DNA of 64,000 nt from Planococcus shixiaomingii. Its GTDB lineage: Bacteria; Bacillota; Bacilli; Bacillales_A; Planococcaceae. Location of the stretch: NCBI RefSeq assembly GCF_030413615.1, contig NZ_CP129236.1, positions 2,588,001 to 2,652,000 on the forward strand, read 5' to 3'. Under the pieces are notes generated by a model. That model saw only the letters and a list, made by a program, of their open reading frames with translations. It was not told where the DNA came from and did not search any database. Positions 1 through 64,000 of this stretch are shown here, piece by piece. A program made the translations under genes and the position numbers. The number at the start of each line of letters is the position of its first letter. The first letter of the stretch is position 1.

Positions 1-309
1 TAACTCCGGCGCAATGAAACTGTCCATAAGGAAAAGCCATAAATCAATACCCATTCCCGTAATAACAGCTGTTACCAATCCCAACACTTCCGGTCTTTGT
101 CTTATTAAAATTGAATTGCAGGCGATCATTAGTCCAGCCAGTATAATTTCCCAACTTCCCACTGTAAGCCCCACGTTTCTAGATAATCCTACCAACACGG
201 CATCAAAAGGCGATGTTCCTAAGTTTGACTGGATTGTGAGAGCAATCCCGAGAGTCAACAGTAATATTCCTCCTATGTAAAAAACGTATTTCACATTATC
301 CATCCTCAT
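1..309 (-). CDS. YczE/YitT-like integral membrane protein, 3' end outside window
   Basis: Open frame running off the left edge, so only about 103 N-terminal residues are visible. They form hydrophobic segments (around residues 5-20 and 45-65) with a conserved-looking loop LGTSPFDAVLVGLS, which I associate with the YczE/YyaS/YitT family of bacterial membrane proteins of unknown function. The ATG at 309 overlaps the stop of the upstream acetyltransferase gene (TAATG), so the two are probably translationally coupled and share one promoter; a second in-frame ATG lies at 303. Family assignment is from motif memory; function unknown. Confidence 0.65.
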   Translation of the reverse strand, partial: MRMDNVKYVFYIGGILLLTLGIALTIQSNLGTSPFDAVLVGLSRNVGLTVGSWEIILAGLMIACNSILIRQRPEVLGLVTAVITGMGIDLWLFLMDSFIAPEL

Positions 310-755
310 TATTTTTTTGAGTTAGGTAGTTCTTTTACCATGAGAACATGTGGGATTCCGTCTTCCATAAAGGGATTTGAGGAATTCCGATAACCAAGTT
401 TTTTATAGAAACCTTCGGCCTGCGTCTGGCCATGTAATTTCACTTGGGAGGCTCCCCGTTCTTCGGCAATTTCTTCTAGCGTTTTGATGATTACTTTCCC
501 AAGACCAAATTTTCGGTACGGCTCAAGAATGCAGATTCTTTCCAATTTCCCTGTTTCCTCCATGAATCTTACCCTTCCCGTTCCGACTGCCTGGTTTTTG
601 TAAAAAACGAGGATGTGTTCACAACGTCCATCGAGTGTATCAAATTGATCAAACTCATCTTCTAGTGGTACACCTTGTTCTTTTACAAATACCTCTTCTC
701 GAATGGCAAATGCTTTTCTTAAATTTTCATCACTGGTTATTCTGGTCGCCTGCAT
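309..755 (-). CDS. GNAT family N-acetyltransferase (YjcF/ElaA-like)
   Basis: 148-residue protein with the GNAT fold signature: an acetyl-CoA pyrophosphate-binding R-x-x-G-x-G motif (RKFGLG, about residues 81-86) after the ERICILEPYR strand, and a C-terminal GFYKKLGY motif typical of the family. The start was taken at the ATG at 755 because AAAGGA lies 9 bases upstream; the frame can be extended to a TTG at 788 without a ribosome binding site. It is the first gene of a two-gene unit with the YczE-like membrane gene. The promoter lies between two palindromes (793-812 and 837-856), suggesting repression by a MarR-like regulator. The acetyl acceptor cannot be told from sequence. Confidence 0.8.
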   Translation of the reverse strand: MQATRITSDENLRKAFAIREEVFVKEQGVPLEDEFDQFDTLDGRCEHILVFYKNQAVGTGRVRFMEETGKLERICILEPYRKFGLGKVIIKTLEEIAEERGASQVKLHGQTQAEGFYKKLGYRNSSNPFMEDGIPHVLMVKELPNSKK

Positions 756-792
756 ATTGTTCAGTCCTTTTGAGTTAATTTCTTTCAACTAA

Positions 793-812
793 TTTGTTGT
801 AAATGCAACAAA
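793..812. promoter_or_regulatory. Palindromic operator-like site 1, downstream of the GNAT promoter
   Basis: Perfect inverted repeat with 7-bp arms TTTGTTG and CAACAAA and a 6-bp spacer. It lies just downstream of the predicted -10 of the minus-strand promoter. Size and form fit a winged-helix (MarR-type) repressor dimer; the regulator is not in the window. Confidence 0.5.
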
Positions 813-823
813 CCTATGTATTG

Positions 824-852
824 AATATAAACTTTTATTATTGCAAGTGCAA
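824..852 (-). promoter_or_regulatory. SigA-type promoter for the GNAT-YczE pair
   Basis: Minus-strand -35 TTGCAC (847-852), 17-bp spacer and -10 TATATT (824-829). The -35 lies inside the second palindrome and the predicted transcription start falls just before the first one. Confidence 0.6.
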
Positions 853-856
853 CAAT
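837..856. promoter_or_regulatory. Palindromic operator-like site 2, over the -35
   Basis: Second copy of the 793-812 site, 44 bp away (about four helical turns). The arms ATTATTG/CAACAAT match at 6 of 7 positions. It covers the -35 hexamer, so binding would block RNA polymerase. Confidence 0.5.
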
Positions 857-910
857 AATCTTACTTAGAAGTCTCTTCTGCAAGACATTTTAAGTGTATC
901 TACAGAGAAA

Positions 911-959
911 CTAAAAAAAGCTGTGATGCTCATAATTTTTCGCATCACAGCTTTTTTAG
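911..959. terminator. Long hairpin terminator
   Basis: Near-perfect stem of about 18 bp (911-929 with 942-959) centred on GCTGTGATGC, with A and T runs on both sides, so it can act in both directions. It ends the transcript of the small membrane gene at 982-1260. Confidence 0.8.
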
Positions 960-981
960 TTTAATCAACTATTATTTTCAG

Positions 982-1260
982 TTATAAACCGTCAACATAC
1001 TGTTTTGCTTCCAACAGCGACAAGCCAAGCGCTTTTCTTGCTTCCCTGACGGCTTTGACCGTTTCGCCATTCTTCATGAGCCCGCGCAGCTTGCGGTTGA
1101 TTTCCGGTTCTTGCACATCGACGCCTTTTTCCAGCGACGCAATTTTCCCGGTTAAAAGATCCATACGCGTTTCCATTCGTTTTAACCGCTCATTTATCAA
1201 CAAGTAAAAACCGTAAACGCATCCGAGCACGATTACTGCAATAAGTAGTGTCCAAACCAA
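982..1260 (-). CDS. Membrane-anchored protein with ribosomal L7/L12 C-terminal-like domain
   Basis: 92 residues. An N-terminal transmembrane helix (residues 3-22, VWTLLIAVIVLGCVYGFYLL) is followed by a charged, probably helical linker (25-55). The tail of about 35 residues (GETVKAVREARKALGLSLLEAKQYVDGL region) closely resembles the C-terminal helices of ribosomal protein L7/L12, where the same pattern of vKaVRe...GLgLkEAK forms the factor-binding surface. The start is a TTG at 1260 with GGAGG 9 bases upstream. It begins 16 bp after dsdA and is probably cotranscribed. Proteins with this layout exist in Bacillales but I know no assigned function. Confidence 0.65.
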   Translation of the reverse strand: MVWTLLIAVIVLGCVYGFYLLINERLKRMETRMDLLTGKIASLEKGVDVQEPEINRKLRGLMKNGETVKAVREARKALGLSLLEAKQYVDGL

Positions 1261-1275
1261 CTCCTAGGCCCTCCT

Positions 1276-2604
1276 CTATTTCAAAAGCGCTTTCCCTTTT
1301 TCATAGAATGATTTCATATCCTCTTCCGGTACAAGTGCTCCGCCCGTCGCCCAGACAATATGATTCGCTTTCTCTGCGTTTAATCCATTCATGGTGTAGT
1401 ACTCTGTGTTCAAAACCCTGCCTGGCCCGCATAATCCTGCTGTTGCGGAAGGTTCAACGTAAATATTTTCGCTGTCGGCCAAAAGCGCCAGCAGCTTGAA
1501 CAGTTCGTCGTCTTCAAGCGTATAAATACCGCTGATCAGCTGTTCGCTAAAAGAAGAAGCGAAGCTTGACGGCCTGCCGACTGCAAGGCCGTCGCCTTCT
1601 GTACAGTTGTCAATGCCGAAATCCTGAACGCAAACCTTTTCTTTCAATCCCGTCATCAAGCCGAGCAATACCGACGGCGAATGGGTCGGCTCAACGAAAA
1701 AGCAGTGAACGTGATCGCCGAAAACCTGTTTTAAGCCGAAAGCGATGCCTCCCGGAGCTCCGCCGACGCCGCATGGCAAATAGACGAACAGCGGATGTTC
1801 TGCATCGACAGCCACATTTTGTTCTTCCAATTGTTTTTGCAGCCTGAACGCGGCGACGCTATAGCCAAGAAATAAATTCCGAGACTTTTCGTCATCAACA
1901 AAATAGGCGTTCGGCGTTTGCAACGTTTCCTTGCGGCCTTTTGTGATAGCTTCCCCAAAATCACCTTCACATTCATGGACAGTGGCACCTTTTTCACGCA
2001 GCAGCTGTTTTTTCCAAGGCTTGGCGTCTGAAGACATATAAACGGAGACATCGAATCCAAGCTTAGCGCTTACTATGCCAATACTGAGGCCCAAGTTGCC
2101 GGTCGAACCGACACCGATGGAATACTGACTGAAAAACGTTTTGAATTCATCGTCTGCAAATCTTTCGTAATTGTCTTCTTGCGAAATCAACCCTGCTTTG
2201 AGTGCCAATTGTTCGGCATGGTACAGCACTTCATAAACGCCGCCGCGCGCTTTGACAGAACCGGCAATCGCCAGTTCATTGTCGCATTTCAAATACAGCT
2301 CACCAGGGATGGCAACTCCATAAAACTCGCTCACTGCTTTTTTCATTTGTGGAATAGGTCGGAATGGCGATTCGACGATTCCGGCTGTTTCTTGTGTAGC
2401 CGGAAACTCCTTTGCGAGATAAGGAGCAAAGCGAATCCATAACGCTTCTGCCTCTTCCATATCTTTTTTCGCCAATGGCAAAGCTGTTTCATTCACATTC
2501 TTTTTCTTTGGATTTAGCCAAACGACCGGTTGAAGATCAATTACTTTTTCCATTAATGGATCGTGTTGCAGCCATTTTTCCATTTCTTTTTTTTCAAATA
2601 CCAT
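1276..2604 (-). CDS. dsdA: D-serine ammonia-lyase (D-serine dehydratase)
   Basis: 442-residue pyridoxal-phosphate enzyme converting D-serine to pyruvate and ammonia, which protects against D-serine toxicity and allows its use as carbon and nitrogen source. The length fits the DsdA family. The PLP lysine lies in SVKARGG (K118 with the chosen start), the phosphate-binding loop is GVGSTGNLG, and the glycine-rich CGVGGAPGG segment is diagnostic. The ATG at 2604 was chosen because AGAGG lies 9 bases upstream; two in-frame ATGs further up (2613, 2622) lack a well-placed ribosome binding site. No dsdC-type regulator or D-serine transporter is adjacent. A possible 50-residue membrane peptide lies upstream on the same strand. 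Confidence 0.92.
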   Translation of the reverse strand: MVFEKKEMEKWLQHDPLMEKVIDLQPVVWLNPKKKNVNETALPLAKKDMEEAEALWIRFAPYLAKEFPATQETAGIVESPFRPIPQMKKAVSEFYGVAIPGELYLKCDNELAIAGSVKARGGVYEVLYHAEQLALKAGLISQEDNYERFADDEFKTFFSQYSIGVGSTGNLGLSIGIVSAKLGFDVSVYMSSDAKPWKKQLLREKGATVHECEGDFGEAITKGRKETLQTPNAYFVDDEKSRNLFLGYSVAAFRLQKQLEEQNVAVDAEHPLFVYLPCGVGGAPGGIAFGLKQVFGDHVHCFFVEPTHSPSVLLGLMTGLKEKVCVQDFGIDNCTEGDGLAVGRPSSFASSFSEQLISGIYTLEDDELFKLLALLADSENIYVEPSATAGLCGPGRVLNTEYYTMNGLNAEKANHIVWATGGALVPEEDMKSFYEKGKALLK

Positions 2605-2661
2605 CAGGCTCATCCTCTCCATAAAAGTTATCCGTTTGGTTCCATCATACTAGAAAACTGC

Positions 2662-2814
2662 TCAAAAAGGCAGAGCTGTAAAAGTTCCATAGTTAACTAT
2701 TTCAGGAGGCTGAACTTTGCCTGCACTCATAAATTGGCTTACGGCAGCGAGCACTAACCCAATCGCTAAATACAGCCGCCATTCAAATTTCACCACCGGC
2801 CTGAGATCACGCAT
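2662..2814 (-). CDS. Possible 50-residue single-pass membrane peptide
   Basis: Short ATG-started frame of 50 codons upstream of dsdA on the same strand. The product has a basic, Trp-containing N-terminus (MRDLRPVVKFEWR), one strong transmembrane helix (LYLAIGLVLAAVSQF) and a short polar tail ending ALPF. That composition is typical of genuine small membrane proteins. Against it, there is no clear Shine-Dalgarno sequence before the ATG. I do not recognise a family. It would lie 57 bp before dsdA. Confidence 0.35.
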   Translation of the reverse strand: MRDLRPVVKFEWRLYLAIGLVLAAVSQFMSAGKVQPPEIVNYGTFTALPF

Positions 2815-2992
2815 CAGTCAGGATTCAGCTAAAATAACTGCAAAATGAGCAGCTCAAAAGAAGCACGCTTTCAAATATGTGCTGCGTTGATTTTTCTTCT
2901 GTTGAATTTATCCCTACTAATTTTTCCCGAGATTTTACTAAAGCGTCAAAATGAGCACATCATTTAAATCAACTTATACTGCCTGAAAATAG

Positions 2993-2998
2993 TATAAT
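2993..2998 (+). promoter_or_regulatory. -10 element before pabA
   Basis: Perfect TATAAT about 39 bp before the pabA start, in an AT-rich stretch. No good -35 hexamer is present 17 bp upstream (CAACTT), so the call is weak. The rest of 2815-2990 holds nothing I can name. Confidence 0.35.
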
Positions 2999-3036
2999 AA
3001 ATCAGGCCTTATATTTTATCCGAAGAGGTGTTTTGC

Positions 3037-3651
3037 ATGATCGTCATTATCGATAACCAGGATTCATTCACCTACAATTTGGTGCAATATTTTCTACAAA
3101 TAGATCCAGCCGTTTTGGTATTCCAGGATGGCGAAATTACAATTTCTGATATTGAAAAGTTAAGTCCCGACCTGCTCGTTTTATCTCCTGGCCCCGGCAA
3201 GCCCCGCCAGTCTGAAATCTTAAGGACCCTAGGCGGAAAAATTCCGGTTTTAGGCGTCTGCCTCGGCCATCAGACAATCATCGAACATTTCGGCGGCAAA
3301 GTCATCAAAGGGCAGCAGCCTGTCCATGGCAAGCTGTCTTTAGTCAGCCACGACGGCTCGGGTGTATTTGCTGGTGTTCCCAATCCGACGCCGGTTGTCC
3401 GCTATCACTCTCTGGTCGCAGACGAAGAAGCAATGCCGGCTGCACTTCTTGTAACGGCGCGTTCAGAAGATGGCAGTATTATGGCCGTTCAGCATCCAAC
3501 GCTCCCTATTGCCGGCATCCAATTTCATCCTGAGTCCATTTTGACTCAAGATGGATTTTTGATGTTGAAAAATGCGTATGAGCAAGCACTGGAATGGCAG
3601 CAGAAAGTTAATGGAGGCACCATACACGATGAAACCATATCTTCTATTTGA
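3037..3651 (+). CDS. pabA: Aminodeoxychorismate synthase glutamine amidotransferase subunit
   Basis: 204-residue class I glutamine amidotransferase. The N-terminus IDNQDSFTYNLVQYF is characteristic of PabA/TrpG, the nucleophile cysteine lies in GVCLGHQ, and the catalytic His-Glu pair in QFHPES. It supplies ammonia to PabB for 4-amino-4-deoxychorismate synthesis in the folate pathway, and may also serve anthranilate synthase as in B. subtilis. The ATG at 3037 follows GAGGTG at 6 bp; the frame also extends to a GTG at 3028. It overlaps pabB by 23 bp, indicating coupling. Confidence 0.93.
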   Translation: MIVIIDNQDSFTYNLVQYFLQIDPAVLVFQDGEITISDIEKLSPDLLVLSPGPGKPRQSEILRTLGGKIPVLGVCLGHQTIIEHFGGKVIKGQQPVHGKLSLVSHDGSGVFAGVPNPTPVVRYHSLVADEEAMPAALLVTARSEDGSIMAVQHPTLPIAGIQFHPESILTQDGFLMLKNAYEQALEWQQKVNGGTIHDETISSI

Positions 3652-5368
3652 ATTTCGGGACGAGCAAGGAAAGATCCAGCCGCTCGTTTTCAAAGAGCCG
3701 GTCGAAATCTTCCAGGCCCACACTATCCATGAAGTAAAGCAAGTAATGGCGGACGTAGAGAAGGCGCTGCAAAACGGCTATTACACAGCCGGCTTTGTTT
3801 CGTACGAAGCGGCACCTGCCTTCAACCCGAACATGTTGGTCCACGATGAACCTCAAATGCCTTTAGCGTGGTTCGGCGTTTTTAAAGAGCCCATTCCAGC
3901 TACCCATGATGTTGAAACTCCAGGAGAATACGAAGTATCCGACTGGCAGATGGCTGGTTCTATCGAGCAATACCAACAAGGCATACAGCAAATTAAACAA
4001 GCGATTGAAGAAGGCCATACGTATCAAGTCAATTACACCGAACGGCTGCAGGCGAAGTTTTCGGGAGACGACCTGGCGTTTTACCGCCAATTGGCCCGTA
4101 ACCAGCAGGCTGATTACAGCGCTTATTTGAACATAGGCAACTACCGTTTGCTTTCTGCTTCTCCGGAGTTATTTTTTAGAATAGACGATCAGAAAATAAC
4201 GGCTAAGCCGATGAAAGGTACAGCTCCTCGGGGCCGTTTCACCGCAGAAGACCAAGGCAACGCCGAACGGTTATTGGCTTCCGAAAAAGAACGGGCGGAA
4301 AACTTGATGATCGTCGACTTGCTGCGCAATGACATTGGCCGCTTGGCGAAATCAGGTACCGTCACTGTGCCGCGTTTATTCGAAGCGGAAAAATACCCGA
4401 CGGTCCATCAAATGACCTCGACAGTCCAAGCGGAAATCAGCAAGGAAGCGAGCGTTTGGGACTGGTTCAAGGCATTGTTTCCTTGCGGTTCAATCACCGG
4501 CGCCCCGAAAATCAGCACCATGTCCTTCATCTCGGAATTAGAGCAGTCTCCACGTGAAGTTTATTGTGGCGCAATCGGGTTTATTACACCGGAGAAAAAT
4601 GCGGTTTTCAATGTGCCCATCCGAACAGTCATCATCGACAAGGAGAACGGGACGGCCAGCTATGGAGTTGGCGGCGGCGTAACTTGGGATTCAACGTCCG
4701 AAGGCGAATACCAGGAACTCATTACTAAAGCACACGTATTGACCGAGCGGCGGCCAGCCTTTGAACTGCTGGAATCCTTGAAATTGGAAGACGGAAACTA
4801 TCCACTTTTGACTTATCATCTGGAGCGCCTCGGTGATTCAGCCGATTATTTCAACTTCATTTTTGATGAAGGGGCTGTCGAGCAACAGCTTTTGCAAACG
4901 GCTGAAGATCACCCAATTGGTGTGTTTAAAGTGCGGCTGCTGCTGGATAAAGGCGGCACATTTTCCACTCAAGCGCAAGCAATCGATCCTGTTTCACAGC
5001 CTGTTGTGTGCACGCTTGCCGCATCTCCTGTAGACAGCAGCGACCCGTTTTTATTCCATAAAACGACGCACCGCTCTGTGTACGAAGCCCATACCAATGC
5101 GGAACCGGACGCTTTCTCCGTTCTTTTATGGAACGAAAAAGAAGAACTGACCGAATTCACAATCGGCAATTTAGTCTTCGAAAAAGACGGCAAGTTTTAC
5201 ACGCCACCTGTTTCTTGCGGGCTGCTTGCCGGCACATTCCGCCAGTTTCTTCTCGACAACAAAAAAATCGAAGAAAAAAAAATCTATAAAAATGACCTAG
5301 CAAATTATGATGCCATTTGGTTTATCAACAGTGTACGAGGCTGGCTGAAAGTAACGCTAGAAGAATAA
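3629..5368 (+). CDS. pabB: Aminodeoxychorismate synthase component I fused to aminodeoxychorismate lyase (PabB-PabC)
   Basis: 579-residue fusion. The first 360 or so residues are a chorismate-binding domain with the PabB-specific lysine in PMKGTAPRG (K196; anthranilate synthase has alanine there) and the GSITGAPK active-site motif. The remaining 200 or so residues are a class IV PLP aminotransferase-like domain with the likely PLP lysine in FHKTTH and the E-F-T-I-G-N motif, matching aminodeoxychorismate lyase. With pabA the pair would make p-aminobenzoate from chorismate. The start at 3629 follows GGAGG at 11 bp; the open frame extends further into pabA without support. A terminator follows directly. 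Confidence 0.9.
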   Translation: MKPYLLFEFRDEQGKIQPLVFKEPVEIFQAHTIHEVKQVMADVEKALQNGYYTAGFVSYEAAPAFNPNMLVHDEPQMPLAWFGVFKEPIPATHDVETPGEYEVSDWQMAGSIEQYQQGIQQIKQAIEEGHTYQVNYTERLQAKFSGDDLAFYRQLARNQQADYSAYLNIGNYRLLSASPELFFRIDDQKITAKPMKGTAPRGRFTAEDQGNAERLLASEKERAENLMIVDLLRNDIGRLAKSGTVTVPRLFEAEKYPTVHQMTSTVQAEISKEASVWDWFKALFPCGSITGAPKISTMSFISELEQSPREVYCGAIGFITPEKNAVFNVPIRTVIIDKENGTASYGVGGGVTWDSTSEGEYQELITKAHVLTERRPAFELLESLKLEDGNYPLLTYHLERLGDSADYFNFIFDEGAVEQQLLQTAEDHPIGVFKVRLLLDKGGTFSTQAQAIDPVSQPVVCTLAASPVDSSDPFLFHKTTHRSVYEAHTNAEPDAFSVLLWNEKEELTEFTIGNLVFEKDGKFYTPPVSCGLLAGTFRQFLLDNKKIEEKKIYKNDLANYDAIWFINSVRGWLKVTLEE

Positions 5369-5371
5369 GAA

Positions 5372-5406
5372 AAAGCACTCGGCATTATTTTTTTGCCAAG
5401 TGCTTT
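5372..5406 (+). terminator. Hairpin after pabB, first copy
   Basis: Stem AAAGCACTCGGCA/TGCCAAGTGCTTT with one mismatch and a T-rich loop, starting 3 bp after the pabB stop. It has no T run on its 3' side. An almost identical hairpin with a proper T tract recurs at 5929-5969. Confidence 0.55.
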
Positions 5407-5450
5407 CAGACTGTAGATAAAGTGCAGGATAGTTGAATAGGGCTGCATAA

Positions 5451-5644
5451 CCCAACCGGACCGGCCACTCCGCTTTCCGTGGGCTCGGCTTCAGCCTCCT
5501 CGTCACTGAAAAGACTGTTGCTCCTGCATCGCTGCGCTAGCTTCGTCGCAAAGACTTGGCCTCAAGACCTTCGGCCAATGTCTTGCCTGCGGGGTCTTCC
5601 GCTCGAGCTGTCCCACAGGAGTCTGCGTGCCCGACCCGGTTGGG
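5451..5644 (-). repeat. Bacillales-type GC-rich intergenic repeat, inverted copy
   Basis: Non-coding, palindrome-rich block bounded by the inverted pair CCCAACCGG/CCGGTTGGG. It carries the landmarks of a repeat common between genes in Bacillaceae and Planococcaceae: CGCTTTCCGTGGGC, AGCCTCCTCG, CCTGCGGGGTCT and CACAGGAGTC in that order. Short open frames crossing it have no coding character. Family recognition is from memory, not a search. Confidence 0.55.
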
Positions 5645-5739
5645 CGTCTTTCTCAAATCAAGGCAACTGTTCCATCCAAGTTGTCCAAATGGAGTAAAGA
5701 ATGATGCCAGGCAACGAGTATTCACTTCTTGCTTCAGTC

Positions 5740-5853
5740 ACCGGAGCGTAAGCCGGCGACTCCAGCGGGACTGCGAAGTGCCGAAATCCACTCGGGACGC
5801 CAGGACCGAGTTAGTTCGTCGCGAGCCCGCGGAAAGCGATCGGCTGGAGCGGA
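5740..5853 (+). repeat. Bacillales-type GC-rich intergenic repeat, direct copy
   Basis: Second, opposite-facing member of the same repeat family, with GCGACTCCAGCGGGA and, at its right end, AGCCCGCGGAAAGCG. That last segment is the near-perfect reverse complement of 5469-5484, so the two copies form the outer arms of a very large potential hairpin. The 5645-5739 stretch between them shows nothing recognisable. Confidence 0.5.
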
Positions 5854-5928
5854 GGTGCCGGTATCGTTCCGGTAGAACGTATATATTTATATCGTTATGA
5901 AGTTAAATATTCGTTTGTCTACAAGCTC

Positions 5929-5969
5929 AAAGCACTCGGCATTATTTTGCCAAGTGCTTTTTCTTTTTC
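5929..5969. terminator. Terminator between the pab and pyr genes, second copy
   Basis: The same stem as 5372-5406 (AAAGCACTCGGCA/TGCCAAGTGCTTT) with a shorter loop, followed on the plus strand by a T-rich tract. It lies 2 bp beyond the pyrE stop and can serve both converging transcripts. Confidence 0.75.
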
Positions 5970-5971
5970 AC

Positions 5972-6603
5972 TTAAGAATCGCTTTTCAATGTCCCTGCCT
6001 TCAAATTCTCATGCCAGTCGGCAAGCATCGGCATGTCTTCCTCGCGGATAGCTCCGGTGCTGATTGCTTCTTCGACAAGTGAAGCGAAATCCGTCAGTGT
6101 GTGGAACATAAAGCCTGCTCCGGTAATTGCTTCGACTGACTGTGGCAAATCGTAAGTGAAAATTGCAACGATGCCAAGGACATCAAACCCAGCAGTTTCT
6201 AATGCTTGTGCTGCCTGCAACACCGAACCGCCTTTAGAAATCAAATCTTCTACAACGACCACTTTTTGACCAGGCACTACAAGTCCCTCAATCATATTGC
6301 CTTGTCCATGTTCTTTTGCTTTTGAACGAACATAGACCATCGGTAGATCTAATAAGTTACTGACCCAAGCTGCATGCGGAATGCCAGCTGTAGCAGTTCC
6401 TGCGATCACTTCACATTCTCCGTAATATTGCTGGATCAGTTCGGCAAGGCCCTGTGCAATTTCTTTCCGCACCGCCGGGTACGACATTGTCAGGCGGTTA
6501 TCGCAATAAATGGGTGATTTGACACCGGATGCCCAAGTAAATGGCTCTTGAGGACGCAGTTCGACTGCTCCAATACTCAATAAATGCCTCGCAATGTTTC
6601 TTT

Positions 6604-6607
<4 letters not shown>
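5972..6607 (-). CDS. pyrE: Orotate phosphoribosyltransferase
   Basis: 211 residues. Joins orotate to PRPP to give orotidine 5'-monophosphate, the fifth step of UMP synthesis. The PRPP-binding motif is [13 protein letters not shown], and the [12 protein letters not shown] segment is typical of PyrE. The ATG at 6607 overlaps the pyrF stop (ATGA) and follows GGAG at 9 bp. It is the last gene of the pyr operon, and a hairpin follows 2 bp after the stop. Confidence 0.96.
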
Positions 6608-8964
<2,357 letters not shown>

Positions 8965-8968
<4 letters not shown>

Positions 8969-11900
8969 ACGCCAGCACCCATTTCCTCCGCAGAAAATGT
9001 CATCGATTCGATAACCCGCAGCATCGCTTGTGCGGTATCCAGTGACGTCATACAAGGAATGCCATTTTCAACACTTTCGCGGCGAATGCGGAAGCCATCG
9101 CGTTCAGGCTGTTTGCCTTTGGTCAGTGTATTGATAATGATTTGCGCTTCTCCGTTTTGAATCACATCGAGCAAAGTTTTGCCTTCTGCTCCGATTTTGC
9201 CGATGGTCGTAACTTTGATGCCTGCTTCTTCTAAAGTTTTCGCTGTTCCTGCTGTCGCCATGACTTGGTAGCCAATCGCTTTAAAGCGTTTTGCCAAGCC
9301 AGCCGCTTCTTCTTTGTCTTTATCTGCAATCGTCATCAAGACGCAGCCATGGTCTTTCACTTCCATGCCGGCAGCGGCCAAGCCTTTGTATAAAGCTTTT
9401 TCAAAAGTCGTGTCTTTCCCCATAACTTCGCCAGTAGATTTCATTTCCGGCCCAAGTGTGATGTCCACTCTTCTCAGTTTGGCGAACGAGAACACCGGCA
9501 CTTTAACGAAGACGCCTTTTGACAATGGCGCAAGGCCTGGCGTGAACCCTTGGTCAACAATGCTTTGGCCGAGAATCGCTTTTGTTGCGATGTTGGCCAT
9601 CGGGATGTTGGTGATTTTGCTCATGAATGGAACCGTCCGGCTCGATCTTGGGTTAACTTCGATAACAAAGATCTCGCCTTTGGAAATGACGTACTGGATA
9701 TTCAAGAGCCCAATGATGTTCAAGCCTTTGGCGAGGCGTGTCGTATAGTCGACAAGAGTGTCTAATTGCTGCTGTGAAATATTTTGCGTCGGATACACCG
9801 CGATCGAATCTCCTGAGTGAACCCCAGCGCGTTCGATATGTTCCATGATGCCAGGAATCAAGACGCTTTCGCCGTCCGAAATCGCATCCACTTCCAGTTC
9901 GATCCCCGTCAAGTAGCGGTCAACAAGGACCGGATGTTCTGGGCTCGCTTCTACCGCATGCTCCATGTAATAGCGCAAGTCTTTTTCCTGGTAGACAATT
10001 TCCATGGCCCGTCCGCCGAGTACATATGAAGGGCGTACGAGTACCGGATAGCCGATTTCAGCAGCGATTTCCACCGCTTCTTGTGCGTTGGTAGCTGTTT
10101 TCCCAAGCGGCTGTGGAATGCCGATTTCATGCAAAGCGGCTTCGAATTTGTTGCGGTTTTCCGCACGGTCAATGTCTTCAAGGGATGTCCCAAGTATCTT
10201 CACGCCATTTTGTTCCAGTTTGTCCGCCAAGTTGATGGCCGTCTGCCCGCCGAACTGGACCACCACGCCTTTTGGCTGTTCCAAATCCACAATGTGCATG
10301 ACGTCTTCGATCGTCAGTGGCTCGAAGTATAACTTATCGGAAATCGAGAAATCGGTTGAAACTGTTTCCGGATTGTTGTTTATGATGATAGCTTCGTAGC
10401 CGGCTTCCTTGATGGCCCAGACAGAGTGCACTGTCGCATAATCGAATTCGACGCCTTGTCCAATGCGAATTGGTCCGGACCCTAGAACGATGACACTTTC
10501 TTTTTCCGTACGGATCGATTCGTTTTCGTCTTCGTATGTGCCGTAGAAGTAAGGCGTTTCCGATTCAAACTCTGCTGCACACGTATCGACCATTTTATAT
10601 ACTGGAACTAATTTCTGTTCGCTCCGCCAGTTGTAGACTTCCTGTTCTTTCACATTCCACAATTTTGCGATGGTGCGGTCGGCAAATCCCATGCGCTTGG
10701 CTTTTTTCGCTGTCGCGTAATCAAACGGCTTCGCCGCAAGAACTGCCTCGTACTGCACGATGTTCTGGAACTTCATCAAGAAGAACAAGTCGATTTGGCT
10801 CCATTCGTTGATGGTTTCGATGGTTACGCCACGGCGCAGCGCTTCTCCGATAAAGAACAAGCGCTCATCGCCCGCTCTGCGAATGCGTTTTTCAATCCAC
10901 TCGTCGCTCATAGCGTCAGCGTTTTTCAATTCCAAATGATACTGGCCGGTTTCAAGAGAGCGTACCGCTTTTAAAATTGCTTCTTCAAAGTTGCGGCCCA
11001 TCGCCATAACTTCACCGGTCGCTTTCATTTGCGTGCCTAAGTTGCGTTTTGCCGATTCAAATTTATCAAACGGCCAGCGCGGAATTTTCGCGACAACATA
11101 ATCCAATGCTGGTTCGAATGCAGCGTATGTGCGCCCCGTTACCGGGTTCATCATTTCGTCGAGTGTCAGTCCTACTGCAATTTTTGCTGCCAGTTTGGCA
11201 ATTGGGTAGCCTGTTGCTTTCGAAGCTAGCGCCGATGAGCGGCTGACTCTCGGATTCACTTCAATGATGTAGTAATTGAAGCTGTGCGGATCAAGTGCCA
11301 GCTGGACGTTGCAGCCGCCCTCGATTTTCAAAGCACGGATGATTTTCAATGAAACATTGCGCAGCATTTGGTACTCGCGGTCAGACAAAGTCTGGCTTGG
11401 TGCGACAACGATGGAATCCCCTGTATGAATGCCGACCGGATCGATGTTCTCCATGTTGCAGACAACAATTGCAGAATCGTTGGCATCGCGCATCACTTCG
11501 TATTCGATTTCCTTAAAGCCAGCAATCGATTTTTCCAGCAAACATTGGGTCACCGGGCTGTATTTCAAGCCGCTCGTGACGATTTCCTGCAAATCTTCGT
11601 CGTTATGGCAAATGCCGCCGCCTGTGCCGCCTAGCGTAAACGCAGGGCGCACAATGACTGGGTAGCCGATGCGTGCAACAAATGCTTTCGCTTCTTCCAT
11701 ATTATGAATAATGTCAGAATCTGGAACCGGTTCACCGAGTTCGTTCATCAGCGTCCGGAACAAGTCGCGGTCTTCCGCTTTATGAATCGCTTCCAGCTTC
11801 GTCCCTAAAATTTCAATGTTTAATTCATCCAGGATTCCCGATTCGTGCAGCTCTATGGCCATATTCAAACCGGTTTGCCCGCCGAGTGTCGGCAGCAGTG

Positions 11901-12153
11901 CATCCGGACGTTCTTTTCGTAGAATGCGGCTGACGAATTCCAGTGTAATCGGCTCAATGTACACTTTGTCGGCAATCTCTGTATCCGTCATGATGGTCGC
12001 CGGGTTTGAGTTGATCAACACAACGCGGTAGCCTTCTTCTTTTAACGCCAAGCAGGCTTGCGTCCCTGCGTAGTCAAATTCGGCAGCTTGCCCGATTACG
12101 ATTGGTCCTGATCCGATTACGAGTATAGTTTTAATATCTTGTCTTTTAGGCAT
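8965..12153 (-). CDS. carB: Carbamoyl phosphate synthase large subunit, pyrimidine-specific
   Basis: 1062 residues. Synthesises carbamoyl phosphate from bicarbonate, two ATP and ammonia channelled from CarA. Two homologous ATP-grasp halves are visible, each opening with an I-x-x-x-GSGPI-x-IGQ-x-EFDYA motif (starting near residues 11 and 555), followed by the C-terminal MGS-like allosteric domain. The position inside the pyr operon makes it the B. subtilis PyrAB equivalent, presumably UMP-regulated. The ATG at 12153 has AAAGGAG upstream and lies inside the 3' end of carA (8-bp overlap). Confidence 0.96.
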
Positions 12154-13240
12154 ATTGCTGCTCCTTTCGGTTTGCGATCATCATGTCGATAAAGCGGTCG
12201 AATAAGTAATTTGAATCTTCCGGTCCTGGCGAGGATTCCGGATGGTATTGGACAGTGAAAGCCGGGAAATCCAAGTGCTTCAATCCTTCGATGGTGCTAT
12301 CGTTCAGAGCCGTGTGAGTGACTGCCAAGCGAGTGCCTTCAAGTGTATTTTCGTCTACTGAGTAGCCGTGGTTTTGAGAAGTGATTTCCACTCGTCCTGT
12401 TGTCAAGTCGGTTACCGGATGGTTGCCGCCGCGGTGGCCGAATTTCAATTTGTACGTTTCCGCTCCGCATGCGCGGGCGAAGAGCTGATGGCCTAAGCAA
12501 ATGCCGAATACCGGCACCTGGCCAAGCAGCTCGCGCACCACTTGAACGCATTCTTCAACGTCTTTCGGATCTCCAGGTCCGTTTGACAGCATGACGCCGT
12601 CCGGCCCCCAGGACAGGATTTCTCTTGATGTCGTGTTATAAGGCACGACGATGACGTCGCAGTCACGGTTATTGAGTTCGCGCAAGATGCCGTGCTTCAT
12701 GCCGTAATCGATTAAAATGACGCGTTTTCCTCGGCCCGGGCTAGGATAAGGGCGTGCAGTGGATACTTGAGCCACTTGGTCTTTTGGCAATTCGATGCCT
12801 TTTAGCTGCTGTATGACTGCTTCAACGTCCACTTCTTCACCGGCTGCTGTCAAGATGCCTTTGATAGCGCCTTTTGAACGGATCAACCGGGTTAATTTGC
12901 GGGTATCAATTTCTGCTATTCCTGGTATGTTTTTAGTTTGGAACAATTCGTCCAACGTCGAGTTGCTTCTGAAGTTGGAAGGAAATTCAGCCAGTTCCCG
13001 CACAACCAAGCCTTTTACCGCTGGAGATATCGATTCAAAATCATCGCTATTGATGCCGTAGTTGCCGATTAACGGATAAGTCATGGTAACAATTTGTCCG
13101 CAGTAGGAAGGATCGGATAGAATTTCCTGATAGCCTGTCATGCTCGTGTTAAAGACAATTTCCCCAATCGATGCTTGTTCGCTGCCGAATGCCGTTCCTT
13201 CGAATACCGTTCCGTCTTCTAAGATCAAATATCGTTTCAT
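12146..13240 (-). CDS. carA: Carbamoyl phosphate synthase small subunit, pyrimidine-specific
   Basis: 364 residues. Glutaminase subunit delivering ammonia to CarB. An N-terminal CPSase small-chain domain ([23 protein letters not shown]) is followed by a class I amidotransferase domain with nucleophile Cys in GICLGHQ and the catalytic His/Glu in YHPESSPG. The start at 13240 overlaps the pyrC stop (TGATG) and has GGAGGAG 8 bp upstream. Confidence 0.95.
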
Positions 13241-14517
13241 CAATTTGTCTCCTCCTGCCATACAATTTGTCCGCCAAAAATCGTCATTATCGGCCATCCT
13301 TTGCAATTCCAGCCGCCGAACGGTGTGTTTTTTCCTTTAGATAAAAAGTTTTCAGCTTCAATTGGCTGCTCTTTTTCCAAATCTAGCAGCACCAAGTCAG
13401 CCGTCTGCCCTGCTTCAATTTTTCCGTAAGGCAAGTTGAAAGTTTCGCTTGGCTTGATGGTCATCCAGTCAACCAACTGCTGAAGCGTCCATTTTCCCGT
13501 TTCCACATAATTCGTGTAAAGCAGCGGGAACGCTGTTTCCAAGCCGACAATGCCAAATGGTGCATTATCCATGCCGTTCGATTTTTCTTCTGCTGTATGC
13601 GGTGCATGGTCTGTCACGATAAAGTCGATTGTGCCATCGAGCAAGCCTTCGTGAAGGGCTTCAACATCTTCTTTGGCACGGAGCGGCGGGTTCATTTTCC
13701 AGTTGGCATCGTCTCCCGGAATATCGTCTTCGCTAAGCAGCAAATGGTGCGGGCATACTTCCGTCGTAACCTTTACTCCCGCGCGTTTTGCATCCCGGAC
13801 AACCCGGACCGATTCTTTCGTACTGATGTGGCACACATGGTAATGAGCTCCAGCTGCTTCTGCTAATAAAATATCGCGCGCAATATGTACCGATTCCGCT
13901 ATGGAAGGTATCCCTTTCAGTCCGAGTTCTGCACTGCGCTTGCCTTCGTGCATGACGCCGTCGTAGATTAAGGAATTGTCTTCGCAATGGGCCACCACCG
14001 TCATGTCGAGTTTGGCTGCATCCTGCATCGTTTCATACATCATGCCTGCTTGCTGGATGCCGACTCCGTCGTCTGTGAAGGCGAATGCGCCATGGTCTTT
14101 TAGCTGGGTTAAATTCGTTCGTTCTTTTCCCGCTTCCCGAATGGTGATGGAAGCGTACGGCAATACCCGGATAAGCGCATTTTTTTCGATCAAAGCGTTG
14201 ACCTTCTCGAGATTTTCGATGGAGTCTGGCACTGGCCGCGTATTCGGCATCGCGCAAATTGTTGTGTAGCCGCCTTTTGCCGCCGATTTTGTGCCGCTTT
14301 CGATCGTTTCTTTTTGCTCGCCTCCTGGTTCACGCAAATGCACGTGAACGTCAACAAATCCCGGTGCGATCATCCGGCCGTCGCCGTCAATTTCTTGTTC
14401 TCCTTGCGGGGAGAGCCCCATGCCGATTTCTTCGATTTGGCCATTCGTAATTCGGATATCTGTGGGTGCCAATTCTCCGTTTTGCAGCATGTGTACATTT
14501 TTAATGAATAAGTTCAT
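13240..14517 (-). CDS. pyrC: Dihydroorotase
   Basis: 425-residue class I zinc amidohydrolase interconverting carbamoyl aspartate and dihydroorotate. Metal ligands are visible in [11 protein letters not shown], the H-C-E motif (VVAHCEDN), VCHIS and VTDHAPHT. The ATG at 14517 follows GGGAGAG at 7 bp and lies 2 bp beyond the pyrB stop; a TTG six bases further upstream is possible but less likely. Confidence 0.95.
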
Positions 14518-14519
14518 TC

Positions 14520-15389
14520 TCAATCTCTCCCTTTCAATGCATATTCAAGTACTGCCATACGGACAAACACGCCGTTTGCCATTTGTTTGAAAATTCGTGA
14601 GCGGTCACACTCTACCAGTGAATCGGCAATTTCCACTCCACGGTTGATTGGAGCCGGGTGCATGATGATAGCGGTTGGTTTCATTTTGCGTTCGCGTTTT
14701 TCTGTCAATCCGTATTTTTCATGGTAATCTTCTTTGGAAAACATCGCTGATACTGCATGGCGCTCATGCTGGACCCGCAGCAGCATGACAACGTCGGTGT
14801 TTTCGATAAAATCGTCTATGTGCTCAAAGGTTTCATAGGAGCCGCTCCAGGCTTCCGGGCAGACAAACGACACTTTGGCCCCCAACATTTCCAGCGCCGC
14901 CGCATTGGATTTCGCTACACGGCTATGCGCGATGTCTCCGACGATGGTGATGTGGAGCCCGTCGATTTTTCCGAATTCCTGGTAGATGGTGAACAAATCG
15001 AGCAGCGACTGCGTCGGATGCTGGCCTGACCCGTCTCCTCCGTTGATAACTGAGAGCCGGCAGTTTTCCAGTTCCTTGTAGTATTCTTCTTCTTCGTGCC
15101 GGATGACAACACCGCTGACCCCGATCGCTTCCAAGGTTTTGACTGTGTCGTACAACGTCTCTCCTTTCAAGACGCTTGAAAAGGCTGTATCAAACTGCAG
15201 AACCGTCAACCCCATTTTGTGCTGAGCCATTTCAAAACTCATCTTTGTTCGCGTACTCGGTTCAAAAAACAAATTTACGACCGTTCCTTCCACGGGTGCT
15301 CTTTCTCCGCGCTGATATTCTCCTGCCCGCTCGAGCAGATGCATGATCGTTTTTTGATCCAAGTCGTTCATCGTCACTAAGTTCGGCAT
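14520..15389 (-). CDS. pyrB: Aspartate carbamoyltransferase catalytic subunit
   Basis: 289 residues. Condenses carbamoyl phosphate with aspartate. The carbamoyl phosphate-binding signature [12 protein letters not shown] is intact, as are HPTQSLLD and the aspartate-binding LLRVQHER region. There is no pyrI regulatory gene, as in other Bacillales. It is preceded by an attenuator (15409-15500), so expression of pyrB and everything downstream can be set separately from pyrR-pyrP. Confidence 0.96.
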
Positions 15390-15408
15390 GTTGTTTCACC
15401 CTTTCCTA

Positions 15409-15500
15409 TAAAAAAACACCTTCCAAAGGGCAGGAAGGTGTGAGGAAATAAGGGCACAATCCGCCCTCTTTTCAAAACCCTTTCCATGCCTCTCTGGACA
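15409..15500 (-). promoter_or_regulatory. PyrR-dependent transcription attenuator between pyrP and pyrB
   Basis: Read on the minus strand, a PyrR-binding loop sequence (TCCAGAGAGGC, 15488-15498) is followed by an antiterminator region and then a terminator hairpin ACACCTTCC/GGAAGGTGT (15416-15441) ending in seven Ts. UMP-loaded PyrR would bind the first element and favour termination. The organisation matches the B. subtilis pyr attenuators. Confidence 0.88.
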
Positions 15501-15517
15501 ATTCATTAAAAGGTGTA

Positions 15518-16804
15518 TTATTTAGTTCCGTCGTCTAATTCGTCATTGTTGCGTCCTGGCAGGATCAAATTGAGAAACACTCCAACAATCGCCGCTAATG
15601 CCATGCCGCCCACTTGGAACGTTTCGCTGAATTCGATTTTCGCTCCGCCAATCCCGATGACCAGGATGACTGATGCGATGACCAAATTGCGTTTGTCTCC
15701 AAAGTTGATGTTATTGTCCACCAGCATCCGCAAGCCTGATGAGGCGATGATTCCGAAAAGCAGAATCGAAATTCCGCCAAGGACTGCGGTTGGAATCGTA
15801 GCGATGACAGCCATCAGTTTACCGAAGAAGGAAAACAAGATGGCGAATACCGCTGCGCCGATGATGACATAAATGCTGTATACCCGAGTGATGGCCAGTA
15901 CGCCGATATTTTCTCCGTATGTTGTCTTTGGTGGTCCTCCGACTAGGGAGGAAATGAAAGTTCCGATTCCGTCCCCTAAAATCGAACGGTGAAGCCCCGG
16001 ATCTTTTATGTAGTTGCGGTCTACTACTTTTCCGAGCACGAGCTGGTGCCCGATATGTTCCGAAATGGTTACGATCGCAATCGGCACCATGACGAAGATT
16101 AAAGTCGGCGTTACTTGGAATGAATAATCGACGCCCGGAATCAGAAAGTCCGGAGCGGCAATCCAATCCGCTTTCACAATCGGAGCAAAGTTGATGATTC
16201 CGACTGCCGCTGAATAGGCGTATCCGACAATGATTCCGATCAACACCGGCATTAAGGAAATGATGTTTTTAAAATAAATTGTGCAAACGATGGCTGTAAT
16301 CAATGTTACCAGCGCTGCTGAAAAATGGATTAAGCTGTATTGTTTCGCGCCTTCGACCGTAATATTCATGGCCATGTCTACCGCTGTCCCGGAAAGTGCT
16401 AACCCGATAACGATGATGACCGGCCCGACGACGATCGGAGGAAGCAAACGCATGAGCCATTGATACCCCGTTTTCCAGATGACCAGTGAGACAATGGCAT
16501 AAACGAGTGAAACGAACATGGCGCCAATCATTGCTGAACCAATTCCGCCTGATTGCGTTGCAATTGTTATCGGCACGATAAAGGCGAACGATGACCCGAG
16601 ATAGGCCGGTACTTTAAACTGAGTGATTAAGATAAAGATTAGTGTTGCAATGCCGCTTGTAAGCAGCGCGATTGCCGGGCTTAGGCCCACTAGCTGCGGT
16701 ACAAGGATCGTCGCGCCGAACATGGCGAACATGTGCTGTAAGCTTAACGAAATCCATTGCGCTGCTTTTGGTTTATCCTGTACATCTAAAACGGCTTCAT
16801 TCAC
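15518..16804 (-). CDS. pyrP: Uracil permease, NCS2 family
   Basis: 428-residue polytopic membrane protein (about 12-14 hydrophobic segments) of the nucleobase-cation symporter 2 family. The N-terminal QWISLSLQHMFAMFGATILVP segment and the GGPPKTTYGENIG motif are characteristic of UraA/PyrP uracil importers. Its place between pyrR and pyrB, inside the attenuated operon, supports uracil as substrate. It begins 23 bp after pyrR. Confidence 0.94.
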   Translation of the reverse strand: MNEAVLDVQDKPKAAQWISLSLQHMFAMFGATILVPQLVGLSPAIALLTSGIATLIFILITQFKVPAYLGSSFAFIVPITIATQSGGIGSAMIGAMFVSLVYAIVSLVIWKTGYQWLMRLLPPIVVGPVIIVIGLALSGTAVDMAMNITVEGAKQYSLIHFSAALVTLITAIVCTIYFKNIISLMPVLIGIIVGYAYSAAVGIINFAPIVKADWIAAPDFLIPGVDYSFQVTPTLIFVMVPIAIVTISEHIGHQLVLGKVVDRNYIKDPGLHRSILGDGIGTFISSLVGGPPKTTYGENIGVLAITRVYSIYVIIGAAVFAILFSFFGKLMAVIATIPTAVLGGISILLFGIIASSGLRMLVDNNINFGDKRNLVIASVILVIGIGGAKIEFSETFQVGGMALAAIVGVFLNLILPGRNNDELDDGTK

Positions 16805-16827
16805 TTGGTGTTCTCCCCATTCTCTCT

Positions 16828-17500
<673 letters not shown>

Positions 17501-17535
17501 CTTAAAGGTGATGATGTATTTGATTGGTTGTTTCA

Positions 17536-17565
17536 AGTATAAAGACAGGTTCAGCCTTTTGTCAA
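17536..17565 (-). promoter_or_regulatory. pyr operon promoter
   Basis: Minus-strand perfect -35 TTGACA (17560-17565), 18-bp spacer, -10 TATACT (17536-17541). The -35 hexamer contains the TGA stop codon of the rluD-type gene (17562-17564). Confidence 0.85.
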
Positions 17566-18473
17566 TCTTTCTTTCGAAGAGACTCCAAAAGCTCTGTAAA
17601 TTCTACCGGCGGCTCTGAAGAAAATTCCATGTATTCGTCTGTTCTCGGGTGGATGAAACCGATCACTTCGGCATGCAATGCTTGCCCGCCGATGTCCATC
17701 GTTTTCTTCGGTCCGTACTTCGGATCTCCGACAAGCGGGAAGCCGATATACTTCATGTGAACACGAATTTGATGCGTGCGGCCTGTTTCAAGACGGCATT
17801 CCACAAGCGTAAAATCGCCGAAACGCTCCAATACACGGAAATGCGTGATGGCATGTTTTCCTTTATCGACAACCGCCATGTTTTGGCGTTCTTTCGCATC
17901 GCGTGCGATCGGTGCATCGATTGTGCCTTTGTCATGAGGAATATGCCCATGGACCAAAGCCAAGTACTTTCTTGTAACGGTCTTTTTCACCAATTGATCC
18001 ACTAACGACGTATGCGCAGCATCGTTTTTAGCGACCATTAAAAGGCCTGACGTATCTTTATCGATGCGGTGGACAATTCCTGGGCGTACTACGCCGTTAA
18101 TGCCGGAAAGATCCGTGCAGTGGTGCATCAAACCGTTTACTAAAGTTCCAGAAGAATGTCCTGGAGCCGGATGGACGACCATGCCTTTTGGTTTGTTGAC
18201 AACCAAAACATCCTGGTCTTCGTAGACTACTTCTAAATATAAATTTTCTGCCACTACATCCAGCTCTTCAAGAACGGGTGGCGTTACGATAATAACATCA
18301 TCTAAACGCACTTTGTAATTCGGCTTGACGGTTTCGCCATTGACTTTCACTGCGCCTTCTCTGACCCAGCCTTGGATCTGTGAGCGTGACCAATCTTCAT
18401 CGATTGAAGAAACTGCTTTGTCGATGCGTTCGCCAGCCATTTCTTCTGTTATTTCTATTATTAAATCTTCCAT
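17562..18473 (-). CDS. RluA-family 23S rRNA pseudouridine synthase (YlyB/RluD-like)
   Basis: 303 residues. An N-terminal S4 RNA-binding domain (about residues 14-75) is followed by a RluA-type catalytic domain with the aspartate in HRIDKDTSGLL and the RTHQIRVHM motif. By synteny (lspA-ylyB-pyrR) it is the ylyB orthologue and probably modifies large-subunit rRNA uridines, but the exact positions are not proven by sequence. The start overlaps the lspA stop (TAATG). The pyr promoter overlaps its stop codon. Confidence 0.9.
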   Translation of the reverse strand: MEDLIIEITEEMAGERIDKAVSSIDEDWSRSQIQGWVREGAVKVNGETVKPNYKVRLDDVIIVTPPVLEELDVVAENLYLEVVYEDQDVLVVNKPKGMVVHPAPGHSSGTLVNGLMHHCTDLSGINGVVRPGIVHRIDKDTSGLLMVAKNDAAHTSLVDQLVKKTVTRKYLALVHGHIPHDKGTIDAPIARDAKERQNMAVVDKGKHAITHFRVLERFGDFTLVECRLETGRTHQIRVHMKYIGFPLVGDPKYGPKKTMDIGGQALHAEVIGFIHPRTDEYMEFSSEPPVEFTELLESLRKKD

Positions 18474-18949
18474 TAAGACACCTTTTTCTTTTCTTGTTTT
18501 TCGTCATAAATGATAAAAATGATCATGAGAACTACTCCGACCGACAAAGCAGCATCCGCTACATTGAAAATCGGGAATTCATAATTGATTATAGGAATCA
18601 GCACATCCACAAAGTCTACCACTTCTCCGCGCAACATACGATCAATGAAATTGCCGATTGCGCCCCCAAGAATTACCATTAAACTCAGTTGAAACAACGG
18701 TTTTCCTTGTGCATGTTTGTGAAAATAGTATAGGATTCCGATAATAACAGCTACTGTAATTATCGCAAACAGCCACATCTGTCCTTCAAGCATTCCCCAT
18801 GCCGCGCCACGATTCCGGTGCGACAGCCAAGCCAGGTATGGATCCGCTAAAATAATGCGTTCCCCCAGCTCCATATTTTTCATAACCAGCCATTTCGTCC
18901 ACTGATCCACCACAACGATCAGCAAGGCAATTCCATAATAAATAAACAT
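18473..18949 (-). CDS. lspA: Signal peptidase II (lipoprotein signal peptidase)
   Basis: 158-residue, four-helix inner-membrane aspartyl protease that removes signal peptides from diacylglyceryl-modified prolipoproteins. The two catalytic aspartates are visible in GNFIDRM and VVDFVDV, and the early VVVDQWTKW motif is conserved. A substrate in this window is CtaC, which carries a lipobox. The ATG at 18949 has CGGAGG upstream, and the gene is coupled to the pseudouridine synthase. Confidence 0.95.
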   Translation of the reverse strand: MFIYYGIALLIVVVDQWTKWLVMKNMELGERIILADPYLAWLSHRNRGAAWGMLEGQMWLFAIITVAVIIGILYYFHKHAQGKPLFQLSLMVILGGAIGNFIDRMLRGEVVDFVDVLIPIINYEFPIFNVADAALSVGVVLMIIFIIYDEKQEKKKVS

Positions 18950-18980
18950 GTGAATCCTCCGTCACTTTATCAGTCAATCC

Positions 18981-19009
18981 ATTTTACCACAGACGGGATA
19001 AAAGAGTAA
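18981..19009 (-). promoter_or_regulatory. Probable lspA promoter
   Basis: Minus-strand -35 TTACTC (19004-19009), 17-bp spacer, -10 TAAAAT (18981-18986), 32 bp before the lspA ATG. Moderate match. Confidence 0.4.
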
Positions 19010-19148
19010 GCGCCCGAACAGCCGCCTCTGCTATTTTCCACTTGAATGATTTTTTCACAATGAAACCCATCCCTTCGTAAATCGTATCAATAATGACCAG
19101 GAAATGATTGCGTGCTCTTAACTAAACATAAATTCAAAAAGAAGATAG

Positions 19149-19928
19149 GTGAAAAAATTGGCTTTGCATTTCAAAGAATATGGCGATAAAAGTGCTCCTT
19201 TGATGTTATTTATACATGGCGGCGGAGTGAGCAGTTGGATGTGGGAAGAACAAATCCACTACTTCACCCGGTTTCATTGCATTGTTCCAGACTTGCCAGA
19301 ACATGGACTGAGCATTCAGCAAAACGAATTTTCCATACATGAAAGTGCAGAATTACTAATAAAATTGATTGAAGAAAAGGCAAAAGGAAAGCAAGTAATC
19401 TTGATCGGGTTTTCTTTAGGCTCGCAAGTACTCATTCAAATATTAAGCAGCAGACCTGATTTGATTGATATCGCCATTGTAAACAGTGCATTAACCAGAC
19501 CCTTTCCGTATGCAAAAAAATTTATCCGTCCTACAATTAGCCTGTCGTTTCCTCTGATTAAAAGAAGATGGTTTTCCAAATTTCAAGCAAAACAATTGTA
19601 TATAAATGAGGCTTATTTTGAAAAATATTTTGAAGAAAGTTGCCAACTAGAGCCGGAAACGCTTATTAGGGTGCTAGAAGAAAACATGTCGTTTAAAATT
19701 CCTGCCGGTTTTGGAAAAGCAGATGCTAAAATTTTGGTCACTGTTGGCGAAAATGAAAAATCCATTATGAAAAAATCCGCTAAAGATATTGTCGATGCAA
19801 ACTCGAATTGTATTGGCATAGTAATACCGGGCATTGGCCATGGAGTTCCTTTAGCCATGCCAGACTTCTTTAATCACATGATAGAGACATGGGTAAATCA
19901 AGGTGAAGTGCCAAAAGAATGCAGATGA
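19149..19928 (+). CDS. Alpha/beta hydrolase of unknown substrate
   Basis: 259 residues with the alpha/beta-hydrolase fold. It has an oxyanion-hole HGGG motif (FIHGGGVSSWMW), a nucleophile elbow GFSLGS (serine near residue 93), and a late GIGHGVP that would supply the catalytic histidine. The start is a GTG at 19149; a TTG at 19158 sits better behind AGGTG and may be the true start. It stands alone on the plus strand between ileS and lspA, where B. subtilis has ylyA, and is visibly richer in A+T than its neighbours. Both suggest a later insertion. Substrate unknown. Confidence 0.8.
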   Translation: MKKLALHFKEYGDKSAPLMLFIHGGGVSSWMWEEQIHYFTRFHCIVPDLPEHGLSIQQNEFSIHESAELLIKLIEEKAKGKQVILIGFSLGSQVLIQILSSRPDLIDIAIVNSALTRPFPYAKKFIRPTISLSFPLIKRRWFSKFQAKQLYINEAYFEKYFEESCQLEPETLIRVLEENMSFKIPAGFGKADAKILVTVGENEKSIMKKSAKDIVDANSNCIGIVIPGIGHGVPLAMPDFFNHMIETWVNQGEVPKECR

Positions 19929-20044
19929 TCTTTTGATTGCAGATGATGTTCCAAAAGAAAATTTCCGTTAATTACAATATCATAAGCACTCTTGTAAGCG
20001 ATCATTTTGTCATTAATTGAAAATCATTACTAGAACACATAGAA

Positions 20045-20082
20045 AAAAGCCGAAGAACTGATAGACCAGTTCTTCGGCTTTT
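20045..20082. terminator. Bidirectional terminator between the hydrolase and ileS
   Basis: 16-bp perfect stem AAAAGCCGAAGAACTG/CAGTTCTTCGGCTTTT with a 6-base loop. A and T runs flank it, so it can stop both converging transcripts. Confidence 0.85.
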
Positions 20083-20089
20083 CAAATGA

Positions 20090-22852
20090 TTAAACAAATT
20101 GTGTTTCAACAACTGATGCGCATCGCGGACAAAGTGTCGGATGGGCTTCGTTTTTTCCGATTTCTTCAGAGATTGTCCAGCAGCGTTCGCATTTCTCGCC
20201 TTCTGCTTTTTCAACCATTACTGCAACTTTGCTTAACTGCAGCGCATTTTCAGGAGCTGAGTCTTTAGCACCGCCAAACTCATACTGGGAGACGATGAAC
20301 AATTGGCCGACGTTGGCGTCAACAGAAGCCAATAAGTTTTTCACTTCTTCGCTTCCGTAAACAGTCACTTTCGCTTCAAGCGATTTACCGATTGTTTTCG
20401 CAGCACGAGCTTCTTCCAATGCTTTCAGCACGTCATCACGGATCAACATGAACTGCGTCCATTTGCTGTCCAAATCTGCAAATGCTGCATTTTCCTCTGC
20501 TACAGGGAAATCAGTCAACTGTACACTTGCTTCGTTGACGAAGTCCAAGTAGCCCCACATTTCATCAGCTGTATGCGGGATGATCGGTGCTGCCAATTTT
20601 AAAAGAGCCATCAACGAATCGAACATTACCGTCTGCATTGCACGGCGATGCGGGTGATCTGCCGATTCGATGTAAACAACGTCTTTCGCTACGTCAAGAT
20701 AGAACGAACTCAAATCATTCGCACAGAAACCGTTCAATGCATGATAGATGGAAGAGAATTCGTAAGTTTCGTAGCCTTTGCGTGCTGTTTCGATCATTTT
20801 CTGCAGTTTCATGGCCATGTATTGATCCATTTCGCGCATGTCTTCAAAGGCCACGCGGTGTTGTTTTTCGTTAAAGTCAGCCAAGTTTCCGTGAAGGAAT
20901 TTCAGCGTATTACGGATTTTGCGGTAAACTTCCGATACTTGTTTGAAGTTATCGTCCGATACGCGAACGTCAGCAGTATAATCAACTGATGCTACCCATA
21001 GGCGTAAGATGTCTGCACCCATTTGGTTCATCACTTTTGCCGGAACGATTACATTTCCGAGCGATTTACTCATTTTACGGCCATTGCCGTCAAGCGTAAA
21101 GCCGTGGCTTAAAATGCCTTTGTACGGTGCAATGCCGTTGATGGCAACACTTGTCGTAAGAGATGAGTTGAACCATCCGCGGTACTGGTCAGAACCTTCC
21201 AGGTACAAATCAGCCGGGTACGACAGATCTTCACGTTCAACTAGGACACCTTGGTGAGATGATCCTGAGTCAAACCAAACATCCATGATGTCGGTTTCTT
21301 TTGTGAAGATGCCGTTCGGGCTGCTCGGATGCGTAAAGCCAGGCGGCAATAATTCAGCGGCCGGACGTTCGAACCAGATATTTGACCCATTCTCACGGAA
21401 CAGCTCCGCGATATGTGCGATTGTTTCGTTAGTAATGATGGCATCGCCATTTTCCGCATAAAACACCGGAATTGGAACGCCCCAAACACGCTGGCGTGAA
21501 ATATTCCAATCGCCGCGGTCTCTTAGCATATTGAACAAACGAGTTTCGCCCCATGCCGGAGTGAACGTTGTTTCGTTGATTGCTTTCAAGATCTGGTCGC
21601 GGAATGCTTCGATCGAAACAAACCATTGAGCCGTCGCCCGGTAGATAACCGGTTTTTTCGTCCGCCAGTCATGAGGATATGAATGTGTGATGAACTCTAA
21701 GTGTTCAAGAGCCCCTGCCTCATCCAAAGCTTCAGTGATGGATTTATTGGCCTTATCGTAGAACTGACCCTCAAATCCTGGCGCTTCTTCTGTCATGACA
21801 CCTTTTTCGTCAACAGGACAAAGAACGTCTAAGCCGTATTTCTTACCGACCAAAAAGTCATCTTCCCCGTGTCCTGGAGCCGTATGGACAAAACCAGTAC
21901 CTGAATCGGTCGTCACGTGCTCACCGAGCATCATCAATGACGTACGGTCATATAGCGGGTGTTTCGTCAGAATATGTTCCAGCTGTTCGCCTTTGAATTC
22001 GCGCACTACTTCATAATCCACCCATTCTACTTCTTTTGCCACTTCTTCCAACAAATCTTTCGCAACTACGTACAACGAGCCATCTTTCGAAACCTCAACA
22101 TAGTCGAAATCAGCATGAGCCGTGATTCCAAGGTTGGCTGGAATTGTCCACGGAGTTGTTGTCCAGATCAGAACCTTTGTTCCTTCAGCCAAAACGCCTT
22201 TGCCGTCTGTTACTTTAAACGAAACATAGATAGAAGGAGATTTCTTATCTTGATATTCAATTTCCGCTTCAGCTAACGAAGATTCGCTTGAAGGGGACCA
22301 ATATACCGGTTTCAATCCTTTGTAGATGTACCCTTTATTGGCCATTGCTCCAAACACTTCAATTTGGCGGGCTTCATAAGATGGTTTTAATGTAACGTAT
22401 GGATTGTCCCAATCACCGCGGACACCAATGCGTTTGAATTGAGAGCGCTGGTTGTCGATTTGTTCATAAGCGTAATCCGCACACAACTTGCGGAATTCAG
22501 CAAGCGATAATTCTTTGCGGTTAACGCCTTTATTTGTCAAAGCTTGCTCGATTGGCAAACCGTGCGTGTCCCAGCCTGGCACGTAAGGTGCATAAAAGCC
22601 CATCATCGAACGTGAGCGCACAATCATGTCTTTCAATACTTTATTTAATGCGTGGCCCATGTGAAGATCGCCATTGGCGTATGGGGGGCCGTCATGAAGG
22701 ATAAAATGAGGGCGGTCTTTTGTCCGGTCCAGCACCTGACGATAAATATCCATTTCTTCCCATTTTTTCTGCATTTCTGGTTCCCGGTTCGGCAAATTTC
22801 CACGCATTGGGAAATCCGTTTTTGGCATTAACAGCGTATCTTTGTAATCCAT
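20090..22852 (-). CDS. ileS: Isoleucine-tRNA ligase
   Basis: 920-residue class I synthetase charging tRNA-Ile. The HIGH signature appears as HMGH (residues 64-67) and KMSKS is intact near residue 600 (KMSKSLGNV). A large CP1 editing domain lies between, and the C-terminal zinc motif is C-x2-C...C-x2-C (CERC, CPRC). The ATG at 22852 has a perfect AGGAGG at 7 bp; a 12-codon upstream extension runs back into the leader and was dropped. Controlled by an Ile T-box leader and its own promoter. Confidence 0.97.
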
Positions 22853-22874
22853 TGTTATTCCTCCTATAGGCATA

Positions 22875-23150
22875 ATAAAAAGCCCCACATCCCTGGTAAA
22901 GGGACGAGGAGCTTAAACTCGCGGTACCACCCTTGTTGCAGCTAGAAAGCTGCCACTCGATCACCGTAACGTGGTGTAGACGAAATTGGGTACTCAATTT
23001 CTCCAATCCAGCTCGGGAGTGATTTTCTTTTAACGATTCTTCACCAGGCTCTCACTATCCCCGGCTCGCTTTGTCGAATTGGTTAAAGTACTGTCTCCGT
23101 CTTTGCTTTTTATCGATAACTTGGGTTTTCGTCTTTGAAAACCTTAATAT
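22875..23150 (-). promoter_or_regulatory. T-box riboswitch (Ile) in the ileS leader
   Basis: The leader contains the invariant T-box sequence AAGGGTGGTACCGCG (22921-22935), followed by a terminator hairpin AAGCTCC...GGGGCTT with inner TCCCT/AGGGA and a T run (22875-22916). Upstream lies a long stem I region with a GGTG-type conserved motif. The triplet ATC at 23021-23023, in the context AAAATCACTC, is the likely isoleucine specifier. Uncharged tRNA-Ile would favour the antiterminator. The specifier is inferred from position, not from a full fold. Confidence 0.9.
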
Positions 23151-23156
23151 TAAGTA

Positions 23157-23185
23157 ATTATAGAAGTTGAAACTCCATGCGTCAA
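23157..23185 (-). promoter_or_regulatory. ileS promoter
   Basis: Minus-strand -35 TTGACG (23180-23185), 17-bp spacer, perfect -10 TATAAT (23157-23162). The -35 contains the divIVA stop codon TGA, the same overlap as at the pyr promoter. Confidence 0.85.
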
Positions 23186-23703
23186 GAACGGAAGTCGCTT
23201 TTCTCGTCTTCCAGCTTATCCAAATTTGTTGTATCTACATCATATTCCATCAAAGTTTCCCAATCGTCCGTATCGATCAAATCCAATTGAGCTTCTACAA
23301 TCATCTTGAAGCGATTGCGGAACACTTTTGATTGTTTTTTCAACTCTTCGATTTCCATTGCAATGCGGCGCGCTTTTGTCAGCGATTCGTTAACAATGCG
23401 GTCACCATTTTTTTCTGCTTCCCGCACAATAAGTTTCGCTTCTTTTTGTGCGTTGCGGCGAACTTCTTCAGCCGCTTCCTGAGCTACAATAATAGACTTT
23501 TGGAGCGTCGTTTCGATTGTTGTAAAGTGGCCGACCCGTTCGTCGGTTTGCTTCAACCGTTCTTCAAGCTCTTTTTTCTCTTTCAGCAGCAGCTCATAAT
23601 CTTTAATGATTTGATCGAGAAATTCGTTTACCTCATCTTCTTGGTAACCTCGAAATGCTCGGCCAAATTCTTTATTATGTATATCCAGCGGGGATAATGG
23701 CAT
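23182..23703 (-). CDS. divIVA: Cell division / septum-site protein DivIVA
   Basis: 173 residues. Peripheral membrane protein that senses negative curvature at poles and septa. The N-terminal lipid-binding domain carries the hallmark P-L-D-I-x-N-K-E-F-x-R-x-F-R-G-Y-x-x-D-E-V-N-E-F (starting at residue 5). The rest is a long coiled coil (about 35-145) followed by a short acidic tail. The start has AAGGAGAGGTG at a suitable distance. It is the last gene of the ylmE-sepF-ylmG-ylmH-divIVA run. Confidence 0.95.
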   Translation of the reverse strand: MPLSPLDIHNKEFGRAFRGYQEDEVNEFLDQIIKDYELLLKEKKELEERLKQTDERVGHFTTIETTLQKSIIVAQEAAEEVRRNAQKEAKLIVREAEKNGDRIVNESLTKARRIAMEIEELKKQSKVFRNRFKMIVEAQLDLIDTDDWETLMEYDVDTTNLDKLEDEKSDFRS

Positions 23704-23800
23704 TTTTTAGTGCACCTCTCCTTAACTTATCGTCGTTTCTATACATTATACAGTTCAATGGAGCAAATTTCAGTATTATTTTGCATTTTTTCAAAGTCGT

Positions 23801-24586
23801 CTACTTGTTCGTGTCCAAACGTCCGATTTGCAAGCGAATTTTGTCTTTTTTCGTCCGCCCTTCAATCATGCCAACTTTTATCCTCCCATATCCTCTGGAG
23901 GAAATCAAATCAGATTCGTGTAATTCAAACGAAGGATTTTCTTGGACGGTCCAATTGACACGCACTTTTCCAGCGTGAATCAAGGAAGCCGCTTTCTGAC
24001 GGGAAATATTGTAGACCGAACTGATGACTGTATCCAGCCGCATAGAGCTGACCGTGAACGACTCTTCTGTCCATTCATCTATAGCTGTTATGTAGGCGGC
24101 TTGATCTGCCACCGGATTCAGTTGGACTTTTACTTTCGCAGCTGAAACGAAATTCGTCTGCAGATACGAACTGACTTCTTGGGCAACCGCAAATTGAATC
24201 CGCTCGCCTTCAATCCGAATATCCCCAAATTTGCCACGCCCTAAGCCGATTGACATCAAAGAACCTAAAATATCCGGATGCTTAAGTGTGACAAACCGGA
24301 CAGGATATTTCAACTCGAACATGGTGATCTGAAAATCTTCCGGTTGAGGTTCATAATAGGAAGGGTACAGCAAAACGCGCTGCCGCTCCGCTCCTTCAAA
24401 CATTCCTGAAGCAGCCATCAGGACGTCGCTCGATCCTAATACCGCCTGGACGATAAAACGCTCACGCGGATCAAGAAAATCGGTCAACTTTGGTGAATAT
24501 CGGTCTTCTACATCAATGATCCACCCAGAAACTTGTTCGATAAACTGCTGTTCGTCTTTTCTGAAATGCTGCAGTAAAGATTCCAT
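23801..24586 (-). CDS. YlmH family S4-domain RNA-binding protein
   Basis: 261 residues. A conserved N-terminal region (DPRERFIVQAVLG) is followed by a C-terminal S4 RNA-binding domain (about residues 180-245: SMRLDTVISSVYNISRQKAASLI, then VRVNW). YlmH orthologues sit next to divIVA in most Gram-positives; reports link the family to ribosome rescue or quality control in B. subtilis, which I treat as family knowledge. A terminator-like hairpin separates it from ylmG. Confidence 0.88.
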   Translation of the reverse strand: MESLLQHFRKDEQQFIEQVSGWIIDVEDRYSPKLTDFLDPRERFIVQAVLGSSDVLMAASGMFEGAERQRVLLYPSYYEPQPEDFQITMFELKYPVRFVTLKHPDILGSLMSIGLGRGKFGDIRIEGERIQFAVAQEVSSYLQTNFVSAAKVKVQLNPVADQAAYITAIDEWTEESFTVSSMRLDTVISSVYNISRQKAASLIHAGKVRVNWTVQENPSFELHESDLISSRGYGRIKVGMIEGRTKKDKIRLQIGRLDTNK

Positions 24587-24621
24587 ATCGGCTGCCCCCT
24601 TTAATTGAAATGCCTTTCAAG

Positions 24622-24647
24622 AAAAAAACCTCACGCAAAGTGAGGTT
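24622..24647 (-). terminator. Intra-cluster terminator hairpin after ylmG
   Basis: Stem AACCTCAC/GTGAGGTT with a 5-base loop and a seven-T tail on the minus strand, overlapping the ylmG stop codon. It lies 36 bp before ylmH, so ylmH-divIVA must rely on read-through or another promoter. Confidence 0.65.
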
Positions 24648-24909
24648 ATCCTAGGAAAGTTCTAAACAAAACAACCAAACCATTGCTCGCCAGGTTCAAA
24701 GCGAAAATAGCGATAATCGGCGAAAAATCGATCATGCCGATTGGCGGAATGATCTTTCTGAAAATGTCTAAATAAGGATCTGTAATTTTCGCGAGCATTT
24801 GCCCAATACTTGACTCTCGAGCATTTGGCAGCCAGCTCATCAAGATACTGGCGATCAGCAAGTACGAATATATATTAACAGCTGTTAAAATTATTCCCAA
24901 TATTCCCAT
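24646..24909 (-). CDS. YggT family membrane protein (YlmG)
   Basis: 87 residues with two hydrophobic helices (about 5-24 and 62-82) and the family motif MSWLPNARESSIGQMLAKITDPYLDIFRKIIPP split by the loop. YggT/YlmG proteins are linked by context to division and to envelope or thylakoid organisation, but have no firm molecular function. It lies 20 bp after sepF in the standard division-associated order. Confidence 0.88.
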   Translation of the reverse strand: MGILGIILTAVNIYSYLLIASILMSWLPNARESSIGQMLAKITDPYLDIFRKIIPPIGMIDFSPIIAIFALNLASNGLVVLFRTFLG

Positions 24910-24929
24910 TTACTCTTCTTCCACCTCTT

Positions 24930-25412
24930 CTATTGTTGATCATCATAATAAAAATCAGAAATGGCGCCGTCCACTTCTACAGTGTCCGGTACGCAAAGAA
25001 AGATGTCGGTTCCTATGCGCTGAATATCTCCGCCGAGTGCATAGACAGTTCCACTTAAAAAGTCGATGATGCGCAGGCCTTGATCTTTTTCGATTCTTTG
25101 CAAATTGACGACGACAGCACGCTTGCTTTTCAAATGTTCAGCAATATCTTGTGCTTCAGCGTAAACTCTCGGTTCAACCAAATTTACTTTTGAGGCTTTC
25201 ATTGCGCTTTGCAGGCTAACCAAATTCGGAACTGTTGGAGCTTCCACCGCTTTCTGGCGGCGCTCTTTCGGTGTGTCTCTCGTTTTTTGAACCGTTGTCG
25301 CCGGTTTTTCATAACGCGGAGCTTGTGGTTGTGGCTGTTGCGCTTGTTGCGGCTGTTCGTCTTCATATTCTTCTAGGTAAAAAAAGTTTTTAAATTTATT
25401 TTTTATACTCAT
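24930..25412 (-). CDS. sepF: Cell division protein SepF
   Basis: 160 residues. An N-terminal amphipathic membrane-binding segment ([19 protein letters not shown]), then a Gln/Pro-rich linker (about 20-50), then the SepF globular domain (about 65-150) with the [22 protein letters not shown] start. SepF polymerises into rings and tethers FtsZ to the membrane. The ATG lies 2 bp beyond the ylmE stop. Confidence 0.94.
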
Positions 25413-25414
25413 CT

Positions 25415-26080
25415 TTATGCCTCACTTTCCGTTCCCACTAATGCAGTTCCTATTCGGACAAAAGTAGCCCCTTCTTGGGCTGCAATCAAGTAATCATTGG
25501 ACATGCCCATTGAACATTCCAAGCACGGCGCATGTCTCCAATTTTGGGAAGCAACTTCCAATTGAAGAGTTTTTAAACCTTTGAAAACTTGTCGAATAAC
25601 ATTTTCATCTGATGTATTAGGAGCCATTGTCATCAAGCCGACAACACGAATTTTATCAAAGCTTTCCAGCGATTTGATAAACTCTGCTGTTTCTGATGGA
25701 GAAAGTCCGCTTTTCGACTCTTCCTGTGAAACATTTACTTGTACAAAGCAATCTATAGGACGATTTGCGCGCTTTTGAATTTCCTTAGCTAAACTCATCC
25801 GATCCAACGAATGCAAATAATCGATTTGATTGATCACATCTTTGACTTTTCGGGTTTGCAGCGTTCCGATAAAATGCCAGTTGACATCAGCTGAAATGAC
25901 ATCTCGCTTAGCGGACAATCCTTCTGGCCGATTTTCTCCAAGATGCCGAACCCCTGCGTCAATCGCTTCTTTTGTGCGCTCAATCCCAACTTGCTTTGTT
26001 ACAGCAATAACTTGTATCCCTTTTTGTATACTTTCCAGTTCGTTATTGATTTTTTCAAAAACAGGTTTTATCGGTTTCAT
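25415..26080 (-). CDS. YggS-family pyridoxal-phosphate homeostasis protein (YlmE)
   Basis: 221 residues in an alanine racemase N-terminal-like TIM barrel without a second domain. The PLP lysine is in IAVTKQV (about residue 28), and [11 protein letters not shown] and [11 protein letters not shown] are conserved in YggS/PROSC proteins, which buffer free PLP. It is the first gene after ftsZ; the usual Bacillus neighbour ylmD is absent. Confidence 0.9.
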
Positions 26081-26208
26081 AAATTCACAACTTTTCTCTA
26101 GATGTTCAACTTATTGTATCAAGTAAAGCCTAATATATCAATTGTCCCCTTCGTCCAGAGCCATTGAGTTGCTGCAAAAGCAACGATTTTTTGAACAGGC
26201 CGAGATTT

Positions 26209-26239
26209 TAAAAAAACAGCTGCCGAAATGGCAGCTGTT
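26209..26239 (-). terminator. ftsZ terminator
   Basis: 10-bp perfect stem AACAGCTGCC/GGCAGCTGTT, starting 5 bp after the ftsZ stop and followed by a T run on the minus strand. It separates ftsA-ftsZ from ylmE. Confidence 0.85.
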
Positions 26240-26243
26240 TGGA

Positions 26244-27428
26244 TTAGCGTCTCTTTTGGCGATTGCGCAAGAACGTTGGGATATCTAATGCATCATCCTG
26301 TTGTTTTTCCTGGCGCAAAGGCTCTTGTTGGTAAGAAGTTGTTGGAACTTGCTCTTCACGGCGTTGTTCTTCGCGGCGAGTTTCACGATATGATGGCGGA
26401 GGCGTCTGCTGTTGAATCGACTGCACTCGGCTAGAGTTCAAACCTGATCCACGCGGCGTTCTCGGCTGTATTTGCTCTTCGTTGAAACCAGTAGCAATTA
26501 CTGTAACTACGATTTCATCTTTTAAATTGTCATTGATGACAGAACCAAAAATCATATTCACTTCTTCGTCAGAAGCTGACGCGACAATATCAGCTGCTTC
26601 TTGTACTTCATACAAGCTCAAGTTCGATCCGCCTGTGATGTTCATCAAAACGCCTTTTGCGCCATCAACGGAAACTTCAAGCAATGGGCTTGATACCGCT
26701 TTTTTGGCAGCTTCTGATGCACGGTTTTCTCCAGAAGAAACACCGATACCCATTAAAGCAGATCCTTTGTTCGACATGATTGTTTTTACATCGGCAAAGT
26801 CAAGGTTGATCAATCCAGGAACAGCGATCAAATCCGAGATGCCTTGTACACCTTGGCGTAAAACATTGTCCGCTTCACGGAATGCTTCAAGCATCGGAGT
26901 GCTCTTGTCAACGATTTCAAGCAAACGATCATTTGGAATTACGATCAACGTATCGACAGATTCCTTCATCGTTCCGATTCCGCCGATCGCTTGAGTTGAA
27001 CGTTTACGGCCTTCAAACGTGAATGGGCGTGTAACAACCCCAACCGTCAATGCGCCTAATTCTTTTGCGATGCCTGCGATAACCGGTGCTGCACCAGTAC
27101 CTGTGCCTCCACCCATACCAGCAGTGACGAATACCATATCAGCTCCGCGCAACGCTTCTTCGATTTGTTCTTTGCTTTCTTCCGCCGCTTTTTTGCCGAC
27201 TTCAGGATTAGCACCCGCTCCAAGTCCACGAGTTAGTTTTCCGCCGATTTGAAGGCGGACTTCTGCTTTAGATAAGTTCAAAGCTTGAGCATCGGTATTT
27301 ACAGCGATAAACTCAACACCTTGGACACCGTGTTCAATCATTCGGTTTACGGCGTTGTTTCCGCCACCGCCAACGCCAATTACTTTTATTACTGCCAGAG
27401 AATCAATTGATGTATCAAATTCCAACAT
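26244..27428 (-). CDS. ftsZ: Cell division GTPase FtsZ
   Basis: 394-residue tubulin homologue forming the Z ring. The GTP-binding signature [11 protein letters not shown] lies at residues 106-116, with the N-terminal [13 protein letters not shown] loop before it and the T7 loop [12 protein letters not shown] variable linker rich in Q, R and P (about 315-375) leads to the conserved C-terminal peptide [16 protein letters not shown] that binds FtsA and SepF. AGGAGG precedes the ATG. Downstream of ftsA, as usual. Confidence 0.98.
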
Positions 27429-27481
27429 TCTGTTTCCTCCTAAAATTGCATTGCTTTAATAAGCCGAATGCAATGGTCATT

Positions 27482-28771
27482 TTATTCAAAGAATCTATCA
27501 AACATTTTCTTGGCTTTTGTAACGACGCCTTCGCCGTTTTGTTTCGCTTGTTTTGGCTGCTTTTGCACTTTTTGCTGCTGTGGTTCTTGTTCAATTTTTA
27601 CCGATTCGGACAACGCCACACCACTTCCGATGCGTCCGTAGAACACATCTTCCATATAAGCGTATTGAATAAGGCCGACAGCGGTTGTGTATTGAGGTTC
27701 CCGAACACCGATAAATTCCGGTGTAAACAACCGGACACGGGTTTGCAGAATGTTTCTTGCAAGTTCAGGCAACCCTTCTAGCTTGGCCATGCCACCAGTC
27801 AAGACGACTCCTCCTGGAAGGTCTTGAACACCAAGACGGTAAAGCTCATCTAAAATCAATTCGAAAAGTTCTTCCAGGCGAACTCCGATTATTTCAGATA
27901 TGTATTTTTGGCTGTACTGTTCTCTTGTATCTGATCCAATGACCGGAACTTCAAACAACTCGTCTTCAGAAGCATTATCATAAAAAGCATGTCCGTATTC
28001 GACTTTAATTCTTTCTGCTTGATCTGTAGGTGTTTTTAAAACGATGGATAAATCTTTTGTTACATGGTCTCCGCCGACAGGAATTACCGACGAAGCAGTC
28101 AAGTGGCCATTTTGGAAGACAGCAATAGAAGTAGAACCGCCGCCGATATCGATGCAAGCTGTACCGTGGTTCTTTTCGTCTTCTGTCAAAGCATAATATC
28201 CGGCAGCAAGTGGCTGAACATAAATATCACGAATTTGAAGACCGGCTTTTTCTACGCATCTTAAGACATTGTGCAACATCGTTTTGGATGTTGTAACCAT
28301 TGTACCATCCATTTCAAGACGAATCCCAATCATACCTCGAGGATCTTTGATTTCATCCAAATGGTCTACGATGTATTGTTCGGGAATGACATTCACCAAT
28401 TCCCGTTCAGGTGGAATCGACATGACTTGAGCGGATTCCAATACGCGATCCAAATCTTCATCCGTGATTTCACGGTTCTCACTATTAACTGCTACGACAC
28501 CTTTGACTGGATGAAGTGCAACTTTGGTGGCAGGAATTCCTAAAACAACTTCCTGTATTGATCTGCCAATCATCCGTTCTGCTTGATCGACAGCTTTCTT
28601 AATGGATTGTACTGTAGCATCTATATCAACAATCGCACCTTTTTTGATCCCATTGGATTTAACGTTTCCAACGCCGATGACATGCAACGACTTGTTGGCC
28701 ATTTCTCCGATCAGTACTTTAACCGATGATGACCCAATATCTAAACTTACATATAATTCTGATTGACTCAA
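27482..28771 (-). CDS. ftsA: Cell division protein FtsA
   Basis: 429-residue actin-like ATPase anchoring FtsZ to the membrane. Phosphate-1 motif LDIGSSSVKVLIGE near the start, phosphate-2 CIDIGGGSTS, adenosine motif VVLTGGMAKLEG, and a basic amphipathic C-terminal helix (ending KKMFDRFFE) that inserts into the membrane after a Q/K-rich linker. The start is a TTG at 28771 with AAGGAGG 9 bp upstream. Confidence 0.97.
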   Translation of the reverse strand: MSQSELYVSLDIGSSSVKVLIGEMANKSLHVIGVGNVKSNGIKKGAIVDIDATVQSIKKAVDQAERMIGRSIQEVVLGIPATKVALHPVKGVVAVNSENREITDEDLDRVLESAQVMSIPPERELVNVIPEQYIVDHLDEIKDPRGMIGIRLEMDGTMVTTSKTMLHNVLRCVEKAGLQIRDIYVQPLAAGYYALTEDEKNHGTACIDIGGGSTSIAVFQNGHLTASSVIPVGGDHVTKDLSIVLKTPTDQAERIKVEYGHAFYDNASEDELFEVPVIGSDTREQYSQKYISEIIGVRLEELFELILDELYRLGVQDLPGGVVLTGGMAKLEGLPELARNILQTRVRLFTPEFIGVREPQYTTAVGLIQYAYMEDVFYGRIGSGVALSESVKIEQEPQQQKVQKQPKQAKQNGEGVVTKAKKMFDRFFE

Positions 28772-28807
28772 TCCGTAGCACCTCCTTATTAAACTGCAGT
28801 TACTTAC

Positions 28808-28836
28808 ATTCTATTGTAAAGTTTACACCTTGTCTA
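28808..28836 (-). promoter_or_regulatory. Candidate ftsA-ftsZ promoter
   Basis: Minus-strand TAGACA (28831-28836), 17-bp spacer, TAGAAT (28808-28813), in the 100-bp AT-rich gap between sbp and ftsA. Confidence 0.4.
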
Positions 28837-28872
28837 AGTATAATAGTGTAACTTTATAAATTTTCCTTCAAT

Positions 28873-29238
28873 TTATCCAAGTGTTTCTGCCACTTCTTTT
28901 TTATTGGTCCATTTTACCAATAAAAGCCGGCGAATAACGGCAATATTTTGAAATAGCCGAACACCAAAGGCAAAAATTGCCGCTAAGTAGAGATCGACAC
29001 CTAAATGCACACCGAGAAAAGCAAGCCCTGCCGCTAGCACAATATTAAAGAAAAACCCAGAGACGAAAACCTTGTCATCATACACTTGCTGCAAATGCGC
29101 CCGGATTCCTCCAAACAAAGTATCCAAGGAGGCAAGAACAGCAATAGAAAGATAGTTTGCGTATTCTGGCGGAATTTGCATGTCCGTCAAAAGCCCAAGC
29201 GAAATTCCTAGTATTAATCCTAACACAGACAACCACAT
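28873..29238 (-). CDS. sbp: Small basic family protein (Sbp, DUF1290)
   Basis: 121 residues, four predicted transmembrane helices (starting about residues 3, 28, 60 and 82) and a basic C-terminus. The motif IAVLASLDTLFGGIRAHLQ marks the DUF1290/Sbp family found just before ftsA in Bacillales. No biochemical function is established. It begins 2 bp after ylxX ends and is probably cotranscribed with it. Confidence 0.88.
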   Translation of the reverse strand: MWLSVLGLILGISLGLLTDMQIPPEYANYLSIAVLASLDTLFGGIRAHLQQVYDDKVFVSGFFFNIVLAAGLAFLGVHLGVDLYLAAIFAFGVRLFQNIAVIRRLLLVKWTNKKEVAETLG

Positions 29239-29240
29239 TG

Positions 29241-29957
29241 TTATTCCCCCTTTGCATCTTTCAAATACTGATTGCTGATTTTTCCATCGTACGCTTCTAC
29301 CGCCATATCGTCTTTTGGTTCCGATACCGTAACAGTTAAGTCGTCGATATAAAAATCATCCAGCAATGGAGAAGACAACAAGTAATTATATAGCTTTTCT
29401 GTATCTTCCATCGAGCTTGCAACTATTTTGACTGCAAATGGCGGAGTTTGAACCGGTTTTGTGTTCACAGTTGTTTGGCCATTGATATCTCTGATTGCTG
29501 TAGTGTTGACGACACGGTTTCCATCTATCGATATTTCTAAATTGTTGAACGAGTTAATGCCATTGACAAACCTAATCAATAAATCCGGCGAGATGCCTTC
29601 TATATTTTGCCCGAATGCCACAGCTTCCGGTGAAGGCTCAATCGTAACCTCAAGGCCGGGCCCGTTGGTTTCTGTGAGACCTGCTAAACTTCTTAATTCC
29701 TCGACCGTCTCTTTTAAAGCTTGTTCTGGACTTTCTTTAGAAGTAGCTTCGTATTTCTCCAGCGTGTCGTCCATTTGGCCGATTTCTGACAGTAATTCAG
29801 AATGAAGCTTTTTTTCCTTAGCAAGCTCTTGTCTGATTTCCCACACGTCTCGTGTATCCCGGGAGTTAGGTTCATTAATCGTATTATATTGGACTGCCAT
29901 CATTAAACCGATGACAAATAATATAATTGAAAATCGGGAAAAGATTTTCTTTCTCAT
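29241..29957 (-). CDS. DUF881 family protein (YlxX-like)
   Basis: 238 residues. N-terminal transmembrane anchor (about 8-24), coiled-coil segment (about 40-75), then the extracytoplasmic DUF881 domain (GPGLEVTIEPS, INGQTTVN, PPFAVKIVAS). Paralogue of the gene just upstream; the tandem pair between divIB and sbp is conserved in Bacillales. Function unknown; location suggests an envelope or division role. Confidence 0.87.
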   Translation of the reverse strand: MRKKIFSRFSIILFVIGLMMAVQYNTINEPNSRDTRDVWEIRQELAKEKKLHSELLSEIGQMDDTLEKYEATSKESPEQALKETVEELRSLAGLTETNGPGLEVTIEPSPEAVAFGQNIEGISPDLLIRFVNGINSFNNLEISIDGNRVVNTTAIRDINGQTTVNTKPVQTPPFAVKIVASSMEDTEKLYNYLLSSPLLDDFYIDDLTVTVSEPKDDMAVEAYDGKISNQYLKDAKGE

Positions 29958-29973
29958 GCAACTTCTCCCCCAG

Positions 29974-30699
29974 TTATAATTCTGTTAAAAAGGCAGGCAT
30001 GGAAATGATCTGCTTTTCATCTAAAGTGACGACCACATTATCATTAACCAATTGATCCAGGACACCGCCTGCTAATTGCATGGAGGATGCAAGAACATCC
30101 GGCTTACCGATAGCTGAGATTGTAAATGGAGCGGGATATTGAACTCCATCCACCGTAATAACTGGACCCGTGCAAACGATACGAGAATTTGCATGGATAC
30201 GCTGGCCGTTGATAGAAACGGCTTCAGCACCGGATATGTACAATTCGTTAATTACCTGGAAAATATGGCTTTCATGAACAATATAGTCATTCGGGTTGAC
30301 CGAATTCGGATCGTATTCACTATCCTGCAGCGTAACAGTCAATCCGCTGCCTTCGACAGGCAACAAGCCGAGAACGCGGCGAAGCGCTTCCGCTTCTTTT
30401 GCATAATCAGTATTGTGGCTCTCCCCTTCTGAAAAAGATTGTTCAAAAGTTTGGACTGCCGTTTGTTTTTTCTCAAGTTCTTCACGCAGCTCTTTATTGC
30501 GTTCCTGCTGTTCGATCAATTCTTTTCGATACCGCTCTTCCTGCTCAAAAAAAGCGCCCCCAGTAAAGTCCCCTTCAGCTTCCTGGGATTTAGATAAGCT
30601 ATAAGAATAGGACAGCATAAACCCCAACACCAAAAACACAAGTGAAAAGACAATCGATTTACTGAATTTAGAACGGCTATTCTGCTGTGATTTCTTCAT
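29974..30699 (-). CDS. DUF881 family protein (YlxW-like)
   Basis: 241 residues with the same plan as its neighbour: transmembrane anchor (about 17-36), a strong coiled coil rich in E, K, Q and R (about 50-90), then DUF881 (GSGLTVTLQDS, SINGQRI, YPAPFTISAIG). The ATG at 30699 follows GAGG at 6 bp and lies inside the divIB 3' end (23-bp overlap); the longer frame reading back to 30738 is not supported. Function unknown. Confidence 0.87.
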   Translation of the reverse strand: MKKSQQNSRSKFSKSIVFSLVFLVLGFMLSYSYSLSKSQEAEGDFTGGAFFEQEERYRKELIEQQERNKELREELEKKQTAVQTFEQSFSEGESHNTDYAKEAEALRRVLGLLPVEGSGLTVTLQDSEYDPNSVNPNDYIVHESHIFQVINELYISGAEAVSINGQRIHANSRIVCTGPVITVDGVQYPAPFTISAIGKPDVLASSMQLAGGVLDQLVNDNVVVTLDEKQIISMPAFLTEL

Positions 30700-31462
30700 C
30701 TTCGACCTCTTCCTTCGGAGGACCGTACACATCGTCATAAGAAGTGAAGAAGATTCCTACTTCCATGTCAATTACTCCTTTTTGGCTTTCCTTGAGCTGA
30801 GCGGTCACCGATGGGTAATAATTCAGCTTTTCGGCAAGTGTGCTCAAAATGGCATGAACTTCGTTTCCATCATTCATGTACAACGTAACATAAGACGTCT
30901 CTGTTTTTTCTGAAGCTAATATGACTTGTGAGATTAAATTGGAGACTTCAGCCTCAACTTCGGCCAATTGAGAAACCAGTTTAACTCTTTTCTTTTCATC
31001 TTCAAAATTTGTAAAGATTGGCCCATCAATCGCAGTAACCGGTTTTTCCACTGCATAACCATTGGATAAGATTATTTGATAGCTATTTTCACGCTCCAAA
31101 TAACCACTTTTTTCAAATTCATCGATATTGATGTCTACTCCGGTCAGCCACTTCTTCTCGACAGTCGCATTTTCCACCCATTCCAAATTGTTCAAGCGCT
31201 TCTCAATTGCCGCCTCTTTAAAAGACCACATTGATTGGCCAACCGCTAATCCGCTTGCTTCCAGATAGTTGTCTTTCTCGTAGACGGCATTTCCGCTGAC
31301 CGTAATAGTTTGTATTTCGCTATGTTTTGACTGGCTGTAGTACAGAATGGCAAGAAAAACGAGAAAAATAACAAGCAGAGCCACGAACTTGCGATTGGTT
31401 CTTTTTTTCCGCCGCTCACGAAGCGTCGGGATACGTTCTTCGATATCAATCACTTTGTCCAT
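30677..31462 (-). CDS. divIB: Cell division protein DivIB/FtsQ
   Basis: 261-residue bitopic divisome protein. A short basic cytoplasmic tail (RERRKKRTNRK) is followed by one transmembrane helix (about 27-43), an alpha POTRA domain (IQTITVSGNAVYEKDNYLEASGL onward), the FtsQ domain, and a short acidic tail. It forms a complex with FtsL and DivIC. It follows murD directly; spoVE, murG and murB, which lie between them in B. subtilis, are missing here. Confidence 0.93.
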   Translation of the reverse strand: MDKVIDIEERIPTLRERRKKRTNRKFVALLVIFLVFLAILYYSQSKHSEIQTITVSGNAVYEKDNYLEASGLAVGQSMWSFKEAAIEKRLNNLEWVENATVEKKWLTGVDINIDEFEKSGYLERENSYQIILSNGYAVEKPVTAIDGPIFTNFEDEKKRVKLVSQLAEVEAEVSNLISQVILASEKTETSYVTLYMNDGNEVHAILSTLAEKLNYYPSVTAQLKESQKGVIDMEVGIFFTSYDDVYGPPKEEVEDEEITAE

Positions 31463-31481
31463 ATTTGCTGCTCCTTATCTA

Positions 31482-32846
31482 TTATTCGTTCGCTTCCGTC
31501 AATTGTTTAACTGCATCGATAAATGCATCGCCCCGAATTTCAAAACTATCGTATTGGTCCCAGCTTGCGCATGCGGGCGAAAGCAAAATGGTATCGCCGC
31601 TTGCCGAGTGGCTGATAGCTTTCTCGACCGCTTCATGCATAAGGCCTGCTTTTTCGATCGCCGGAACTCCGCAGTCTTTAGCAAAAGCCGCAAACCGATC
31701 GGCTGTTTCCCCAAACGTAATAAGCACTTTCACACGATCCATGTACGGACGCAATTCTTCGAGCGAATGGTTGCGTTCCAATCCGCCCGCCAGCAAGACA
31801 ATTTGGCCAGGGAACGCTTCAAGTGCACTTTTAGTTGCTAAGGCATTCGTCGCTTTGGAATCGTTGTAGAACTTCCGGCCTTGCCAATTAACGATGAATT
31901 GTGAACGGTGTTTTACTCCAGTAAATGACGTTAGCACGAGGTTAATGGTTTCTTTTTTGCTTCCCCATAAAAGTGCCGCAGCTGTTGCTGCCAATATATT
32001 TTCTAGGTTATGCTGGCCTCCCAGCATAATTTTTGATCTCTCAATCAATTTTTCCCCTTGCCAATAAATAAACTTATCATCAGCACTAATGCTATGTTCG
32101 GTTCTGCCTTTTAATGTGAAAGGCACTAGTTGTGCTGCACAATTAGCGGCATGGTCGGCTAACACTTGCTGATCGGCATTGTAGATGAAATAATCTTCTG
32201 CCGTTTGGTTTTGTGTGATTTTCATTTTTGAAGCCTTGTAATCTTCGACAGAACCATGATAATCCAGATGCGCCTCGTATATATTCGTAATGATGGCAAT
32301 GTGAGGGCGGAATGTTGAAGTTCCTTTCAATTGGAAAGAAGACAACTCAGTCACAATGACATTTTCCGCCTTAGCTTTTTCAGCAACTCCACTCGCCACC
32401 GTTCCGATATTTCCAGCAATCAACGGTTTTTTTCTGTCTTGGTTAAGCATATGGAACAATAACGTAGTTGTTGTGGTTTTGCCGTTCGAACCGGTAATTC
32501 CGATAAACGGCGCTTCACTGATCAAATAAGCTAACTCGATTTCCGTCCATACGGGTATTTCTTTTTCCAAAGCCGAACGGATTAAAATGTTCGTATAAGG
32601 AATTCCCGGGTTTTTTACCACGACTTCAAAGCCTTCTTCAAGCAGCCCTTCAGGATGTCTGCCGCAAATGACCGTAACACCCATATTTAGCAGTTCTTGT
32701 GCTTCCGGATTTTCTTCAAACGGTTTTGAATCATTGACCGTAACAAAAGCACCTAGTTTATGAAGGATGCGAGCTGCCGTAAACCCACTTTTTGCAAGGC
32801 CCAGCACCAATATTTTTTTTTGATATACATCTTTCAATTCTTTCAT
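31482..32846 (-). CDS. murD: UDP-N-acetylmuramoylalanine--D-glutamate ligase
   Basis: 454-residue Mur ligase adding D-glutamate to UDP-MurNAc-L-Ala. The ATP-binding P-loop GITGSNGKTTTT lies near residue 115, and the family motifs EAHLDYHGS, GGQHNLENILAA and FYNDSKATN follow, with the C-terminal DTILLSPACASWDQYDSFE signature unique to MurD. It lies 1 bp after the mraY stop with GGAGG upstream. Confidence 0.96.
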   Translation of the reverse strand: MKELKDVYQKKILVLGLAKSGFTAARILHKLGAFVTVNDSKPFEENPEAQELLNMGVTVICGRHPEGLLEEGFEVVVKNPGIPYTNILIRSALEKEIPVWTEIELAYLISEAPFIGITGSNGKTTTTTLLFHMLNQDRKKPLIAGNIGTVASGVAEKAKAENVIVTELSSFQLKGTSTFRPHIAIITNIYEAHLDYHGSVEDYKASKMKITQNQTAEDYFIYNADQQVLADHAANCAAQLVPFTLKGRTEHSISADDKFIYWQGEKLIERSKIMLGGQHNLENILAATAAALLWGSKKETINLVLTSFTGVKHRSQFIVNWQGRKFYNDSKATNALATKSALEAFPGQIVLLAGGLERNHSLEELRPYMDRVKVLITFGETADRFAAFAKDCGVPAIEKAGLMHEAVEKAISHSASGDTILLSPACASWDQYDSFEIRGDAFIDAVKQLTEANE

Positions 32847-33815
32847 TTACACTACCTCCAACGAAACGACAATAACTGCAGCAACAAGGCCGACAAGCCA
32901 AAATACCGTTACGACTTTCCATTCGGACCAGCCGCTTAATTCGAAATGATGATGAATCGGGCTCATTTTAAAGATCCGTTTTTTTCTTAACTTGAAACTG
33001 CCCACTTGCAGGATGACCGACAAAGTTTCAAGCACAAATACCAATCCGATGATCAACAGTAGAAATTCTTGTTTCAGTAAGATTGAAACGACAGCAAGTG
33101 CACCGCCTAAAGCTAATGAACCTGTATCCCCCATGAACACTTTCGCTGGGTATTTGTTGAAAATCAAGAAGCCTATCAAAGCTCCGGCTACAGTGAACGT
33201 AAAGAGCGCAACTCCCATTTGGTCTTGAAAAACAGCCAATACACCAAAAGCAGCAAAGGCAATAGAAGCCGTACCTGCCACTAGACCATCGAGGCCGTCA
33301 GTTAAATTGACTGCGTTCGAGAATCCGACTAGCCAGAAGATGAGAAACAACACATATAAACCAGAAAGTTCAATCGAAATCGATGTAAACGGTATGTTTA
33401 AAGCTGTATCAAAATTAATGCTGTTTAGCAAGAAAAATGACACGATGGCAATCACAATTTGCGCTACCAACTTTTGCAGTGATGTCAAACCAAGATTTCG
33501 TTTTAGTACCACTTTGATAAAATCATCCAAAAATCCGATTAAGCCGAAGCCGAATAACACTAGCAGCAAAATCATGATTTCAGATGTCAATAAATCAGTG
33601 ATCAACGCTACCACTAACGTGGTAACAATAATGGCAATCAGGAAAACGAGTCCCCCCATTGTGGGGGTGCCTGTTTTTTTCATATGTGATTGCGGTCCTT
33701 CTTCCCGGATGCTTTGGCCAAATTTCATCCTTTTCAGCAAAGGAATAAAAAGCGGCATTAATAGGACTGTTAAAACTAAGGCAATTCCAAAACCAAGTAA
33801 CATATCAGCGTTCAT
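32847..33815 (-). CDS. mraY: Phospho-N-acetylmuramoyl-pentapeptide-transferase
   Basis: 322 residues, ten membrane helices. Transfers phospho-MurNAc-pentapeptide to undecaprenyl phosphate, making lipid I. The catalytic FLDDFIK (DD pair), [12 protein letters not shown] and the C-terminal PIHHHFE motif are all present. It follows pbpB directly; murE and spoVD of the Bacillus order are missing, as in staphylococci. Confidence 0.97.
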
Positions 33816-33839
33816 GTGAGAGCTCCTTTAAACACGGTA

Positions 33840-36206
33840 TCAACCAGATGTGTCTTCTATTATTTCTTCTGTAATCTCTTCGTCAATTTCTACGTTAATT
33901 TCTTGTTGCGTATTTTCTTCGTTGGTAATTGCATCAGCAGCTTCTTCGACTGGTTCTTCTGTTTCGGTTGCCGGTGCTGTCGAATCTGCTGCTTCATTTT
34001 CTTCTGCAGGTGTGCCTTCAGGTCCATCCTTCATTTTTATTTTAAAGGAATCTTGAGGTGTCTGAAGTTGGATAACTACCGGTTCATCTGGAGAAATTTT
34101 GGTGCCTTTTGACAAACTTTGGCTTACTGCAAAACCTTGCCCTGCAATTTCCAGCGATAAACCGCTCAAGGATTGATACGCAAGCAGTTCCCGCTTAGAC
34201 CATCCTGTGAAATCCGGTAAAACTGCTGTTCCCCCGGTCTTTAAGATGACTGTGCCGCCCTTCAACACTTTTTCTCCTGCAGCCGGATATTGGCCTTCAA
34301 CTTCTGTTGCAGCTCCGGTCCTTACAACTTTAAGCCCGTTTTTTTTCAACTTGGCTGCTACTTCTTTCGACGATTTTCCACTAAAATCATCCATTGTCAT
34401 AGCCGTCGCTGTTTGTATGTTTTCCGGCTCAATGTTCATATGCTTTAAGCCATTTTCCATTACGGAAGTGAAAATCTTCGAAACAGGGACAGAGCCGTAT
34501 TCATTTGCCGGCAAATTCGGCTGTTGGACACCGATATAAACGAGCAACTCTGGATCTTCCGCTGGCGCCATGCCAAGGAAAGAGAACAAGTAGTTATTTC
34601 TGCCGGTCATGTAACGGCCATCTTCACCCGGAATTTGTGCAGTACCTGTTTTACCGGCACTTGTGTAATCTTGCAGCGCGAAACCTTTTGCTGAACCATG
34701 TTCTGCCGTTACAGTTGACGCAAGAATTTCGCGGACTTGTTTCGCCGTTTCAGCAGAAATCGGCTGCCCGGCTTCTTCCGGTTCACTTTTGACAGTTACT
34801 TCTCCGGTATCCGGGTTTCTTATTTGATCGATCACATACGGTTTCATCATAACGCCGTCATTGGCAATCGCCGATGCGGCTTGAATCATCTGAACCGGTG
34901 TAACGGTCGAACCTTGACCGTACGTCAATGTAAGCACATTGCTCGCATACTTGTCCAAGATCTTCCCTGAAGCTTCACGCGGCAAATCAATGCCTGTTTT
35001 TTTGCCGAAGCCGAACGCGTCAATATACTTCCGGAAATTCTCCTGGCCGATGCGCTCTAGCAAATAAGCCATGGAAACGTTAGAGGAACGCTGAATTCCT
35101 TCAAGGAAGGTAATTGTCCCCCACCCTCTTCCGCTATTGTGGTCTCCAATAGTATCAGGACCCAATTTATAAGTGCCAGATTTATAAGTCGCATCCGGAT
35201 CCCATTTTCCTTCTTCAATCGCCGAAGCTACCGTAAACATTTTCATCGGAGAACCTGGTTCGATCGTCAATTCAACGCTTTCGTTCAACCAGTTATCCGA
35301 AAGGCCTTCACGCGTGTTGGGATTGAATGTTGGCCGCTGTGACATAGCCAGTATTTCACCGGTTTTTGGATTGGCGACGACCGCAATCATTCTGGTAGGG
35401 TCATATTCTTCCTGAACGGTTGACATGGCATCCTCTAAAAAATTTTGCAAGGTTTTATCGAGGGTCAATTGGAGGTCGGAACCATCGATTGCTGGAGTGA
35501 CAGCTGACTCGCTGTTCGGCAATAAATAGCCCCATTTATCCGTGTCAAACTCCATTTTGCCGTTCTTCCCAGTTAACACCTCATCATGGATCGCTTCAAG
35601 ACCCATTTTCCCTTTTGTAACCATTTGCCCATCCTCAAGTTCTTCTTTCATGGCAAAGCCTATTAAATGAGACGCAAACGCCCCATTTGGATATAATCGC
35701 TTTAAATCATTGACAAACAAAATACCTGGCAGCTTTTCTTTTTGCATTTCCTTCATTTTGGTGTGGCTTATTTCTCTGCCGGCTGAACCGAACTCGACTT
35801 GATAAAGATCCTTTTCTACACCATTTTTTAATATTTTAAGAAGCTTTTCTCTTGAAGTGTCCAAATGCTCCGCCAGCACGTCGGCCGTTTTTTCAACATC
35901 TATCACATGCCGAGGATTGCTGGCTTTTTGTGTAGCAGACTCATCCAATACGGCGACCAATCGGTATGTCAACGTATCTTCAGCCACTACATCTCCGTTC
36001 CGGTCCAGAATCCGCCCGCGTTCAGCTTTCAACACTTGCTCTTGATTATATTTTGCTGCCGCTTTGGCCGCTAATTCCTGGCCTTCCACTTGTCCCGTTG
36101 CCTGAATAGTTACAATTCTGGCCAATAAAAGGAAAAAGAGCCCTGCAAATAACAAAAATAGCAGAAAGGCTCCCCATTGAAATCGAAACTTTTTTTTCAT
36201 TATCAT
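33840..36206 (-). CDS. pbpB: Class B penicillin-binding protein 2B, septal transpeptidase with PASTA domains
   Basis: 788 residues. Cytoplasmic tail and one transmembrane helix (about 11-32), dimerisation domain, then a transpeptidase domain with the catalytic SxxK (S319-P-M-K322), SxN (S374-S-N376) and KTG (519-521). Two PASTA domains occupy about 605-725, and the last 50 residues form an unusually acidic, Thr/Glu-rich tail. Works with FtsW and DivIB/FtsL in septal peptidoglycan synthesis. The ATG at 36206 overlaps the ftsL stop (ATGA). Confidence 0.94.
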   Translation of the reverse strand: MIMKKKFRFQWGAFLLFLLFAGLFFLLLARIVTIQATGQVEGQELAAKAAAKYNQEQVLKAERGRILDRNGDVVAEDTLTYRLVAVLDESATQKASNPRHVIDVEKTADVLAEHLDTSREKLLKILKNGVEKDLYQVEFGSAGREISHTKMKEMQKEKLPGILFVNDLKRLYPNGAFASHLIGFAMKEELEDGQMVTKGKMGLEAIHDEVLTGKNGKMEFDTDKWGYLLPNSESAVTPAIDGSDLQLTLDKTLQNFLEDAMSTVQEEYDPTRMIAVVANPKTGEILAMSQRPTFNPNTREGLSDNWLNESVELTIEPGSPMKMFTVASAIEEGKWDPDATYKSGTYKLGPDTIGDHNSGRGWGTITFLEGIQRSSNVSMAYLLERIGQENFRKYIDAFGFGKKTGIDLPREASGKILDKYASNVLTLTYGQGSTVTPVQMIQAASAIANDGVMMKPYVIDQIRNPDTGEVTVKSEPEEAGQPISAETAKQVREILASTVTAEHGSAKGFALQDYTSAGKTGTAQIPGEDGRYMTGRNNYLFSFLGMAPAEDPELLVYIGVQQPNLPANEYGSVPVSKIFTSVMENGLKHMNIEPENIQTATAMTMDDFSGKSSKEVAAKLKKNGLKVVRTGAATEVEGQYPAAGEKVLKGGTVILKTGGTAVLPDFTGWSKRELLAYQSLSGLSLEIAGQGFAVSQSLSKGTKISPDEPVVIQLQTPQDSFKIKMKDGPEGTPAEENEAADSTAPATETEEPVEEAADAITNEENTQQEINVEIDEEITEEIIEDTSG

Positions 36207-36553
36207 TGCACTACCTTTATTTGCCCATTAAATTTTAGACCAAGCTCTTTTGCTTTTGCCAAAATGCGCTCATATTTAGACAGTTCACTTACCTGTAAAG
36301 CATAATCTGTATTTTGTTTCACTGTTTCATCAATTGAATGTTCGATTGTTTGAATTTCTTGAGTGGATGCTTGTATAGCGGATTGGTTGTGAAGCACCAA
36401 TAACGCACACATGACTAAGGCAGCAAAGAATGATAAGTACAAAACTTTTTCACCCTTAGTAATTACACCTTTTTTTCGTACCGGTTGCCGATCCGGGTTT
36501 TGAGGAACGGCCGGCTGTTGTATGTAGGTTTCTTTCGTAGCATTCAACGCCAT
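36203..36553 (-). CDS. ftsL: Cell division protein FtsL
   Basis: 116-residue bitopic protein. A basic cytoplasmic region (about 1-35, with RKKGVITKGEKVLYL) leads into a single helix (about 36-55), then an extracytoplasmic leucine-zipper-like coiled coil (60-100). Low overall conservation is normal for FtsL. The call rests on topology and on its place between rsmH and pbpB. Confidence 0.9.
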   Translation of the reverse strand: MALNATKETYIQQPAVPQNPDRQPVRKKGVITKGEKVLYLSFFAALVMCALLVLHNQSAIQASTQEIQTIEHSIDETVKQNTDYALQVSELSKYERILAKAKELGLKFNGQIKVVQ

Positions 36554-36565
36554 TTGAACACGCCC

Positions 36566-37504
36566 TTACTCTCTAATTTTTTCTGCTATCCGCAGTTTTG
36601 CTGATCGCGATCGATTGTTTTGTGCTAATTCCTCTTCAGATGGAAGAATCGGTTTTCTTGTAACTAGTTTCAAAATCGGCTCCATGCCTGGTGGAATCAT
36701 CGGCATGTTTGGCGGCAATTCCGGCAATGATGACGCTTCTTTGAAAATTGTTTTGCAAAGCCTGTCTTCAAGCGAGTGGAACGTAATGACACTGATTCGC
36801 CCATTAATCGCAAGCAATCCAATGGCATCTTGCAGAGACGTTTCAGCTGCTCCAAGCTCATCGTTTACTGCAATTCGGATAGCTTGGAACACCCGTTTTG
36901 CTGGATGCCCGCCCGTACGCCTTGCGAAAGCGGGAATTCCGTCTTTGATGCATTCGACCAGTTGCCCAGTCGTTTCGATCGGCTGTTTTTCTCTCGCCGC
37001 TTCTATTTTTCGTGCAATCTGTTTTGAAAACTTCTCTTCGCCATAACGGTAAAATATTCTCACTAGGTCTTCAAACGCCCAATCATTAACAACATGATAA
37101 GCACTTAATTCAGCTGACTGGTCCATTCGCATATCAAGAGGGGCGTCATTGTGGTAACTGAATCCCCTTTCAGGAGTATCGAGTTGAGGAGAAGAAACGC
37201 CGAGGTCATATAGTATGCCATCCACTTTCTCTACTCCCCGCATGGCAAGCTCTTCTTTAAGAAATTTAAAGTTCGCGTGAATAAACGTGATCCTATGTAA
37301 GTAGTTTTGCAGCTTTTCTTTTGCATGTGTAATCGCTGTTGCATCTTGGTCAAAACAATAAAGATGACCTTCGTCAGAAAGTTGCTGAACCAAATATTCG
37401 CTGTGCCCTGCCCCGCCAAGCGTGCAGTCCACATAAATGCCGTTAGGGCGAATGTTCAGTCCATCAACAGTTTCTTTGAGTAAAACCGTAGTGTGGTCGA
37501 ACAA
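36566..37504 (-). CDS. rsmH: 16S rRNA (cytosine(1402)-N(4))-methyltransferase
   Basis: 312-residue SAM-dependent methyltransferase (MraW). The SAM-binding [10 protein letters not shown], the [10 protein letters not shown] motif and [14 protein letters not shown] are characteristic. The start was set at a TTG (37504) because GGAGGG lies 6 bp upstream and the protein then begins [12 protein letters not shown], as family members do; the frame extends to another TTG at 37522. Second gene of the division operon, 22 bp after mraZ. Confidence 0.94.
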
Positions 37505-37525
37505 TTCATTCCCTCCGTTCAATTG

Positions 37526-37957
37526 TTAAAAATCAAAATCTACCAAATTCTCTGCGATGTCATTAAATGAATCCTCAGATTCTGCGGAATATTTTTCCCA
37601 AGAATCTTTTGCCCAGATTTCAAAACGGTTGGACACTCCTAGGACGATGCATTCTTTTTCAAGTTGCGCATATGAAAGCAATGTTGAAGGAATATTGACG
37701 CGCCCTTGTTTATCGAGTTCCACTTCCGTGGCTCCCGAGAAAAAGAAGCGTGTAAAAGCACGTGCGTCTTTTTTAGTGACCGGCAGCTCTTTCAGCTTTT
37801 CTTCGATCTTCTTCCATTCATCCATTGTGTAGCCAAATAAGCATTGATCCAGGCCTCGGGTAATAACAAAAGTCTCTCCAAGCTGTTCACGGAACTTAGC
37901 CGGTATAATTAATCGACCTTTTGCATCAACGCTATGTTGATATTCGCCCATGAACAT
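37526..37957 (-). CDS. mraZ: Transcriptional regulator MraZ
   Basis: 143 residues. Two tandem SpoVT/AbrB-like (MraZ) domains, each with a DAKGRLIIP- or [13 protein letters not shown] DNA-binding motif (about residues 11 and 88). The start at 37957 gives [11 protein letters not shown], the usual MraZ N-terminus; the internal ATG at 37951 also has a suitable AAGGG. MraZ binds short direct repeats in its own promoter in several bacteria, and matching repeats lie at 37985-38014. Confidence 0.93.
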
Positions 37958-37984
37958 TCCCTTCACCCCACTTATTGTAATTAA

Positions 37985-38014
37985 TGTACCACAATCCCCC
38001 ACTTCTCACCACTT
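37985..38014 (-). promoter_or_regulatory. MraZ-box-like direct repeats upstream of mraZ
   Basis: Three consecutive 10-bp units on the minus strand, AAGTGGTGAG, AAGTGGGGGA and TTGTGGTACA, sharing a GTGG core at exact 10-bp spacing. They lie immediately before the TACAAT-containing segment ahead of mraZ. Position and core match the repeats bound by MraZ in other species, supporting autoregulation of the division operon. Confidence 0.65.
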
Positions 38015-38074
38015 GTTTTTGAAATATTTCATGAATGTTACAGAATTATATCTCAGAACTTCTTCTTGAGACGC

Positions 38075-38099
38075 AAAAAAGCCTGCCGAGGCAGACTTT
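38075..38099 (-). terminator. bshC terminator
   Basis: Compact hairpin GTCTGCC/GGCAGGC (minus strand) with a 2-base loop and a T tail, starting 10 bp after bshC. The same stem recurs in the terminator at 41203-41233. Confidence 0.75.
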
Positions 38100-38105
38100 A
38101 GCGCA

Positions 38106-39725
38106 TTACAAGTATATTATTTTGTGATTTTTGTCATATTGGATTCGTAATTTCAGTATATCTTTTATTAAGTCCAAACCGTAAAAATTCAGGTAAGGGA
38201 ATGGGTTGTATATTCGCTCTTGAAATCCATTGTTTGGCAACAGTTCATTTTCAATAAATGCATAATGATTGAACTGGGTACTATGTTGCAACATGACTTC
38301 GTCTTGTAGCTTATGCTTTAGAAAAGTGAGCTGTTTTAAATGGATCTGCAAATTCTTTTCGACTAGCGGCGTCAGCCCTTTGCTTACTTGCGAAAACTGA
38401 AGGTTAATTTCTTCGTATTCAGCCGTCAGTTTTATCTGAAGTTCGTCAATCAGCAATTCCGCCTTTTTTTCACGGATGGCTTCCTCTAGTTCTACTTTTA
38501 ATGAGGCAATTTTACGGTCACTGACCACATCTGAGAAAGTCAGATTGTATTTCTTTAGTAGTGACTCGGTTTGCCTAGTGACCAAGGTCATATTCAAGCG
38601 CGGCATAACAACCGGCATTTCCATCTCCAGCAAACGGAATGCGCCTTTGAATGCTGCCCAATAAGCAATTTCGCCAGGACCACCGACAAATGCCAGAACT
38701 GGAAAAACCATTTCCTGCATGATGGGCCGTGTAACAACATTATTGCTTAAACGCTCGGGAGTTGTTCTTGCAATTTCCATTAATTCCTCATCGGTGAAAG
38801 AGACCGCTCCATTATTCCCAGCAAACTTTCCGCTTTCGCGCTGCAGCAAAATCCGTTCACCTTCAACAATCACAAAAAGATTGGCAGCATTTTTCTCTGC
38901 GCCAATCACCGCGCTGTAACCATCCTGCACGAGTGATTGCTCTGTGCTATAGACGCTTTCTGCAATTTCTTCTGACCGCTCAATCATCTTCATAAAATAA
39001 GGCGCTTCGTATTTGCGAAGCTCTGGATAAGCTGCGTCAATATACAGAAGCCCTTCTTCATGGAAGAAATAATTCAAAATGGCGGAAAAGAAATCCGTGA
39101 ACGTCGCTGTTTTTTGCAAGAAGGAAAAGGCAAGCTCATGGAGACTTTTGGAATACTCCGTCTCCGGCAAGCTGCGGAAATATTCCTCTAAAAAAGACCT
39201 GACTTTTTCTTTGTTTAGAACAGCTGTTGAGGCAGTATGTTTCCCATATTCCGCATGCGGAAAATTCAACTTATCCACGCGGTGATTTACTTCCCGGTAC
39301 AAGTGACTGATTTCAGCCAAATCATGATCTTCACCAGCAATCCAAAAAACTGGCACAACTTTCGTCCCTAGCTGCTCTGAAGCCTGTTTTGCTAAAAGAA
39401 TGACAGAAATTGCTTTATGTACAGTATAAAGCGGCCCAGACAAAAGACCTGCTTGCTGACCAGTAACTACAACCGGCGCCCCATTTTCAAAATCACTCAA
39501 ATGAGCAGCTGCAGCTTCAGAAATGCCGTTCGGTTCCATAAAACCACGAATTATTTCACTGATCTTTGGTCTGTCTGCGGAATGAGCACGCAGCTTGTTG
39601 TACCTGGCCTCAAATTCCGACTGGAGCGGCTCATATGAAAAATAATTGCGAATTGTGTGGTCGCCGTTTATATAGTCTCTCATCAAATTACTCGGTGGAG
39701 ATACGTATTGTTCTTCTAACCTCAT
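38106..39725 (-). CDS. bshC: Bacillithiol biosynthesis cysteine-adding enzyme BshC
   Basis: 539 residues. Adds cysteine to glucosaminyl-malate in the last step of bacillithiol synthesis, the low-molecular-weight thiol of Bacillales. It has a Rossmann-like core with TGQQAGLLSGPLYTVHKAIS and PVFWIAGEDHDLAEI near residues 90-140, and a coiled-coil region around 400-470. Its place just upstream of mraZ is the conserved yllA position. Confidence 0.93.
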   Translation of the reverse strand: MRLEEQYVSPPSNLMRDYINGDHTIRNYFSYEPLQSEFEARYNKLRAHSADRPKISEIIRGFMEPNGISEAAAAHLSDFENGAPVVVTGQQAGLLSGPLYTVHKAISVILLAKQASEQLGTKVVPVFWIAGEDHDLAEISHLYREVNHRVDKLNFPHAEYGKHTASTAVLNKEKVRSFLEEYFRSLPETEYSKSLHELAFSFLQKTATFTDFFSAILNYFFHEEGLLYIDAAYPELRKYEAPYFMKMIERSEEIAESVYSTEQSLVQDGYSAVIGAEKNAANLFVIVEGERILLQRESGKFAGNNGAVSFTDEELMEIARTTPERLSNNVVTRPIMQEMVFPVLAFVGGPGEIAYWAAFKGAFRLLEMEMPVVMPRLNMTLVTRQTESLLKKYNLTFSDVVSDRKIASLKVELEEAIREKKAELLIDELQIKLTAEYEEINLQFSQVSKGLTPLVEKNLQIHLKQLTFLKHKLQDEVMLQHSTQFNHYAFIENELLPNNGFQERIYNPFPYLNFYGLDLIKDILKLRIQYDKNHKIIYL

Positions 39726-39761
39726 GAAAAAAAGTCCCCTTTTCCCTTTACATTCACTTTT

Positions 39762-39790
39762 ACTATATCAGACGGCAACACACTTGAAAA
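39762..39790 (-). promoter_or_regulatory. Probable bshC promoter
   Basis: Minus-strand TTTTCA (39785-39790), 17-bp spacer, TATAGT (39762-39767), about 37 bp before the bshC ATG. Confidence 0.45.
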
Positions 39791-39914
39791 AATATTAGCT
39801 CGAAAAGAAATGCAGAGGCGCATTTTCCATTTAAAAACTTCAAAAATCGAAAGCTTAAAGTTAATGAATCATCAGGCAGAACAAAATAGCGCCAGACCGA
39901 TTATCAGAGCCTAT

Positions 39915-40313
39915 TTAAGCCCCGTAACTGTCCAACATGAAACGGCTCACTGTAAAGATAAGTCCTACCGTCCAAATCATTAAATAAGCGAATGCCAAAA
40001 CCACAAAATAAAGGCGCCATGTTTTGCGGATATAGACTCTCACTTTGAGTTCCTTCTCATTTTTCCATTCAATGACTAAAAAAACGATAGCAATTATAAT
40101 AGCTACAAAACAGACGAGTGCCGAAGCTTCATAACTCCATATGGCATAAATCAAAACAGGCACCGCAATAAAAAGCACCAATGTCGTAAGATCTGCAGCA
40201 ACTAAAAAAGCTCTGCGTTTTAAAGGTTTACGGGCCGCTATATAGATTAAGAAAAATGCAAGAAATGGAGCAAAGATAAAAACCGTTGCTACCGTTTGTA
40301 AGATGAGCATCAT
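39915..40313 (-). CDS. DUF3397 family membrane protein
   Basis: 132 residues with four predicted membrane helices (about 3-25, 38-60, 66-83 and 100-122) and a basic loop KRRAF after the first. I recognise the DUF3397 layout found between panE and bshC in Bacillales; no function is known. The ATG follows the panE stop with no gap, so the two are coupled. Confidence 0.75.
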   Translation of the reverse strand: MMLILQTVATVFIFAPFLAFFLIYIAARKPLKRRAFLVAADLTTLVLFIAVPVLIYAIWSYEASALVCFVAIIIAIVFLVIEWKNEKELKVRVYIRKTWRLYFVVLAFAYLMIWTVGLIFTVSRFMLDSYGA

Positions 40314-41171
40314 TTATACCTCAGTTGATTTCAATAAGTGATAGAACGAACGCAGCAACGGCAATTCTATTGGCGCACGGTTAAGCGTATATAAAATAAT
40401 CGTATCCAATTCCATTGCCCGGCCAGCCATCTTATCGGCTAGCATGGAAGATGTATTGTTCGCAGTTGATTCACAAAGAGCCTTCACTTCTTCAAATGGC
40501 AATAAAGTAGCCATTTCAGGGAATGCCTCAGACAATTCGCTATATAAATTTTTCATCAGCCCAAAAGCATATGGATTAGTCAACAATTCTCCATTTTTCA
40601 GCCCTGTTAAAGCCGTCAACGGGTTAATTAACGTGTTGAGAAGCACTTTTCGAAACAGCAATTGATCCGCATCCGTGTGCCATTCGGTCCGGATGCCCGG
40701 CAATGACAGCAACGGCTTAAAGACACTTTCGTCACCTTTTAGCAAAGCGAATTTGTAAACCCCGTGTCCGGTGTGGCGAATTTCGTTATCATGAAGCTTT
40801 ACGACTCCATGTTCTACACTGCCAGCTGCTATATTAGTTTGCGGAAGCTTGGCAATGGCTTCGATGTGGAGCATGCCGTTCTGTAAAAAAATGATCGGAT
40901 TGGCTATTGCTTGGTGGTGAAAAAGAGGGAAAACATTTTTTAACCCATCATACTTTACCGCTACGATTGTGTACGCTTCTGGTGGAATGGAATTCCATTC
41001 CGTAGTTGCTGCTATCATGTACTGAGTTTCCCCGTAAAGGATTCCTTGCTCATTAATCAATTCCGCCTGCTCTTGTCTCCGCGTAATAAGCTGTACTTCA
41101 TTGCCCGCTTTTTTCAACAAACAAGCAGTCAACAAGCCTACTGCTCCCGCTCCTATGATGACGAATTTCAT
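40314..41171 (-). CDS. panE: 2-dehydropantoate 2-reductase
   Basis: 285 residues. NADPH-dependent reduction of ketopantoate to pantoate in pantothenate and CoA synthesis. N-terminal dinucleotide-binding GAGAVGLLTA, central TVAVKYDGL and NGMLH segments, and the catalytic lysine region FRKVLLNTLINPLTAL. Some ApbA/PanE paralogues act on other keto acids, but the conserved locus next to bshC supports PanE. Confidence 0.87.
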   Translation of the reverse strand: MKFVIIGAGAVGLLTACLLKKAGNEVQLITRRQEQAELINEQGILYGETQYMIAATTEWNSIPPEAYTIVAVKYDGLKNVFPLFHHQAIANPIIFLQNGMLHIEAIAKLPQTNIAAGSVEHGVVKLHDNEIRHTGHGVYKFALLKGDESVFKPLLSLPGIRTEWHTDADQLLFRKVLLNTLINPLTALTGLKNGELLTNPYAFGLMKNLYSELSEAFPEMATLLPFEEVKALCESTANNTSSMLADKMAGRAMELDTIILYTLNRAPIELPLLRSFYHLLKSTEV

Positions 41172-41202
41172 AGAACCCCTCCAAATCTATCCTTTTATAC
41201 CT

Positions 41203-41233
41203 AAAAAAAAGCCTGCCCGAAAAAGGCAGACTT
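41203..41233 (-). terminator. Terminator of the acyl-CoA carboxylase operon
   Basis: Hairpin GTCTGCC/GGGCAGGC with a T-rich loop and an eight-T tail on the minus strand, 15 bp after the carboxyltransferase stop. Confidence 0.8.
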
Positions 41234-41247
41234 CTCGATTGATTTTA

Positions 41248-42798
41248 TTATACCGGAAAAACTCCGTGTTTTCGATACGGCATCGGCAAATCTTTTGTTT
41301 CGTAAAACGCGAAGCGCTGGGAAAGAACTTTCCGAAGTTCATGCGGTGCCACTATTTCATCAACAATCAATTCAGAAGCCAATTTGTAAATATCAATTTC
41401 CTCTTTGTATTCTTGATGTTTTTGCTGCACATACTTTAAGCGTTCTTTCGGATCTTCGATCGCTTCGATTTTATTGGAGAAAACAGCGTTGACCGCCGCT
41501 TCTGGTCCCATGACCGCGATTTGCGCTGTCGGCAATGCGATGCAGACATCCGGTTCAAATGCAGGGCCTGCCATTGCGTAAAGGCCTGCTCCATAAGCTT
41601 TGCGCACGACAACTGAAATTTTCGGCACCGATGCAGAACTCATGGCAGCGATAAACTTCGCGCCGTGGCGAATAATGCCAGCACGCTCTACTTTCGTTCC
41701 GATCATGAATCCTGGCACATCGGCCAAAAACAGGAGCGGAATCGAGAATGCGTCGCATAAGTTGATGAACTTTGCACCCTTATCGGCGGAATCTCCGAAC
41801 AACACGCCACCTTTAACTTTTGGCTGGTTTGCGAGAATGCCGACTGCTTGGCCATCGATACGGGCGAGTCCTGTAATCAATTCTCCTGCAAACAGCTTTT
41901 TGATATCAAAGAAGCTGCCTTCATCAACCAGCTGATCAATCAATTCATACATATCGAATGGTGCGTTTTGGTTTTCCGGGATAATCGCTTCAAGTGAGCG
42001 TCCTGCTTTTGCTGCTGTTCCAGCAATTTTTTCCGGTTTCACTGCAAAGTTTGCCGGGAAGTATGCCAAATAGCGACGAGCTTCAGCAATCGCTTCTTCT
42101 TCAGTGGCAACGAGCACATCGCCCACTCCGCTCACAGTGCAATGCATACGAGCGCCGCCCATTTCTTCAAGTGACACTTTTTCGCCGATGACTTTCTCAG
42201 CCATTCGCGGAGAGCCCAAATACATGGAAGCGTTTCCTTCCACCATAATGACGATGTCACAAAACGCTGGTATGTATGCCCCGCCAGCTGCTGATGGTCC
42301 GAACAACAAACAAATTTGAGGAACCATTCCGGACATTCTCACCTGATTATGGAAAATCCGCCCCGCACCCCTACGGTTTGGAAACATATCAAGTTGGTCA
42401 GTAATGCGCGCACCGGCTGAATCCACCAAATAAAGCATTGGCACTTGCATCTTCTCGGCTGTTTCTTGGATGCGGATAATTTTCTCTACCGTCCGCGAAC
42501 CCCATGATCCGGCTTTGACAGTCGAGTCATTGGCCATGACGCATACTGTTTCACCGTTCACTTTGCCGATTGCCGTTACAACGCCATCCGCTGGAAGGTC
42601 TCCCGCTTCAACATTAGCAAACCGGCCATCTTCCACATATTCTCCGCCATCAAATAAAAGATTCAAACGGTCGCGGACAAAAAGCTTATTGCTTTCTTTC
42701 ATTTTTTCGTGGTATTTCGAATGTCCCCCCGCAAAAATAGTCGCAAGTTTTTGTTCCAAACGCTCGTTATATCCTGTCGTTTCGCTTGTTTTTGTCAT
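41248..42798 (-). CDS. Acyl-CoA carboxylase, carboxyltransferase subunit
   Basis: 516-residue biotin-dependent carboxyltransferase with the N and C crotonase-like halves in one chain. Oxyanion-hole motifs are visible in LVDSAGARI...FGPSAAGGAYIPAF and in VERAGIIRHGAKF...RKAYGAGLYAM. It resembles B. subtilis YngE and PccB/MccB-type subunits. Together with the adjacent biotin carboxylase and carrier protein it forms a full acyl-CoA carboxylase; propionyl-CoA or methylcrotonyl-CoA are the likely substrates, which the sequence alone does not decide. Confidence 0.88.
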   Translation of the reverse strand: MTKTSETTGYNERLEQKLATIFAGGHSKYHEKMKESNKLFVRDRLNLLFDGGEYVEDGRFANVEAGDLPADGVVTAIGKVNGETVCVMANDSTVKAGSWGSRTVEKIIRIQETAEKMQVPMLYLVDSAGARITDQLDMFPNRRGAGRIFHNQVRMSGMVPQICLLFGPSAAGGAYIPAFCDIVIMVEGNASMYLGSPRMAEKVIGEKVSLEEMGGARMHCTVSGVGDVLVATEEEAIAEARRYLAYFPANFAVKPEKIAGTAAKAGRSLEAIIPENQNAPFDMYELIDQLVDEGSFFDIKKLFAGELITGLARIDGQAVGILANQPKVKGGVLFGDSADKGAKFINLCDAFSIPLLFLADVPGFMIGTKVERAGIIRHGAKFIAAMSSASVPKISVVVRKAYGAGLYAMAGPAFEPDVCIALPTAQIAVMGPEAAVNAVFSNKIEAIEDPKERLKYVQQKHQEYKEEIDIYKLASELIVDEIVAPHELRKVLSQRFAFYETKDLPMPYRKHGVFPV

Positions 42799-42829
42799 AA
42801 TGTGGCCCCCCTTTGCTTAAGCTTTGTGA

Positions 42830-43045
42830 TTATTCTCCCAGTGTCAGCAATGTTTCTTCTTCGTTAACAAAACTGCCGACTTCTACGTGGATTTTTTCGA
42901 CTTTGCCGCCGATTTCCGCTTCGATCGGAATTTCCATTTTCATCGATTCAATTGTAACGACCGCTTGCCCCGCTGTTACCGCGTCGCCTTCCGCCACTAA
43001 AACGTTTAATACTGTACCTGCCATTGATGCTTTAAGTTCTGTCAT
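42830..43045 (-). CDS. Biotin carboxyl carrier protein of the acyl-CoA carboxylase
   Basis: 71-residue biotinyl domain. The biotin-accepting lysine is K36 in ESMKMEIP, flanked by the usual GTVLNVLV and GDAVTAGQAV strands. It is very short because it lacks the N-terminal region of AccB, as expected for stand-alone carriers of the yng type. The ATG at 43045 overlaps the biotin carboxylase stop (ATGA) with GGAGG upstream. Confidence 0.9.
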   Translation of the reverse strand: MTELKASMAGTVLNVLVAEGDAVTAGQAVVTIESMKMEIPIEAEIGGKVEKIHVEVGSFVNEEETLLTLGE

Positions 43046-44391
43046 ACTCTTTTTTCCTCCTTTGTTTTTTCCATCCATTGCGGCAATACGGCTGTTGCGT
43101 ATTCGCCGGAAACAAATTCCTGCGATTCAACAAAATCTTTAAAAAGCGGAATATTCGTTTTCACACCTACTATTGTAGCATGATTGAAAAAATTCTGTGA
43201 TTTAGTCAAAGCTTCGATTCGGTCTCCGCCTTTAATAATGATTTTTGAAATCATCGGATCATAAAAAGGCGTCACGATATTGCCTTGCTCATAACCCGAT
43301 TCGATGCGAGCATCTCTTCCCCATTCGATTTTCTCCAGCTTGCCTGGCGATGGGAAGAACGTTTTTGGATCTTCCGCATAAATCCGGTATTCAATGGCAT
43401 GGCCCTTGGATTGAATCGTTTCCTGCGGAGGAAGTGTTTCACCAGCTGCCACTTTTAATTGCCATTCAACCAAGTCCCATCCTGTTACTTCTTCTGTCAC
43501 CGGATGCTCCACTTGGAGGCGCGTATTCATTTCCAAAAAGTAAAAGTCATTGTTTTGATCAACGATAAACTCAACCGTTCCGGCATTGGTGTAATGAACC
43601 GCTTTTGCTGCTTTAACGGCTGCTTCGCATAAACGCTCTCTGGCATCTTGCGGCAAATGTGGTGACGGCGATTCTTCAATGACTTTCTGGTTGCGCCGCT
43701 GAACTGAGCAATTGCGCTCGAACAGATGAACTATATTGCCATGATGATCCCCAAAAATCTGTACCTCGATATGGCGCGCATCGGCAATGAATTTTTCCAA
43801 AAAGACAACATCGTCCCCAAAATACGCTTTTGCCCGGCTTTTAACTCCAGCAAACTGCTGACTGAGCGCTTGCTCATTTTCACAGCGAACCATGCCGATT
43901 CCCCCGCCGCCGCTGCTCGCTTTCAACATAACCGGATATCCTAGTCCGCTAGCTGCCTCAAGTGCTTCTTCAATTGTCCGCATGCCGTCTTCCGTTCCCG
44001 GTACTACCGGAACACCCGCTTCAATCATTGTTCGGCGTGATTCGATTTTATCGCCCATTTTTTCAATGATGGCACTATCCGGTCCGATGAATACCATTCC
44101 AGCTTCAGCGACTCTACGGGCAAATTGAGCGTTTTCAGATAGCAGTCCATAACCTGGATGAATTGCATCCACGTTTCGCTTTTTTGCTTCTTCGATAATT
44201 TTATCCATTTGTAAATACGACTGTACAACCGGATTTGGCCCGATCAATACAGCTTCAGTTGCTTCACTGACATAAGGCAGATCCCCATCAACCTCAGAGT
44301 GAATCGCAACTGTCTCAATTCCTAAGCGGTTGCACGTGCGAATAATGCGCCGTGCAATTTCACCGCGGTTTGCAATCAGGATCTTATTCAT
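43042..44391 (-). CDS. Biotin carboxylase subunit of the acyl-CoA carboxylase
   Basis: 449-residue ATP-grasp enzyme carboxylating the carrier biotin. N-terminal KILIANRGEIARRIIRTC, glycine-rich ASSGGGGIGM, RNCSVQRRNQKVIEESPSP and EMNTRLQVEHPVTE catalytic segments are all present. It is normal in length for AccC-like subunits and is the first gene of the three-gene operon, behind a promoter overlapped by a cre site. A second, fatty-acid-specific AccC is expected elsewhere. Confidence 0.9.
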   Translation of the reverse strand: MNKILIANRGEIARRIIRTCNRLGIETVAIHSEVDGDLPYVSEATEAVLIGPNPVVQSYLQMDKIIEEAKKRNVDAIHPGYGLLSENAQFARRVAEAGMVFIGPDSAIIEKMGDKIESRRTMIEAGVPVVPGTEDGMRTIEEALEAASGLGYPVMLKASSGGGGIGMVRCENEQALSQQFAGVKSRAKAYFGDDVVFLEKFIADARHIEVQIFGDHHGNIVHLFERNCSVQRRNQKVIEESPSPHLPQDARERLCEAAVKAAKAVHYTNAGTVEFIVDQNNDFYFLEMNTRLQVEHPVTEEVTGWDLVEWQLKVAAGETLPPQETIQSKGHAIEYRIYAEDPKTFFPSPGKLEKIEWGRDARIESGYEQGNIVTPFYDPMISKIIIKGGDRIEALTKSQNFFNHATIVGVKTNIPLFKDFVESQEFVSGEYATAVLPQWMEKTKEEKRV

Positions 44392-44425
44392 CTATTAAAT
44401 ACCCCCCTGTTTTTCTCCCTCCTCT

Positions 44426-44455
44426 AGCATATACGAATTTTGTAAGCGATTTCAA
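44426..44455 (-). promoter_or_regulatory. Promoter and CcpA cre site of the acyl-CoA carboxylase operon
   Basis: Minus-strand -35 TTGAAA (44450-44455), 18-bp spacer, -10 TATGCT (44426-44431). The 14-mer TGAAATCGCTTACA (44441-44454) matches the cre consensus TGWAANCGNTNWCA at every position and overlaps the -35, the expected layout for carbon catabolite repression by CcpA. Confidence 0.7.
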
Positions 44456-44498
44456 CTATTGGCTTAATTTTTTTCTTTCTGTTGATTTGAGCACGATT

Positions 44499-44638
44499 GT
44501 TACTTGTGTTTTTTGGCGTTTACTTGCGTTGTTCGAAGTTTACTTGCGTTCCCCGAGGTTTACTTGCGCTTTTCGCGATTTACTTGCGATCACCGGGATT
44601 TACTTGCGTTGCTTCGCTTTTACTTGCGCTCCGCCTCT
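44499..44638. repeat. Seven-unit 20-bp tandem array: constant decamer plus variable decamer
   Basis: Seven head-to-tail units of exactly 20 bp starting at 44499, 44519, 44539, 44559, 44579, 44599 and 44619. Units 2-7 begin with identical TTTACTTGCG; unit 1 has GTTACTTGTG. The second ten bases differ in every unit (TTGTTCGAAG, TTCCCCGAGG, CTTTTCGCGA, ATCACCGGGA and so on) and are richer in G+C. The period is not a multiple of three, and no start or ribosome binding site fits, so it is not a coding repeat. It lies in the 365-bp gap between the carboxylase operon and a secreted-protein gene; the rest of that gap (44639-44713) shows nothing. Function unknown. Confidence 0.9.
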
Positions 44639-44713
44639 ATTTAAAAGATTTGCTTCGATTCGAAGTTGAACTAAATGAAGATGCCCGTTGAATTATATTT
44701 AATCCATACAAAT

Positions 44714-44750
44714 TAAAAAGGACCAAGAGTTTCACTCTTGATCCTTTTAA
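44714..44750. terminator. Terminator of the secreted-protein gene
   Basis: Stem TAAAAAGGACCAAGAG with CTCTTGATCCTTTTAA around a 5-base loop, with A and T tails on both sides; it starts 6 bp after the stop of the 44757-45671 gene. Confidence 0.8.
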
Positions 44751-44756
44751 CTTATT

Positions 44757-45671
44757 TCAGTTTTTGTATTCTGTTATAATCGTGCCCACGATAGTCCCGA
44801 GTACTTGCCCCTTGAAGGCATCAGGAACCGATTCATTGGCCGGATTTTTATAATACAACAGCTCCGTTGACTCGTTATACGTGAAGCCCATGTTAATTAG
44901 CTTACTCTTCAAAGAATCTGGCAATTGCTTGCTGCCTGTCAGTTCTTCAAAGTATTCAGTCGCATATACGGAAACATCGACGTCATCCAGGCTGGATTCG
45001 AGTATGAATAAATCCGTATCGCTTTTTAGAATCCATTGTCCTTTAGAGTTAATCGCCAATTGTGAATGCTCTAATGTGGAAATGCCGTCCAAATTCACTC
45101 CGAAGATTTGATTGATCAGCTTTCTGGCTTCCGCTCCGGTCAATGAATAGCCGTGCACCTTAATATAGCGGTCCATGACTTCATTTTTTGCCAGCTTCAT
45201 GATGTCGGCATCTTTGGTTGTGGAGGTGGCTTTTTCGTCGAAAGAAATGCGCAAGCTCTCCATTACATTGTTCGGATAAATGGCCAATTTGCTGCCATAA
45301 TCCATTTTCGAAATATAGCTCAGATCGATATAGAAAACGTCTTCTACTGCCCGACGCACTTCATTGCCTTTTATCTTGTCGCCAAATGAAGTTAAATAGT
45401 GATCCATCACTTGCACCTTTGGCATCGTTTCTATCACGCTATTCAGCTGGATAGATTTAGCAGCCGTCCCTAAACTTTCTCGCACCGCTTTCATGACTTT
45501 TTTTGAATACTTTGTATCCTGTTCATGCAGCTGCGCTTCGTAAGTTAAAAAATCCGCGGAAGCCGCCGCATCCTGTGCGAACACATTCCCCGCTCCAACA
45601 TTTAAAAAAACACCGGCCAAAAACACAAGCAAAACCGATTTTGTTGCCATCAATTTTAAATTTACATTCAC
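44757..45671 (-). CDS. Secreted protein of unknown function with internal duplication
   Basis: 304 residues from a GTG at 45671 (GAGG 8 bp upstream). A classical signal peptide (basic N-terminus with LKLMATK, hydrophobic core to about residue 28) ends in an AxA-like VFA|QD site. The mature part contains two related segments beginning VMDHYLTSFGDKIKGNEVRR and VMDRYIKVHGYSLTGAEARK, each leading to a short I-D/N-L-x-x-I-S motif. A weaker third segment may start at ATEYFEELTGS. No catalytic motif or lipobox was found and I recognise no family. Monocistronic between terminators. Confidence 0.75.
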   Translation of the reverse strand: MNVNLKLMATKSVLLVFLAGVFLNVGAGNVFAQDAAASADFLTYEAQLHEQDTKYSKKVMKAVRESLGTAAKSIQLNSVIETMPKVQVMDHYLTSFGDKIKGNEVRRAVEDVFYIDLSYISKMDYGSKLAIYPNNVMESLRISFDEKATSTTKDADIMKLAKNEVMDRYIKVHGYSLTGAEARKLINQIFGVNLDGISTLEHSQLAINSKGQWILKSDTDLFILESSLDDVDVSVYATEYFEELTGSKQLPDSLKSKLINMGFTYNESTELLYYKNPANESVPDAFKGQVLGTIVGTIITEYKN

Positions 45672-45835
45672 GAATATTTCCTCATCCCTATAATAGTTAT
45701 TTCGTACTGCACATACCATTATACTAGGACATTTATCTTACAAGATGAAAAAATAAGTATATTTTATGTAAAATACCTGCTGCACGCTTTCCACCTGTTA
45801 ACACAATTAGAAAACCGCCAAGGAATCCCCTTAAC

Positions 45836-45864
45836 AAAAAAAGCCACAACTTAGAAGTTGTGGC
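45836..45864 (-). terminator. Terminator of the enoyl-CoA hydratase gene
   Basis: 10-bp perfect stem GCCACAACTT/AAGTTGTGGC, 2-base loop, T run on the minus strand, 6 bp after the stop. Confidence 0.85.
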
Positions 45865-45870
45865 CGCACA

Positions 45871-46623
45871 TCATTTATTGCCCTTATTTAAAAAAGAATC
45901 AACTGCGTCGTGGTGGGCATCTTCTGCCCAAAGTTCTGCACAGCGCTGGATTTCGGCATCTACACGGTCCTTCAGATTGGTTTCCTGCCACTTTCGAATG
46001 GCAATGGCCTTATAGGCGCGGTGCACTTCAGGCTGGATTTTGTTCATCGATTTGAAAAAATTATGTAAGTCTTCGTCTGTCCGGACCACTTCTGTTGCCC
46101 AGCCGTTTTGCTGAAGTTCTGCGGCTGTGTACACTCTCGCTTCAGTCAGCATTTGAAGCGCGCGGTCGTGCTGCAGCGTTTCAAATAAATAGGTTCCGCC
46201 TCCCCAGCCGCTTGTAATGGCCAAGGTCCCTTGAATAAACCCGCATTTCACGTGCTCTCTGATAAGCCGGTAATCGCAGGCTGTGGCGATTTCACACCCG
46301 CCGCCGACAGCAGCGCCGTTGACGAGCGCTATGACCGGTACAGGCAAGGTTTTGATGCGATACAGCACATCACCCATTCTCTTAAGCATTGAATACGCTT
46401 GTGCTTCTGTTTTAAGTTCGTGGAAGACGGATAAATCACCGCCGGAGCAGAAGGCTTGGCTCCCCGACGCAGTAATTACGACATAGCGGATTTCGCTCTC
46501 CTGTGCTTTTTGGGCCAATTCCTCTAATCCAACCATTACATCTTCATTTATGGCGTTGCGGATTTCGGGCCGGTCGATCGTGAAAGTCATGATTTGTTCG
46601 GATATTTCTAATTTATAGGACAT
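45871..46623 (-). CDS. Enoyl-CoA hydratase/isomerase family protein
   Basis: 250-residue crotonase-fold protein. The CoA-binding and oxyanion-hole motifs FCSGGDLSVF and NGAAVGGGCEIATACDYRL are present. At the second catalytic position, where classical hydratases have a glutamate, this protein reads GTLAITSGWGGGTYL, so it may be a decarboxylase or isomerase variant rather than a standard hydratase. It faces the same way as the nearby acyl-CoA carboxylase operon, and a shared branched-chain or odd-chain acyl-CoA role is possible but unproven. AAAAGGAG precedes the ATG. Confidence 0.85.
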   Translation of the reverse strand: MSYKLEISEQIMTFTIDRPEIRNAINEDVMVGLEELAQKAQESEIRYVVITASGSQAFCSGGDLSVFHELKTEAQAYSMLKRMGDVLYRIKTLPVPVIALVNGAAVGGGCEIATACDYRLIREHVKCGFIQGTLAITSGWGGGTYLFETLQHDRALQMLTEARVYTAAELQQNGWATEVVRTDEDLHNFFKSMNKIQPEVHRAYKAIAIRKWQETNLKDRVDAEIQRCAELWAEDAHHDAVDSFLNKGNK

Positions 46624-46646
46624 CCAACCACTCCTTTTAAATAGAG

Positions 46647-46685
46647 AAAAAGGCTATCGAGAGCCATGGCCTCTCAATAGCCTTT
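46647..46685 (-). terminator. rpmF terminator
   Basis: Long stem GGCTAT-CGAGAGCC/GGCCTCTC-AATAGCC (46652-46682) with a T-rich tail on the minus strand, about 17 bp after the rpmF stop. Confidence 0.8.
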
Positions 46686-46701
46686 AGAAGCAAATACTGT
46701 T

Positions 46702-46875
46702 TTATTTGCTAACTACTTCTTTCCCTTTGTATGATCCGCATGCTTTGCAGACGCGGTGAGCCAATTTCGATTCGCCACAGCTTGGGCAAGTTACCATGCC
46801 CGGCACTGACAATTTGAAATGTGTACGGCGTTTTCTTTTAACGGTTTTGGACGTTCTTCTAGCTGGTACAGCCAT
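46702..46875 (-). CDS. rpmF: Large ribosomal subunit protein bL32
   Basis: 57 residues. The N-terminal [18 protein letters not shown] and two zinc-binding pairs, CPSC and CKAC, identify a zinc-containing L32 (C+ form). The ATG at 46875 follows AAGGAGGTG; the three-codon upstream extension is unlikely. Cotranscribed with yceD, as in most bacteria. Confidence 0.97.
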
Positions 46876-46899
46876 TGGTGACACCTCCTTACAATGATT

Positions 46900-47433
46900 C
46901 TATTCATCTGACTGATCAAAATACTTTGCTAAATCAGCAAGTCTTGGATCCGGTTTTGGTTGTGCTTCTTCTTTCTCGGCTTCCACTTGCTCATCAGTTG
47001 AATACGACCAGTTTTCGCCGCCAGTTATAACGGCTTCATCGGCGTCATCCTTAAAAACTTGAATCGGAATTTCGAGTAAAATAAGTTCTTCAAGCACTGG
47101 CTTCAAATCAATTGTTTCAGCCTCTACAAAATGAACATTATCGTCCTTGCTTCCTTTGTCCTTTTCAGACCAAGAGAAAATTTCAACCGAATCAATGTTG
47201 ATAGGAAATTCAACGTCTTCCCAAGTTCTTGCACAAGGCAATATTAACATGCCTTCAAGATGAATGTTGCACGTAATTTGTTGCGAACCAATCGTACAGT
47301 GTCCTGTGACGTGCATTGGTGAAATATCCCGAATATCGCTATTCCGTTTTTTCACCGCATCCAACTGGACAGTTTCGTCAATTGGCATTCCGTCTTTGCG
47401 ATGCTTTTGAAGCTGTTGAATCGCTATTTTCAT
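46900..47433 (-). CDS. YceD/DUF177 family protein (YlbN)
   Basis: 177 residues. The core region PMHVTGHCTIGSQQITC with LPCARTWEDVEFPI marks the DUF177 family, always found just upstream of rpmF and linked to 23S rRNA accumulation in other organisms. The C-terminus is acidic and ends DPRLADLAKYF, also conserved. A perfect SigA promoter lies upstream. Confidence 0.9.
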   Translation of the reverse strand: MKIAIQQLQKHRKDGMPIDETVQLDAVKKRNSDIRDISPMHVTGHCTIGSQQITCNIHLEGMLILPCARTWEDVEFPINIDSVEIFSWSEKDKGSKDDNVHFVEAETIDLKPVLEELILLEIPIQVFKDDADEAVITGGENWSYSTDEQVEAEKEEAQPKPDPRLADLAKYFDQSDE

Positions 47434-47461
47434 AAGTAATCACCTCAAGACAACAAAGTTG

Positions 47462-47490
47462 ATTATATAATGTACAGAAATGGATGTCAA
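47462..47490 (-). promoter_or_regulatory. yceD-rpmF promoter
   Basis: Minus-strand perfect consensus: TTGACA (47485-47490), 17-bp spacer, TATAAT (47462-47467). The strongest promoter match in the window, as expected for a ribosomal protein transcript. Confidence 0.88.
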
Positions 47491-47499
47491 GATAAAATC

Positions 47500-47529
47500 T
47501 TGTCAGACGATTCCCGGCAACTATATACT
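47500..47529 (+). promoter_or_regulatory. tmcAL promoter
   Basis: Plus-strand TTGTCA (47500-47505), 18-bp spacer, TATACT (47524-47529), 31 bp before the start codon and divergent from the rpmF promoter. Confidence 0.7.
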
Positions 47530-47560
47530 TAAAGATAAGTTTATCAAAGGAGCGGTTTAA

Positions 47561-48760
47561 ATGAAAGCTACAGGCATTATTGTCGAATACAATCCATTCC
47601 ATAACGGCCACCTCCATCATGCTGCACAAACAAAAAAACAATCCGGAGCAGACGTGCTCATTGCCGTGATGAGCGGCCAATTTTTGCAGCGCGGAGAACC
47701 TGCATTTGCTGACAAATGGACCCGGACCCAAATGGCTCTTGCAGCGGGCGTTGATCTTGTGATCGAACTGCCTTACGTCTATGCAACCGCCCAGGCTTCC
47801 GATTTTGCTAAAGGAGGCATCGCTTTGTTGGACGCGATCGGCTGCGATTCTTTTTGCTTTGGCAGTGAGCAAGGTGACATTGAGCCTTTCCTTCGCTCGT
47901 ACAGCCTGTTAGAAGAGCAGCGGGACCAATATGAACATCTTATCCATGAAGCTGTTCAAACAGGCATCAGCTACCCTATGGCGCTGAATAAAGCCTACAC
48001 ACAACTTACCGGCAACGCTGACGGTTTTGCTGATTTGAAACAGCCCAATAACATTCTTGGCTTTCATTACATAGAAGCAGCCAGAAAAATGAACTCCAGG
48101 ATTCGGCCAATGACGATACAGCGGATTGGCGCGAATTATCATGACCCGATCGAAAGCAGCACCGCCATTGCCAGCGCCACTGGCATACGGAAAGCTTTTT
48201 TTGAAGATAAGTCCATTGAAGAACTATCTGTTTTCATGCCTGAAGCTTCCGTCTTGGCTTTAAAGCGATTCAAAGAGGAAACTGGTTCTTTCGGCAGCTG
48301 GGAACGGTTTTACCCACTGCTTCGCTACACTATCCTGAAAGAGCGTCCAGAAAGCCTTAAAAGGTTTGCAGAAGTGACGGAAGGCATTGAAAACTTGATT
48401 TATGAGGCAGCGAAAATCGAGGACACGTTTGAAGGGTTTATTGGCCGCGTAAAATCGAAACGGTTTACGCGGACACGCGTGCAGCGAATGATGACGCATA
48501 TCTTTACAGGGTTCACATGGCAGCAGCTGCGCTCTTTTCAAGCGCCAAGTTATTTGCGGCTTCTTGGCATGTCGGAAAACGGCAGAACCTATTTGCATCA
48601 CCAAAAAAAGAAAATCGAGCTCCCCCTCATCAGCCGCGCAGCCAGCTTGAATGATTCCATGGGAAAACTCGATATTCATGCCACAAACATGTATTTGCTC
48701 GGCCTTGGAGTAACCGGGCTGAAAAAAGAATTCACTACTCCGCCGATTTATTTTGGTTGA
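47561..48760 (+). CDS. tmcAL: tRNA(Met) cytidine acetate ligase (YlbM)
   Basis: 399 residues. Forms N4-acetylcytidine at the wobble position of elongator tRNA-Met using acetate and ATP. The nucleotidyltransferase-like motif GIIVEYNPFHNGHLHH at residues 5-20 contains the HxGH signature, followed by MSGQFLQRGEPA and a C-terminal RNA-binding region (RTRVQRMMTHI). The only plus-strand gene in this stretch; its last 13 bp overlap the end of the convergent protease gene. Confidence 0.93.
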   Translation: MKATGIIVEYNPFHNGHLHHAAQTKKQSGADVLIAVMSGQFLQRGEPAFADKWTRTQMALAAGVDLVIELPYVYATAQASDFAKGGIALLDAIGCDSFCFGSEQGDIEPFLRSYSLLEEQRDQYEHLIHEAVQTGISYPMALNKAYTQLTGNADGFADLKQPNNILGFHYIEAARKMNSRIRPMTIQRIGANYHDPIESSTAIASATGIRKAFFEDKSIEELSVFMPEASVLALKRFKEETGSFGSWERFYPLLRYTILKERPESLKRFAEVTEGIENLIYEAAKIEDTFEGFIGRVKSKRFTRTRVQRMMTHIFTGFTWQQLRSFQAPSYLRLLGMSENGRTYLHHQKKKIELPLISRAASLNDSMGKLDIHATNMYLLGLGVTGLKKEFTTPPIYFG

Positions 48761-49773
48761 AGCTCTTCCAAATAAACCAAGGCGTCTTCAATCGTTTTGA
48801 CCGGCACGACTTTCATGTCTGTGCCGATTTTTTCTGCCGTTTCTTTTGCAGTAGCATAATTGCTTTCTATACCTTCATGCACTTCGTCATCCGGAGCGAA
48901 GAAAATTTCAACGCCGTCATCATCCGCAGCGATGATTTTCTGGTCTATGCCGCCTATTCTGCCGACGGTTCCATCACTTTCCATGGTCCCTGTCCCTGCA
49001 ACGTCATAGCCTTTGGTAATATCTTCATCGAGCAGCTGGTTCATTATTTCCAACGTGAACATTAAACCGGCAGAAGGACCGCCGATTTGATCCGAATCGA
49101 TTTTCACTTTCGGGTCGGTCGTGATTTTTTTGTCTTCGACAAATGAAATACCTAAGCCGACACGTTTGGGTTCGGTAGGAAGCGGGGCCAACTTTATCGT
49201 TTCTGTTATTTTCCGGTCTTCCCGCTCAAAGACCACTTCAACTTCTTCGCCTTCTTTTTTGCTCGATATATAACCGACAAACTCTTTCGCCGTTTCAAAC
49301 TCTTGGCCGTCGATTGACAGCACCCGATCTCCAGGAGTCAGTATTTTACCAGCTGCCCCGCCTTCAATCACATTCAAAACAAAAACGCCATTATTGCTCA
49401 CTTCATACGGCAGATTTGCTTCTTCAAAAGCGACCTGAAGCGCATTGATCTGCGAATCGGACATCATTTTCAATTGCCGAACGTTATATTCCTCATCGCT
49501 TTCATGGGGGCTGCGCACTTGTTCCGGCTGCAGCACTTTATAGCCTTCCTGAAATTTTGAATACAGATAAAGTACAGGGGTTGCCGTCATCATAGAAACC
49601 GTCATCAAGCTTAAACTTCCTTGATCATCTTCATCTCCGCCCTCTACTTTAACCAATGGTGCCAGTTCATAGGCGCCGCCCGGTTTTGTAATATAGAGGT
49701 CTAAGTGATAATTAGTAAGAAATACAGACAAGGCCAGTACTATAACTAAAAAGATCACTTTTTTGTTTTTCAT
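48748..49773 (-). CDS. SepM/YlbL-type PDZ and Lon-domain membrane protease
   Basis: 341 residues. Transmembrane anchor (about 5-22), an extracytoplasmic PDZ domain (about 120-195, GVFVLNVIEGGAAG...GDRVLSIDG), then a Lon-type proteolytic domain with the catalytic serine in QIGGPSAGLMF and the lysine of the Ser-Lys dyad in GRIGGIDQKIIAA. Related to streptococcal SepM and B. subtilis YlbL. The signal-like N-terminus and topology place the active site outside the membrane. Confidence 0.92.
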   Translation of the reverse strand: MKNKKVIFLVIVLALSVFLTNYHLDLYITKPGGAYELAPLVKVEGGDEDDQGSLSLMTVSMMTATPVLYLYSKFQEGYKVLQPEQVRSPHESDEEYNVRQLKMMSDSQINALQVAFEEANLPYEVSNNGVFVLNVIEGGAAGKILTPGDRVLSIDGQEFETAKEFVGYISSKKEGEEVEVVFEREDRKITETIKLAPLPTEPKRVGLGISFVEDKKITTDPKVKIDSDQIGGPSAGLMFTLEIMNQLLDEDITKGYDVAGTGTMESDGTVGRIGGIDQKIIAADDDGVEIFFAPDDEVHEGIESNYATAKETAEKIGTDMKVVPVKTIEDALVYLEELQPK

Positions 49774-49807
49774 CCGAATCTCCTCTTTTCATTTTCAGCA
49801 CAATAAC

Positions 49808-49828
49808 AAAAAGCCACGAGAACGTGAC

Positions 49829-49829
<1 letters not shown>
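49808..49829 (-). terminator. coaD terminator
   Basis: Short stem AGTCACG/CGTGGCT on the minus strand with a 4-base loop and T tail, directly at the coaD stop. Confidence 0.65.
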
Positions 49830-50876
<1,047 letters not shown>

Positions 50877-50958
50877 TTTTATCGCCTCTTATTTGCTAAT
50901 TTCTTATGAAAAAAATCCCTATAATGCTAAAATAAAACTTGGAAAGGACGTGTACGTA

Positions 50959-51339
50959 ATGATACAGCGTTTTATTGAACTAGGAGAAGGTTACGGAGAC
51001 ATTTACGAACTCCGGGAACTCATCTCAACAAACTCTCATCGGTTTATGCAAGGCTTTGTTTTTGTCTCAAAAGATCCGAACGGCAAATCGGTGCTTTCAG
51101 TTGCCGCCGCATTCAAGCCGACGGATGAAGGCAATTTCATGCCTATTTATTTATGCCGAGAAGGAATTCCAGAAAACTCCAAGCGATTGGAGATTTTTGA
51201 AAAAGCCATTCAAGAACTGGGACATCAACCAAATAAAATGGAAGTCAAACATTCTTCAGTTTATGCTGAGAAACAATTTTACTTTAGCCATTTAATCGCG
51301 ATTTTGCGCTTAAATCATTTTATTCCGCCAATGCAGTAA
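50959..51339 (+). CDS. Conserved protein of unknown function (DUF7147-like)
   Basis: 126 residues, no signal peptide or membrane segment. It starts at the ATG at 50959 after GGAAAGGA; a perfect TATAAT lies at 50920-50925. Conserved-looking blocks are ELGEGYGDIYELREL, CREGIPENSKRLEIFEKA and LIAILRLNHFIPP. I recall similar Bacillales proteins carried in databases under the doubtful name methylthioribose kinase, but nothing in this short sequence resembles a kinase. It ends exactly where the convergent ylbG gene ends. Confidence 0.75.
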   Translation: MIQRFIELGEGYGDIYELRELISTNSHRFMQGFVFVSKDPNGKSVLSVAAAFKPTDEGNFMPIYLCREGIPENSKRLEIFEKAIQELGHQPNKMEVKHSSVYAEKQFYFSHLIAILRLNHFIPPMQ

Positions 51340-51612
51340 TTATAAGCCGATTTTATAGTCGTATTCTTTCGCTTTATCGGGTTTAGCATTCTCGTATTCG
51401 GTCTTCAAAAACGGCCGTTGAGATTCAAGGATCTGTTTAACGTATGGCAATTTCATCAGTTTTTCTTTTGTGCTTTCAATAACATCTTGATCCATATAAA
51501 GAACGACATATTTCAACTTTCTTGAAATAAAGTGAACATGTCCGTATTTGCGCAATGATTTTGCTTGCTTTAAATGATGCACGTAGACAATAAGGCCTTG
51601 GCGATCACGCAT
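51340..51612 (-). CDS. YlbG family protein (DUF2129)
   Basis: 90 residues. [21 protein letters not shown] and the following KYVVLYMDQ match YlbG, a small conserved Bacillales protein of unknown function next to rsmD. The ATG at 51612 follows GAGGG at 6 bp; the longer frame (to 51690) has no support. In B. subtilis ylbF is its direct neighbour; here ylbF lies 1.4 kb away behind a phosphodiesterase gene and a repeat block. Confidence 0.88.
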
Positions 51613-51756
51613 AACTATCCCTCTTTTCTTAATTTCTAGAATACCATAGGAAAGAAAAATGCCGCAACCTGGGAAATTGAGTACCTGCAAGACTTTATGT
51701 CTTGTGGGTGCTCTTTAGCGGCCGGCAGAAATTCCGGACATTCGACTAATTTAAAA

Positions 51757-51786
51757 CTAACAAAATAGAAAGCATTTCGCTATAAT
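51757..51786 (+). promoter_or_regulatory. Promoter of the phosphodiesterase gene
   Basis: CTAACA (51757-51762), 18-bp spacer, perfect TATAAT (51781-51786), 36 bp before the ATG. Confidence 0.5.
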
Positions 51787-51822
51787 GACTTTAGTTCTAT
51801 TTTCAAGGAGGTATTCTATAGC

Positions 51823-52734
51823 ATGGGGAAAAAAACAAAACTGGGGATAGCTGCAGTTGCCGTAAGTGCAGCAGCTTGGGCAGGTTCCAAAGCATTCTCT
51901 AATCCACAAAGCCGGCCTGATAAACAAGTTTTAAGCTTCGGCTTTCCTATCGTCCTGGCACACCGCGGCGGATCAGCCATCGCCCCTGAACATTCAATGG
52001 CCGCTTTCTCCAAATCAGCTGAATTAGGTGTGCAAGGCTTTGAAATCGACATTCGGTTAACGAACGACGAAGAAATCCTCGTGTTCCACGATGAATATAT
52101 AGATCGGACAACTGATGGAGCTGGCCGGGTAGCCGATATGTCGCTCCCTAAGCTTCGGACATTTGATCTCGGTTATCATTATGTAGACATAAATGGAGAG
52201 CATTCTTTCCGCGGCATGGGTGAAAAAGTGGTCTTGTTGAAGGAACTTTTCGAAGCGTTCCCTAACATATACATCAACATCGATATAAAAGATTCTCCGG
52301 AAACGTATGAAGGAAGTCTGATTCCTTCAAAACTTTGGCGTTTGATTGAAGCGCAAGGAGTTGAAGACCGGGTAGTTGTCACAAGCTTTTATGATGAACA
52401 AATCGACCGCTTTAATTTGTATGCTCAAAACCGGGTAGCTATCGGAGCTGGGGAAAACGAAGTAAAAAAAGCGTTTGCCGCTTTTAACAGCCAATTGGGC
52501 CATCTGTATAAACCACGGGCAGATGTCTTTCAACTTCCAGTAAGGCAATCTGTGTTCCGTCTTGATTCGCCTCGTTTCATTTCGTTCCTAGGAAACTTAA
52601 ACGTTCCGGTTCATTACTGGACGATTAACGAGCCTGAACAAATGCAGGCGTTAATCGCAGCAGGGGCAAAAGGCATTGTCACCGACCGTCCCGACCTAGC
52701 GGTTACTGCAATCTCAAAAATTGAAGACAAATAA
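51823..52734 (+). CDS. Glycerophosphodiester phosphodiesterase family protein
   Basis: 303 residues. A GDPD TIM barrel with metal and catalytic residues in LAHRGGSAIAPEHS, EIDIRLTNDEEILVFHDEYIDRTTDG and a late HYWTINEPEQM. Residues 1-25 form a hydrophobic, Ala-rich N-terminus (KLGIAAVAVSAAAWAGSKAF) that could be a membrane anchor or signal peptide, so the enzyme probably acts at or outside the membrane on deacylated phospholipids or teichoic acid glycerophosphate. AAGGAGG precedes the ATG. Confidence 0.9.
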   Translation: MGKKTKLGIAAVAVSAAAWAGSKAFSNPQSRPDKQVLSFGFPIVLAHRGGSAIAPEHSMAAFSKSAELGVQGFEIDIRLTNDEEILVFHDEYIDRTTDGAGRVADMSLPKLRTFDLGYHYVDINGEHSFRGMGEKVVLLKELFEAFPNIYINIDIKDSPETYEGSLIPSKLWRLIEAQGVEDRVVVTSFYDEQIDRFNLYAQNRVAIGAGENEVKKAFAAFNSQLGHLYKPRADVFQLPVRQSVFRLDSPRFISFLGNLNVPVHYWTINEPEQMQALIAAGAKGIVTDRPDLAVTAISKIEDK

Positions 52735-52768
52735 AAAAAATGTGCAAGAATTTCCTTGCACATTTTTT
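52733..52768 (+). terminator. Terminator of the phosphodiesterase gene
   Basis: 12-bp stem AAAATGTGCAAG/CTTGCACATTTT with a T tail, directly after the stop codon. Confidence 0.85.
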
Positions 52769-52793
52769 CGTGTGTAAATTTGTTTTACCATAG

Positions 52794-53061
52794 ATAGGCG
52801 TTTCCGCTTTTCTTGTTGTCCAGCTGCAGCGCCTAGCCCCTCGAGGTCGCTTCGGTCTTGCCTATCATGGCTAAAAGCGCCATGACAGACAAGCCCTCCA
52901 GCACTTGTCGAGGCTCCATAGGCGCTTCCGCTTTTCTACATTGTCCAGACTCCAACGGCCAGCTCCTCGAGTCGTAAGCCACTCCGCCTGTGCGGCAAAA
53001 AGCGCCGCTTCGGCAGATCGTCTTACGCTTTTCGGAGCTAAACGGCCGTTTCCGCTTTTCT
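52794..53061. repeat. Two tandem copies of a 124-bp Bacillales-type intergenic element
   Basis: The motif TTCCGCTTTTCT occurs at 52802, 52926 and 53050, exactly 124 bp apart, bounding two diverged units. Each continues with TGTCCAG-x-CT-x-CA-x-CG-x-C-x-AGC-x-CCTCGAG and then a palindromic middle (GCCTATCATGGC...GCGCCATGACAG in unit 1). Similar sequence is, from memory, dispersed between genes in Bacillus and relatives. The right end abuts the ylbF stop codon. There is no credible reading frame. Confidence 0.65.
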
Positions 53062-53507
53062 TATGCCGAGCAAGAGCAGCCGCCGCCTGTTCCGCAGCTG
53101 CCGCCACATGAAGAATCCGAAGAAAAGAACGGATTGCTTGATGGGATTTTTACAGCTTCGGAAACGGATCTGCCAATAATGAAGCTTACTTGGTCGATCA
53201 AGTCCTGTAATTCATTTTCAGCCAGCCTTAATGCGGCCACGTGTTCGTTGAGATCCAACTTTCGCTTATCAACTCGAATCTGTTTCATCACTCTATGGTA
53301 ATCGGGATGGTATTTACCGAACCGTTGAACTTCTTCGTATTGCTCTTTTAATCGTGCAAAAGCATGAATCTCATCTGCAAGATTTTTATTATCGTAAACG
53401 GCGCTATAAGCTTCTTGATAAAGCTTTGTTTGCTCCGAGTGGATGATCATTTCACTCAGCTCATCAGCAGAGTCCGTAATTAGGTACCATTCGTAGGTCA
53501 TGAACAT
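53061..53507 (-). CDS. YlbF family protein with Cys-rich C-terminus
   Basis: 148 residues, mostly alpha-helical (about 15-120), with a Gly/Cys-rich tail holding four cysteines (SSCGGSCGTGGGCSCSA). In B. subtilis YlbF forms the Y-complex with YmcA and YaaT, binds iron-sulfur clusters and stimulates RNase Y-dependent mRNA processing. The tail is consistent with cluster ligation. The start at 53507 follows GGAGG at 8 bp. Confidence 0.85.
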   Translation of the reverse strand: MFMTYEWYLITDSADELSEMIIHSEQTKLYQEAYSAVYDNKNLADEIHAFARLKEQYEEVQRFGKYHPDYHRVMKQIRVDKRKLDLNEHVAALRLAENELQDLIDQVSFIIGRSVSEAVKIPSSNPFFSSDSSCGGSCGTGGGCSCSA

Positions 53508-53582
53508 ATCGTTTTCCTCCTCTACGATTCTTATCATAGCAGAAAGTTTTGCATATTAATACAAATAGAAAGGATTAGCCAA

Positions 53583-54065
53583 TTGAAAAACTTAAATGAA
53601 AAATTCCAGCAAATTTTGAGCAATAGCACCGAGGAAGATCTAGTTATATTATCAAATTTTATCGACAGTTTTGATAAAAAACAACAAGGCGAATTTACTA
53701 CTTATTTAAGTGCAAGCCTTAATATGACACGCGAAACACATCACGATGGCAGTATCGTCTCCATTCCTAATACACCGTATATCCATAATAATATGGCTAT
53801 TCCTCACGGCGGCATCTTAGCAGTATTGCTTGATACGGCTATGGGCACTTTGGCAAACAGCAAGTGTCCTCCAGGTTATGGAGCGGTCACTACCAATTTA
53901 AGCATCCATTATTTGACGGTAGCCGACGAAGAAGCGATTTGTGCAGAAGCTAAAATAATACGACATGGCCGGCATACACTAGTAATTGAAGGCAACATTG
54001 TCCAGAATGACGGAAAACATATTGCCACCGCTACGGGATCATTTTTCATCGTTCCTAAAACATAA
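53583..54065 (+). CDS. PaaI-family hotdog thioesterase
   Basis: 160 residues. The hotdog-fold signature NMAIPHGGILAVLLDTAMGTLA contains the HGG and the acidic catalytic residue of PaaI/YdiI-type acyl-CoA thioesterases, and strands AVTTNLSIHYL and ATATGSFFIV complete the fold. The first 40 residues form an additional helical segment. TTG start with AAAGGA 8 bp upstream. Substrate unknown. Confidence 0.83.
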   Translation: MKNLNEKFQQILSNSTEEDLVILSNFIDSFDKKQQGEFTTYLSASLNMTRETHHDGSIVSIPNTPYIHNNMAIPHGGILAVLLDTAMGTLANSKCPPGYGAVTTNLSIHYLTVADEEAICAEAKIIRHGRHTLVIEGNIVQNDGKHIATATGSFFIVPKT

Positions 54066-54070
54066 TGAAC

Positions 54071-55138
54071 CTACTTTTGGCTTTCAGCTCTAGTCGGCTC
54101 TTGATATAAGAAAATCTGGGTATAAAATTTGCCGTACACCCCAACGCCGATTTGATTGAAACGGTTTGACAGCAACGTATCTCGGTGATCGGGTGAATTG
54201 CTCCAGCCATGGACCGTTTCAGCCGCGTCAAAATATTGAGTAGCCGTGTTCTCTCCCGCTTCTTTAAAGTCGATGCGGGCATCAGTCAAACGCTTTTCTA
54301 AATCAATCAGCTCTTTTTCTTCTGTAGAGAATTGTTGTTTTGCTATATCTTGGCTATGCTTGCTTGCCATCATGCCGACTGCCGGATTTTCACTTAACGG
54401 CTTTCTTTGTTGATGCAGGCGGTAAACATTTGTCAAATCGACAACCTGTTTAGCGTTTGCTTCATCGATTGATTGCTGCAAACTTGACGATGGATTTTCT
54501 TCAGGAAGCAAATCACCAGAGTACATCATGTCGTATGGGCGATGTTGTATCAACGTTTCTGCATCCGAAAATCTCACAGCTTGCAGCGTCTTTGTTTCTT
54601 CGTCCAAATACAATTGCGCATAGACGCCATCAAAGCTGACAAGAAGCTGCCTGTTTATATCTTCAGCCCGTAAGCTAAAAGTATAAATGCTCTTTTCGTA
54701 CTTTACTGTCACTTCATTTTCTATAATTGTAAACCGATATAAATCATCCAGTGATTGGCCAATTTGAAAAGGGGCCGCATCTGTTGCTGTGCCAGCCGTA
54801 TAAACTTGGACGATTTCACCATTTTTCACACCTGCCATAACATAATGGGAAAAAGAACTATTGTACACCCACCATTCATAACCAAAAGCAGAAGGTTCAA
54901 TGCGGTCCGGCTCTCCATAGTCGTTGATCCAAGTTTTTGTTGGCTTACCTATATAAGTGGATATTCCTTCGGCCGGACGATCAACGTCAAGCGATTTTTC
55001 TATAAGATCTTGAGCAGGCAAAGGATCCACGGTTCTTGGAGCTTCCAGTGTTTCATTTTCGCTAATTGGTGAATCGAAGTAGAAAAATATAAAAAGAATA
55101 ATCGATAGAAAAATCATAATGCGCAATAAGTCTTTCAA
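54071..55138 (-). CDS. CAP (SCP/PR1) domain protein (YlbC-like)
   Basis: 355 residues. N-terminal membrane anchor (about 5-21, with no lipobox), a CAP-associated domain (about 55-195, beginning IGKPTKTWINDYGEPDRI), then a CAP domain (about 225-350) with VVDLTNVYRLHQQRKPL, ASKHSQDIAKQQ, AGENTAT and SPDHRDTLLSNRFNQIGVGV. The extracytoplasmic role in Bacillales is unclear. TTG start at 55138 with AAGGAG upstream. Equivalent of B. subtilis YlbC by domain content and locus. Confidence 0.88.
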   Translation of the reverse strand: MKDLLRIMIFLSIILFIFFYFDSPISENETLEAPRTVDPLPAQDLIEKSLDVDRPAEGISTYIGKPTKTWINDYGEPDRIEPSAFGYEWWVYNSSFSHYVMAGVKNGEIVQVYTAGTATDAAPFQIGQSLDDLYRFTIIENEVTVKYEKSIYTFSLRAEDINRQLLVSFDGVYAQLYLDEETKTLQAVRFSDAETLIQHRPYDMMYSGDLLPEENPSSSLQQSIDEANAKQVVDLTNVYRLHQQRKPLSENPAVGMMASKHSQDIAKQQFSTEEKELIDLEKRLTDARIDFKEAGENTATQYFDAAETVHGWSNSPDHRDTLLSNRFNQIGVGVYGKFYTQIFLYQEPTRAESQK

Positions 55139-55170
55139 TCGATCAGCTCCTTAGTCGGCGTTATTATATA

Positions 55171-55200
55171 ATTATAACAGCCGTCTACATTCTGACACAA
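55171..55200 (-). promoter_or_regulatory. Promoter of the CAP-domain gene
   Basis: Minus-strand TTGTGT (55195-55200), 18-bp spacer, TATAAT (55171-55176). Confidence 0.6.
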
Positions 55201-55208
55201 TCTTGCCA

Positions 55209-55237
55209 TTGCAACAACTGTGAAATTGCTCTATTAT
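55209..55237 (+). promoter_or_regulatory. Promoter of the YugN-like gene
   Basis: Plus-strand TTGCAA (55209-55214), 17-bp spacer, TATTAT (55232-55237), divergent from the CAP-gene promoter. Confidence 0.65.
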
Positions 55238-55280
55238 TAAAGGAGCATTTAGCCAGTTATGATATAGAGGAGGAGATCCT

Positions 55281-55646
55281 ATGTATTTTGAAAATACAGG
55301 ACTTGAAAACATACGTGTAGACTTTACATTACTCGATCACATCATGAGCAAGCACGGTTTGACAAAAGAAGGCCAATGGGATTACGAACGCGTTACATAC
55401 GACCGTAAATTCATTATTCGCGAAGGCACTTACTATTTGCGCGTTTTCGCATATGCCGTAGAAGGCGATATCGACTCAAATGATGCCCTTCTTAACGTAA
55501 TGAAGCCTGTTCTAGGCAAGTACTACTACCCGTTCGGCGTAGAGTATGGAGAAGACGAGCATTTCCCAGAACACTTGATCAAAACTTGTGCTGAAATTTT
55601 AACAACTATTAAATCAGAAGTACAATCGTTCGAAGTAAAAGCATAA
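55281..55646 (+). CDS. YugN-like family protein (YlbA-like)
   Basis: 121 residues, soluble, acidic. Contains the blocks FTLLDHIMSKHGLTKEGQWDYERVTYD and YYLRVFAYAVEGDIDS that I associate with the YugN-like family. B. subtilis has the related ylbA at this locus next to ctaG. No function is established. AGGAGGAG lies 8 bp before the ATG, and a strong terminator follows. Confidence 0.8.
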   Translation: MYFENTGLENIRVDFTLLDHIMSKHGLTKEGQWDYERVTYDRKFIIREGTYYLRVFAYAVEGDIDSNDALLNVMKPVLGKYYYPFGVEYGEDEHFPEHLIKTCAEILTTIKSEVQSFEVKA

Positions 55647-55647
55647 T

Positions 55648-55679
55648 AAAACCGCAGTTCAAAATTGAACTGCGGTTTT
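55648..55679. terminator. Terminator of the YugN-like gene
   Basis: 15-bp perfect stem AAAACCGCAGTTCAA/TTGAACTGCGGTTTT with a 2-base loop; usable on both strands. Confidence 0.85.
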
Positions 55680-55691
55680 ATTATTGGAAAA

Positions 55692-55723
55692 CAAAAAAAA
55701 GAACCTCTAAAGGTTCTTTTTTT
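55692..55723 (-). terminator. ctaM terminator
   Basis: Stem AAAGAACCT/AGGTTCTTT with long A and T flanks, overlapping the ctaM stop codon. Confidence 0.8.
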
Positions 55724-56183
55724 AATTCCCTAAAATTGCTTTGAATACTGAAGTGGTATGCCCGCCTTCATAAATTACATATAGCAGCAAGTAAACCATA
55801 ACCCCTGTGATGGCAGTGAAGAACCAGACGACGCTGGCGATAGGACCCAGTTTGCGGTGTTTTGCAAGTTTATTCTTAAGGCCCAACCAAATGTTGTAGC
55901 CGCCTAATATCCCCCCTGTAGTCGCAAGGATGATGTGGAAAATCAGAAATACTGTATAGAAAATCTTGATGTCATCCGGCCCGCCAAAAGCGGTATTTCC
56001 TACAAAAACCGTGCGGGAGACGTAAATGATGAAAAAGATCAACGCTGAAACGCCTGCTGCAAGCATGGCCTTCTTATGGGCTTCTATCTTGCGGCGGCGA
56101 ATCAAATTCCAACCGATTGCTACAAATATAGCGCTTAAAACAATAAAAAACGTACTGATTGTCGGTAATAACGGCAAATTCAT
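55722..56183 (-). CDS. ctaM: DUF420 family membrane protein (CtaM)
   Basis: 153 residues, four predicted membrane helices (about 7-26, 42-60, 77-98 and 118-140). The sequence pattern EAHKKAMLAA...YVSRT and FHIILATTGGILG with HRKLG is typical of DUF420. In Staphylococcus aureus the family member CtaM is needed for function of the aa3-type oxidase, which fits its position after ctaG in the oxidase cluster. B. subtilis YozB is a homologue. Confidence 0.85.
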   Translation of the reverse strand: MNLPLLPTISTFFIVLSAIFVAIGWNLIRRRKIEAHKKAMLAAGVSALIFFIIYVSRTVFVGNTAFGGPDDIKIFYTVFLIFHIILATTGGILGGYNIWLGLKNKLAKHRKLGPIASVVWFFTAITGVMVYLLLYVIYEGGHTTSVFKAILGN

Positions 56184-56207
56184 TTCACTAAATCCCCTTT
56201 AAATTCA

Positions 56208-57131
56208 TTAAGCATTGTGTCTGTGATAAGCCATCAATTCACGATCACGCAAAGCTTTAGCTGTAATTTCGTCTGCGTTATCATTTTCATTTCGCAGCCA
56301 TTCATAAAAGACGAGCCAAAGGAATACAGTGAAAACAAGCTCCTGCAAAACCTTCATGACGATGCCACCAGTCCGCTGATCTTCCAGCGTGGACATGCTT
56401 GAGAACATCTCTGGCCCTGATAACCCTAATTGAGACAAAGTTCCCGATGGTACACACAAAGCCATGGCTTGAAGCCACGCTTCTCCTTCTGTATATGTCG
56501 CGTAAAACGGATTTTGGCCGAAAATAATCAATGCACAAGCCGGTGTCAATGTTACACTCAAGCCAAAAAGATAAGCCAGTTTCTTCAATCCATGGAACTT
56601 ATACATGCCTTCCAAATTGTTGACCACTGGCCACCAATAAAAGATTGCTGATACAAATAAAATGATGTTCACTATTCCGTGGAGAAGTATACCTTGTTTT
56701 ACAAAATCGAAAATCAACGGAATATGGTAGAACGAAAATACCATTGTAAAGAAGATGAGCGCAAACATCGGTCTGCTGAGAAAATTAAAAATCGGATTAA
56801 CAATCGGCAAGTTGATGAATGCTCTCCATGCCCATGTAGGGATTCCCATAATAAAGAGTGGTGGAATAAGCAACAACATAATTGCCATCTGGCCCATATG
56901 CATACTAAAAAGAATATGGCCAAGCAAATCTATTGGAGTGCCTTTAACCGCATACAGCAAAACCATTGCTGACACAAAAAGGCCCGCTTCCTTCATCTTC
57001 AGCGGTTCACTTTCCTTGAACTTCCCTCTCCATTTTACAAGCACTAAAAAATATAGAATCGTAATAAGAACGAGAACTCCCAAATAAACCGGACTCCATA
57101 AAGCCTGGAACCCGAAAATACTAATTGGCAT
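56208..57131 (-). CDS. ctaG: Cytochrome c oxidase assembly factor CtaG
   Basis: 307 residues, seven predicted membrane helices. The HILFSMHMGQMAIMLLLIPPLF stretch, with conserved histidines and methionines, and the FSFYHIPLIFDF motif are typical of the caa3_CtaG family, needed for formation of active caa3 oxidase (probably copper delivery). AAAGGAGG precedes the ATG. It has its own promoter and is separated from ctaF by a terminator. Confidence 0.93.
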   Translation of the reverse strand: MPISIFGFQALWSPVYLGVLVLITILYFLVLVKWRGKFKESEPLKMKEAGLFVSAMVLLYAVKGTPIDLLGHILFSMHMGQMAIMLLLIPPLFIMGIPTWAWRAFINLPIVNPIFNFLSRPMFALIFFTMVFSFYHIPLIFDFVKQGILLHGIVNIILFVSAIFYWWPVVNNLEGMYKFHGLKKLAYLFGLSVTLTPACALIIFGQNPFYATYTEGEAWLQAMALCVPSGTLSQLGLSGPEMFSSMSTLEDQRTGGIVMKVLQELVFTVFLWLVFYEWLRNENDNADEITAKALRDRELMAYHRHNA

Positions 57132-57163
57132 GCCTCCGTACCTCCTTTTCCTTCGGTACCCTC

Positions 57164-57192
57164 ATTATATAGGCGGTAACTTTGTATATCAA
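57164..57192 (-). promoter_or_regulatory. ctaG promoter
   Basis: Minus-strand TTGATA (57187-57192), 17-bp spacer, perfect TATAAT (57164-57169), 33 bp before ctaG. Confidence 0.75.
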
Positions 57193-57364
57193 TGAACGAA
57201 GTATGACAATTGCAAAGAAAAGTGTAATCGCCTATGTAGCTCCGACAAGCTTAAGACAGTACACGCAGAAAATACGGATTTCCGCAGTGGCTGACTTAAG
57301 AACTCGAAGGGCAAGGTGCTGGAATAAGACAAAGAAAAGGGAAAGCACTTATAAAAATGCCCGG

Positions 57365-57402
57365 GAAAAAACAAAAATCCCCTTACCTCGCAAGGTAAAG
57401 GG
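57365..57402 (-). terminator. ctaF terminator
   Basis: 10-bp stem CCCTTTACCT/AGGTAAGGGG on the minus strand, followed by a T-rich run, 8 bp after the ctaF stop. The stretch 57193-57364 holds no recognisable feature. Confidence 0.8.
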
Positions 57403-57409
57403 AATTTGC

Positions 57410-57742
57410 TCACCACCAAATAATAGTTGTGAAAGTAAGAATAGTGATAAAAGCAACAAACATTCCGCTGAACATGAAGAATGCGATCATGCCTGTACCT
57501 TTATTGTTTAAGTGCATAAAGTGATAAAGCTGAAGCACCACTTGGACTGCCGCCAACAATAGAATGATTGGCACAATCAAGTATGGAGAAAAGCCAGCTG
57601 CTACCGTCGTAAATGCAATCAGTGTCAAGAAGATCATGATTGCAAACGAAGTTAGCATGTTGCGCATTTCTTGTGCTCTTTTGCGCTTAACATGTTCATG
57701 CTCTTCTTTTGTTCTGACATACTCGTGAACGTCGTGTGCCAT
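57410..57742 (-). CDS. ctaF: Cytochrome caa3 oxidase subunit IV
   Basis: 110 residues with three membrane helices (about 30-48, 54-75 and 84-105). The KRKRAQEMRNMLTSFAIMIFLT start of the core and the QLYHFMHLN motif fit the caa3-type subunit IVB family (CtaF). It is the last structural gene of the oxidase operon, 1 bp after ctaE. Confidence 0.92.
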   Translation of the reverse strand: MAHDVHEYVRTKEEHEHVKRKRAQEMRNMLTSFAIMIFLTLIAFTTVAAGFSPYLIVPIILLLAAVQVVLQLYHFMHLNNKGTGMIAFFMFSGMFVAFITILTFTTIIWW

Positions 57743-57743
57743 A

Positions 57744-58370
57744 TTATCCGATCACTCCCATCAAATAGACTACAGTAAAGATAAATACCCATACTACGTC
57801 AATAAAATGCCAGTATAACGAAACAAGGAAAAACTTAGGTGCGTTATAAGTATTCAAACCGCGTTTCGCATTTCGGACCATCAATGCAATGAACCAACAC
57901 AAACCGAACAATACGTGTGCTCCGTGCGTTCCAACAAGCGTATAGAAAGCAGAACTAAAAGCACTGTTTGTGTAGCCAAAGCCTAAATGTACATAATGGT
58001 TAAACTCATAAATTTCAAGTGCAAGGAATGCTGCACCAAGCAGGACAGTAATCATAAGCCATGCCTGCATCGCTTTAAAGTTATGGTTTTTCATATGATA
58101 CATAGCGTAAACGCTTGTTAGAGACGAAGTCAAAAGGATCATCGTCATAATAAATACAAGCGGAAGTTCAAAAAGTTGAGATGCTGTAAATTCCATGCCG
58201 CTTGGCCCTTTGTCTTTCAAAGCCAGGTAAGTTGCAAACAAAGAAGCAAACGTTACCGATTCAGCAGCTAGAAGCAGCCAGAAACCGACAAACTTATTTT
58301 TCCCTTCCATTGTAGCAGTTTCAGGATGATCCGGCCACGATTGAGGGGTGTATTTTCTATTAATGTCCAT
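57744..58370 (-). CDS. ctaE: Cytochrome caa3 oxidase subunit III
   Basis: 208 residues, five membrane helices (short five-helix type). Family motifs KNKFVGFWLLLAAESVTFASLFATY near the start and THGAHVLFGL, plus YWHFIDVVWVFIF at the C-terminus, are intact. The start overlaps the ctaD stop by 11 bp, with AGGGGTGA as ribosome binding site. Confidence 0.95.
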   Translation of the reverse strand: MDINRKYTPQSWPDHPETATMEGKNKFVGFWLLLAAESVTFASLFATYLALKDKGPSGMEFTASQLFELPLVFIMTMILLTSSLTSVYAMYHMKNHNFKAMQAWLMITVLLGAAFLALEIYEFNHYVHLGFGYTNSAFSSAFYTLVGTHGAHVLFGLCWFIALMVRNAKRGLNTYNAPKFFLVSLYWHFIDVVWVFIFTVVYLMGVIG

Positions 58371-60240
58371 CGGTTTTCACCCCTTCTCGATCCTTGATCA
58401 AATCTTCTTTATGGATGTGGAATCCTAGATCATCTTTCAATGAGCGAAGCAACATCGAGCCGAACGTCAATAGCAATCCAAGAACAATTACAGGAATTGT
58501 CCACGCGTGGCCATCCGGATGATATAGCGCTCCGAAAGATGCAACGAATAAACCAAACGACATGACAACAGGAATGAACGAGTTGTTTGGCATATGGATA
58601 TCGCCAAGCGGTTCTGCATAAATCATGCCTTCTTTATTGCCTTCCATTTTCTCGATCCAGTACGTATCAAGACCGCGCACTAGAGGAGTTTGAGCAAAGT
58701 TATAGAATGGCGGAGGTGATGGAATAGCCCATTCAAGCGTACGACCATCTTCCCACGGATCATTTCCAACGCGCTCGTTTTTAATCGTAGTCAATACAAC
58801 GTTCACTAGCAAAATGATAACACCCACAGCCATGAAGAGAGCTCCTACAGAACTGATAGCGTTGAACAAGTCCCAGCCTTGGTTAGCTCCGAACGTGTAA
58901 ACGCGTCGCGGCATACCCATTAAGCCTAGGAAATGCTGGATAAAGAACGTTAAATGGAATCCGATGAAGAATAACCAGAAAGTCAATTTCCCTAATTTTT
59001 CGTTTAGCATTGTTCCGAACATTTTCGGCCAGTATAAGTGCGTACCTGCAAAGATAGCAAGTACTACCCCACCAACGATAACGTAATGGAAATGCGCAAC
59101 GATAAAGTAAGAATCGTGCAATTGGTAATCTAGAGGCGCAATTGCCTGCATGATACCTGTTACCCCACCCGCTACGAACGAAGGGATAAATCCGATGGCA
59201 TATAACATTGGAGTAGTAAAGGAAATGCTTCCTCCCCAAATCGTCAGCAGCCAATTGAAGATTTTCACACCTGTCGGTACAGCAATAATCATAGTTGCTA
59301 ATGCGAAAATAGCGTTAGCTGTAGGCCCAAGACCAACTGTAAACATATGGTGAGCCCAAACCATGAAACCGTAGAATCCGATTAGGATCGTTGCAAATAC
59401 AAGTGCAGTATAACCGAACAAACGTTTGCGAGAGAAAATCGCAAAGATTTCCGAGAAAATACCGAAAGCCGGCAAAATCAAAATGTAAACTTCCGGGTGA
59501 CCGAAAATCCAGAACAAATGCTCCCAGATGATCGTGTTACCGCCAGCAGCTACATTAAAGAAATTTGCTCCGAACATGCGGTCAAAAACCATGAAGAAAA
59601 TCGCAATTGTAAGCGGTGGGAAAGCCAATAAAATTAATGCAGAAGCAACAAAAGTTGTCCATGTAAATAAAGGCATTCTCATATAAGTCATTCCTGGGGC
59701 ACGCATGTTAATGATTGTGACAAGGAAGTTAATCCCTGAAATCAATGTACCAAAACCAGAAATTGTCAATCCTAGTGCGTAAAAATCAATACCGTGGCTT
59801 TCAGACGCAAGTGCCAGTGATGCGTAGTTTGTCCAACCTGCATCAGGAGCTCCACCTAAGAACCATGAAAGGTTTAAGAAAATTCCCCCGAAGAAGAATA
59901 GCCAAAACCCAAGTGAGTTCAAGAACGGGAAAGCTACGTCACGCGCGCCGATTTGCAAAGGCATTATAGCGTTCATAAATCCTAGTAATAACGGCATAGC
60001 TGCCAAGAAAATCATCGTTGTACCATGCATGGTCATAACTTCGTTGTATGTTCCGGCACTTAGAAAATCGTTTCCAGCTTTCATCAGCTGAATACGAATC
60101 ATCATCGCCTCTATTCCTCCGACCAGGAAGAAAAATCCACCTGACATGAGATAGAGAATAGCGATTTTCTTATGGTCCACAGTTGTTAGGAAATCCCATA
60201 CTGTAGCGCCGAAGCCATTTTTTTGAGCGATAGAACTCAC
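58360..60240 (-). CDS. ctaD: Cytochrome caa3 oxidase subunit I
   Basis: 626 residues, catalytic haem-copper subunit. The Cu-B/Tyr motif WIFGHPEVYILILP (with the proton-channel glutamate of A1-type oxidases), MVWAHHMFT, and the haem ligands in HDSYFIVAHFHYVIVGG are present. A C-terminal extension with an extra helical region follows the 12-helix core, normal for caa3-type. GTG start at 60240 with GGGAGG 8 bp upstream. Reduces oxygen to water and pumps protons. Confidence 0.97.
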   Translation of the reverse strand: MSSIAQKNGFGATVWDFLTTVDHKKIAILYLMSGGFFFLVGGIEAMMIRIQLMKAGNDFLSAGTYNEVMTMHGTTMIFLAAMPLLLGFMNAIMPLQIGARDVAFPFLNSLGFWLFFFGGIFLNLSWFLGGAPDAGWTNYASLALASESHGIDFYALGLTISGFGTLISGINFLVTIINMRAPGMTYMRMPLFTWTTFVASALILLAFPPLTIAIFFMVFDRMFGANFFNVAAGGNTIIWEHLFWIFGHPEVYILILPAFGIFSEIFAIFSRKRLFGYTALVFATILIGFYGFMVWAHHMFTVGLGPTANAIFALATMIIAVPTGVKIFNWLLTIWGGSISFTTPMLYAIGFIPSFVAGGVTGIMQAIAPLDYQLHDSYFIVAHFHYVIVGGVVLAIFAGTHLYWPKMFGTMLNEKLGKLTFWLFFIGFHLTFFIQHFLGLMGMPRRVYTFGANQGWDLFNAISSVGALFMAVGVIILLVNVVLTTIKNERVGNDPWEDGRTLEWAIPSPPPFYNFAQTPLVRGLDTYWIEKMEGNKEGMIYAEPLGDIHMPNNSFIPVVMSFGLFVASFGALYHPDGHAWTIPVIVLGLLLTFGSMLLRSLKDDLGFHIHKEDLIKDREGVKTDGH

Positions 60241-60274
60241 GATGTAAACCTCCCTTTTTTAAGCTTCGATTCTT

Positions 60275-61369
60275 TTACTTTTCAACAGACAAGCTCATCA
60301 AATATGCAGCTAGCGCATCAAGTTCTTGCTCAGATACTTCTTTGCCGCCATTCAATTCTTTAACTTCCGGCATTAAGTTGCCTGGCTTGTATGTCTGTGG
60401 AGTTTTAATCCAGTTTTTCAAGTTTTCTTCGTTGTGCTCCAAAATACCGGCAACGCGGTTGCGGTCACCGAAAGTTGCTAAGTTCGGTCCAACTGCAACA
60501 TTGCCTTTTCCAACAGCAGAGGTAGCGTGGCAAGAAATACAACCTAAGCCGTCTTGCCCAAACAATTGTTCTCCTGTAGTAGCAAGCTCGTCAGTCGGAG
60601 CAGCAGGTTCTTCTTTCATAGCAGTTACCCACTGATCGAAGTCATCAGGGTTCATCGTTTTAACTTTGAAATCCATCAATGCGTGTGAAGGGCCGCAAAG
60701 CTCAGCACATTTACCGTAGAACACGCCATCTTCTAATTCAGAAGATTCTTGGTCAAACGTTAAATAGAACGTATTGGTGTTTTCAGGGTTGGCATCAATT
60801 TTACCACCGATTGAAGGAATCCAGAAGGAGTGTTTAACATCGGCAGAAACAACGTTAAAATAAACGCGCTCGTTAGTTGGAACGACCAATTCCTGCGAAG
60901 TTACAATTCCATGCTCAGGATATTCAAATTCCCACCAGTAAAGTTTAGCGACAACATTGACCGTTAAGTTGGTCATAGAACCATCTTCCGCTGCAACGTC
61001 CATTGTCCGCGTATCAGCCAAATCAAAAGTCTGATAAACAGTAGGAATCGCAATAATGATGATCAAAACGATTGGAATTGCAGTCCATAAGAATTCAAGT
61101 TTTGCGCTTCCTTCTACTTGCTCAGGAATTAAGTCATCCCCAAGTTTCGAGCGGCGGAACTTTGTTATTGCCAATACAAAAATGATCGTTACGACAATAA
61201 TTACAAATAGCATGACCACAGAAGACAAGATCAGTAGGTTAAACTGTTCTTGAGCTACTCCACCGGCCGGTATTAGTGTGGAGATCTCTTCTCGCCCACA
61301 TCCCGCAAGAAAGAAAATCAAGGCGGCCATCAATGTAAATAGACGCCACTTTTTAAGCCCGTTTATCAT
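60275..61369 (-). CDS. ctaC: Cytochrome caa3 oxidase subunit II with fused cytochrome c
   Basis: 364 residues. A lipoprotein signal ends at the lipobox LAGC (C24), a substrate for LspA. Two helices follow (about 43-68 and 93-115). The CuA domain has ligands H180, C221, E223, C225, H229 and M232 (GKCAELCGPSHALM), and a C-terminal cytochrome c domain carries CISCH (C277, C280, H281) with a distal Met in NLMPEV. The fusion defines the caa3 type. Confidence 0.96.
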   Translation of the reverse strand: MINGLKKWRLFTLMAALIFFLAGCGREEISTLIPAGGVAQEQFNLLILSSVVMLFVIIVVTIIFVLAITKFRRSKLGDDLIPEQVEGSAKLEFLWTAIPIVLIIIIAIPTVYQTFDLADTRTMDVAAEDGSMTNLTVNVVAKLYWWEFEYPEHGIVTSQELVVPTNERVYFNVVSADVKHSFWIPSIGGKIDANPENTNTFYLTFDQESSELEDGVFYGKCAELCGPSHALMDFKVKTMNPDDFDQWVTAMKEEPAAPTDELATTGEQLFGQDGLGCISCHATSAVGKGNVAVGPNLATFGDRNRVAGILEHNEENLKNWIKTPQTYKPGNLMPEVKELNGGKEVSEQELDALAAYLMSLSVEK

Positions 61370-61422
61370 AGCTTTTCATACCCCTCTCTCATATAAATAA
61401 TTTTGTTCTGTGATAATGGAAA

Positions 61423-62340
61423 TTAAACGAAGACTGCGAAGATGATCATCGATACAAATAAGATGGTCATATAATTCAATGAATAAATGAACATTGTCTT
61501 CGCCCATTTCAGATCATCCTTCACTTTAAATCCTTTTATAGCAAGTACTAGCCAGCCAAGATTCAAAAGGGAAGCAAGAATGATGAAGCCCATTCCGAGA
61601 TCCATTAACAGGAATGGCAGAGGGAACAGCAGTAAAACCCATGCAAGCATTGATTTTTTAGTTCGGTGGAATCCTTTTACCACTGGAAGCATCGGGATGC
61701 CTGCGGCACGATACTCTTCTGTACGTTTCATTGCTAACGCATAGAAATGAGGCGGCTGCCAGACGAACATGATTAAGAACAATGCCCATGCGCCCATTCC
61801 AAGTGCCGGTTCAACTGCAGCCCAGCCAATAAGCGGCGGGATTGCTCCCGAGATGCTCCCTACGATTGTATTGCTGACATGTCTTCTTTTCGACCACATG
61901 GAATAGAGGACGACATAAGCCAAGATTCCTGCTATTCCAAGAAAGCCAGCTGATACGGATGCAGAGAACAAAAATAGTTCGCCTAAAACAATGAAAGATA
62001 AAGCGAGTGCCAATACAGCAGATGGCTTAAATCTTCCAGTCACGGTCGGACGCGACCTTTTGCTCGCCATCAACGGATCGATATCTGTGTCAATGTAGTT
62101 ATTCATCGCGGCAGAACCTGCTATTATTAATGCGGACCCGACCAAGGTGTAGGCGAGGATGTCCAGCTCTTGCAGGAAATGCCTGTCGGAAAACTGAAAC
62201 GCTAACCACATTCCGGTAAACACGGTTATTAAATTGGAATTTACTATTCCTATTTTAATAAGTGCTAAAAAATCACTTAGGAATGTTGTTGTTTCCGGTG
62301 TCTGATGAACATCCGCAGACAATGACCGGCCGTTTGACAT
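61423..62340 (-). CDS. ctaB: Protohaem IX farnesyltransferase (haem O synthase)
   Basis: 305-residue UbiA-family prenyltransferase with about nine membrane helices. The two Asp-rich motifs NYIDTDIDPLMASKRSRP and the second loop YSMWSKRRHVSNT are present. It makes haem O, the precursor of haem A made by CtaA. The ATG at 62340 follows AAAGGAGGGG; the open frame continues 10 codons upstream, through the ribosome binding site. Confidence 0.95.
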   Translation of the reverse strand: MSNGRSLSADVHQTPETTTFLSDFLALIKIGIVNSNLITVFTGMWLAFQFSDRHFLQELDILAYTLVGSALIIAGSAAMNNYIDTDIDPLMASKRSRPTVTGRFKPSAVLALALSFIVLGELFLFSASVSAGFLGIAGILAYVVLYSMWSKRRHVSNTIVGSISGAIPPLIGWAAVEPALGMGAWALFLIMFVWQPPHFYALAMKRTEEYRAAGIPMLPVVKGFHRTKKSMLAWVLLLFPLPFLLMDLGMGFIILASLLNLGWLVLAIKGFKVKDDLKWAKTMFIYSLNYMTILFVSMIIFAVFV

Positions 62341-62370
62341 AGTATCCCCTCCTTTCAAAGTTGTAAGCAT

Positions 62371-62601
62371 ATTCCGCTAACCATAACTATATCTAAATTC
62401 CAGTTTTATTTCTACCGCAAACTGAAATTTCATGATAAAAGCAATGATCTTCAAGTCATCAAACTCAGAAATACGCTCCTCCTATCATACATTAGAGTTC
62501 GCAAGTTTTTAATATAGAAAAATAATAGTTTTTGAACAGTTTGTGAAGGTAGCACTTATTATGTCTAAATCTTGAAAGTTTCGGGTATTCGGGATTTCCC
62601 G
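62371..62601. other. ctaB-ctaA divergent intergenic region
   Basis: About 230 bp of AT-rich DNA between the divergent haem genes. An AGGAGGAG (minus strand, 62477-62484) is present but no reading frame longer than a few codons follows it. No hairpin or clear minus-strand promoter for ctaB was identified. Confidence 0.4.
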
Positions 62602-62630
62602 TTGTGTTTTAAGGTAACTTTCGCTATCAT
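62602..62630 (+). promoter_or_regulatory. ctaA promoter
   Basis: Plus-strand TTGTGT (62602-62607), 17-bp spacer, TATCAT (62625-62630), about 50 bp before the start codon. Confidence 0.6.
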
Positions 62631-62678
62631 CTAGTATGCAGGATACGGACGTTTTAGAAGTTTTTATAGAAAAAGTAG

Positions 62679-63605
62679 GTGGCATACTTGCAGCAAAGTA
62701 AATATATAAAATGGTTTGCAGTAGCAGCGACCATAGGAATGCTCTTAATCCTTCTTGGAGGAGCCCTCGTTACAAAAACAGACAGCGGCATGGGGTGCGG
62801 CCGACATTGGCCAGGTTGCAACGGATCGCTAATACCAGATGAAATTACAGCCGAAGTCTTGATCGAGTTCTCCCATCGACTCGTTACAGGAATTGTCGGC
62901 ATTTTAATTGTTGTATTGGCGGTATGGGCTTGGCGAAAATATGGCCATATCCGCGAAACCAAATTTTTATCTGTCATGGCGATTTTCTTTTTAGTGCTGC
63001 AAGCTCTAATCGGAGCTGCTCAAGTTAAATGGGGACAAGGCGACTTTATCCTTGCACTTCATTTTGGCATTTCCCTGATTTCGTTTGCATCCGTTCTATT
63101 ATTGACATTATTGGTATTTGAAGTGGATCAGAAATTTGACGCAGGCCGCGTTAAGATTGGCAACAAATTAAAATTCCATACCATCGGGGTTACTTTGTAT
63201 TCATATATTGTTGTTTATACAGGTGCGCTTGTGCGCCATACAGATTCAAGCTTGATTTGTTCTGACTGGCCGCTGTGCCGCAATGACCAATTCGCTCTTC
63301 CGGGCAATATGTATGAATGGGTTCAGATGGGCCACCGGATGGCAGCAGGATTGATCGTCATCTGGCTCGGTTATATCGCATGGCACGCCTTTAAGCACTA
63401 TCGGGATCAGAAAGTTATTTACATCGGCTGGCTGACGGCGTTTATCATTGTTCTGCTTCAAGCGACAACTGGTATGCTCGTTGTTCTGACCAAATTGAAT
63501 TTGGCTGTTGCCCTTCTCCATTCGTTGCTTATTTCCATGTTATTCGGATTGCTGTGTTATATGGTGCTGCTTGTTTCTCGCAGTCTATCAGCAAAAGTAA
63601 AATAA
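62679..63605 (+). CDS. ctaA: Haem A synthase
   Basis: 308 residues, eight membrane helices in two four-helix halves. Converts haem O to haem A. Each half has the paired histidines expected for haem binding: EFSHRLVTG in the first and GHRMAAGLIV in the second. The first extracytoplasmic loop has the CGRHWPGC cysteine pair and the second half has a similar pair (ICSDWPLC). GTG at 62679, or more likely the TTG at 62688 that lies 5 bp behind AGGTGG. Divergent from ctaB, as in B. subtilis. Confidence 0.94.
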   Translation: MAYLQQSKYIKWFAVAATIGMLLILLGGALVTKTDSGMGCGRHWPGCNGSLIPDEITAEVLIEFSHRLVTGIVGILIVVLAVWAWRKYGHIRETKFLSVMAIFFLVLQALIGAAQVKWGQGDFILALHFGISLISFASVLLLTLLVFEVDQKFDAGRVKIGNKLKFHTIGVTLYSYIVVYTGALVRHTDSSLICSDWPLCRNDQFALPGNMYEWVQMGHRMAAGLIVIWLGYIAWHAFKHYRDQKVIYIGWLTAFIIVLLQATTGMLVVLTKLNLAVALLHSLLISMLFGLLCYMVLLVSRSLSAKVK

Positions 63606-63650
63606 AAAACTGCAGGCCCTCATTCAAATGAGCTGCCTGCAGTTTTTTTT
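63604..63650. terminator. ctaA terminator
   Basis: 13-bp stem AAAAACTGCAGGC/GCCTGCAGTTTTT with a 17-base loop and T tail, overlapping the ctaA stop codon. Confidence 0.8.
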
Positions 63651-63660
63651 GCACTCATAC

Positions 63661-63696
63661 AAAAACCTGTCCAGATAAATCTGGACAGGTTTTTTA
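63661..63696. terminator. pycA terminator
   Basis: 11-bp stem ACCTGTCCAGA/TCTGGACAGGT with A and T runs on both sides, between the convergent ctaA and pycA genes. Confidence 0.85.
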
Positions 63697-63731
63697 TTTA
63701 ACAATTAAGCAAGAGTAAAGTGCTCATCTTT

Positions 63732-64000
63732 TTAATGTCTATCCATTTCAATCAACAGGTCTCCAGTAGAGATGCCATCGCCAGCATTGACATAGATTTC
63801 TTTAATGGTGCCATCAAATGGCGCTTGGACGGTTGTTTCCATCTTCATGGCTTCTGTTACAAGCAGATGGTCCCCACGGTCTACTTTCGCCCCTTTTTCA
63901 GCAACAACTTTCAAGACCGTCCCCGGCATTGTGGCTGCGATATGGGTTTCGTTTGTAGGATCCGCTTTCTGTTTCGCTGTCACATCTGTCTCGACAGTCA
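63732..64000 (-). CDS. pycA: Pyruvate carboxylase, C-terminal part
   Basis: Open frame entering from the right edge; only the last 89 residues are visible. They form the biotin carrier domain, with IAATMPGTVLKVV and the biotinylated lysine in EAMKMETTVQAP, ending GDLLIEMDRH. The sequence before it (KADPTNETHI) and synteny with ctaA identify pyruvate carboxylase, the anaplerotic enzyme forming oxaloacetate, rather than another biotin enzyme. The in-frame GTG at 63983 is not a start. Confidence 0.9.
   Translation of the reverse strand, partial: TVETDVTAKQKADPTNETHIAATMPGTVLKVVAEKGAKVDRGDHLLVTEAMKMETTVQAPFDGTIKEIYVNAGDGISTGDLLIEMDRH

Follow-up and report, generated by a model that had tools for sequence, protein, structure and literature searches.

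The REP and BIME elements of enterobacteria are dispersed, intergenic sequences that lie near the 3' ends of genes, REPs being palindromic, and the repeats and spacers of CRISPR measure about 23 bp or more. STAR elements repeat a 14-bp GC-rich motif, T(G/A/T)TGTTG(G/T)GGCCC(C/A), with at least 40 bp between copies (PMC3532100); BldC forms multimers of varying number, head to tail, on directional direct repeats in helical register (PMC5859096); the Bacillus protein RemA binds AT-rich, loosely conserved direct repeats in helical register, with 7-bp protection and 3-bp intervals, as a ring that may wrap DNA (PMC8481266); and TIGR arrays alternate repeats of 8-12 nt with spacers of about 9 nt in a higher unit of two repeats (PMC12045711). 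We describe here an apparently undescribed class of arrays, with many members across Bacillus-type genomes, beginning with one that lies in the window, the whole 64-kb stretch of DNA that was analysed, where it has the following layout.

44499..44638, minus strand: constant/variable array of seven 20-bp units, reading TTTACTTGCG-N10 on the plus strand and N10-CGCAAGTAAA in the direction of the flanking genes (minus strand)
44519, 44539, 44559, 44579, 44599 and 44619 (span 44519..44628), plus strand: six exact constants TTTACTTGCG
44499..44508, plus strand: first, degenerate constant GTTACTTGTG with two mismatches
44712..44748 (ends approximate), minus strand: intrinsic terminator of the upstream gene (stem and T run on the minus strand), pointing at the array
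44757..45719, minus strand: upstream gene, 320 aa, no Pfam match, with its stop codon 129 bp before the first CGCAAGTAAA
43042..44391, minus strand: downstream gene, biotin carboxylase, 449 aa, with its start 108 bp past the last constant

Read in the direction of the genes (minus strand), the 320-aa gene is followed by its terminator, by (N10-CGCAAGTAAA)7 and by the biotin carboxylase gene; on the plus strand each constant is followed by a different decamer. TRF reports both a period of 20 (44500-44628) and a period of 40 (44518-44632). The 64-kb window contains no exact TTTACTTGCG outside the array, and with up to one mismatch the decamer matches 12 times against a shuffle mean of 6.3, a count reached by 3 of 100 shuffles; chance does not account for six exact copies that share one 20-bp register. 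The unit, a 10-bp constant and a 10-bp spacer, is too small for CRISPR. No Rfam match above gathering score was found at the array, in scans of the window and of four array loci. Elsewhere in the window Rfam places a T-box leader (RF00230, 120 bits, 22897-23112, minus strand) and a PyrR binding site (RF00515, 62 bits, 17388-17512, minus strand). The preliminary description of seven 20-bp units with a near-frozen decamer is therefore real, TTTACTTGCG being exact in six of seven and GTTACTTGTG standing in the first, but the degenerate extra unit that it placed at 44479-44498 is by eye unlike the constant, and our array finder starts at 44499.

We refer to the family of the window array as F1 (constant CGCAARTAAA, or TTTAYTTGCG on the other strand) and to the 4.02-Mb host genome as G000. 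A two-unit pattern with up to two mismatches matches the host genome 54 times, against 0 for a reversed-pattern control, and in total the genome carries ten F1 arrays with 65 units, 48 of them with a constant that is exactly CGCAAGTAAA. All 38 exact TTTAYTTGCG pairs separated by a gap of 0-30 bp stand 20 or 40 bp apart (gap of 10 bp in 32, of 30 bp in 6), and all 55 internal spacers of the ten arrays measure 10 bp despite their divergence, under a finder that allowed steps of 19-21 bp and twice these only. In the CGCAAGTAAA reading, position 9 of the spacer is A in 98% of the 55 and the other positions lean to CCTCGAGGAA. Position 6 of the constant is G in 95% of the 65 host units (CGCAAGTAAA) versus A in 87% of 616 units in other fetched arrays (CGCAAATAAA), a difference between the host and the others that is present also at the same orthologous site; such a coordinated change between genomes would be expected if sites follow one trans-acting factor. 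The host arrays sit between called genes, and the ORFs on the array strand that overlap some of them we took as spurious; open frames created by the arrays, such as one of 105 aa over the window array, are probably spurious and can mislead annotation. Ten proteins flanking the arrays were scanned with Pfam, eight having domains of unrelated function and two having none. Single decamers acting as a regulon were considered and rejected, since the isolated TTTACTTGCGNT sites outside arrays in the host genome number 8 versus 5 for the reversed control and by eye have no 20-bp neighbours. The suggestion that the element is dispersed genome-wide is thus borne out by ten host arrays, and the outcome set in advance as its refutation, a decamer found only here, did not occur; of the proposed half-frozen, half-free unit, the frozen constants hold up, while the spacers, with their A at position 9, are not wholly free. 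What that first reading did not see is the placement behind terminators with a preferred orientation, the spread in Bacillales, the 40-bp higher-order unit of long arrays elsewhere and the sister families of period 21 with constants of their own.

When CGCAARTAAA is read left to right, nine of the ten host arrays follow the end of a co-oriented gene by 41-129 bp, the exception being locus L063. We extended this count to 72 deduplicated arrays, 61 of which had both neighbours called by a simple greedy ORF method: 27 lie between tandem genes of the same direction, 22 between convergent genes, 7 between tandem genes of the opposite direction and 5 between divergent genes, with L063 and 11 other F1 arrays of the 61 not behind a co-oriented gene (binomial p of 0.0008 for tandem and 0.0015 for convergent versus divergent neighbours, with arrays of one genome not independent). 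Where a co-oriented gene ends no more than 160 bp away (43 arrays), a terminator stands between stop codon and array in 32, versus 40 of 143 gene ends that have no array and an intergenic space of 120 bp or more (Fisher p 8e-8, the searched stretches being unequal in length). When gene calls are left aside, 35 of 62 arrays have a terminator that points at them from no more than 120 bp away on their 5' side, versus 11, 11 and 15 at the other three positions.

Our preferred explanation, which we hold tentatively and at somewhat less than even confidence, is that the arrays are cis-acting, helically phased and oriented binding rows for a DNA-binding protein that multimerises head to tail. The constant would form one half of a two-turn (20-bp) step, placing all constants on the same helix face and in the same direction, and a multimerising protein of the kind of the BldC filament or the RemA ring would most likely bind the row cooperatively. 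The resulting nucleoprotein block, standing ahead of the next promoter or the convergent gene, may act as a roadblock or boundary that limits read-through of the terminator or separates supercoil domains. Selection for sites on one face of B-DNA is expected to keep the two-turn spacing exact while the spacers drift; because BldC and RemA multimers are known on direct repeats in register, we read the arrays as multimer binding rows; and from their usual position behind terminators, oriented with the ending gene, we infer the boundary or roadblock role. The preliminary proposal of a binding site at two-turn spacing fares well as to spacing, in the 38 of 38 pairs at 20 or 40 bp, and as to conservation, in constants kept while spacers change at the orthologous site described below; the binding by protein itself we infer.

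The arrays extend well beyond the host species. An exact three-unit pattern (C or T at position 5) finds 47 stretches among 84,980 species, represented by one genome each, all Bacillales by title and belonging to Planococcus, Planomicrobium, Metasolibacillus, Neobacillus, Gottfriedia, Robertmurraya, Cytobacillus and Bacillus, with the longest arrays in Bacillales reaching 27 units. Across 15 genomes, picked for having given such loci, two-unit matches number 4 to 183 per genome with controls at 0. F1 matches at up to two mismatches in 15 of 46 genomes of the genus, and the exact form of the host genome occurs in 3 of 200 genomes of the family, host included; these carrier counts are lower bounds because constants that have diverged further occur too, such as TGCAAACAAA in G159. 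Outside the host genome, 555 spacers measure 10 bp in 496 cases, 11 in 50, 9 in 5 and 29-31 in 4, under the same finder steps (19-21 bp and twice these). In long arrays of other genera, spacers at even lags have a likeness of 7.4 of 10 that declines to 6.7, and those at odd lags one of 5.0 to 5.8, which points to copying in 40-bp steps. This alternation is strong in Metasolibacillus, bin_11, Gottfriedia and the mixed remainder; in the genus and in Bacillus sp. AFS041924 it is weak; the host genome shows none overall (5.02 at lag 1, 4.97 at lag 2), with L063 alternating by eye. At several places in Gottfriedia (L082, L108, genome G221) the constants themselves alternate, as TTTATTTGCG and TTTAATTGCG, in the 40-bp unit.

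F1 is accompanied by other families of similar layout. We scanned 1.06 Mb of fetched DNA (overlaps included) de novo for 8-mers that recur at one constant step, between 8 and 60 bp, and are separated by unlike spacers, recovering 70 F1 arrays (56 at 20 bp, 2 at 21, and 12 at 40, 41 or 60) together with 6 other arrays within called ORFs (at 21 or 42 bp) and 24 intergenic ones (22 at 21 bp, 1 at 20, 1 at 52); 11 of the 22 intergenic 21-bp arrays come from loci fetched by period-21 patterns, and 12 of the other 13 arrays have a step of 20 or 21 bp. Apparent periods of 30 and 50 in the first such scan were artefacts of permitting a skipped unit. Family F2, with constant AAATACTGTCC and period 21, occurs in 29 of the 46 genus genomes, including six pairs in the host, and F3, with constant GAGTTACGACC, in 6 of the 46; AAGTGATCAAATA, TTTATTCCA, AGTTGGGCATA, AAGTTGCTCGAA and GTTCTATGA are further constants with one or two examples each, and several constant families coexist within one genome. 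The GTTCTATGA array at L102, which is among those other 13, may be coding, because a 21-bp step spans seven codons and a similar array in L219 falls within a called ORF. Tandem genes run with and against the array in 6 and 6 of 26 F2 arrays and in 3 and 5 of 11 F3 arrays, and the argument from polarity therefore holds for F1 only. Loci L174, L176, L177 and others of F2 have ends that are similar by eye (TTGG before the first ATATACTGTCC, ATTTACTGTCC near the end), as if they were discrete elements. Period-21 arrays with the constants AGTTGGGCATA and AAGTTGCTCGAA were seen at L220:13760, L221:1153 and L221:2321, in a 115-kb sample of one genome, and several array families share a leading RAGTT.

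Conservation was followed at a convergent site with pheA (prephenate dehydratase) upstream, using 30 fetched loci out of the 46 in the genus. In 7 of these 30 (G000, G201, G203, G209, G214, G159 and G205) inspection by eye shows an array directly behind the pheA terminator, and none was recognised in the other 23, G007, G211 and G130 included. The host array there has seven units, five exactly CGCAAGTAAA; that of G205 (L160) breaks off at two units, where unrelated sequence interrupts it that is perhaps a mobile element. Between G201 and G203 the constants differ at 0 of 50 bases and the spacers at 7 of 47 (Fisher p 0.005), and between either of these and G209 the constants differ at 0 of 40 and the spacers at 12 of 37 (p 5e-5 in each comparison), the spacer that follows the final constant and a unit absent from G209 being excluded from these counts; all three genomes share one unusual 11-bp spacer. 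Unchanged constants beside changed spacers therefore argue, at this one orthologous site, for selection that acts on the constants and the spacing. The relatives nearest by pheA protein (G007, G211 and G130) have no F1 match, and at the window's own site in G211 the finder detects no array, the distance from the biotin carboxylase start to the terminator motif being 130 bp versus 329 bp in the host; any function would therefore be dispensable.

This patchiness at orthologous sites is also what would be seen of a selfish or passively spreading repeat, REP-like or STAR-like. On this view a mobilising enzyme would recognise the constant, slippage by 20 or 40 bp at a time would add units, and positions behind terminators would be either targeted or simply tolerated. 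The 40-bp higher-order copies of long arrays and the coexistence of several constant families per genome speak for such an origin as well, and we consider it possible, though rather unlikely. The difference in substitution between constants and spacers at the old pheA site argues for selection after the array arose, no insertion footprint was recognised there by eye, and an orientation aligned with genes is unexpected from tolerance alone. Viral contigs contained neither F1 (three units, exact) nor F2 (two units, exact), a result that also led us to reject a phage origin.

We regard as improbable an element that acts at the level of RNA, in which read-through transcripts carrying (CGCAARUAAA N10)n are bound by an RNA-binding protein or a small RNA, or in which a pyrimidine-rich antisense strand provides a Rho-loading region. 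Orientation with transcription and position after a terminator agree with it, as do spacers in other genomes that are purine-rich in the gene's direction and leave the antisense strand pyrimidine-rich by base counts; yet stem covariation was found neither across constants nor within spacers (of seven registers the highest reached z 2.2 and the rest stayed within about 1.5), the array has no Rfam match, and the exact 20-bp spacing, which RNA roles do not require, is fixed. An RNA hairpin with the constant as loop and the spacers as stems was rejected, since neither 565 pairs of neighbouring spacers nor the host genome gave an antidiagonal signal under permutation; cells for the same position reach z 9.2 because neighbours alternate. 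Dyad symmetry within spacers, suggested by CCTCGAGG, was likewise rejected, the host genome having no excess on any axis and all arrays together giving scattered cells up to z 4.2 with no single axis.

A local, decaying minisatellite without function is very improbable and can be taken as refuted: slippage-like copies do occur in long arrays elsewhere, but the host genome has ten dispersed arrays, the spacing is fixed, the constants are unchanged in relatives, so that whole units do not decay uniformly, and the same layout recurs in several genera. A guide-RNA array of the TIGR-Tas type, with two alternating repeats and 9-nt spacers, is largely refuted and the least credible reading of all, for although spacers, and in Gottfriedia constants, alternate in the 40-bp unit of long arrays, as do by eye the spacers of L063, a Nop-domain protein was found in 0 of 18 array-bearing genomes searched (the control found it in 4 archaea among 14 control genomes), arrays are numerous and dispersed within a genome, alternate spacers repeat rather than diversify, and the host genome is without overall parity, its arrays having one constant.

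Returning to phased binding rows, we considered LytTR proteins as the trans factor. The domain is present in 42 of the 46 genus genomes, in 15 of 15 F1 carriers and 28 of 29 F2 carriers, and 14 genomes that bear it have neither family; among the four genomes that lack it, G007, G211 and G130 are without F1 and F2, G007 still having two F3 pairs, and G217 has 30 F2 pairs. The joint absence in the first three is striking, but G217 breaks the link; as the distributions do not strictly coincide, LytTR is a doubtful candidate. As a bolder and doubtful generalization, Bacillales may carry a class of two-turn constant/variable arrays, with at least seven constant families of period 20 or 21, each an oriented landing strip of its own cognate multimerising protein. 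Together these arrays would encode in the sequence the boundaries between transcription units, as a bacterial counterpart to insulator arrays. If the arrays do bind protein, a large bacterial order that is in wide use would have a so far unrecognised level at which its chromosomes or transcription boundaries are organised, and the array could be used directly as bait for its binding factor. The fixed two-turn step, the coordinated change of constant between species and the coexisting families make predictions that can be tested sharply. Selfish arrays would still call for an explanation, since as a dispersed repeat class they have constants that selection apparently protects.

Among the matches listed in the open-licence PMC literature we found no paper on these arrays, and the constants TTTACTTGCG, CGCAAGTAAA, CGCAAATAAA, TTTATTTGCG and AATACTGTCC returned, among the matches listed, only titles on unrelated subjects. 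Like REP and BIME elements, F1 arrays are dispersed and intergenic near gene 3' ends, but they consist of direct repeats without a dyad signal in the spacers. F1 arrays resemble TIGR arrays (PMC12045711) in the sizes of repeat and spacer, and some share the higher two-repeat unit; F1 differs in its dispersal, its undiversified spacers and the lack of a Nop-domain protein in the genomes searched. BldC operators have repeats about one turn apart in promoters (PMC5859096), whereas F1 constants stand two turns apart behind genes, and RemA sites, unlike F1 arrays, precede a promoter, follow one another at 10 bp and are only weakly conserved in sequence (PMC8481266). The nearest described kind are the STAR elements of staphylococci, which are likewise interspersed intergenic direct repeats with a constant motif, locus-specific spacers, several loci per genome and varying copy number, with two spacer types in one locus in some strains, and which have no known function (PMC3532100). 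The ten host arrays are interspersed, intergenic and multi-locus in the same way; in place of the 14-bp GC-rich motif and spacing of at least 40 bp of STAR, F1 has an AT-rich 10-bp motif (TTTACTTGCG, or CGCAAGTAAA), a 10-bp spacer, strict two-turn spacing, the orientation of the upstream gene and a place behind terminators, and the arrays thus differ from STAR elements in motif, spacing and placement (PMC3532100).
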